Source: an uncultured Alphaproteobacteria bacterium
GTDB lineage: Bacteria; Pseudomonadota; Alphaproteobacteria; RF32; CAG-239
Length of the DNA: 33,825 bases
Reading direction: 5' to 3'
NCBI GenBank assembly: GCA_944389095.1
Contig: CALXLC010000035.1
Span: 1 to 33,825 of the forward strand
In this document: positions 1-33,825 of the stretch, one piece after another
Numbering within the stretch: the stretch's first letter is position 1
Layout: each line of letters opens with the position of its first letter
Notes under the pieces: model-generated
The model's input: the letters and a program-made list of their open reading frames with translations, nothing else
What the model was told of the DNA's origin: nothing
Databases searched by the model: none
Position numbers and translations under genes: made by a program

Positions 1-321
1 TACGGAATTTCGTCTTCATTCAGCCAAAAAGCATGAACTTCATCTTTATTTTCATGAATTTTCCCTGAAAAAACGGTGCTTTTAAAAACATACACATAAA
101 AATCCTTTGTCGGAAATTCAATGTACCAGACTTGCACCGGATTTTCAATTTTAATTCCCGTCTCCTCAAAAGTTTCTCGGACGACGCACGCCGTCATTGT
201 TTCCCCGTTTACCCCCCGGAAAATTAACGCAGCCCTCATTAATTCCTCGCAAATGTTTAATCATCAAAAACTTATGTTGCTCAACATCTTCCACAATAGA
301 TAATGACGCCTCTTTCTTCAT
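1..321 (-). pseudogene. Nudix hydrolase remnant, frameshifted in the Nudix box and cut by the window edge
   Basis: Read on the minus strand from the ATG at 321, the first frame gives MKKEASLSIVEDVEQHKF and continues to FPGGK, the start of a Nudix box. It then runs into a stop. One frame over, at about position 215, the rest of the box is intact: GET, seven residues, then RETFEETGI. That fits the Nudix pattern GX5EX7REUXEEXGU if three residues between GGK and GET are missing; one base is present where nine are expected, so about 8 bp appear deleted. The second frame stays open to the window edge, ending NEDEIP. Intact relatives hydrolyse nucleoside diphosphates linked to another group, and this copy should be inactive. 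A sequencing or assembly error is the alternative, and the 3' end lies outside the window. Confidence 0.7.
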
Positions 322-506
322 TTTTTTCTCTCAAAAATTTATGATTTTATAACTTTAAAATACATTTTCCGCAAATACAAGATAATTGGCAAGATAACAG
401 GCAAAAAATAACCAATCTCTACCGATGACATACCCTGCGGATTTGAAATTTAGCTCCTAAATCATGCCCAAAAGCTTCTGACATTGATATACATAAAAAT
501 ATCTCC

Positions 507-535
507 TTGACAGATACCCGTGTGGGGTATATATC
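507..535 (+). promoter_or_regulatory. Sigma70-type promoter of the metallothionein-csoR genes
   Basis: A perfect -35 box TTGACA (507-512) is followed after 17 bases by TATATC (530-535). A 16- or 15-base spacer would give similarly AT-rich -10 options. The spacer and -10 region lie inside the CsoR-type operator at 514-557, so repressor binding should block RNA polymerase directly. Confidence 0.7.
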
Positions 536-557
536 TGAATATACCCCACACGGGTAT
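514..557. promoter_or_regulatory. Double CsoR-type operator (19-bp perfect inverted repeat)
   Basis: Bases 514-532 and 539-557 are perfect reverse complements of 19 bases separated by 6 bases (533-538). Each arm holds an ATACCC-N5-GGGTAT dyad (514-530 and 541-557), resembling the G/C-tract dyads bound by CsoR-family tetramers. The element therefore looks like two operator sites facing each other. It covers the promoter spacer and -10, and a CsoR gene follows at 805, so negative autoregulation is the simplest reading. Binding is inferred. Confidence 0.7.
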
Positions 558-581
558 AAAAAAAACAAGAGGAGAATAAAA

Positions 582-749
582 ATGAGCAAATGTAACAATC
601 CCAATTGCAAATGTGAAGACTGCCAATGCGGCGACAACTGCCAGTGCGGCAAAGAATGTCATTGCGGACCAAACTGCACTTGCGGCGATGACTGTCACTG
701 CACCGAAAACAACAAATGTAATCCGGACTGCACCTGCGGCAAAAAATAA
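582..749 (+). CDS. Small metallothionein-like cysteine-rich protein (55 aa)
   Basis: This 55-residue protein has 16 cysteines (4, 9, 11, 14, 16, 20, 22, 26, 28, 32, 34, 38, 40, 46, 50, 52), seven of the pairs being Cys-X-Cys. Its core is a hexapeptide repeat CxCGxx at Cys14, 20, 26 and 32, with a fifth CxC at Cys38. It also has His27 and His39, no aromatic residues, and no signal peptide. This is what a cytosolic metal-buffering metallothionein looks like. I chose the ATG at 582 because AGAGGAG lies about eight bases upstream; the in-frame ATG at 507 falls inside the promoter and operator. Control by a CsoR-type operator suggests Cu(I) as ligand, as for mycobacterial MymT under RicR. I do not recognise it as a member of the SmtA family. 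Metal and function are inferred. Confidence 0.8.
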   Translation: MSKCNNPNCKCEDCQCGDNCQCGKECHCGPNCTCGDDCHCTENNKCNPDCTCGKK

Positions 750-758
750 AATTGACTT

Positions 759-780
759 GCGGGCAGAAACATCTGCCCGC
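759..780 (+). terminator. Hairpin between the metallothionein-like gene and csoR
   Basis: Bases 759-767 (GCGGGCAGA) and 772-780 form a perfect 9-bp stem with an AACA loop. The stem is followed only by AT-rich sequence ending in AAATTTTA, not a clean T-run. It may be a weak terminator or an RNA stability element that lowers csoR relative to the peptide gene. Confidence 0.45.
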
Positions 781-804
781 GCTATCAAATTTTAAGGAAA
801 CGAC

Positions 805-1077
805 ATGGAAAATCATCCCAGTCATATTGAAAACATCCCGCGCCTGAACCGCATTGCCGGACAAATTGAGGGAATAAAAAAAATGATTGAGGACGGACGC
901 TACTGCCCGGAAATCATCAGCCAGCTCCGCGCCGTCCGCTCCGCCGTCAAGGCCGTGGAATCCAATATTTTGCAGAAACACCTGCAACACTGCGTCGCCC
1001 AGTCCTTTGCCTCTTCCGCAGATAAAGAAAAGAAAATAGAAGAGCTCAAAACCCTGTTTGAACGATTTGATGATTAA
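805..1077 (+). CDS. csoR: CsoR-family copper-sensing transcriptional repressor
   Basis: This 90-residue all-helical protein has the DUF156/CsoR layout. Early come the PRLNRIAGQIEGI signature (residues 12-24) and Tyr33-Cys34. The QLRAVRSAV helix (40-48) follows, and then His59-x3-Cys63. The Cys34 / His59 / Cys63 spacing matches the Cu(I)-binding Cys-His-Cys triad of CsoR (Cys36/His61/Cys65 in the mycobacterial protein). It does not fit CstR, which uses two cysteines, or RcnR, whose nickel/cobalt set is histidine-rich. Family members are tetramers that leave DNA on binding metal. Its likely target is the double dyad at 514-557. AAGGAA precedes the start. Extra His4 and His7 in the N-terminal tail are unusual and could modify metal preference. 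Confidence 0.88.
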   Translation: MENHPSHIENIPRLNRIAGQIEGIKKMIEDGRYCPEIISQLRAVRSAVKAVESNILQKHLQHCVAQSFASSADKEKKIEELKTLFERFDD

Positions 1078-1153
1078 TAAAATACTGGAAAATTTATTCT
1101 TAATCTGATAAACACGTTAACAGAACGATACCAATATTTCATACGGGAAAAAA

Positions 1154-3511
1154 ATGGCAACTTTAGATGAATTGCCCAAAGGAAAATCGGCGGTTATCGA
1201 AACCGTATCCGGCAAAAAAGATTCGTTAAGAAGACATCTTCTGGAAATGGGGCTCACTCCGGGAACCGAAGTCACCCTGGTCAAGACGGCGCCTTTGGGC
1301 GACCCGCTTGAGCTCAAAGTCAGGGGCTACGAATTAACCTTGCGCAAAGCAGACGCCGGAAACATCCGCATTCGCGACATCCGTAAAATTTCCGCCTGTC
1401 CGGTTGACCTGCCGGTCTTAAAACCGGACATCTTAGCGCGTAAAGGAGAACAATCGGAATTAAAACTGAAATCCTGCGGCGATGTCATTCCCGAAAACGC
1501 CCCGATAAGCTTCGGATTAATCGGCAATCAAAACTGCGGCAAGACAACCCTGTTCAACCAGTTGACCGGAGCCAACCAGCATGTCGGCAATTTTCCGGGC
1601 GTAACCGTCGACCGTACTGACGGAAATATCCGCAATCATCCCAACATTACCGTGACCGATCTGCCCGGCATTTATTCTCTGTCGCCTTATTCCAAAGAAG
1701 AACTTGTCACCCGTGACTTTCTGCTGAACGAACACCCCGATGCCATCATCAACATTGTGGATGCCTCTAACATTGAACGCAATTTGTTTTTAACATTGCA
1801 GCTTCTTGACCTGAGAATTCCGATGGTTATTGCACTAAACATGATGGATGAAATCCGCCAAAACGGCGCGGCAATAGACGTCAATCGTCTGGAACAGGCT
1901 CTCGGCATACCGGTAATTCCGGTTTCCGCCATAAAAAACGAAGGCGTTCATGAACTGATTGAACATGCCGTAAACGTTGCCCGCTATCGGGAAATACCGG
2001 ACCGAGTCGACTTCTGTCTCTGCGGCGGCAAAGATGACGGCGCCATCCACCGCTGCATCCATTCAATCGCCCATCTGATAGAAAACGACGCCGCCAAAGC
2101 AGGCATTCCGCTGCGTTTTGCCGCATCAAAACTGACCGAAGGCGACGAACCGATTTTAAAAGCGCTCAAAATTGACCGCGACCATACCGAAACACTAAAC
2201 CAAATTATTTCGCAAATGGAACAGGACTGTGGCCTTGATCGCGAAGCCGCCGTGGCAGATATGCGTTTCTCCTTTATAGAAAAACTGTGCCGAAGCTGTG
2301 TTTTCAAACCGGCGCAAACCAAAGAACGCAGCCGCAGTGAAAAGATAGACCGTATTTTAACCGGAAAATTTACCGCTCTTCCCGTTTTTCTCGCCATAAT
2401 GGCGCTTATCTTCTATTTGTCTTTCGGACCTTTCGGAACCTGGCTGTCCGAAATTGTAGAAAACCTGATTGCCGCCCTGGGCGAAAAAGTCGGAAGCGGC
2501 CTGACAAACTACGGCATGAATCCGGTAGTAATCTCCTTTATCATCGACGGTATTTTTGCCGGTGTCGGCAGCGTTTTGAGCTTTTTGCCGATTATCGTAC
2601 TGTTGTTTTTCTTCCTGTCTCTGCTGGAAGACAGCGGCTATATGGCGCGCGTAGCCTTTTTCATGGACAAACTCCTGCGCAAAGCAGGTCTGTCCGGACG
2701 CAGTTTTGTCCCCATGCTCATCGGCTTCGGCTGCTCTGTCCCGGCCATTATGGCGGCACGCACGCTCCCCTCGGAAAGGGATCGCAAAATGACCATTATG
2801 CTGACTCCGTTCATGAGCTGCACGGCCAAACTGCCGATTTACGTCTTGCTGACGGCGGCTTTCTTTGCAGAACACCAGACAATTGTCATCATCAGCCTCT
2901 ATCTGCTGGGAATTGCCGTTGGTTTAATTCTGGCTCTCGTATTTAAAACAACTGTCTTCAAAGGCGAAGCCGTTCCTTTTGTCATGGAGCTGCCCAACTA
3001 CCGCCTGCCCGCCCTCAAAAACGTCTGGCGTCTGATTTATTACAAGGCCAAATACTTCATTACCAAGGCGTTCACGATTATCTTTGTAGCCACCATCGTC
3101 ATCTGGTTTTTAAGTTCGTTTGACAGCCGACTGAATATTGTCGACAATTCCGCTGACAGTATTTTAAGCAGCATCGGCAATCTGATAACCCCGTTGTTCC
3201 GTCCGCTCGGCATCAGCGACTGGCGTCTTTCAACGGCCTTCTTAAGCGGATTTGCCGCCAAAGAAAGCGTCGTCAGCACGTTGGGCGTTTTATTGGAAGG
3301 ACGCATTGACCTGCTCCCGTCGCTTCTGACTCCTTTAAGCGCATTTTCCTTTTTGGTGTTTTCGTTGTTGTACACCCCCTGCGTTGCGGCCGTTGCAACC
3401 GTCAAAAAAGAACTCGGAACCAAATACGCGCTTTGGATTATCCTGCTGCAATGTCTGATTGCCTGGCTGGTCGCGTTTATTATTTATCAAACCGGAATGA
3501 GACTTTTCTGA
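1154..3511 (+). CDS. feoB: FeoA-FeoB fusion, ferrous iron transporter
   Basis: This 785-residue inner-membrane protein imports Fe(II). Residues 1 to about 75 form a FeoA-type SH3-like domain (RRHLLEMGLTPGTEV), normally a separate peptide. A GTPase domain follows, with G1 GNQNCGKT (124-131), the switch region GVTVD, G3 DLPG (169-172), G4 NMMD (229-232) and G5-like SAIKNEG. After a helical linker, residues from about 395 hold the Gate-type membrane segments, including the FVPMLIGFGCSVPAIMAART stretch. The length fits an intact FeoA-FeoB fusion. It starts 76 bases after csoR and may be read through from that promoter; I see no convincing Fur box. Transporters of this type mainly serve low-oxygen habitats, in keeping with AdhE in this window. 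No terminator is visible after the stop. Confidence 0.93.
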   Translation: MATLDELPKGKSAVIETVSGKKDSLRRHLLEMGLTPGTEVTLVKTAPLGDPLELKVRGYELTLRKADAGNIRIRDIRKISACPVDLPVLKPDILARKGEQSELKLKSCGDVIPENAPISFGLIGNQNCGKTTLFNQLTGANQHVGNFPGVTVDRTDGNIRNHPNITVTDLPGIYSLSPYSKEELVTRDFLLNEHPDAIINIVDASNIERNLFLTLQLLDLRIPMVIALNMMDEIRQNGAAIDVNRLEQALGIPVIPVSAIKNEGVHELIEHAVNVARYREIPDRVDFCLCGGKDDGAIHRCIHSIAHLIENDAAKAGIPLRFAASKLTEGDEPILKALKIDRDHTETLNQIISQMEQDCGLDREAAVADMRFSFIEKLCRSCVFKPAQTKERSRSEKIDRILTGKFTALPVFLAIMALIFYLSFGPFGTWLSEIVENLIAALGEKVGSGLTNYGMNPVVISFIIDGIFAGVGSVLSFLPIIVLLFFFLSLLEDSGYMARVAFFMDKLLRKAGLSGRSFVPMLIGFGCSVPAIMAARTLPSERDRKMTIMLTPFMSCTAKLPIYVLLTAAFFAEHQTIVIISLYLLGIAVGLILALVFKTTVFKGEAVPFVMELPNYRLPALKNVWRLIYYKAKYFITKAFTIIFVATIVIWFLSSFDSRLNIVDNSADSILSSIGNLITPLFRPLGISDWRLSTAFLSGFAAKESVVSTLGVLLEGRIDLLPSLLTPLSAFSFLVFSLLYTPCVAAVATVKKELGTKYALWIILLQCLIAWLVAFIIYQTGMRLF

Positions 3512-3550
3512 CATTCGAAAAAATTATTGTAAAAATCTCTGGAAAACATC

Positions 3551-3581
3551 TTGACTTGAAGTAAACTCTAAACTGTATGCT
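3551..3581 (+). promoter_or_regulatory. MerR-type promoter with a 19-bp spacer and internal dyad
   Basis: TTGACT (3551-3556) and TATGCT (3576-3581) are separated by 19 bases, longer than the usual 17. The dyad TTGAAGT-AA-ACTCTAA (3556-3571) sits in the spacer. This is the architecture of promoters activated by MerR-family regulators, which untwist an over-long spacer. The half-sites resemble those of the electrophile/aldehyde-responsive NmlR/AdhR branch. No MerR gene is present in the window. Confidence 0.62.
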
Positions 3582-3622
3582 GCAAGAATAAGATTCGATT
3601 TTTGCTATAAGGAGAAATATTT

Positions 3623-4759
3623 ATGTTAAGCTGGGCTGCCGCCACCTTGCTTACCGGCTGGGTTATTATGGCCTTTCTGTTCATTCGTTACGTCTGGTTT
3701 TTGGGAATTTCGTCTCTGGCCGGCGGTGGACTGTTTGTCTTATTTCTGTTTATGGGAAGCCTCCCCCTGCTCACCGGATATAAATTTGAAAACCTGCTTC
3801 ACGGCTTTTACCCTTATTACCGCTATGCACTCTACTTCATTTTTGTCGGAAGCGTTATTCTTCTGGTGCTGACGCTTGCCGTAGACGCCGGCTGGTTTAT
3901 CGGTCATCGTCTGGGATGGTTTGACTGCCTGCCCTATTCCCGTGAATATTGCATCCGCTTCAACAAATTTATTCTGGCCGCAGCGTTTCTCTGCACCTGC
4001 TATGCTCTGTATGCCGGAACCAAAATTCCGGAAATCAAAAAAATCTCTCTGACTTCCGAAAAGATTGAAAAACCACGAACAATTGCAGTTCTGAGCGACC
4101 TGCATATCCACCGGATTATCAATCCTCAAAAAATCGCCGGTATCATTGAGCGAACCAATGCCCAAAACCCGGATATCATTTTACTGGCCGGAGACATTAT
4201 TGATGACCGGATATCCCGGGTATCGGAAATTGTTGCTCTTCTCAAAAATTTAAAAGCCCGCGACGGGATTTACTTTGTCACCGGCAATCACGAATTTTAC
4301 GCCGGTTATCAAACTGCTGTGGCAGAGCTGAAAAAACTGGGTTTCCGTTTTCTGGAAAACGAAGGCATTAATTTGCAGGATATCTGGCTGGCCGGTATTC
4401 CGGACGCTACCGCCGGCGGAAGATACGGCAAAAAAATCGATTTATCTCAAACTTTTGCCGGTGCACGCCCCGGCCAATTCCGGCTGCTGATGTCGCATAC
4501 GCCGGTTGATTTTGAAAGCAGAAACAATTTCGATCTTGAAATTTCCGGACACACCCATGGCGGACAAATCTTTCCGTTTCACATTCCGGTACTGTTGCGC
4601 AACCACTACCTTGCCGGATTATACGATATGAAAAACGGGGCCCGGCTGTACGTCAGCCGCGGGGCCGGACAATGGGGACCGCAAATGCGTTTTCTGGCAC
4701 CGTCCGAAATCACGGTGTTAAGATTAATCCCGGCAGAACAAAAAAACAAAAAGGAGTAA
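3623..4759 (+). CDS. Membrane-anchored metallophosphoesterase (YaeI/YkuE-like)
   Basis: The 378-residue protein begins with about four membrane segments (residues 1-135), then a calcineurin-like phosphoesterase domain facing one side of the membrane. All metal-site motifs are present: Asp159-Leu-His161, Gly190-Asp191, Gly221-Asn-His-Glu224, and Gly309-His-Thr-His-Gly-Gly314. The arrangement resembles YaeI/YkuE proteins, some relatives of which act on lipid A precursors or other phosphoesters; the substrate here cannot be read from the sequence. AAGGAG lies before the ATG. The next gene starts three bases after its stop, so the two are almost certainly cotranscribed from the MerR-type promoter at 3551. 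Confidence 0.87.
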   Translation: MLSWAAATLLTGWVIMAFLFIRYVWFLGISSLAGGGLFVLFLFMGSLPLLTGYKFENLLHGFYPYYRYALYFIFVGSVILLVLTLAVDAGWFIGHRLGWFDCLPYSREYCIRFNKFILAAAFLCTCYALYAGTKIPEIKKISLTSEKIEKPRTIAVLSDLHIHRIINPQKIAGIIERTNAQNPDIILLAGDIIDDRISRVSEIVALLKNLKARDGIYFVTGNHEFYAGYQTAVAELKKLGFRFLENEGINLQDIWLAGIPDATAGGRYGKKIDLSQTFAGARPGQFRLLMSHTPVDFESRNNFDLEISGHTHGGQIFPFHIPVLLRNHYLAGLYDMKNGARLYVSRGAGQWGPQMRFLAPSEITVLRLIPAEQKNKKE

Positions 4760-4762
4760 ACA

Positions 4763-5302
4763 ATGAGCAAAAAAATCTTAATTTTATCCGCAAGTTTCCG
4801 CAAAGGTGGCAATTCCGACACGCTGTGTGACCAGTTTCTCAAAGGCGCCCGCGAAGCAGGACATGATGTTGAAAAAATCTTTATAAACGACAAACAAATA
4901 AACTACTGCCGGGGCTGCGGCGTCTGCAACAAAACGCACCGCTGCGTTCAAAAAGACGACATGGCCGAAATTCTGGATAAAATGATAAAAGCCGACGTCA
5001 TCGTCTTGGCTACGCCGGTTTACTTTTACACCATGAACGGACAATTGAAAACCCTGATTGACCGCACCGTTCCCCGCTATGAAGAAATCAGCGGCAAAGA
5101 GTTTTACTTTATTATCGCTGCTGCGGACGAAAACCGCGCCAATATGGAAAAAACCTTGGAAGGCTTGCGCGGTTTTACGGCCGACTGCTTGCCCGGAAGC
5201 CGCGAAAAAGGCATCATTTACGGAACCGGCGCCTGGCAGATTGGCGATATCAAAAAGCTTCCGGTCATGGAAGAAGCCTATCAAATGGGACTTAACGCAT
5301 AA
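4763..5302 (+). CDS. Flavodoxin-family NAD(P)H-dependent oxidoreductase with a four-cysteine motif
   Basis: This 179-residue protein has a flavodoxin-like fold. The FMN phosphate loop is SASFRKGGNS (residues 9-18) and a second flavin loop is ATPVYFYTMNGQLK. Cys49-x2-Cys52-x2-Cys55-x5-Cys61 matches the compact cysteine motif of iron-sulfur flavoproteins, which bind a 4Fe-4S cluster and pass electrons to FMN. Some homologues with this motif act as reductases without a proven cluster. AAAAAGGAG lies just before the ATG, three bases after the phosphoesterase stop. The MerR-type promoter suggests a role in electrophile or redox stress, but the substrate is unknown. The gene converges with the zinc-finger gene, leaving one base between the two stops. 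Confidence 0.83.
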   Translation: MSKKILILSASFRKGGNSDTLCDQFLKGAREAGHDVEKIFINDKQINYCRGCGVCNKTHRCVQKDDMAEILDKMIKADVIVLATPVYFYTMNGQLKTLIDRTVPRYEEISGKEFYFIIAAADENRANMEKTLEGLRGFTADCLPGSREKGIIYGTGAWQIGDIKKLPVMEEAYQMGLNA

Positions 5303-5303
5303 T

Positions 5304-5570
5304 CTATTTAAGCTGGCTGTCTTTGCTGCCGCGGCGGTTATATAAACTGAAAGCCCTGTTTTCCTTATCGGCCGCTTCTTGACAGCAAAGACACAGCCTC
5401 ACGCCGGGAACGGCGCGCCGCCGGGCTTCTGGAATTTCTTCGCCGCATTCCTCGCAATATTGCAGACTTTCGCCGCAGGGAACATTTTGCCTGGCCCTGC
5501 GAATTTCGTCATTGACAGAATCTTGTATTTGTTGTCCGACGGCATCATCGCCGGCCCATCCGTTTGCCAT
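5304..5570 (-). CDS. DksA/TraR-type zinc-finger protein, YbiI-like
   Basis: An 88-residue protein that closely resembles E. coli YbiI from its first residues (MANGWAGDDAV) to its last (NRRGSKDSQLK). A C4 zinc site is formed by Cys39-x2-Cys42-x17-Cys60-x2-Cys63. It lacks the long coiled-coil tip of full DksA, so it belongs to the short TraR/YbiI group whose members may contact RNA polymerase; YbiI itself has no settled function. A frame four codons longer exists, but GGAGG lies ideally before the internal ATG at 5570, which decides the start. Cys32 is an extra, non-zinc cysteine. Confidence 0.88.
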   Translation of the reverse strand: MANGWAGDDAVGQQIQDSVNDEIRRARQNVPCGESLQYCEECGEEIPEARRRAVPGVRLCLCCQEAADKENRAFSLYNRRGSKDSQLK

Positions 5571-5588
5571 TTTTTCCTCCATTGTCTT

Positions 5589-5616
5589 TATATAATGTCA
5601 TTGCCGCTTTAATCAA
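5589..5616 (-). promoter_or_regulatory. Possible promoter of the YbiI-like gene
   Basis: On the minus strand TTGATT (5616-5611) is followed after 16 bases by TATATA (5594-5589), about 20 bases ahead of the start codon. It is a reasonable match to a housekeeping promoter, without further support. Confidence 0.4.
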
Positions 5617-5685
5617 GTTTTTTCGGTATCTGGCCGTTGATTAATTCTGGACCGTCCCCATATATGCTCTTAAAGGAGCAAAAAC

Positions 5686-8031
5686 ATGAAAAAAGCGACG
5701 GTCCTCATCGGAATTTTTTCAATTTTTATGAACATTCAGGCGGCTTCGGGCCAAAGCGGCCCCCTGCTGGACTACAAACAGATAAATCAACAACTGGCCG
5801 CCGCCGAACAAAAAATCAACACAGGTCGTATTTCTCCGGCAGAAATTACGGACCTTGTCAAAGAATTCGCAGACCTGCAGGAAAACGTCCGCCGCGACCG
5901 TGACGCATATGCGGCCATGCTGGACAATGTTTCAAAAAAAATACAGGCTCTGGGAAACATACCCGCCGACGGACAAAAAGAACCGGCGGAAATTGCGGCC
6001 AAACGCAAAGAATTTACGCTTCAAAATGACCTTTACAAAGCCCGGATAGCCAACGCCGACCTGACGGATGCCAAAATTGAAGAAATTAATAAACTGATTG
6101 TTAAAACCCGCAATCAGGAACTCTTGAATGACATCCTGGCAAAACAGGGCTCTATCTTTCAATTTCACGAATTCGGGAACTCCCTGCTCAGTTTTTCCAA
6201 ATTTTTATACACCATCGCCCGTTCTCCGGAAACCTGGTATCAGCAGCTTTCCGCCCGAAACAAACAAATCGTGGATAAAAATATCATCGCCATTTTCATC
6301 ATCATGCTTCTGTCTCTGGGGACCGCCGTTCTGCTCAGCCGCTATATAAGAAAAAATCTCGGCTACAGGCAGAATATCGAAAAACCGGATTACAGCCTGA
6401 AAGTCCGGGCCGGTCTGTGGATGCTGACCGCCAGAGGCGTCATCCCGGCCGCCATTTTGGGCGCCTTTCTGCTTTGGGTTCATCACACCCCGCTGGTCAA
6501 TACCGGACCTTTCGGGCTGTTGCTGAGCTCCGCCGCCGAATATCTGCTGTATTATTTTATTGCCAAAGCATTAATCCGTGCCGTATTTACGCCGGATAAT
6601 CCGGAGTGGCGCATTATCGAAACCGACGATCGCAAAGCCAGAAGAGGCGGTCGTGCTCTGCTTTTGTCCGCCGCCCTGATCTGTCTGACCATGTTTTTTC
6701 AAAATATGGCCGCCCGGCTGGAATATGACGCACAAACAATTTACTCGCTGAAATTGTTGGCCAACGGCATTAAAGCGTTTTGCATAGCTCTGGTTGCGCT
6801 GAAATTTTTGTATGATGCGCCGGACATCAGCGATGACGACCTAAAAGACGACAACATTGCCGGATTGACGGTTTCTTCGCAAATCAGCCTGTTGATATCC
6901 GTCATCGCCGCTTTGTCTTTCGGCGTTTCACTGTTCGGATATATCCGTCTGTCGGAATTTATCCTCAACCGCCTGATTGCCTCATCCGTCATTATCATGT
7001 TTTTTTACATCATATCGAAACTGCTGCGCGCGGTTTTTCACCGTTTTCTGTTGTTGCGCTTTTGGGTACGAACCCTCCGCATCAACCGCCGCCGGCTGGT
7101 CAAAACAGAATTCTGGTTTGGTATTTTGCTGACGCCGTTTCTGATAATCTTTTGCGGCCTGTTTCTTCTGGCGCTTTGGGGTGTTTCCGTAGACATTCTG
7201 ATTTTAAACATGAAACGTTTTCTGACCGGCTTCAACATCGGCGGAATGCACATTTCCATCACTTCCATACTTCTGGGCATTTTCAGCTTCTTTATATCGC
7301 TTTTTCTGTTCAAAATGCTTCGCGGCAGCCTGATGTCGGGGAACTTGAGCAAACTTGATATTGATGAAGGCATGCGCAGTTCCCTGGCTGCCGGCATCAG
7401 CTTTTTCGGTTTCATTCTGTCAGTTCTGATTGCCGTGGCAGTCATGGGCGGAAGCTTCGGCAGCATAGCCATCGTCGCCGGAGCTTTGTCCTTCGGCGTC
7501 GGCCTCGGTCTCCAAACCATCGTCAACAATTTCGTATCAGGCCTGATTATTTTGTTTGAGCGTCCGCTCAAAATCGGCGACTGGGTCATTATCAGCGGTC
7601 AGGAAGGCATTGTCAAACAAATTAACATGCGCGCCACCGAATTGGAAACCTGGAACAAAGCCAACATCATCATCCCCAACTCCGAAATTCTTTCCGGAAG
7701 CCTGATAAACCTCACTTATTCCAACCGCATGGGACGAATAGACGTCAAAATCGGCGTTGCCTATAACAGTGACGTCGACCTTGTCAAACAAACCCTCCTG
7801 ACAATAGCGAAAGACACGCCGGATGTTTTAACGGAGCCGGCGCCTTTTGTGGCCTTCAACGATTTTGCGGACAACAGCCTTAATTTTCAGCTCAGCTGCT
7901 TCACTGCCAATATTTACAACCGTCTGGGCATATCCAACAGCATCAAAGAAAATATCTTAAAAAAATTCCGAAAGCTGAATATCGAAATTCCTTTTCCGCA
8001 AAGAGTTATTTATCTGGACAGACAATTTTAA
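5686..8031 (+). CDS. Large MscS-family mechanosensitive channel (DUF3772-type)
   Basis: The 781-residue protein has a signal peptide (about residues 1-22), a charged helical periplasmic domain (about 25-195) and roughly ten membrane segments. It ends with an MscS pore and cytoplasmic vestibule. The pore helix begins at Gly588 (GGSFGSIAIVAGALSFG) and leads into VNNFVSGLIILFERPLKIGD, the most conserved MscS stretch; the beta domain and C-terminal alpha/beta domain follow. The size and extra N-terminal domain place it with MscK/YjeP-like or DUF3772 channels, not the small MscS. Such channels release solutes on osmotic downshock. AAAGGAG precedes the ATG. Being in one genome with OpgG/OpgH fits an osmotic-adaptation theme, but the two are not linked as an operon. 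Confidence 0.9.
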   Translation: MKKATVLIGIFSIFMNIQAASGQSGPLLDYKQINQQLAAAEQKINTGRISPAEITDLVKEFADLQENVRRDRDAYAAMLDNVSKKIQALGNIPADGQKEPAEIAAKRKEFTLQNDLYKARIANADLTDAKIEEINKLIVKTRNQELLNDILAKQGSIFQFHEFGNSLLSFSKFLYTIARSPETWYQQLSARNKQIVDKNIIAIFIIMLLSLGTAVLLSRYIRKNLGYRQNIEKPDYSLKVRAGLWMLTARGVIPAAILGAFLLWVHHTPLVNTGPFGLLLSSAAEYLLYYFIAKALIRAVFTPDNPEWRIIETDDRKARRGGRALLLSAALICLTMFFQNMAARLEYDAQTIYSLKLLANGIKAFCIALVALKFLYDAPDISDDDLKDDNIAGLTVSSQISLLISVIAALSFGVSLFGYIRLSEFILNRLIASSVIIMFFYIISKLLRAVFHRFLLLRFWVRTLRINRRRLVKTEFWFGILLTPFLIIFCGLFLLALWGVSVDILILNMKRFLTGFNIGGMHISITSILLGIFSFFISLFLFKMLRGSLMSGNLSKLDIDEGMRSSLAAGISFFGFILSVLIAVAVMGGSFGSIAIVAGALSFGVGLGLQTIVNNFVSGLIILFERPLKIGDWVIISGQEGIVKQINMRATELETWNKANIIIPNSEILSGSLINLTYSNRMGRIDVKIGVAYNSDVDLVKQTLLTIAKDTPDVLTEPAPFVAFNDFADNSLNFQLSCFTANIYNRLGISNSIKENILKKFRKLNIEIPFPQRVIYLDRQF

Positions 8032-8047
8032 CAAAAAAACGGAAAAC

Positions 8048-8076
8048 TTTACAAAAAAGACTCAATATGTTATAAT
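8048..8076 (+). promoter_or_regulatory. Strong sigma70-type promoter with extended -10
   Basis: TTTACA (8048-8053), a 17-base spacer, then a perfect TATAAT (8071-8076) preceded by TGT, giving an extended -10. It lies 27 bases ahead of the ATG at 8103, so the gene has its own promoter and a very short leader. Confidence 0.75.
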
Positions 8077-8102
8077 AAAATAACCAAACAGAGGATAACC
8101 GC

Positions 8103-9095
8103 ATGACTGCTTTATCGGAAAAAATAGCCCGGTTAAAACAGCAAATCGCCGGGAAAAAACAAAATATTTCCAACTCTGCCGCCCAATCCCCGCATCAGAG
8201 CAGAATTCAACGCGCGGCCGACCGGTTAAGGCTGGGGCTGACCTCTGCTGCCGCGGCCGTTTCCATGCTGTCACCGCTGTCCGCTTCCAACCGCGGCGAT
8301 AATACGGCCATCGCAAAGAAAAAAACTTTTGACACAAGCAAATTCCAGCTGAAGCAAAACGGAAACATTTTTGACATTCGGGAATTTTCCGAACAGGTTG
8401 ATCCTTCTCTCGGCAGCTTGGAAGAGTTGATAAAAGCATGTAATTATCATTTTGACGCCGAGGATTTAAAAAGCATTAATACCGGAAATTTAGGCAAAAA
8501 AATAGCCAAAAAAGCGACACAGATTGCCATACAGGATAACAATGAAACCCACTGCTTCCGCTCATGGAAAAAAGTGGCCGCCAGCATCGGACTTAAAATT
8601 ACGGGCATCCGGGCCGATGATGCCGTCGAACAACTTCAAAACAGCGACAAAATCATAGAATTAAATGCCAGTCGGGAAGACTACGCCTCTTGTGCCGACG
8701 GCCTGTTTGGTGTTCACGAAAGAAGCCGGGAAAAGCCAAGCGGTCATATTTTTACGACCGTAAACGGCCGCGATGCGTCCAGCAAAATACGCAACATGAA
8801 TACCACCGGAAAAGACGCCAAAGGCAAAGAATACGGGCCTGGTCACCTGTTTGCTCTTAAAGAATATCAGTGTTCTCCTAAAACCATTCAAAAAATTTTC
8901 CAAAAAGCCGCGCAGGAAATGTCCTTGTCGCGTATTTTACTGACTGTCTACAAAGAGCCGGAAAGAGTCCCGGAACAGTATCAGGCCTTTGTCCCGACCT
9001 TATCGGAACCCAATTTTATTGACTTGTCAAAACAATCGCCCAAACCATCGCTTCTGGCGCAAATCGACCTGTACAAAAACGGAAGGAACCAATAA
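8103..9095 (+). CDS. Unknown protein, possibly with a cysteine-peptidase-like fold
   Basis: I do not recognise this 330-residue protein. It begins with a basic helix (LSEKIARLKQQIAGKK) and has a hydrophobic stretch at about 42-61 that could anchor it in a membrane; there is no standard signal peptide. The middle region has Cys151 in ETHCFRSWKKVAASIGL, then SGHIFTTV with His215, followed by a tract of Gly, Lys and Asn and GPGHLFAL. A cysteine at a helix start and a downstream Ser-Gly-His strand resemble NlpC/P60 or CHAP-type peptidoglycan amidases, but this is a shape argument only. The C-terminal third is helical. GAGG precedes the ATG, a strong promoter lies at 8048, and a strong hairpin terminator follows, so it is transcribed alone. 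Confidence 0.8.
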   Translation: MTALSEKIARLKQQIAGKKQNISNSAAQSPHQSRIQRAADRLRLGLTSAAAAVSMLSPLSASNRGDNTAIAKKKTFDTSKFQLKQNGNIFDIREFSEQVDPSLGSLEELIKACNYHFDAEDLKSINTGNLGKKIAKKATQIAIQDNNETHCFRSWKKVAASIGLKITGIRADDAVEQLQNSDKIIELNASREDYASCADGLFGVHERSREKPSGHIFTTVNGRDASSKIRNMNTTGKDAKGKEYGPGHLFALKEYQCSPKTIQKIFQKAAQEMSLSRILLTVYKEPERVPEQYQAFVPTLSEPNFIDLSKQSPKPSLLAQIDLYKNGRNQ

Positions 9096-9121
9096 AAAAC
9101 CCCGGAATTTGCCGGGGTTTT
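9096..9121. terminator. Bidirectional Rho-independent terminator
   Basis: AAAACCCCGG (9096-9105) pairs perfectly with CCGGGGTTTT (9112-9121) around a 6-base loop. It has a T-run on both strands, so it can end both the unknown gene at 8103-9095 and the converging HdeD-like gene. Confidence 0.88.
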
Positions 9122-9127
9122 CAAATA

Positions 9128-9661
9128 TCAGGCCAATGCCAGTTTTCTGCAATAACGGTATTCCAAAATTTCCAAAACGCCGTAAAGCATGATATACGCC
9201 CCCATCAACGCTGTCAGCATGACAACGCCGGCCTCCGGGAATAAAACAATCAGCGTACCGAAAACCATTCCCAAAACACCGGCAGCCAGCGACCACTGCC
9301 ACGTCATGCCGTTACGACTCATCTTAATGGCCGCAACCGTCTGCACTACACCGACGGCAATGCACCACAAACCGAAAATCAACGGCAAAGAAACCGCCGT
9401 TATAACCAGATTGCTGACAAACAACACCCCGACCAGCATATCCAAAATACCGACCAGCCAATACCAGCTGCCGCTGTAAGAAAAAGATGCAATAAAATAT
9501 CCCGCACCGACAACAATAAAAATAATTCCAAGATACAGGGCAAGCGCCATCAGTGTTGCCGTCGGATTAAACCAAACAAAAACCCCCAGCAGAAACATAA
9601 GCCCGCCGGCCCACAAATGCCATTTTCCGGGACGACAATTTATAATTTCCGTATCAGCCAT
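9128..9661 (-). CDS. HdeD/DUF308-family membrane protein
   Basis: A 177-residue inner-membrane protein with six predicted helices arranged as repeated hairpins with short polar loops. It matches the DUF308 family that includes E. coli HdeD, a protein tied to acid resistance at high cell density. Typical features are the GLMFLLGVFVWFNP opening helix and repeated WxxxxGxxxxxxG packing such as WYWLVGILDMLVG. The role here is unproven. AAGGAGAG lies before the start at 9661. It stands alone, separated from the Mla operon by 80 bases, and ends at the shared terminator at 9096. Confidence 0.82.
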   Translation of the reverse strand: MADTEIINCRPGKWHLWAGGLMFLLGVFVWFNPTATLMALALYLGIIFIVVGAGYFIASFSYSGSWYWLVGILDMLVGVLFVSNLVITAVSLPLIFGLWCIAVGVVQTVAAIKMSRNGMTWQWSLAAGVLGMVFGTLIVLFPEAGVVMLTALMGAYIMLYGVLEILEYRYCRKLALA

Positions 9662-9741
9662 ATTACTCTCCTTAACAAAATTAGCTCTCTGTGAGATTTA
9701 ATTCCTGTTTTGGAGATTTCCAGACAACGGATATATTTTTT

Positions 9742-10320
9742 TTAATTTTGGCAGATAATTTTTGCAGCTGCGCCGGCCCAGCGTTGAACCGCCAGACTAT
9801 AAGCCCGGACCAGCCCGTCATAACCTTCTCCCGCGGGAAGCTCAATTCCCCAGCGTTTTTGAACCAAAATCCGGCCGGAAGCATTCCGCAAAGTCCACCA
9901 AACGTCAAAAACGGCCGTTTTTCCGGGGACCCCGTCCATCGCAACAATTTCCGCCTCAATCGTCCGGTCAAACGACGAACTGCTGAATTCCTCAAAACGA
10001 ACCGAAGCTTCAGGCAGATACAAAGCCAAATCGTCGGCAAAAACCCGCGGCAGCATAGAGGTCAAATCCTCGCTCCAGCGATTAAATTCGGAAACCTGAA
10101 CCTCAACATCCCCGCGTTTTCCGGTTACGATTTGCGGTCTGTCCAGATATTCGGGTACGGAAATCTTGTCAATATTAATGCTCAGTTTTTTGGAGCAGGC
10201 CTTTTCGCCGGCGCCTCCTATTTCCGGTTGAAGACTGTAAAACTGGGACTGCCGGCTGACTCCGACACAAGAAGCCAGAAACAACAAAGCCAGCAAAACA
10301 AGTCCTTTTTTGTTTATCAT
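9742..10320 (-). CDS. ABC-transport auxiliary lipoprotein (PqiC/YmbA-like)
   Basis: A 192-residue outer-membrane-type lipoprotein with a signal peptide and lipobox (LFLASC, lipid-modified Cys18). The mature part has the ABC_trans_aux pattern: an early FYSLQP, then YLDRPQIVTG, then RWSEDLTSMLPRVFADDL. In PqiC and related proteins this domain sits under the outer membrane and works with MCE proteins moving lipids across the periplasm. It is the last gene of the mla-type operon; its ATG directly follows the mlaD stop codon (TAGATG), so translation is probably coupled. The name pqiC is not assigned because the cognate MCE protein is MlaD-sized, not PqiB-sized. Confidence 0.82.
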   Translation of the reverse strand: MINKKGLVLLALLFLASCVGVSRQSQFYSLQPEIGGAGEKACSKKLSINIDKISVPEYLDRPQIVTGKRGDVEVQVSEFNRWSEDLTSMLPRVFADDLALYLPEASVRFEEFSSSSFDRTIEAEIVAMDGVPGKTAVFDVWWTLRNASGRILVQKRWGIELPAGEGYDGLVRAYSLAVQRWAGAAAKIICQN

Positions 10321-11103
10321 CTATCTCCCCTTTCCTCTCAAAAACGATTCCGGATGCTGTTCGGCATAATCGGCAAAATTACGCCAGGATCTGGCCGCCT
10401 TACCGATTTCAACCGCGGCCTTGTTGATATTATTGACTGTTTCCACGGAAACTTTTCCGTTTCTGCCGACAACTTTATCTAATCCGTCCAACACATTATT
10501 CAAGCGCGCCATCGTTTGCGGCAGTTGTTGATTCAAATCGGCAAAAAACTTATTAATCCCCTCCACGCTTTGCCGTATCGGCATATTTTGGATGCCTTTT
10601 GAAATTTCCCCCATTTGTGACAATACCGTCGGAATCTCCAGAATATTTCCGTCAGAATTTCTTTTTCCGTGCCAGACGACTTCGCTGTCGGGCACCATCA
10701 CCAGCTCAATCAGCAGCTGTCCCGTCAGATAGCTCTGTAAAGCCAGACGCCCCCGCAGCCCCTTTCCGACCAGAGCATCCAGAATTTCCTCTTTATTATC
10801 TTTTTCCCGATAACGAATACTCTGATAATCTTCCAGTTTGACATAAACCGGCGTACTGAAATCAAGTGTCTTCGGATTGGCAATCAAATCTATTTTGGAA
10901 ACCTTTCCGATTTCCACGCCTTTCAAGACAACCGGAGCGCCCACACTCAATCCGCGGATGGATTCTTCAAAATACATCACCAGCATATTATGATTGTCGC
11001 CGCCGAATTTCTGCCGGATAAAAATACCGGTTATTGCCAAAAAGGCAACAATCCCGCAGACAATAAATATTCCGATCATTTTCAGATTAGGCTTAGCGGA
11101 CAT
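10321..11103 (-). CDS. mlaD: MlaD-like MCE-domain lipid-transport protein
   Basis: A 260-residue protein anchored by one N-terminal helix (residues 9-28). It has a single MCE domain (about 38-120: GLSVGAPVVLKGVEIGKVSKI and later GLRGRLALQSYLTGQLLIELV). The periplasmic C-terminal helical part (170-250) has repeated Asn and Gln, as seen in MCE rings that form a hydrophobic lipid tunnel. It is longer than E. coli MlaD (about 180 residues), as is common in alphaproteobacteria. The start overlaps the mlaF end by 11 bases and the stop abuts the auxiliary lipoprotein. It probably forms the periplasmic ring bound to the MlaE-MlaF transporter core. Confidence 0.88.
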   Translation of the reverse strand: MSAKPNLKMIGIFIVCGIVAFLAITGIFIRQKFGGDNHNMLVMYFEESIRGLSVGAPVVLKGVEIGKVSKIDLIANPKTLDFSTPVYVKLEDYQSIRYREKDNKEEILDALVGKGLRGRLALQSYLTGQLLIELVMVPDSEVVWHGKRNSDGNILEIPTVLSQMGEISKGIQNMPIRQSVEGINKFFADLNQQLPQTMARLNNVLDGLDKVVGRNGKVSVETVNNINKAAVEIGKAARSWRNFADYAEQHPESFLRGKGR

Positions 11104-11857
11104 GTTTTGCTCCTCTGGTTAAAAATTCATAAATTTTATCATTCGGCGGATTTTTCAAAAGCTCCTGAGGGCTGCCGTACCCCGTAATGGATTTGGTCTC
11201 GGCATCCAAAAAAATCGCATTCGTCCCGATAGCAAAAATAGATGCCAGTTCATGGCTGACCACCACAATCGTTGCGCCGGTAATATCGTTGATATCCTTA
11301 ATAAGATCATCCAGCAACCGCGAACTGATGGGGTCCAGCCCGGCCGAAGGCTCGTCAAAATATAAGATTTCCGGATCAAGCGCCAAAGCTCTGGCCAACC
11401 CGGCCCGTTTTTTCATACCGCCGCTGATTTCCGACGGATAAAAATCGCCAAACCCGGCCAGTCCCGTTAAGGCCAGCTTAAAATCCGCAATTTCCCGAAT
11501 TGCCTGCGGAGAATAATGCGTATACTGCTGCAAAGGCAGAGCCGCATTTTCCGCCAACGTCATCGAACTGAACAAAGCGCCGCCCTGATAAAGAATACCG
11601 CAGTGTCTCATAATCTCTTTTTTGGTATTTTCATCGGCAGCCGTAAAATCTTTTCCTCCGATTAAAATTCGGCCTTCTGCCGGCGGCATCAATCCGGTCA
11701 GCACCCGCAACAGACTGCTTTTACCGCCGCCGCTTGCCCCCATAATCACAAACACGTCGCCCCGGTTAACCGTAAAATTGACATTTTTCAGCAAAACATT
11801 GTCGCCGTAAGCCACCGTCAGATTCTGAGCTTCTATAATCGCCTCTTGTTTTTTCAT
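11093..11857 (-). CDS. mlaF: MlaF-like ABC transporter ATPase
   Basis: The 254-residue ATPase has a complete set of ABC motifs: Walker [11 protein letters not shown]-loop YQGG, signature [14 protein letters not shown], Walker [14 protein letters not shown] and the H-loop VVSHEL. The signature SGGMKKR is characteristic of the Mla/MCE-linked ATPases. A longer frame starts at 11911, but those extra residues read through the mlaE 3' end. The ATG at 11857 overlaps the mlaE stop as ATGA, the normal coupling in this operon, and starts cleanly with [18 protein letters not shown]. It supplies ATP hydrolysis for phospholipid movement between inner and outer membranes. Confidence 0.92.
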
Positions 11858-12969
11858 ATTTCCACCACGCTGAAAAACCAGGTTAAACCTCCGGTAACCA
11901 CAATCATCCACACAATGGAAGACACCACGGCCATTGTCGTCGCTTTACCGACACCGTCAGCATTCCGGCCGCTGAAAATACCGTAATAACAACCGCATAA
12001 AGCAATAATAATCCCGTAAACCCAGCCATGAAAAAGCCCGACCAGAAAGTTGCTCAGTCCCAAAGCGTCAACCGAGTAACGCCAATATTCTTCAAAGGGA
12101 ATACCCAGCATAAAAACCCCGACGGCCATACCACCGAAAATTCCGGAAAAATCGGAAAGAATGGTTAAAAACGGCATGGTAATCATCAAACTGAGCAGTC
12201 TGGGCAGCACCAAAAAGTCAAGCGGCGGAATTCCCATCGTCTTAAGTGCGTCAACTTCTTCGTTCGCCTGCATGGAACCGATGGTCGCGGCATAAGAAGC
12301 GCCGGTCCGGCCCGACATGATAATACCGGCCATAATCGCCCCCATGATACGGGTCATGCCGATAGACACCAAACTGGCTACATAAATCTGCGCGCCGAAA
12401 TTACGCAATTGAATCGAACCGACAAAAGCCAGAATCAAACCCACCATAAAACTGACCAACGCCACAATCGGCACTGCCCGGTAAGACGCATTTTCCAGCG
12501 CGAACCAAAAATCAATCCGGCGCATAACCGCACGCCCGACAATCCAACGGCCCAGGGCCGCCAGACACTCCGCCAAAAAATCTCCGCCTTTGACCACGGC
12601 TTTAAAAACATCCAAACCGCCGGCGCCGGTTCTCTCCAAAAAAGACAAAGCCTTTACCGTCTTGTCCGGACGATGCGGATGAACCGCCAACGCCAGCTGC
12701 CGCATTCGTTCAAAATCTTCGGGAAGACGAACTGTTTCGATTTTAATATTACGACGTTCGGCCGCCGCAGACAAACCATAGCTTAAAGCGCTCAACGCGG
12801 CATTCCACCCGGTCAGGGAAGTCCCGTCTATTTTCAGATACAAAATCTTTCCGCCGGACAACAGCGCATACAGCTCAGCCGCCAGAGACGGATTATCAAA
12901 ATTTCCGCAATCCCCTTCCAGCTTGATTTCCAACGCGTTGTCCGCTATATGATAAGTCAATCCGCTCAT
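11854..12969 (-). CDS. mlaE: MlaE-like ABC permease fused to a STAS-like domain
   Basis: The 371-residue protein combines an N-terminal STAS-like region (about residues 1-105, resembling MlaB) with a MlaE permease (about 120-371) of five or so membrane helices. The permease signature runs through EEVDALKTMGIPPLDFLVLPR. In E. coli MlaB is a separate peptide regulating MlaF; here that part appears fused, which explains the absence of an mlaB gene. It is the first gene of the operon. No Shine-Dalgarno is obvious, and a 6-bp inverted repeat (12968-12973 with 12985-12990) could pair over the start codon. The direction of lipid flow cannot be told from sequence. Confidence 0.88.
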   Translation of the reverse strand: MSGLTYHIADNALEIKLEGDCGNFDNPSLAAELYALLSGGKILYLKIDGTSLTGWNAALSALSYGLSAAAERRNIKIETVRLPEDFERMRQLALAVHPHRPDKTVKALSFLERTGAGGLDVFKAVVKGGDFLAECLAALGRWIVGRAVMRRIDFWFALENASYRAVPIVALVSFMVGLILAFVGSIQLRNFGAQIYVASLVSIGMTRIMGAIMAGIIMSGRTGASYAATIGSMQANEEVDALKTMGIPPLDFLVLPRLLSLMITMPFLTILSDFSGIFGGMAVGVFMLGIPFEEYWRYSVDALGLSNFLVGLFHGWVYGIIIALCGCYYGIFSGRNADGVGKATTMAVVSSIVWMIVVTGGLTWFFSVVEI

Positions 12970-13087
12970 GAGTCATAGGTAAACACTCATCTGCAGAAAT
13001 ACAAGCAAAAAAAGCTCACCGTTTCAAATAATGTGGATAGCCTGTCCTGTAAATTCCGCCGCGAAGGAAAAATGCCAAAAACATTTT

Positions 13088-13384
13088 TTAATAAAAACGA
13101 AGCATCTGCAAAACGTTATGAATGGCAAAATGCGATAATCCGCCGATGCCTTCCCAGACGCCGGCCGCAAGATAATCACCCGGATAGTTGTCCAGCATGT
13201 AAAAATCATGTTCGCCCAGCGGTCGCAGCCGCAGCGGAGAACCGGGAGCATTGGGATATGCCGTATAACTGTAATGATACGAGGGAGAAGCATAACTGCC
13301 GTGATAACCGTAACGGTCATAATCGTCATAATAAGACGCACATCCCGCCAACAAACATACCGCCGTCAATACCAATCGCCGCAT
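13088..13384 (-). CDS. Small tyrosine-rich lipoprotein
   Basis: A 98-residue protein starting MRRLVLTAVCLLAGC, a short signal peptide with a clear lipobox (LAGC, lipid-modified Cys15). The mature N-terminus is rich in Tyr, Ser, His and Pro (about residues 17-45) and probably unstructured. A more ordinary C-terminal half follows (LRPLGEHDFYMLDNYPGDY). It is probably tethered to an envelope membrane. I do not recognise a family. GGACGGAG precedes the ATG. It lies alone between the mla operon and tRNA-Gln, with no visible terminator of its own. Confidence 0.68.
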   Translation of the reverse strand: MRRLVLTAVCLLAGCASYYDDYDRYGYHGSYASPSYHYSYTAYPNAPGSPLRLRPLGEHDFYMLDNYPGDYLAAGVWEGIGGLSHFAIHNVLQMLRFY

Positions 13385-13412
13385 GCGCGCTCCGTCCGAA
13401 CCTGATTTAATT

Positions 13413-13450
13413 CAAAAAACAAGAGGTCAGACAAAAAAATCCAACCTCTT
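13413..13450 (-). terminator. Possible terminator after tRNA-Gln
   Basis: On the minus strand AAGAGGT (13450-13444) pairs with ACCTCTT (13427-13421), followed by GTTTTTTG. The loop is long (16 bases), so the hairpin is weaker than the others here. Confidence 0.45.
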
Positions 13451-13457
13451 TCCAAAT

Positions 13458-13531
13458 TGGCTGCTTCACCTGGATTCGAACCAAGATTAACGGAGTCAGA
13501 GTCCGCTGTCCTACCATTAGACGATGAAGCA
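13458..13531 (-). tRNA. tRNA-Gln (anticodon CTG)
   Basis: A 74-nt cloverleaf with a 7-bp acceptor stem (TGCTTCA/TGAAGCA) and a standard D arm (TCTAATGGTAGGA). The anticodon stem-loop is GCGGA-CTCTGAC-TCCGT, with CTG at 13499-13497, and the T loop is GGTTCGAATCC. G is the discriminator and CCA is encoded (13460-13458). The body closely resembles typical bacterial tRNA-Gln. It reads CAG codons. Confidence 0.95.
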
Positions 13532-13630
13532 ATCCGCTGACAAAATGAGTATATATAACAATAAAAATAAAAAAGCAAATACTTTTTTGCCCTCTCTGCT
13601 GAAAAAGCACCCGATATTTCTCAAGACAAA

Positions 13631-13658
13631 GAAAACCGGCCGGCGCATTGCCGGCCGG
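13631..13658 (-). terminator. Rho-independent terminator of adhE
   Basis: CCGGCCGGC and GCCGGCCGG (13636-13644 and 13650-13658) form a 9-bp all-GC stem with a 5-base loop. On the minus strand TTTTC follows. It lies 18 bases after the adhE stop. Confidence 0.85.
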
Positions 13659-13675
13659 AAATTCTGCCAACCGCT

Positions 13676-16300
13676 TTAAATGCGGCCGTAATAAGCATCC
13701 AGATAGATTTCTTTCAGCTGAGAAATCAACGGATACCGCGGATTAGCACCGGTACACTGATCGTCAAAAGCCAATTCGGACAAATTATCCAACCCGTCCA
13801 AAAAGACTTTTTCATCAACGCCGGCCTCTTTAATTGACATCGGAATACCAATATCCTTTTTAAGCTTCTGAATGGCCTCAATCAGCTTGGCCACCTTCTC
13901 ATCGTCCGTCTTGCCGCCCAAACCGAGACAATCGGCAATTTCTGCATAACGATGTTTGGCCTCCGGATAATGATATTGCGAAAAGATACCCTGTTTGGTA
14001 GGCTGATCCGTCGCGTTAAATTTGATAACCTGACAAATCAGCATGGCGTTAGCCACACCATGGGCAATACCGTAAGCGCTGCCGAGTTTATGCGCCAAAG
14101 AATGGCAAACACCCAAAAACGCCTGCGCAAAGCACATACCGGCCATCGTTGCGGCATAGTGCATATTTTCTCGCGCCTGCGGATTATTTTTTCCGTCATT
14201 GACAGACTTTGACAGGTTGGCAAAAACCATTTTGCAGGCTTCCTGGGCAATACCCTGGGTAAAAGGCGTCGCATACAAAGAAACATAAGCCTCCAAAGCA
14301 TGCGTCAGCGAGTCGATTCCGGAGGCTGCCGCCAAACCGCGCGGCATGGTCTGCACCAAATCGGGATCGACAATTGCCATATTCGGCGTCAGGGCATAAT
14401 CGGCAATCGGATATTTAATATGCGTTTCGGAGTCGGTAATAACCGCAAACGGGGTTACCTCCGAACCGGTACCCGAAGTCGTCGGAATAGCAATCATCAT
14501 GGCTTTGCTGCCCAAATCCGGAAATGTGCAGATACGCTTGCGGATATCCATAAAGCGCAGAGCCAAATCATGGAAAGAAACTTCCGGATGCTCGTACATC
14601 AGCCAGACAATTTTGGCCGCATCCATCGGCGAACCGCCGCCCAGTGCAATAATTACATCGGGTTCCAGATTGCGGACAATTTTCAAAGCGCTTTCAATCG
14701 TCGCCGTATCCGGATCAGGATTAACGTTTGAAAAAATCTGATAAGCGATATCCAATTCTTCCAAAACACTTGTAATCTTATCAGTATATCCCAGCCCGAA
14801 CAACGGCTTGTCCGTAATGATAAAAGCTTTCTTTTTACCCTTAAGCTCCCGCAGAGCAAAACCCGTTGCTCCCTGCTTAAAATAAATCTTCGGCGGAACC
14901 CGGAACCACAGCATGTTTTCACGGCGTTCGGCCACACTTTTAATATTAACCAAATGTTTCACTCCCACATTTTCACTTGCCGCATTGCCGCCCCAGGAAC
15001 CGCAACCCAAAGTCAGAGACGGATCCAGACGGAAATTGTACAAATCACCGATACCGCCCTGCGAAGACGGCGTATTAACCAGCAGGCGCCCCGTATCCAG
15101 TTGATCGCTGAAATGCTTGATACGGTCTTCGTTATGCTCGGCCGTATACAAAACGGAAGTATGGCCGCGACCGGCAAAATGAATCAGTTCCGAAGCGATT
15201 GAAACGGCGTCTTCAAAACTTTCAGCCTTGTACATTGCCAAAACCGGCGACAGCTTTTCATACGAAAACTCTTCTCCTGCGCCGATTTCGGAAGCCTCTC
15301 CGACCAAAACCTTGGTCTCTTCGGGAACTTTAAGCCCGGCCATAGCCGCAATTTTATACGCAGGCTGACCGACGATTGCCGAATTCAGCTTGCCGTTCTG
15401 AATAATTGTTTTGGCAACTTTTTCCTTTTCTTTTTTATTCAGGATATAAGCGCCGCGATAAACCAGTTCTTCTTTGACGGCATCATAAACATCTTTATGC
15501 ACCACAATGGATTGTTCCGAAGCGCAAATCATACCGTTGTCAAACGTTTTGCTCATCAAAACCGAGCTGACTGCCAGCTTAATATCGGCCGTTTCGTCAA
15601 TAATGGCCGGCGTATTGCCCGCACCGACACCCAACGCCGGTTTTCCGGAACTGTAAGCGGCTTTAACCATTCCCGGACCGCCGGTTGCCAAAATCATGGC
15701 AATTCCCTCATGGCTCATCAGATGCTGTGTCAAATCAATCGACGGTTCTTCAATCCAGGCAATGATATTATCGGGTGCACCTGCTTTAACGGCGGCTTCC
15801 AGCATCAACCTCGCCGCGGCAATCGTACACTTTTTGGCACGCGGATGCGGCGAAAAGATAATGCCGTTACGCGTTTTTAAAGCAATCAGGCTTTTGAAAA
15901 TAACCGTAGAGGTCGGATTGGTTGTCGGAACAACGCCAGCAATAACGCCGAGCGGCTCCGCCAGTTTTGTAAAACCATTGGTCGCATCGCGCTCAATCAC
16001 GCCGCAGGTTTTGGCATCACGGTACTTATTATAGATTTCTTCCGCCGCAAAATGGTTTTTAATAACCTTGTCTTCCACAACCCCCATGCCGGTTTCTTCA
16101 ACCGCCATTTTGGCCAGAGGAATACGCGCGTCATTGGCAGCCAAAGCCATGGCGGCAAAAATCTTGTCAACCTGCTCCTGAGTATATGTGGCAAAAACCT
16201 CCTGAGCGGTTTTAACACGGTCTATCACGATATTCAAATCGTCGATGGTCCTTGCACCTTCATGAATATTCAGCGATTCGCCGGATTTTTTTGTTGTCAT
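13676..16300 (-). CDS. adhE: Bifunctional acetaldehyde-CoA / alcohol dehydrogenase
   Basis: This 874-residue fusion reduces acetyl-CoA to acetaldehyde and then ethanol, using two NADH. Residues 1 to about 450 are the aldehyde dehydrogenase domain with its nucleophile Cys259 in DNGMICASEQ. A linker leads into the iron-dependent alcohol dehydrogenase domain (about 460-874), with the cofactor loop GGGSPMDAAK and metal-binding histidines in SGIDSLTHALEAY and GVCHSLAHKLG...GIAHG. The length is normal. AdhE proteins form long filaments (spirosomes). GAAGGAGA precedes the start. It is a single-gene unit with a strong terminator and points to anaerobic mixed-acid or ethanol fermentation. Confidence 0.97.
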   Translation of the reverse strand: MTTKKSGESLNIHEGARTIDDLNIVIDRVKTAQEVFATYTQEQVDKIFAAMALAANDARIPLAKMAVEETGMGVVEDKVIKNHFAAEEIYNKYRDAKTCGVIERDATNGFTKLAEPLGVIAGVVPTTNPTSTVIFKSLIALKTRNGIIFSPHPRAKKCTIAAARLMLEAAVKAGAPDNIIAWIEEPSIDLTQHLMSHEGIAMILATGGPGMVKAAYSSGKPALGVGAGNTPAIIDETADIKLAVSSVLMSKTFDNGMICASEQSIVVHKDVYDAVKEELVYRGAYILNKKEKEKVAKTIIQNGKLNSAIVGQPAYKIAAMAGLKVPEETKVLVGEASEIGAGEEFSYEKLSPVLAMYKAESFEDAVSIASELIHFAGRGHTSVLYTAEHNEDRIKHFSDQLDTGRLLVNTPSSQGGIGDLYNFRLDPSLTLGCGSWGGNAASENVGVKHLVNIKSVAERRENMLWFRVPPKIYFKQGATGFALRELKGKKKAFIITDKPLFGLGYTDKITSVLEELDIAYQIFSNVNPDPDTATIESALKIVRNLEPDVIIALGGGSPMDAAKIVWLMYEHPEVSFHDLALRFMDIRKRICTFPDLGSKAMMIAIPTTSGTGSEVTPFAVITDSETHIKYPIADYALTPNMAIVDPDLVQTMPRGLAAASGIDSLTHALEAYVSLYATPFTQGIAQEACKMVFANLSKSVNDGKNNPQARENMHYAATMAGMCFAQAFLGVCHSLAHKLGSAYGIAHGVANAMLICQVIKFNATDQPTKQGIFSQYHYPEAKHRYAEIADCLGLGGKTDDEKVAKLIEAIQKLKKDIGIPMSIKEAGVDEKVFLDGLDNLSELAFDDQCTGANPRYPLISQLKEIYLDAYYGRI

Positions 16301-16407
16301 TATTTATTTTCTCCTTCACAGCGTAAAGTTTTAAATCACTGAATGATATCATAAAAATTACCAACGAAACGTTAATAAAATCAGGCGAATTATAAAATGT
16401 CGTTACC

Positions 16408-16438
16408 AAAAAAATCCGGTCTCTGACCGGACTTTTTT
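16408..16438 (-). terminator. Rho-independent terminator of the coiled-coil protein gene
   Basis: GTCCGGTC-AGA-GACCGGA on the minus strand (stem arms 16425-16431 and 16415-16421) is followed by seven T residues (16414-16408). It also has a T-run on the plus strand. It begins at the stop codon of the gene. Confidence 0.88.
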
Positions 16439-17009
16439 AACGTTGGCGCCTGCGCGCCTCCCGCTCCATTTTTTTACGTCGGCGTTCTTCCAGACGCTGC
16501 TGTGCCTTTTTACCGAAACGAGACATCTTATTTTCTCTTTCTTTTAGCTTTTCGGCCTTTTCCTGAGCCCGCTCTTCTGCCCGTTCCATAGCCTTTTTGC
16601 GAAAACTCGTATTAGCCTCCTGCTGCCGTTCAAGCAATTCCCGCTGTCGTTCTTCCCGCTCCTGAGCTCTCTCGATTGCCCGTCGTTTAAACCGGCTTGT
16701 TTCCTGAGAACGCTGCTCTTCCAAAAGCTGTTTCCGCTCAAGACGCTGCCGCTCGCCCTTACTCAATTCTTCTTTCTGAACCGCTTCCGGATCCGATTCT
16801 CCGGCCGTTACCTCAGCCGGTTTTTCGGCATCGTCCGTTGTCGTAACCTCAGTTCCGGCCGTCTTATCTGCCGCTTCTGCAGAATTACCTCCGACGCTTG
16901 TCGCAAGTTCCTCTGCCGAAACGGTCTCTGTTTTTGCAGCCGTGCCACTCTCCTGAGCCGCCGCGGAAAACGCCGTCAATAGTCCTAAGGCTAAAACCAA
17001 ATGTTTCAT
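16437..17009 (-). CDS. Exported, highly charged coiled-coil protein with internal repeats
   Basis: The 190-residue protein starts with a signal peptide (MKHLVLALGLLTAFSAAA, likely cleaved before QESG). It continues with an acidic, Thr/Glu/Ala-rich linker (about 20-80) and ends in a strongly basic, Arg/Glu/Lys-rich helix (about 85-190). That helix is built from three repeats of about 29-30 residues, each opening with a Ser/Arg/Phe + (K/R)(K/R)A motif: SRFKRRAIERA, SFRKKAMERAEER and SRFGKKAQQRLEER. No family is recognised. AAAAGGAGA lies before the ATG at 17009; an upstream in-frame ATG at 17051 would spoil the signal peptide. Binding to polyanionic cell-wall or lipid components is possible but speculative. 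It is divergent from mutT. Confidence 0.75.
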   Translation of the reverse strand: MKHLVLALGLLTAFSAAAQESGTAAKTETVSAEELATSVGGNSAEAADKTAGTEVTTTDDAEKPAEVTAGESDPEAVQKEELSKGERQRLERKQLLEEQRSQETSRFKRRAIERAQEREERQRELLERQQEANTSFRKKAMERAEERAQEKAEKLKERENKMSRFGKKAQQRLEERRRKKMEREARRRQR

Positions 17010-17030
17010 TGCTTTTTCTCCTTTTCTTTT

Positions 17031-17058
17031 ATCATAAAAATTTATTTGCAAAAGTAAA
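17031..17058 (-). promoter_or_regulatory. Possible promoter of the coiled-coil protein gene
   Basis: On the minus strand TTTACT (17058-17053) and TATGAT (17036-17031) are separated by 16 bases, about 22 bases ahead of the start codon. It overlaps the opposing mutT promoter. Confidence 0.45.
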
Positions 17059-17073
17059 GAGGGCAGCTATAAT
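17045..17073 (+). promoter_or_regulatory. Probable promoter of mutT
   Basis: TTTGCA (17045-17050), a 17-base spacer, and a perfect TATAAT (17068-17073). The mutT ATG follows 27 bases later with GGGAGG in between. The -35 overlaps the divergent promoter, so the two may compete. Confidence 0.55.
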
Positions 17074-17099
17074 AACCGCGTTTTTATCGGGAGGATAAC

Positions 17100-17492
17100 A
17101 TGAAAAAAATTGTAGCCGGCGCAATCATTGTCCGTAACAAAAAAATTTACATCTGCCAGCGCCCCGCTGACAAAAAACCGCCGTTATTGTGGGAATTTCC
17201 CGGAGGAAAACAGGAACCGGGAGAAACCCTGCCGGAATGCCTGAAACGGGAGCTGTCCGAAGAACTGAACGTCAAAGCCGAAATCGGCGCCCCCTTTATG
17301 GTCTCTTCTTTTGATTACGAGTTCGGCACCATTGAGCTTCATACCTATTTTGCAACCCTCGACGGAGGACAAATGCCGGTTTCCAACGAACACAAAAACA
17401 CAGCCTGGGTTTGTCCCGAAGAATTGCCGGACTATCCCTTCTGCCCGGCAGACATCCCCATCGTAAAAAAACTCTCTAAAATCAAACTATAA
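17100..17492 (+). CDS. mutT: MutT-type 8-oxo-dGTP diphosphatase
   Basis: A 130-residue Nudix protein of typical MutT length. The Nudix box runs from Gly36 to Val58 (GGKQEPGETLPECLKRELSEE then LNV). The only departure is Asn57 where the final Gly usually stands. The opening VAGAIIVRNKKIYICQRP is characteristic of MutT, which removes oxidised dGTP before it is built into DNA. The related NudG (CTP-type) enzymes are an alternative. GGGAGG precedes the ATG. Its last six bases overlap the 3' end of the converging opgH gene, and no terminator separates them. Confidence 0.85.
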   Translation: MKKIVAGAIIVRNKKIYICQRPADKKPPLLWEFPGGKQEPGETLPECLKRELSEELNVKAEIGAPFMVSSFDYEFGTIELHTYFATLDGGQMPVSNEHKNTAWVCPEELPDYPFCPADIPIVKKLSKIKL

Positions 17493-19523
17493 ACGCCCTT
17501 CAAGCCGCAGGGCCAAATGCGCCTGATTCAGGGCATCTCTGTCATACAGCAGAGAAACTTCTTCATCCCGGCTCAAATCCAGCGGCATCTTATGATTAAT
17601 ATAATTCTCCAGTTTGATTTGAGCCGCCGCCGTTGTAACCGCATCGCTCTGCGGTGCCGGACCGTTAACTGCCAGCATCAGCAAATGCAGCGCATTGGCC
17701 TGTCCGTCGCAGACAACAAGCTCCACCCCCAGCTGACTCGGCCGCAGACTTTCAAGCTTTTGCCTGTATTTTCTGGCCTTCCCGATGATAGCCGGTTCAC
17801 GGAGTTCTTCGGGGATGACAAACAAATGATGTTTTTGAAACCACAAACCCAGACTTTCTCTCGACGTAAGCACCGAAACGGGAATGGATAAAATCAATCC
17901 TAACGTAATCGGCAGCATCCACCAAAACAACTCCGGTGTATACCGCCAAACCACTGCCAGCGTCAACACCCCGAAAAACGTATGCCAGCCATGCCGCTGA
18001 CAGGCATATCGCCAGGAAGTCGACGTATCATCTCTGTTTTGCGTTTTCCACCCGGCATCCCGTCCCAAAAACACATCAAGCACAAACTTGCTTTGAAACA
18101 ACATCATCACCGGCGCCATCAGTGTACTGATAACAATCTCTGCAAAAACCGACTTGACAGCACCTTTTCTTAATTCTGCCCCGCCTTGCAGCAAATAGAC
18201 GATAAGTCCCAGAAATTTCGGCAAAAACAACATCAGCATGGAAATCACAAACAACATGATTGTGCCGATTTTATCAAACACAGGCCAATTCGGAAACAAA
18301 GAACGGGCTTCCGAAAAATAAACCGGCGGAAAAATATCCCGCCCCAGCGCAATCATAATACCGGTCAGCAGCAATCCCATCCACAACGGCGAAGATAAGT
18401 AAGACATTACCCCGATAGTAAAATGCAACCTTGACACCGGATGGAAATCCCGTGCGACCAAAATTTTGATATGTTGCATTTCCCCCTGACACCAGCGCCG
18501 ATCGCGCATGGCGTAGTCAATCATTGTCGGCGGGCATTCTTCATAACTTCCCTTCAGTTCGGGAAGCAGCCAGGCCGCCCAGCCGCCCCTGCGAATAAGC
18601 GCAGCCTCGACGAAATCATGGCTCAGTATATGCCCGCCGAACGGCGCCCGCCCTTTCAAAACCGGCAGTCCGCAACACTCAATAAAAGCTTTTACCCGGA
18701 TAATCGCGTTATGTCCCCAGTAATTACTGTCGCTCACCTGCCAATAGGCCAGACCGGCAGACACAATCGGTCCGTACACTTTTCCGGCAAACTGCTGCAT
18801 TCTGGCAAACAATGTATGCTTGTTGACGCATTGCGGCGGTGCCTGAATAATTCCCGTTTGGGGATTGACTTCCATCAACTGCGCCATGGTCACCACGGTT
18901 TTGGCCTCAATCAGACTGTCGGCATCCAAAACCACCATAAAATCGTATCCGGCGCCCCATTTATTGCAAAAATCTTCAATATTGCCGCTTTTACGGGCTT
19001 CATTGCGCGGACGACGGCGATAATAAAGTTTCATTCCTTCCGGCATCAGTTTCTGCGCCTCATGCCAGTTCATTTCTTCTTCAACCCAGATCTTCGGATT
19101 CGTCGTATCGCTCAAAATAAAGAAGTCAAAAGCCTTTCCCTGACCGGACGCGGCCAGTTCATCGGCCATGGCCAACAGATTTGCCGCCGTACTCTGCGGC
19201 GATTCGTTATAAACGGGCATTAAAACCGCCGTCCGGGTGCTGAGGCGGCGTTCTGGGGCGCTCCACACCACCCCGGGAACTTTGCTTCTTTTCAACAGCT
19301 TGAAAAAACCGAAAACGCTTGACCAGAAAAACAAGGCAATCCAGCCGAACGTCAACACAAACAGGCCAATCATCAGAGAACGTGTCAAAAGCGTGATGTC
19401 TGTCGGAATCACTGTCGTCCATTTAAGCGTTGCCAAAACAATCGACACAATTGTCAGCCCGAACACTTTCAAACGCCGGTTATAAATTCTCTGCGGATTC
19501 AAATTGATTTCAGGCTGCTTCAT
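17487..19523 (-). CDS. opgH: OpgH (MdoH) periplasmic glucan glucosyltransferase
   Basis: A 678-residue family-2 glycosyltransferase of the inner membrane, which makes the beta-glucan backbone of osmoregulated periplasmic glucans from UDP-glucose. Visible motifs are LMPVYNESP, Asp200-Ala-Asp202 (VVLDADSL), GHNAIIRVKAFIE, LSHDFVEAAL and the Arg-Arg-Trp344-Cys-Gln-Gly product-site motif. Membrane helices lie at both ends. E. coli OpgH has 847 residues; the difference is mostly an N-terminal cytoplasmic part missing here. A longer frame to 19634 is rejected: GGAGAAAAC precedes the ATG at 19523, and the extra residues shadow the preceding gene. The start overlaps that gene by 14 bases. Confidence 0.93.
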   Translation of the reverse strand: MKQPEINLNPQRIYNRRLKVFGLTIVSIVLATLKWTTVIPTDITLLTRSLMIGLFVLTFGWIALFFWSSVFGFFKLLKRSKVPGVVWSAPERRLSTRTAVLMPVYNESPQSTAANLLAMADELAASGQGKAFDFFILSDTTNPKIWVEEEMNWHEAQKLMPEGMKLYYRRRPRNEARKSGNIEDFCNKWGAGYDFMVVLDADSLIEAKTVVTMAQLMEVNPQTGIIQAPPQCVNKHTLFARMQQFAGKVYGPIVSAGLAYWQVSDSNYWGHNAIIRVKAFIECCGLPVLKGRAPFGGHILSHDFVEAALIRRGGWAAWLLPELKGSYEECPPTMIDYAMRDRRWCQGEMQHIKILVARDFHPVSRLHFTIGVMSYLSSPLWMGLLLTGIMIALGRDIFPPVYFSEARSLFPNWPVFDKIGTIMLFVISMLMLFLPKFLGLIVYLLQGGAELRKGAVKSVFAEIVISTLMAPVMMLFQSKFVLDVFLGRDAGWKTQNRDDTSTSWRYACQRHGWHTFFGVLTLAVVWRYTPELFWWMLPITLGLILSIPVSVLTSRESLGLWFQKHHLFVIPEELREPAIIGKARKYRQKLESLRPSQLGVELVVCDGQANALHLLMLAVNGPAPQSDAVTTAAAQIKLENYINHKMPLDLSRDEEVSLLYDRDALNQAHLALRLEGRL

Positions 19524-19965
19524 GATGTTTTCTCCGTCGGAACAAACGTGTAAACCACCGTACCGGCCGCAAACTCTCAATCGGCTGAGCCTCCATGCGC
19601 GAAGCCTTGTATGCCGGAAGCATATCGGCGGCATAACGCTCCGTCAGAGCAAGCATCTCCGTCGGCAGCTCTTTTTGACACCAGGGCAAAGTTCCCCATC
19701 GCCCGGCGCCGTCATTCTCAATAAAAACCAACTTAAACAAAGCGGCGATTTGATAATCCGGCATACCAGCAAATTTACGCTGACGCCGCATATGCGAAAC
19801 CGGCAGGGCATCTAAAAAATCAACAATACTTCCGCCGTCGGAATAATCGCCCGCACAAGCCGCAACATCTTCGACGGCGGCTTCAAGTTTTTGTCCGGAA
19901 AACCCCAGATTTTGAAGATAAGCCCGGATAATATCCTTAAGGCTTTGTACTTTTACGGCAACCAT
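19510..19965 (-). CDS. Small protein between opgG and opgH; possible detached OpgH N-terminal domain
   Basis: A 151-residue protein with no signal peptide, so probably cytosolic. The N-terminal part is helical (SLKDIIRAYLQNLGF). A central WGTLPWCQKELPTEML segment follows, and the end is basic (LRPVRWFTRLFRRRK). That tail resembles the residues just before the first membrane helix of full-length OpgH, where E. coli has a similar Pro-Val-Gly-Arg-Phe-Trp stretch, judged from memory. It overlaps opgG by 13 bases and opgH by 14, in a different frame from opgH. The pair therefore looks like a split OpgH whose regulatory N-terminus is made as its own subunit. No family name is offered. Confidence 0.7.
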   Translation of the reverse strand: MVAVKVQSLKDIIRAYLQNLGFSGQKLEAAVEDVAACAGDYSDGGSIVDFLDALPVSHMRRQRKFAGMPDYQIAALFKLVFIENDGAGRWGTLPWCQKELPTEMLALTERYAADMLPAYKASRMEAQPIESLRPVRWFTRLFRRRKHHEAA

Positions 19966-21533
19966 TGATAACTCCAGACTTCAGAAACCGGTTTTCCGTC
20001 TTTTTTCAGGACCGCTCTTATTTCGGAGGTTTTGCCGTTTGGTCTGAAATCCATATACAAAGTCGGCCCCTTGGTCAACGGATTATAAATCAGATGAGAA
20101 CCCAGAAACTTTCCTTCCGAAAAAGAGATGTCGGCCGAAACTTCGCCGTTTTCAATAGCTTCTTTCAGATGATCAATCTGCGGTGCCGAAAAATCGATAA
20201 CGATTTTGCGCTTATCCTGTTCCAGAAGTCCGGAAATTCCGCCGATTCCGTTATACGTTGCCGTCACTTTTGCCAAGAGACTGTCAACCGGTGCGTCTCC
20301 GGTCCAGTGCAGACGATAGCGGTAGCGATACTCTTTTCCCGGCACAATTTCCTCCCGAGGAATCCAAAACGCGACTATATTATCATGAATTTCCTGCTGA
20401 GACGGAATTTCAACCAACTGAACGACACCCTTGCCCCAGTTGTCCAAAGGTTCGACCCAGGCACTCGGACGCTGCTCGTAAAAAGCCTCAAAATCAAGAT
20501 AATGCTCCGGATTTTTATCCCGTTGCAGCAAGCCGAACCCCTTGGGATTGTTATCTTCAAAAGAACTTATTCTCAAATAGCGTGAATTATCCAAAGGACG
20601 CCACAGCCATTCGTCATTACCGTTCCAGACCAACAGTCCGTCACTGTCATGAACCTCCGGACGATGATCGTCAAACATATGCTTGTTGTTTTCCCCGAAT
20701 AAAAACATGGACGTTAGCGGCGCAACACCCAGTTTGTTAATTTTTTTGCGCGGATACAAAACCGCGTCCACATCCATTGTTGTGGATAAACCGGGTTGTA
20801 TAACAAAAGCATAGGCCCCTGCCACACTCGGACTGTCCAACAAAGCATAAACTCTGATTTCGGCGGCACTGCGGCGCGGACGCTCTATCCAAAACTCCTT
20901 AAACAACGGAAATTCCTCACCTGTCTGCACGGCCGTGTCAATAGCCAGTCCTCTGGCCGAAAGTCCGTATTTTTGACCGGTTCCCAGCGCTCGAAAATAA
21001 CTGGCTCCCAAAAATGAAACCAACTCGTCAAAATAATCCGGACGATTCAACGGATAATGCAAACGAAAACCTGCATATGTCAGATTTGAAAAACGGGAGC
21101 CGTCCAAATGATTCTTGCCATAGTCAAAATAATCGGGAGAATACTTAAAAGGATGGGATTTTCCGTTAATTATCTGATTAATCCTGACTCCGTCTTCAAA
21201 AATTCCGCCCAAATGAAAAAACTGCACTTCAAACGGCCGACGGCGGTTGTACCAAGGACCGTTTTCGCGCACAAAACGAATATCCCGATGTTGGTCATAA
21301 CTCAGATTCTTCAGCTCATCGGGAAGATTCCGCAAAGGCGGCTCATAAGCCCTGGCCGCCAGAGCTGCAGCCTCTTTCTGCAACACTGAAAAATCAAAAG
21401 CTTCTCCCTTTTCAAGAGTTTCCGGAATTTCATCATACACGGCCCCCTGATAATAAAACTTATAAGCGGCCGCACCCGCCCCGATTAAAACCGCCAGCCC
21501 GGCGACCGCCAGATATTTTTTTGTTTTAGTCAT
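19953..21533 (-). CDS. opgG: OpgG (MdoG) periplasmic glucan biosynthesis protein
   Basis: The 526-residue exported protein begins with a basic, hydrophobic signal (KKYLAVAGLAVLIGAGAAAYKF), followed by the conserved OpgG fold: FDFSVLQKEAAALAARAYEPP, FFHLGG, AYAFVIQPGLSTTMDVDAVLY, EVHDSDGLLVWNGNDEWLWR and a C-terminal immunoglobulin-like domain. In E. coli OpgG acts in the periplasm on the glucan emerging from OpgH. OpgD is a close paralogue, and the gene next to OpgH is normally OpgG, which favours that name. The signal sequence lacks an obvious AXA cleavage site and may serve as an anchor. The Shine-Dalgarno sequence is weak. This is the first gene of the minus-strand glucan operon. Confidence 0.93.
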   Translation of the reverse strand: MTKTKKYLAVAGLAVLIGAGAAAYKFYYQGAVYDEIPETLEKGEAFDFSVLQKEAAALAARAYEPPLRNLPDELKNLSYDQHRDIRFVRENGPWYNRRRPFEVQFFHLGGIFEDGVRINQIINGKSHPFKYSPDYFDYGKNHLDGSRFSNLTYAGFRLHYPLNRPDYFDELVSFLGASYFRALGTGQKYGLSARGLAIDTAVQTGEEFPLFKEFWIERPRRSAAEIRVYALLDSPSVAGAYAFVIQPGLSTTMDVDAVLYPRKKINKLGVAPLTSMFLFGENNKHMFDDHRPEVHDSDGLLVWNGNDEWLWRPLDNSRYLRISSFEDNNPKGFGLLQRDKNPEHYLDFEAFYEQRPSAWVEPLDNWGKGVVQLVEIPSQQEIHDNIVAFWIPREEIVPGKEYRYRYRLHWTGDAPVDSLLAKVTATYNGIGGISGLLEQDKRKIVIDFSAPQIDHLKEAIENGEVSADISFSEGKFLGSHLIYNPLTKGPTLYMDFRPNGKTSEIRAVLKKDGKPVSEVWSYQWLP

Positions 21534-21638
21534 TCATCCATACTTTCAGAGTCGTCTTTGTTTTATGTATATCAGTGCAAATCCCCCCAAAAGTCAAGCC
21601 AATATCTTTCGGCACGCAGCCCGGCAAAAATTTACGGA

Positions 21639-21991
21639 TTACGCCCCTCGGCGCCAAAACTTCTTTTTATGAAGACGATTGGCGAGAACCATACGGCATT
21701 TTTCGCCGTATCCGGCCTCATAAACGACCTCTGCATCCGGAAGTTTTTGCACTTCGCGCAGCAAAGCATCGACGTTTTTTGACAACCGGTATTTTTCGCC
21801 GGCCGTTTTTCGCAGTTTTAATGCTTCAAAACGGGCATTTTCAAAACCGGCCTTAAGAATTTCAAGCAATTCTTCGCCGCCGCGCAAGAAACATCATGCC
21901 CCTTCGCTGCCAAATATGAAGCAATTTCACAAATATGCATGACCGAACCGTGATATCCGGTAAAATAAAAACAGGTAAATAAGATTTTCAT
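21639..21991 (-). pseudogene. Glycosyltransferase remnant (frameshifted)
   Basis: From the ATG at 21991 (AAGGAC upstream) the frame reads MKILFTCFYFTGYHGSVMHI and continues CEIASYLAAKGHDVS. That is the opening strand-loop-helix of a GT-B glycosyltransferase such as family 4, then the frame degrades to a stop. A second frame starting near 21887 carries an open, helical stretch (RGGEELLEILKAGFENARF... to KKKFW). The two frames differ by two bases, and the total is far shorter than the usual 350-400 residues, so the gene has lost its middle or end. The surrounding DNA has other signs of rearrangement. The second segment is not firmly assigned to a glycosyltransferase. Confidence 0.55.
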
Positions 21992-22010
21992 GGTAGTCCT
22001 TTCTTCTTCC

Positions 22011-22041
22011 AAAAAACAAAAGCCGCCACGATGGAATGGCG
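22011..22041 (-). terminator. Terminator hairpin at the end of the structured RNA
   Basis: On the minus strand CGCCA (22041-22037) and TGGCG (22028-22024) form a stem with an 8-base loop, followed by GCTTTTG and T6 (22016-22011). It lies about 20 bases ahead of the start codon of the glycosyltransferase remnant. Confidence 0.65.
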
Positions 22042-22216
22042 ACTGGAAGTTAGCAACTACACGATAATAGTGCGACATATTGACTGAACACACAGCTTAT
22101 TTTGCCGCCTTCCAGTCAAAGTTCCAGACTTTCAGGCGTGCAAAATTTCGTCTTTACACCAGACGTATCGTGAGAGGTCGCTACACCTCAAAGCAGACAT
22201 CACCTGCTTCACGCCC
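22011..22216 (-). ncRNA. Structured RNA of unknown class
   Basis: The minus strand here can fold extensively. GGGCGTG (22216-22210) closes with CACGCCT (22140-22134, one G-U pair). Inside lie three hairpins in a row: 22191-22209 (6 bp, 7-nt loop), 22174-22189 (5 bp, 6-nt loop) and 22149-22165 (5 bp, 7-nt loop), giving a cloverleaf-like four-way junction. A 3' domain follows: GACTGGAAG (22117-22109) pairs perfectly with CTTCCAGTC (22049-22041), or part of it pairs instead with 22086-22080. It has its own promoter (22218-22246) and a terminator. There is no T-loop or anticodon arm, so it is not a tRNA. It could be a free RNA of about 200 nt or the leader of the downstream gene. I cannot assign a class. 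Confidence 0.6.
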
Positions 22217-22217
22217 T

Positions 22218-22246
22218 ATCATAAAAGATAAGAAACATCTTGTAAA
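22218..22246 (-). promoter_or_regulatory. Promoter of the structured RNA
   Basis: On the minus strand TTTACA (22246-22241), a 17-base spacer and TATGAT (22223-22218). Transcription should start within a few bases of the closing helix at 22216-22210; a shifted -10 (TATCTT) would place the start exactly at its first G. Confidence 0.6.
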
Positions 22247-22284
22247 GAACAATCTGTCCCGGCTTAAATTTTATTGAAACACCC

Positions 22285-22333
22285 CACAAAAAAAACCGCC
22301 TTGTGGCGGCTTTTTTATGGGGCGAATGATGAG
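22285..22333. repeat. Direct repeat copy 1: terminator plus tRNA-His 3' end
   Basis: This stretch of about 48 bp is nearly identical to 22450-22497 (one substitution and one A-run length difference). It contains a hairpin with A/T runs on both sides and the last 16 or so bases of tRNA-His. It is a partial second copy of the tRNA end lying 165 bp away, as left by recombination at a tRNA 3' end or by local duplication. Confidence 0.85.
22288..22316. terminator. Bidirectional terminator (copy 1)
   Basis: CCGCC (22296-22300) and GGCGG (22305-22309) form a tight GC stem around TTGT. There are eight A before and six T after, so it works on both strands. It insulates the structured RNA from upstream transcription. 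Confidence 0.75.
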
Positions 22334-22444
22334 GCTGGCTTCGCCTCCCTTGTTTTCTCATACTTCGTCTGACCGGCAGGCTCCCGCCTGCCTGAAAACG
22401 GCGGGTCAAACTCACTTCTGTGAGTTCAAATCTCTATCTTCGCC
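22321..22444. repeat. Palindromic foldback element bounded by tRNA-His tail copies
   Basis: The element starts GGCGAA (22321-22326) and ends TTCGCC (22439-22444). Inside are three perfect hairpins: 22331-22347 (5 bp), 22375-22392 (7 bp, TCCC loop) and 22411-22424 (5 bp). An outer TGACC/GGTCA pair (22370-22374 with 22404-22408) brackets the middle one. Bases 22420-22434 on the plus strand match the T arm of tRNA-His at 14 of 15 positions, in the opposite orientation to the real gene. No protein is encoded. It resembles a REP- or MITE-like unit. Confidence 0.6.
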
Positions 22445-22449
22445 TTAAC

Positions 22450-22497
22450 CACAAAAAAACCGCCTTGCGGCGGCTTTTTTATGGGGCGAATGATGAG
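22450..22497. repeat. Direct repeat copy 2: terminator plus tRNA-His 3' end (in place)
   Basis: This is the original copy of the repeat: its right part is the 3' end of the real tRNA-His gene, its left part the tRNA terminator. See copy 1 at 22285-22333. Confidence 0.85.
22453..22480. terminator. Terminator of tRNA-His (copy 2)
   Basis: Hairpin CCGCC-TTGC-GGCGG with A7 on the left and T6 on the right. On the minus strand it follows the tRNA-His CCA end by one base. Confidence 0.8.
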
Positions 22498-22559
22498 ATT
22501 CGAACTCACGACATCTGGTACCACAAACCAGCGCTCTAACCAACTGAGCTACATTCGCC
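22482..22559 (-). tRNA. tRNA-His (anticodon GTG)
   Basis: A full cloverleaf with the extra 5' G-1 (22559) paired to C73 (22485), the hallmark of tRNA-His. The acceptor stem is GCGAATG/CATTCGC and the D arm is GCTCAGTTGGTTAGAGC. The anticodon stem-loop is CTGGT-TTGTGGT-ACCAG, with GTG at 22524-22522. The T arm is GTGAG-TTCGAAT-CTCAT, and CCA is encoded (22484-22482). It reads both histidine codons. A partial second copy of its 3' end lies 165 bp away. Confidence 0.96.
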
Positions 22560-22573
22560 GTTGAACACACAAA

Positions 22574-22602
22574 CTTCTACATACAATCGGTCATAAAGTC
22601 AA
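22574..22602 (-). promoter_or_regulatory. Possible promoter of tRNA-His
   Basis: On the minus strand TTGACT (22602-22597), a 17-base spacer and TAGAAG (22579-22574), 14 bases ahead of the tRNA 5' end. Confidence 0.45.
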
Positions 22603-22722
22603 GCAAAATTCTTTGTCCCTTTGAAATATTTTTTTCAGCCGCGCAAAATTAACAATTTATTTTCTTTTTGGGCTTAAACTTAAAGAAATTGGGTCAGAGA
22701 TATTTGAAGTAGAGATAAAGAA

Positions 22723-23901
22723 ATGAATGCAAACGGCAGAAAATTCAGTTGTTTAAAATTCGCGGCGGCAATATGCCTGGCCCTGGGATTGTGGACGCAG
22801 ACGGCCCGGGCGTCGGTCTCCTCCATCATTATTGACGCCGAAACCGGAACCGTTCTGTCTTCCTCCAATGCCGATTCTCTCCGTTATCCCGCCTCTCTCA
22901 CCAAATTGATGACTTTATATATAACTTTTAACGCTCTTGATAAGGGCCTGATTAAACTTGACGACAAATTAACCGTCTCCCGCACAGCGGCTAACCGCTC
23001 GCCCTCAAAACTCGGGCTTCGCCCCGGAGAAAAAATTGCCGTCAAAGATGCCATCCTGGCATTAATTGTCAAATCAGCCAATGACTGCGCCACCGTTCTG
23101 GCCGAAGGCTTGGGCTACAGCGAGGCACGCTTTGCCGAAACCATGACGGAAGTCGCCCGTGAACTCGGCATGAAAAACACAACCTTCAAAAACGCATCCG
23201 GCCTGCCCAACCGCCAGCAAAAAACCACCGCCAGAGACATGGCTCTGCTCGGCGCCGCAATGTACCACCATTTTCCGCAATATTACAAACTCTTTTCTAC
23301 CAAAAAATTCACCTACAACGGCCGTACGTATTACACGCATAATCACCTGCTCAAAACCTTTGAAGGCGCGGACGGCATGAAAACCGGCTTTACCAACGCC
23401 GCCGGATACAACATTATTACTTCCGCCGAACGCGACGGACACCGCGTTATTGCCGTCACCATGGGACACAGAACACTCAAAAAACGAGACAAAACCGTTG
23501 CCGACATGATGAACAAAGGACTGACCAAGCTGGCTCTCGCCGATAACATCGGTCAGCAAAAGCTGTATGCCTCTTCCGTCTCGGAAAATGACGAAGAAAC
23601 CGTACAAACGGCATCCGGAGCCTGGGGGGTTCAGGTCGGCGCATTTTCAAATTATGCCAAAGCCCGTAATTTTGCCCTCTCCGTCAAACAGAAGGCAAAA
23701 TCAACCGTTTTGGCCAATTCCCGCATAGATATTGAGCCGGCCCGCAAAGGCGCCGCAGTGGTTTACCGCTCCAAATTAATCGGAATGGAAAAAAATGAAG
23801 CGGATAAAACATGTAATCGTTTGAAAAAATCAAATCAGTCTTGTATAGTAGTCGCATCTGACGATAACCCGCAACTTGCAATGGCCGAGCAGCAACAATG
23901 A
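22723..23901 (+). CDS. D-alanyl-D-alanine carboxypeptidase with C-terminal SPOR domain
   Basis: A 392-residue exported penicillin-binding protein of peptidase family S11. A signal peptide (to about ARA, residue 30) is followed by the catalytic domain with Ser58-Leu-Thr-Lys61, Ser118-Ala-Asn120 and Lys220-Thr-Gly222, all in place. The enzyme removes the terminal D-Ala from peptidoglycan stems. A SPOR domain (about 300-385: GVQVGAFSNYAKARNFA) replaces the usual PBP5 anchor region; SPOR domains bind denuded glycan at the division septum. The ribosome site is weak (AGAGATAAAG). The stop overlaps the mipZ start (ATGA), linking a septal cell-wall enzyme to division-site control. I use no dac letter because DacA, DacC and DacF cannot be separated by eye. 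Confidence 0.92.
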   Translation: MNANGRKFSCLKFAAAICLALGLWTQTARASVSSIIIDAETGTVLSSSNADSLRYPASLTKLMTLYITFNALDKGLIKLDDKLTVSRTAANRSPSKLGLRPGEKIAVKDAILALIVKSANDCATVLAEGLGYSEARFAETMTEVARELGMKNTTFKNASGLPNRQQKTTARDMALLGAAMYHHFPQYYKLFSTKKFTYNGRTYYTHNHLLKTFEGADGMKTGFTNAAGYNIITSAERDGHRVIAVTMGHRTLKKRDKTVADMMNKGLTKLALADNIGQQKLYASSVSENDEETVQTASGAWGVQVGAFSNYAKARNFALSVKQKAKSTVLANSRIDIEPARKGAAVVYRSKLIGMEKNEADKTCNRLKKSNQSCIVVASDDNPQLAMAEQQQ

Positions 23902-24704
23902 ACGAAACGCCTCAAAAAAAAGCCCACATCATTGTCATCAGCAATGAAAAAGGCGGCACCGGAAAATCAACCCTGGCAATGCATCTGAGCGTCAAGCTCA
24001 TGCAAGAAGGATTTAAAGTTGCGACCATCGACCTTGACGGCCGCCAGGGCAGCTTGTCAAAATACATTTCAAATCGTCAGACCTTTTGCGAAGACAAGGG
24101 CATTAAACTGCCGATTCCGGAACATTTTCGCTTTGAACCGGAAACCAACATTTACCTGATTCCCGGAGAAAGAGAAAAAATCGGCCATCAGATTTACGAC
24201 TTGTCCAACGAATACGATGCCGTTGTCATTGACACTCCCGGAACCAAAAACTATTTGTTTGAAGAAGCGCATAAATATGCCGATACGCTGATAACGCCGA
24301 TTTCGGATAGTCTGATTGACCTCAACGTTATTGCCGATATTGATTATGAAACCGGCAAAATCAATGCGCCGGGCCACTATGCCAATTTTGTCTGGGAAAC
24401 AAAAAAATTTCTGGCATCTCAGGGCAAAGCATATCTTAACTGGATTATTGCCGCCAACAAAATATCGCCGACCCGCTCCCGTAATAAGGAAATAGTATTC
24501 GACTATCTGCAAAAAATTTCAAAACTTTACGGTTTCCGCTTTTTTGACGGCATCAAAGACCGGGTTATCTACAAAGAATTGTTTCTGGAAGGCCTCACCG
24601 TTTTGGATATGCAGCACGAACAGCTCAAAATGAGAATGAGTATTTCGCACCTGGCCGCCAAAATGGAAATCAAACGTCTGGCCGAATTTATTTGCCCCGA
24701 ATAA
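23898..24704 (+). CDS. mipZ: MipZ-type ParA-family division regulator
   Basis: The 268-residue ATPase begins HIIVISNEKGGTGKST, the deviant Walker A of ParA/MinD proteins with signature Lys18 and Lys23. The VATIDLDGRQGSLSKYISNR segment and the VVIDTPG switch follow, and near the end comes RFFDGIKDRVIYKELFLEGL. These run parallel to Caulobacter MipZ, including the DLDxRQ and LRDRVIYRELF-like blocks, so MipZ fits better than a plasmid ParA. MipZ forms a gradient from the chromosome origin and inhibits FtsZ, placing division at midcell. No parB or parS is seen here. It overlaps the carboxypeptidase gene by four bases. Confidence 0.88.
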   Translation: MNETPQKKAHIIVISNEKGGTGKSTLAMHLSVKLMQEGFKVATIDLDGRQGSLSKYISNRQTFCEDKGIKLPIPEHFRFEPETNIYLIPGEREKIGHQIYDLSNEYDAVVIDTPGTKNYLFEEAHKYADTLITPISDSLIDLNVIADIDYETGKINAPGHYANFVWETKKFLASQGKAYLNWIIAANKISPTRSRNKEIVFDYLQKISKLYGFRFFDGIKDRVIYKELFLEGLTVLDMQHEQLKMRMSISHLAAKMEIKRLAEFICPE

Positions 24705-24728
24705 CGGCTGATAAGTCGCGCTTTATAC

Positions 24729-24756
24729 TTGCGTTCGGCTTTGTCCGTGCTAAAAT
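24729..24756 (+). promoter_or_regulatory. Possible promoter of pgm
   Basis: TTGCGT (24729-24734), a 16-base spacer and TAAAAT (24751-24756), 38 bases before the ATG. The -35 is a weak match. Confidence 0.35.
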
Positions 24757-24794
24757 CTCCCCTATAAAAAACAGCAGTTGATTAAGGAGATATA

Positions 24795-26414
24795 ATGATT
24801 AAAACCATTGCCACCACCCCGTACGACGACCAAAAAATGGGGACGGCCGGTTTGCGCCGCAAATCAAAAGTCGTCATGCAGCCCAACTATGTTGAAAACT
24901 TCATGCAGAGCATTTTTAACACCATTGGTGACCTGCACGGAAAAACTTTTGTCGTCGGCGGTGACGGAAGATATTATAATGACATTGCCATCCAAAAAAT
25001 TATCAAAATGGCCGCGGCAAACGGCGTCGCCAAACTAATTGTCGGGCAAAACGGCTTCATTTCGACGCCGGCCGGTTCCAACGTTATTTTGAAAAACCAT
25101 GCGAACGGCGGTTTTATTCTCTCCGCATCACATAACCCCGGCGGTCCAAACGGTGATTTCGGCATCAAATATTCCAACGAAAGCGGCGGACAGATTCCCA
25201 GCCAAATCAGCGATAAAATCTATCAAAATACCAAAATGATTACAGAATACAAAATTTGCGATATTCCTGACATTGATCTTTCCGAACTCGGCGTTCAGAA
25301 TATTTGCGGAATGACCGTGGAAGTGATAGATCCGGTCAAAGATTACGTTGAAATGATGCAGCAGATTTTCGATTTTTCGGCCTTAAAAAAACTCTTTGCG
25401 GCCGGTTTCACCATGCGTTTTGACGCCATGAACGCTGTAACCGGCCCCTATGCCGTCCGGATTTTTGAAGAAATTCTGGGCGCGCCCAAAGGAACGGTTG
25501 TTCATGCCAGCCCCTTGCCGGATTTCGGCGGTTTGCATCCTGACCCCAATCTGGTTTACGCCAAAGAACTGGTTGACTTTATGAACTCGGACAAAGCGGC
25601 CGATTTTGGTGCGGCCAACGACGGCGACGGCGACCGCAACATGATTTTGGGCCGGCATTTTTTTGTCACACCCAGCGACAGTCTGGCCATCATTACCGAC
25701 AATTTTCAACTGATTCCCGCATACAAAAACGGCATTTACGGCGTGGCAAAATCAGCGGCGACATCAACGGCGGTTTCCCGTGTGGCCCGGGCGCATGATA
25801 TCGGCTACTACGAAGTGCCGACCGGCTGGAAATACTTTGTCAATCTGATGGATTCCAAACGGATTACTTTCTGCGGCGAAGAAAGTTTCGGCACGGGATC
25901 TTCCCACATCCGCGAAAAAGACGGTATCTGGGCAGTTTTATTCTGGCTCAGCATCATTGCCGCCACCGGCAAATCGGTCGAACAAATCACCCGGGAACAC
26001 TGGGCCAAATACGGTCGCAGTTATTACATGCGTTTTGACTTTGAAGGCCTCGACACGGGTGTTGCGGACAAACTGATGAGCGATCTCGAAAACAAACTCC
26101 CTTCGCTCAACGGCAAAAACATCAACGGTTTTCAGATATCTTCCGCCGCACCGTTTATCTATAATGATCCGGTTGACGGCAGCTCCACCAAAAACGGCTT
26201 GATTATATCTTTCGCCGACGGCTCCCGCATCGTTTATCGGTTGTCGGGGACCGGCTCCAGCGGAGCAACTTTACGCGTTTATCTGGAAAGATACAGCAAA
26301 ACGGATTTAGACAACGAACCGCTGAAAATGCTTGAGGAAATCCTCAAAATTGCCATGGATGCGGCGGAAATTCCCGAAAGGACAGGAAAACACCAAGCCG
26401 ATGTCATTACCTAA
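24795..26414 (+). CDS. pgm: Phosphoglucomutase
   Basis: A 539-residue enzyme of the alpha-D-phosphohexomutase family that interconverts glucose-1-phosphate and glucose-6-phosphate. The catalytic phosphoserine is Ser112 (SASHNPGG). The Mg loop is Asp276-Gly-Asp278-Gly-Asp280-Arg281, the sugar loop is Gly361-Glu-Glu-Ser-Phe365, and the phosphate-binding loop near the end is RLSGTGSSGATLR. The opening TTPYDDQKMGTAGLRRKS marks the glucose-specific type and not phosphomannomutase. Its product feeds UDP-glucose synthesis, the donor used by OpgH elsewhere in this window. AAGGAGATATA precedes the ATG. The last 14 bases overlap the next gene. Confidence 0.95.
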   Translation: MIKTIATTPYDDQKMGTAGLRRKSKVVMQPNYVENFMQSIFNTIGDLHGKTFVVGGDGRYYNDIAIQKIIKMAAANGVAKLIVGQNGFISTPAGSNVILKNHANGGFILSASHNPGGPNGDFGIKYSNESGGQIPSQISDKIYQNTKMITEYKICDIPDIDLSELGVQNICGMTVEVIDPVKDYVEMMQQIFDFSALKKLFAAGFTMRFDAMNAVTGPYAVRIFEEILGAPKGTVVHASPLPDFGGLHPDPNLVYAKELVDFMNSDKAADFGAANDGDGDRNMILGRHFFVTPSDSLAIITDNFQLIPAYKNGIYGVAKSAATSTAVSRVARAHDIGYYEVPTGWKYFVNLMDSKRITFCGEESFGTGSSHIREKDGIWAVLFWLSIIAATGKSVEQITREHWAKYGRSYYMRFDFEGLDTGVADKLMSDLENKLPSLNGKNINGFQISSAAPFIYNDPVDGSSTKNGLIISFADGSRIVYRLSGTGSSGATLRVYLERYSKTDLDNEPLKMLEEILKIAMDAAEIPERTGKHQADVIT

Positions 26415-27519
26415 AAAGTCCATATTCAGCTTTGTTCTGGCCGGTTTGTCGGCCCTGGTGCCAGCCGGGGCCGAGGCCGGTTTATACGGCTTCACCCTGC
26501 CGCACCCTTATACTTATGAAGAAGAACTTCTGGATATAGACGTTCCGCCGCTGCATATCCCAAACTATCGCAGCCTGATGCGGGATAATCTGCTGATGCT
26601 CATTGATTATGCCAAAGCGGTTAAACCTGACTTTAAAATCGTAGCGCACGAAGGCGTCAATCTGCTTCACAAAAGCCTTTGGGAACATCACCTGGAAGGA
26701 TATAACGAAGCCCGGCGCAAAGGCATCAATGCCGACGACCCTTCCTTTCTGGAACGTTTAAAAAAACAGCATCCGCAAATGGAAAGCTTCGCCGGCACAC
26801 CGGCATACCGTTATCTGAACAGCCTGGACGCCATTGCCGTTAATAATCTGTATTGCGGAAAACGGCAGCTCCCGGAGCATATTGCCGAGGCGGGCCTTCC
26901 GGTCATTGCCATTGACCGCTGTGCCACCGAACGGGATTTGGATAAAGCAATCGTCAGCTCAATAGTCAACCGCCATTTGTTTTACGGATTTACCGACCCG
27001 CAATATGCATTTAATGACATCAGCCGGCAGCCGGTAATCAACGAAAGCGCCAAAAATGTCGACAGTCTTCGAAAAGCCGCAAATTTTTTGCTCCTTAACG
27101 ACGACCGTAAATTTGCCGATAAAAACGAATTCATCGAAGCCGTCAGAAACAGCAACTTTGACGTAATTGTCATTACGCCGTTATTCCGTCACAACCAGCG
27201 TTTTTCAAATCAGGAAATCCGCAGCATGAAATTCAAAAAAAACGGCACTCAAAGAATTCTTCTGGCAGAAATGAATGTTTCCGAAGCCGATGCTTTAAGC
27301 TACTATTGGCAGCATAAATGGAAAATCGGCAGTCCGGACTGGCTGGTTCGCCAATCCTTTGTCAATGATAGCGGATACCTCACCAAATACTGGACGCCGG
27401 AATGGCAAAAATTGATGTCCGGCTATTTCAAATCAATTATAGACAACGGCTTCGACGGTGTCTTTTTCACCGGCATCGACAACCACCGTTACTTTGAAAA
27501 ACAAACCCCGCTTGAGTAA
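26401..27519 (+). CDS. Exported GH114/TM1410-like (MJ1477 family) protein
   Basis: The 372-residue protein has a signal peptide (MSLPKKSIFSFVLAGLSALV..., cleaved near AEA-GLY) and a TIM-barrel-like body. It matches the glycoside hydrolase 114 / TM1410-MJ1477 group: LLAEMNVSEADALSYYW, W at the end of a barrel strand, YLTKYWTPEWQ and IIDNGFDGVFF. In relatives an acidic residue follows GFDGVxL; here position 357 is Thr (FFTGID), so activity on alpha-1,4-galactosaminoglycan-type polymers is doubtful. I chose the ATG at 26401, inside the pgm end, because it gives a clean signal peptide; the frame also runs further upstream. It ends where fliQ begins, so it sits between sugar metabolism and flagellar genes. 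Confidence 0.75.
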   Translation: MSLPKKSIFSFVLAGLSALVPAGAEAGLYGFTLPHPYTYEEELLDIDVPPLHIPNYRSLMRDNLLMLIDYAKAVKPDFKIVAHEGVNLLHKSLWEHHLEGYNEARRKGINADDPSFLERLKKQHPQMESFAGTPAYRYLNSLDAIAVNNLYCGKRQLPEHIAEAGLPVIAIDRCATERDLDKAIVSSIVNRHLFYGFTDPQYAFNDISRQPVINESAKNVDSLRKAANFLLLNDDRKFADKNEFIEAVRNSNFDVIVITPLFRHNQRFSNQEIRSMKFKKNGTQRILLAEMNVSEADALSYYWQHKWKIGSPDWLVRQSFVNDSGYLTKYWTPEWQKLMSGYFKSIIDNGFDGVFFTGIDNHRYFEKQTPLE

Positions 27520-27524
27520 TGCCC

Positions 27525-27791
27525 ATGAATGAACTCGAAGTTTTAGACATTTCCCGCGATGCGGTCTTCACCCTTCTCAAAATCGTCACGCCGATTTTGC
27601 TGGTGGCGCTTTGCGTCGGTTTAATTATCGGTATTTTTCAGGCTCTGACGCAAATTCAGGAAATGACTTTGGCCTTTGTCCCCAAAATTATTGCCGTATT
27701 TGTAACCATCATCCTGCTGTTCCCCTTCATGCTGGGACAAATGCAGACATTGACGGAAAGCCTGTTCTCCAAAATCAGCGGAGGCGGATGA
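27525..27791 (+). CDS. fliQ: Flagellar export protein FliQ
   Basis: An 88-residue protein with two membrane helices, of the usual FliQ length. The family opening is MNELEVLDISRDAVFTLLKI, then FQALTQIQEMTLAFVPKII and LLFPFMLGQM. FliQ forms the gate of the flagellar type III export channel with FliP and FliR. A possible ATG six bases upstream would overlap the preceding stop; the ATG at 27525 gives the conventional N-terminus and a better-spaced TTGAG. FliP is not encoded in the window. The stop overlaps the fliR start. Confidence 0.93.
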   Translation: MNELEVLDISRDAVFTLLKIVTPILLVALCVGLIIGIFQALTQIQEMTLAFVPKIIAVFVTIILLFPFMLGQMQTLTESLFSKISGGG

Positions 27792-28552
27792 CCCGGATGC
27801 AGCAGCTTATCAGCCTGAACCTTTACCATTTTCTGATGGTCTTTTTGCGGCTCGGCTCGGCATTAATGGTAATGCCGGGCTTTACGACATCTTATGTCAG
27901 CACGCAGGTCCGTCTGTCGGCAGCGCTGGCCCTTTCGGTCGTTATGGTACCGGTTGTTGCACCGCATCTTCCCGCGCCCCCGCAGACGCTGGCGGTCTTT
28001 TTTCGCTGCATTGCCTTCGAAGTCACCGTCGGCATCTTTTTGGGAGTCGTGATGCAGATTATGTATTCGGCGCTCAATCTGGCGGGAAACTTTGCCGGCC
28101 AGGCCATCGGCTTCAGTAACGCCCAGATTTTTGACCCGGCCTTTCAGGCTCAGTCGATTGTTTTGGAAACATTCTTGAGCCTGACGGCTTTAACCGTAAT
28201 TTTTTTAATGGATTTGCATCATCTGATGCTGGGCGCAATCGTGGACAGCTACCATATTTTTCCCGTCGGCGGAGAAATGCCCTGGGGCGATTTTGCAAAC
28301 GAACTGAGTTCTGACTTAAATCAGGCATTCATAACCGGATTCAAGGTCGGAGCACCGTTTATCGCCTTTACCATCGTCTTTTACGCCGGCATGGGACTTG
28401 TTTCGCGCCTGATGCCGCAATTAAACATCTTTTTTCTGTCACTGCCGTTGCAGATTTACCTCGGGCTCGGACTGCTTTTCATTACCCTGCCGATAATGAT
28501 AATGTGGTTCATCCGATATTTTGAAAACGGCCTCAACCGATTTTTGCATTAA
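27788..28552 (+). CDS. fliR: Flagellar export protein FliR
   Basis: A 254-residue protein with about six membrane helices. Family motifs include FLRLGSALMVMPGF near the start, GEMPWG in a loop and FFLSLPLQIYLGLGLLFITLP near the end. FliR closes the FliP5-Q4-R1 export gate. The start is the ATG at 27788 that overlaps the fliQ stop as ATGA; the open frame continues upstream inside fliQ but those residues are a shadow. An ATG at 27797 is an alternative, better spaced from GGAGG. FlhB follows 12 bases later. Confidence 0.93.
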   Translation: MTRMQQLISLNLYHFLMVFLRLGSALMVMPGFTTSYVSTQVRLSAALALSVVMVPVVAPHLPAPPQTLAVFFRCIAFEVTVGIFLGVVMQIMYSALNLAGNFAGQAIGFSNAQIFDPAFQAQSIVLETFLSLTALTVIFLMDLHHLMLGAIVDSYHIFPVGGEMPWGDFANELSSDLNQAFITGFKVGAPFIAFTIVFYAGMGLVSRLMPQLNIFFLSLPLQIYLGLGLLFITLPIMIMWFIRYFENGLNRFLH

Positions 28553-28564
28553 GGACGGAGGAAC

Positions 28565-29638
28565 ATGGTCGCACCGGAAGATGAAGACGAAGCCTCCAAA
28601 ACGGAAGAACCGTCCGAACGAAAAATAAGCAAAGCCAAAGAAGAAGGCGATGTTGCAATCTCTCAGGATGCCAAAAGTTTTATCATGCTGCTGGGAATGC
28701 TGTTTGTCGTCTGGTTGCTGGTTCCTCTTATGGCAAAATGGTATTATCTGCTGTCAGTACGCTTTATCGAAAACGCCGGGCAAATCTCCGTAGATGCCGG
28801 AAATTTCAAACTCCTTCTGAAAGACAGCGTTTTGGGATTATTCAAAATCATGGCCCTTCCGTTTACGATTTTCATGGTTTTGGGAATATTCGCCAGCATC
28901 GCTCAGACCGGGTTTATCTACGCCCCAAAAAAACTGGAACCCAATTGGAACAAACTCAACCTCTTTGCCAACATCGTCAATTTTATCAACATGAAAAAGA
29001 TTGTCGAAAGCATAAAGGGAATTATCAAAATTGCGGCAATTGCTTTTGTGGCAATTCTGGCGCTCAAGCCCTATTTGGCAAAAGCGGAACTTCTGCCGAC
29101 AATGGACACCGTCGGCATTCTGAAATTTATTCACAAAATGGTCGTTTTACTTTTGTTTACGGTTGTGATAGCGGTTCTGATTATTGCCGTTGCCGACTAC
29201 GCCTACCAGAAATACACCCATTTGAAAAAACTGCGGATGACCAAACAAGAAGTCAAAGACGAATATAAACAAATGGAGGGAGACCCGCTGGTCAAATCGC
29301 GCATCCGTCAGGTGCGCATGGAGCGGGCCCGCCACCGTATGATGGAAAACGTCCCCAAGGCCGATGTGGTCATCGTCAACCCGACCCACTATGCGGTTGC
29401 TCTGGAATATAAAATGGAAACCATGGACGCCCCCAAAGTCACGGCCAAAGGCGTCGACAACGTTGCTCTGAGAATAAAGGCCCTGGCCGAAGAAAACGAT
29501 GTGCCCATTGTCGAAAACCCGCCGCTGGCGCGTGCCTTGTTTGCATCAACCGAATTGGATCAGACCATTCCGCAGGAACACTTTAAAGCCGTTGCAGAGG
29601 TAATTGGATATGTTATGCAGCTCAAAAATCAACAATAG
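28565..29638 (+). CDS. flhB: Flagellar export switch protein FlhB
   Basis: A 357-residue protein of standard length with four membrane helices (about 35-210) and a cytoplasmic C-terminal domain. The self-cleavage motif Asn272-Pro-Thr-His275 is intact. Cleavage switches export from rod/hook to filament proteins. The N-terminus has the usual acidic, flexible start and SERKISKAKEEGDVAIS. GGAGG precedes the ATG. The gene is the last flagellar gene here; cckA begins inside its end. Confidence 0.95.
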   Translation: MVAPEDEDEASKTEEPSERKISKAKEEGDVAISQDAKSFIMLLGMLFVVWLLVPLMAKWYYLLSVRFIENAGQISVDAGNFKLLLKDSVLGLFKIMALPFTIFMVLGIFASIAQTGFIYAPKKLEPNWNKLNLFANIVNFINMKKIVESIKGIIKIAAIAFVAILALKPYLAKAELLPTMDTVGILKFIHKMVVLLLFTVVIAVLIIAVADYAYQKYTHLKKLRMTKQEVKDEYKQMEGDPLVKSRIRQVRMERARHRMMENVPKADVVIVNPTHYAVALEYKMETMDAPKVTAKGVDNVALRIKALAEENDVPIVENPPLARALFASTELDQTIPQEHFKAVAEVIGYVMQLKNQQ

Positions 29639-32258
29639 ACCGGACAAACTTTTACAATCCCGTCTGATATCCCTGGCTTTTTCGCTGGTCGGACTGACGG
29701 CAGTGCTGATTTTGTTTTTTCTGTACCCGGAATATCACCTTTACCTGATTGCGCTCAGCGCTTTGCTGGCCTCATTATGCCTGATTCTGACCATCAAAAC
29801 GCTTGATGCCGGAGAAGAGGCCATCAGCTACGGCGGTTTTGCCAACGAAATAATCCGCCACGACTTTAAATGCCGCCGAATAGAAAATTCCCTGGGTGAA
29901 GCGGTCATTCAAAATGCGGCGGCGGAAGATTTGCTCGGACGTTTTCCCGCGCTTGAGTTTCTGGAGCGTCGTCTGACGGACGGCAACAGCAACAAAGCAG
30001 CCTTCCATCGCCTGCAAACGGCCTGCCAAAACCTCACCCCCGGCCGGGAAACGCTTTCGCTCACCCTTCACCAAAACGACGGCCGTCTGTTTCTGGAAAC
30101 AGAATGGTTCGAAATCTCCGTACGCCCCATATATTTGAAAAAAACTGATATTTTTGAAGGCCCCTTCTCAATCAAAAAAATCAAAAAAGAGACCTATCTT
30201 TACTGGAGTTTCAACAATGTGACCGCCGCACGCAACATGGATGAAGTCTTCCATGACGAATGCCGCTCGCTCCACGATTTTATCGACGATCTGCCGATAG
30301 GGCTTTACAGCACGGACAAAGAATATAAGCTGGAATATATCAATCACAATCTGGCCGAATTTCTGGGTATCAGCGAAGAACAGGCCGTTGGCCGGCTGCT
30401 GCCGGAATTTCTGGCCACAAACTCTGTGCTTCCCGAACACCGCGACTTCTGGCAGGGCGGGCTTTACTTTGTCAAGTCCGGAGGACAAACGGCCCCTGCC
30501 TATGTGTTTCAAAAAAGCTACCGCGAAAACAATTTATACAAAATGCGCGGCGCCGTTGTCAGCAGTCTGCCCGGCAGTCCCGAAATACAACAACGTCTGG
30601 AACAGGCACGGGACAAAATCAGTTGGCTGTTTAACAATGCGCCGGTCGGCATTGTTTTCATCAATACCGAAGGGATTATTTCGGAATGCAATCCTCAGGC
30701 GGCGTTTTTCTTGCACCACGATGTAAACGGATTACGCGGCACGGCATTGTTTAACCTGATAGACAGCAGCGAACGCAGTGCCTTCCAAAAACATCTGGAA
30801 GAAGTAAAAGCCGCCAAAACAGCTTCAGTCTCGGCGGAATTGCATCTCAATCCGGAACGCAAAGACGAGGTCACCAGCACCTACATCAGCAGCATGCGCC
30901 GTTTTCACGGCACGGCCGACGAAACCATCTCCGGTTTTGTACTTTATATGACAGACGCCACCAAACAAAAAAATCTTGAACTGCAGTTTGCTCAGGCTCA
31001 AAAAATGCAGGCTGTCGGCCAACTGGCCGGAGGTGTGGCCCACGATTTCAACAATCTGCTGACCGCCATGATTGGCTTTACCGATTTGCTGCTGCAGCGC
31101 CACGGCGTGGGAGACCCCTCTTTTGCGGATTTGATTCAAATAAAACAAAATGCCAACCGGGCCGCGGGACTGGTTCGTCAGTTGCTGGCCTTTTCGCGCA
31201 AACAGCCGCTGCAGCCGAAACTGATAGACGTCACCGATAACTTCGTAGAACTCAGCCACATGCTCAAACGTATTCTCGGTGAAAAAATAACCCTCAAATT
31301 TCATCATGGTTCCGATTTGGGTTACATTAAAGTTGATCCGGTACAATTTTCTCAGGTAATTATAAACCTTGCCGTCAACGCCAAAGATGCCATGGAGGGC
31401 AGCGGCACATTGACCATCAGCACAGACACCCGGGTCCTGACGGAAAGCTATCGTTTTGGGGATGATATTGTTAAACCCGGAGAGTTTGTTGTGATAGACG
31501 TCACCGACACCGGCTGCGGCATTCCGCCGGAAAACCTCAACCGGATTTTTGATCCCTTCTTCTCCACCAAACAAAACGTCGTCGGTTCCGGCACCGGCTT
31601 AGGGCTGGCCATGGTTTACGGAATTGTCCGCCAGACCGAAGGTTTTATAAAAGTAGAAAGCGAAGTCGGCAAAGGCACGACGTTTTCCATCCACCTGCCC
31701 CGTTTTGAGGCCGACAGCGAGGAAGAAAACAACAATGACGATAGCGAAATCGTCACCGCAAAAGACGGTTCGCCGATTCTCACCGTACAGGAAAAAATTG
31801 CCGCGCCGCTCAACATCAATCAAAAAATCATTGTCGGCCTGAATGTTTCAAATACCATTGACCGCTCGCACACAGCCGCGCGCAGCAACGAAAACATCCG
31901 CATCCTGTTTGTAGAGGACGAAGACGCGGTTCGCACTTTTGCCGTCCGTGCCCTGAAGAAAAAAGGTTACGACATCACCGGATGCAATTCGGCGGAAAAC
32001 GCGCTGGACAGCATCGCCGGCGATTCGAACTACCGCCTGCTGATTACCGACATGGTAATGCCCGGCATGAGCGGCGCCGAACTGACCAAAATCGTCAAAG
32101 AAAAAATTCCCGGCATTAAAGTTATCTTGGCATCCGGCTATTCGGAAGAAATCGTCCGTCAGGAGCTGGATAATTTCGAAGACTTCGATTTTATTACCAA
32201 GCCTTATAGTCTCGGCGACTTGACAGCAAAGGTTTTTGATGTCTTAAATAAGGATTAG
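29610..32258 (+). CDS. cckA: CckA-type hybrid histidine kinase
   Basis: The 882-residue hybrid kinase has two membrane helices (about 20-65), a helical region, and two PAS domains (about 220-330 and 335-450). A HisKA domain carries His478 ([17 protein letters not shown]). The HATPase domain has its N box [10 protein letters not shown] (about 587) and glycine loop [10 protein letters not shown] receiver domain follows from about residue 764 with Asp814. The HisKA and receiver blocks are very close to Caulobacter CckA, which phosphorylates CtrA through ChpT and controls the cell cycle and motility. I chose the ATG at 29610 because GAGG lies nine bases upstream; a TTG six bases earlier is possible. 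The gene overlaps flhB by 29 bases. It is longer than Caulobacter CckA (691 residues). Confidence 0.9.
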
Positions 32259-32259
32259 C

Positions 32260-32997
32260 ATGACTCAAAATCGCACAGACATCAGCCAGCTGACGCTGGA
32301 TTTTCCGCATCGTCCCAGTTTGGGCAGAGAAGACTTTATGGTCGCCCCTTGCAATCGTGAAGCCGTTTCGCTGATAGACAACTGGCCCGACTGGCCGTAC
32401 TTTGCCGTCTGTATCTATGGACCTGAAGGTTGCGGAAAAACGCATCTGGCTAATGTTTTTGCCAATAAAGTCGCCAACCTGACCAATTACCCGTATAAGA
32501 TTCCGTTCATCAAAGCCGCGGCGATTTCGCTGGAAAACATCCGCTCTTTGTTTGACGCGCACAACTGTCTGGTGATAGAAGAGCTGCAGGCGGATATTAA
32601 TCAGGAAGCCCTGTTTCACCTGTATAACCTTTATCGCGACGAAGGAGGAAACATTCTTTTCTTATCAGAGCAGGCACCGGCCAGAATCAACTTTACTCTG
32701 CCCGATTTGCGCTCCCGGATGAACATCGTACCAACGGCGGAAATCAAAGAACCTGATGATGAACTTTTGTCCGCATTGCTGGTCAAACTGTTTACCGATC
32801 GTCAAATAACGCCTTCCCCGGAATTGATAAACTATTTGCTGAACAATATGCGCCGTTCCTTTGCATATGCCCGCAAAGTAGTGGCAGAGATTGACACAAT
32901 ATCGCTGGCGCGCAAGCGGGCCGTCACCACATCAATCGCCAAAGAAGCCCTTGCCGCCCTTGACAACAATACCCAGAGAGATTTATTTTCGGACTGA
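32260..32997 (+). CDS. hdaA: HdaA-type DnaA regulator
   Basis: A 245-residue AAA+ protein related to the DnaA core. It starts with a sliding-clamp-binding motif QLTLDF (10-15), as in Hda. Walker A is GPEGCGKT (54-61), the Walker B is modified (LVIEEL, Glu for the usual first Asp), and a sensor segment and lid follow. Bound to the DNA polymerase clamp, Hda stimulates ATP hydrolysis by DnaA and so prevents re-initiation. A second clamp-like motif, QRDLF (239-243), sits two residues from the C-terminus. The gene starts one base after the cckA stop. Confidence 0.88.
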   Translation: MTQNRTDISQLTLDFPHRPSLGREDFMVAPCNREAVSLIDNWPDWPYFAVCIYGPEGCGKTHLANVFANKVANLTNYPYKIPFIKAAAISLENIRSLFDAHNCLVIEELQADINQEALFHLYNLYRDEGGNILFLSEQAPARINFTLPDLRSRMNIVPTAEIKEPDDELLSALLVKLFTDRQITPSPELINYLLNNMRRSFAYARKVVAEIDTISLARKRAVTTSIAKEALAALDNNTQRDLFSD

Positions 32998-33085
32998 CCC
33001 CGAAAAAAAGTTACACTATCCCCCGGAAATCCGGAATATTCCGAATTATCCCACTGCCCTATTTTAATCTCTGTTGAATAAAACA

Positions 33086-33823
33086 CTAAAACGCAAGGAC
33101 ACAACGAACGCGGCTACTGGGCTTCTTATCGACGTAGTACATACTGCCGTCGGACGGTCTGACGTACCAGGCGTAATTGTGATCGTACTCGGACGAAGAC
33201 CAGTAATAATAGTTGCTAAGCTGCGTCTTCGACAGCTTTTTAAGCCCTAAGTTAATAGCCCCGTAGCTAAAACTCATTGCGTATAACTCTCCTCCTGCCG
33301 GTAAATACCAGCCGTTGGATCCAGTACCGTTGGAGACGGGCTTGTAATTGTTACAATACTCTGCCGCCGGATGTGATTGACTGTCATTTATCAAACATTG
33401 TGTATTTGCTGCGCCATTAAAATCTGATTTTGCTTGTGAACTACCCATCGCTGTTAAACATGATACATCGTAACCTTGACCGCCCCATTCGGCTCCCGTT
33501 TCTGCTAACGCTACCGCAAATCTCGTCGAACCGGCGACATAGGCAACAATACCGACAGGCGTTTTGCTCGGGATAACACTGTCCGAAACCGTTCCGTCAG
33601 AATACAGAATCGAGCCGGGAGCCGCTCCGGCCGCGGGGTCTCCGGCTTCCACGCAAAAGTATTTGCTGCTGTCAAACGGACAGACCAGACTTTCCATCCC
33701 GTCACAATCCGCCGCCGATTTCTTATACCCCAATTCCGCACATCTGGTCGAACTCGTACAGTTCTGCGCCAGAGCTGGCGTCATGGCCGTGCTGCACAGC
33801 ATTAACGCCGCTATTACCGTCAT
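33086..33823 (-). CDS. Secreted cysteine-rich protein with a DUF1566/FISUMP-like end (5' end uncertain)
   Basis: The visible 245 residues begin with a signal-peptide-like stretch (VIAALMLCSTAMTPALAQ). A small Cys-rich module follows (Cys22 to Cys57: STRCAELGY, CDGMESLVCPFDSSKYFC). A linker leads to a C-terminal DUF1566/Lcl-like domain with GWYLPAGGELYAMS and YYWSSSEYDHNYAWYVRP and closing SSRVRCVLAF. Ten or so cysteines suggest disulfides and an extracytoplasmic location. The function is unknown; related domains occur on surface and pilus-like proteins. The first ATG is at 33823, three bases from the window edge, so the true start may lie outside. It converges with hdaA, with 88 bases between. 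Confidence 0.72.
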   Translation of the reverse strand: MTVIAALMLCSTAMTPALAQNCTSSTRCAELGYKKSAADCDGMESLVCPFDSSKYFCVEAGDPAAGAAPGSILYSDGTVSDSVIPSKTPVGIVAYVAGSTRFAVALAETGAEWGGQGYDVSCLTAMGSSQAKSDFNGAANTQCLINDSQSHPAAEYCNNYKPVSNGTGSNGWYLPAGGELYAMSFSYGAINLGLKKLSKTQLSNYYYWSSSEYDHNYAWYVRPSDGSMYYVDKKPSSRVRCVLAF

Positions 33824-33825
33824 CC

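Follow-up and report, generated by a model that had tools for sequence, protein, structure and literature searches.

A putative riboswitch-like mRNA leader with two mutually exclusive helix sets in uncultured Alphaproteobacteria

The structured RNA at positions 22013 to 22211, minus strand, of the stretch of DNA analysed here (the window, 33,825 nt from an uncultured alphaproteobacterium) is probably the 5' leader of an mRNA and, as we propose, a riboswitch-like cis-regulatory element of a new class with a small molecule as effector. Judged from its sequence and that of its homologues, this leader very probably controls whether the gene behind it is expressed. Its structure is conserved, it contains covarying helices that exclude one another, and its copies stand before the Shine-Dalgarno sequence and ATG of genes that are for the most part related to the cell envelope, with a Shine-Dalgarno sequence that covaries with the leader.

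Results

Parts of the leader

All features described below lie on the minus strand. A -35-like hexamer TTTACA (22246-22241) is followed, after a 17-nt spacer, by a -10-like hexamer TATGAT (22223-22218), as the initial annotation of this region had proposed. The -10-like hexamer is also seen before homologues, upstream of which CTTTAC/TTGAC is conserved, and promoter-like -35/-10 pairs scoring at least 9 out of 12 are located ahead of 53% of the copies compared to 6% of shuffled sequences. The leader runs from just past this promoter to a T-run and has a fold energy z-score of -3.1 relative to dinucleotide shuffles. It begins with three hairpins, which were found where they had been described: P1 (22210-22204 with 22196-22190), which covaries, P2 (GAGGU/ACCUC, 22189-22185 with 22178-22174), and P3 (CGUCU/AGACG, 22165-22161 with 22153-22149). 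Covariation points to an H-type pseudoknot, PK1, at P3, in which the loop sequence GUGUAA (22159-22154) pairs with 22143-22138. Helix F (UAGCGAC, 22183-22177, with GUUGCUA, 22057-22051), which excludes P2, and helix J (CACGAUA, 22172-22166, with UAUCGUG, 22066-22060) together constitute the best-supported long-range pairing. This pairing, the P3 pseudoknot, and the Shine-Dalgarno sequence and ATG after the T-run had escaped the initial annotation.

Hairpin A (22107-22137) pairs GCCU..AGUC (22137-22134, 22130-22127) with GACU..AGGC of a shared strand, S (GACUGGAAG, 22109-22117). The same strand is the 5' strand of a 9-bp helix, P9, and hairpin A and P9 are therefore mutually exclusive. The partner of S is strand P9' (CUUCCAGUC, 22041-22049), and in the window P9 joins GACTGGAAG (22117-22109) to CTTCCAGTC (22049-22041), which is the 9-bp long-range helix noted before. 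P5 and P6 occupy 22072-22108 (P5, 22108-22103 with 22077-22072; P6, 22095-22093 with 22086-22084) and enclose a conserved internal loop, AAAUAAG/UCAAUA (22102-22096, 22083-22078), which is a candidate ligand pocket. Hairpin E (ACUAU/GUAGU, 22056-22071) excludes both J and F. The intrinsic terminator (22011-22044), also at the place previously indicated, consists of AGUCGCC (22044-22038) and GGCGGCU (22027-22021) followed by a T-rich run to 22011; its 5' arm shares AGUC with P9'. Behind it lies the Shine-Dalgarno region (21997-22010), with GGAAG (22010-22006), complementary to CUUCC of P9', and AAAGGA. A helix of about 7 bp that was thought to enclose the three hairpins (GGGCGTG/CACGCCT) did not hold up, as it is broken in a 97%-identical sister copy (ATGGCGTG/CACACC) and missing elsewhere.

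Homologues and distribution

A blastn search returned copies from 21 of 58 genomes, with no more than four in any one of them, and revealed a second copy in the genome to which the window belongs. Twenty-nine homologues align end to end, and from these (alignment A1) we built a covariance model, R1, which scores the window at 195 bits. Matches to R1 are present in 31 of the 35 genomes of the genus, the weakest being a related subtype, and in 125 of the 153 genomes of the order, with up to 16 copies each and 16 of its 17 genera represented. Other families of the class also have matches at E ≤ 1e-11, in at least 13 genomes. Where relatives are named, they are uncultured Alphaproteobacteria, for the most part recovered from metagenomes of gut and rumen. 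Phage and plasmid records gave no match to the leader, and two pattern hits in viral contigs turned out not to be real copies.

The proposal that this is a structured non-coding RNA outside the known classes was borne out. Searches of the window and related loci against Rfam 15, at gathering and permissive thresholds and with the HEARO/IscB-associated RNAs and riboswitches included, returned only tRNAs, two of them in the window, and weak chance matches to terminators. A literature search outside subscription journals and preprints gave no description of this RNA. A HEARO or IscB-associated RNA was rejected based on the lack of an Rfam match and on the downstream genes, which are mostly envelope genes.

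Covariation and exclusive helices

The initial annotation would have been refuted by a lack of covariation in homologues. In a set of 99 homologues, 45 of the 48 pairs of the fold that comprises P1, F and J, P3, hairpin A, P5, P6 and the terminator (structure II) change on both sides, a level that was reached by none of 500 shuffles and was lost when the strands were slid against each other. The alignment used here (A2) was fitted to the model and is hence biased to structure II, but the MAFFT alignment A1, which is independent of the model, agrees. Helix F scores 17.2 with its own partner versus 8.3 with swapped partners, and helix J 17.6 versus 8.5. Helix J is the clearest case, since its 7 to 8-nt sequences differ in most copies, each with a matching partner.

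The alternative helices P2, P9 and E show compensatory change as well, in 23 of 32 pairs, and are incompatible with F and J and with hairpin A within one nested fold. P9 is nearly invariant inside the order and is rewritten with compensation in other families, as in GACUGGAAG/CUUCCAGUC, GGCCGGAUG/CAUCCGGUC, GGUUGGAGG/CCUCCAACC and GGCAGGAAG/CUUCCUGCC. These data support a predicted pseudoknotted fold with two mutually exclusive helix sets.

Genes behind the leader

A start codon with a Shine-Dalgarno sequence is located at most 50 nt past the T-run in 72 of 95 copies, whereas this holds for 3% of random positions and, on the opposite side, for 0 of 93, and in most copies the distance from the RNA 3' end to the start codon is 8-32 nt. 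The downstream genes share no homology with one another. Their products include outer-membrane beta-barrels, opacity and surface antigens, PEGA and BamE-like lipoproteins, pilin-like GRSMVEMLGVLAIIG proteins, glycosyltransferases, and capsule synthesis proteins. Based on a simple signal-sequence heuristic, 49 of the 72 downstream proteins appear to be exported, against 82 of 435 others (p = 2e-16, odds ratio 9). This placement before the Shine-Dalgarno sequence and ATG of unrelated, mostly envelope genes argues that the element is a cis-regulatory 5' leader, and the description of the element as a free-standing RNA gene had to be abandoned. Against the riboswitch-like reading stands the breadth of the regulon, which contains no single pathway that would name a ligand.

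The window copy looked free-standing because the gene behind it is a frame-broken, glycosyltransferase-like remnant (21991-21640), which starts with an ATG at 21991 and of which the first part encodes 57 amino acids (21818-21991; PF13439, E = 0.022, below the cut-off). This gene is also frame-broken in a species with a 97%-identical leader. At three other loci (L008, L014 and L015), the genes behind the element look broken too. Further downstream in the window, opgG and an opgH-like glycosyltransferase gene (17490-21533) have the same orientation as the element and might be reached by read-through. At 22289-22333 and 22453-22497, a 45-nt direct repeat (98%) lies beside tRNA-His, whose terminator and 3' end region it duplicates, an arrangement reminiscent of attachment-site duplication.

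Shine-Dalgarno pairing and termination

Strand P9' is contested three ways: by S, which hairpin A also claims, by the 5' arm of the terminator via AGUC, and by a downstream GGAAGUU via AACUUCC. The match to the Shine-Dalgarno sequence is class-specific, with AACUUCC:GGAAGUU, AACUCC:GGAGUU, AACAUCC:GGAUGUU and GAACACCC:GGGUGUUC, and AACACCC leaders stand before GGGUGUU. There are few minor classes, and these are in part related to each other, for which reason they weigh less than their number. GGAAG is located ahead of 39 of 85 main-type genes compared to 14 of 473 other genes (p = 1e-24), and the pairing between the anti-Shine-Dalgarno and Shine-Dalgarno sequences spans 5-10 bp across leaders. 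Together, the three-way contest and the class-specific match support regulation at both termination and translation. The window's own copy counts against the leader model, with a match of only 5-6 bp and a broken downstream gene. The energies also speak against it: nested models, which cannot represent pseudoknots and leave aside ions and co-transcriptional folding, always favour the terminator fold, by approximately 12.6 kcal/mol over the P9 fold, do not open the Shine-Dalgarno sequence when P9 is forced (34/78, p = 0.14), and show no switching.

Subtypes

A second type of leader (type 2, ~160 nt) follows the same layout, built from other helices, and lacks P3. It precedes small HTH-like proteins and occurs in 16 copies in the genome of the window and in up to 33 in others. 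In type-2 leaders, P9' and the terminator have only 1-2 nt in common, thus control of termination may be secondary there. Together with a gene for an HTH-like protein of 72-118 amino acids, the type-2 leader forms a dispersed cassette, 16 copies of which are spread over the 1.55-Mb genome of the window (on contigs C25, C32, C33, C37, C48 and C53 of G000, among others; loci L162-L164 and L257-L267), several at contig ends. These cassettes are similar from exactly 40 nt upstream, at the promoter, through the ORF.

A third subtype (L223, L232-L235, L218 and L237) combines this scaffold with the pocket UAUGUCCAAG..CYAAAA, while the main type and type 2 have AAUAAG..(C)AAUA, and AAUA/AAUA is one of a small number of loops that are conserved from family to family. 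In several cases, tandem leader copies stand before one gene (L058/L100, L205 and L214). A scaffold that accepts different pockets and an arrangement in tandem are both seen in ligand-binding leaders, and their presence here points to a riboswitch.

Discussion

The observations suggest the following model. Transcription would start at P1, and the nascent RNA could adopt two folds. In the OFF fold, F and J and hairpin A would form, with S held by hairpin A, and the free P9' (AACUUCC-AGUC) would both build the terminator arm, via AGUC, and mask the Shine-Dalgarno sequence, via AACUUCC:GGAAGUU. In the ON fold, S would capture P9' to form P9, either together with hairpins P2 and E or, where F and J persist, in a pseudoknot with them, and P9 would thereby occupy the terminator arm and the anti-Shine-Dalgarno strand. 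The choice between the folds would be biased by the binding of an effector, which is probably a small molecule, to the AAUAAG/CAAUA loop of P5/P6. The switching itself, the assignment of ON and OFF, the pocket and the presumed ligand are inferences.

Riboswitches with terminator or Shine-Dalgarno-sequestering platforms share much with this element: a position in the 5' leader, a conserved structured domain that here covaries, exclusive helices, a terminator and an anti-Shine-Dalgarno sequence before the ORF, and occasional tandems. What sets the present leader apart from known riboswitches is, aside from the lack of an Rfam match, that P9' is contested by S, the terminator arm and the Shine-Dalgarno sequence at once, and that its subtypes exchange the P5/P6 loop while keeping one scaffold. 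The c-di-GMP-I and -II riboswitches have regulons made up of pilins, outer-membrane proteins and exopolysaccharide. The leader resembles them in its regulon of surface genes, but it does not match their Rfam aptamer models. A GGDEF protein is present in 33 of 33 genus genomes, whereas none was found in G219 and G338, which are 99-100% complete and contain 4-5 leader copies, and c-di-GMP, which therefore cannot serve as ligand in all carriers, was rejected as a universal one. The wcaG and manA RNA motifs are pseudoknotted RNAs near polysaccharide genes that were described from other taxa; this likeness is a lead only, as the leader has no Rfam match to them.

The same cis-regulatory leader could be switched by a protein, a small RNA or the translation machinery instead of a small molecule. 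The breadth of the regulon without one metabolic pathway, the small HTH proteins behind type-2 leaders, which are possible regulators, and the large fold, as in protein-binding leaders, would fit such a switch. JUMPstart/ops-RfaH, EAR and LoaP antitermination leaders also sit before surface polysaccharide genes. However, many of the targets here are single small genes, and NusG is encoded at most once per genome, with no RfaH- or LoaP-like paralogue seen, while none of 12 genomes encodes CsrA, so that both a NusG paralogue and CsrA were discarded as effectors. The conserved unpaired loop, the tandem copies and the second type of pocket fit ligand binding better, and we regard this kind of switch as rather unlikely.

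An RNA thermometer, in which heat would melt the anti-Shine-Dalgarno:Shine-Dalgarno helix of envelope genes upon entry into a warm host, is in keeping with the extent of this pairing, the host-associated lifestyle and the surface genes, and ROSE-type thermometers of Alphaproteobacteria likewise use anti-Shine-Dalgarno pairing in a 5' leader. It is nevertheless very improbable, since the leader matches no Rfam thermometer and is far more complex, with pseudoknots, a terminator and a conserved loop that would be superfluous, and gut temperature is nearly constant for resident bacteria. We give as little credence to a dispersed, promoter-bearing repeat that supplies downstream expression without switching. 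The high copy number and the uniform boundaries of the type-2 cassettes would suit it, but two competing helix sets under compensatory change and the covarying Shine-Dalgarno sequence are not expected in a passive repeat, nor was the leader found in phages or plasmids. The promoter-like site, the terminator and the lack of an intact gene directly behind the window copy could suggest a free-standing, trans-acting small RNA gene, a reading that is hardly tenable in view of the strongly contradicting placement of the copies before unrelated genes and the covariation of the Shine-Dalgarno sequence with the leader.

As a more tentative proposal, which we hold with somewhat less than even confidence, the pseudoknotted scaffold with its interchangeable pockets (AAUAAG/CAAUA and UAUGUCCAAG/CYAAAA) would represent a new riboswitch superfamily for one or more host- or envelope-derived ligands. 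With up to approximately 30 copies per genome, all subtypes taken together, it would coordinate outer-membrane, pilin and polysaccharide genes of gut Alphaproteobacteria, using one strand as antiterminator partner, terminator arm and anti-Shine-Dalgarno sequence. With approximately 100 aligned sequences, clear helices and a covarying Shine-Dalgarno sequence at hand, the search for a ligand and tests by mutation can begin at once. If the leader acts as proposed, uncultured gut and rumen bacteria would possess an order-wide class of regulatory RNA that places much of their surface in one regulon, and the carriers would do so while they appear to be without CsrA and RfaH-like factors.
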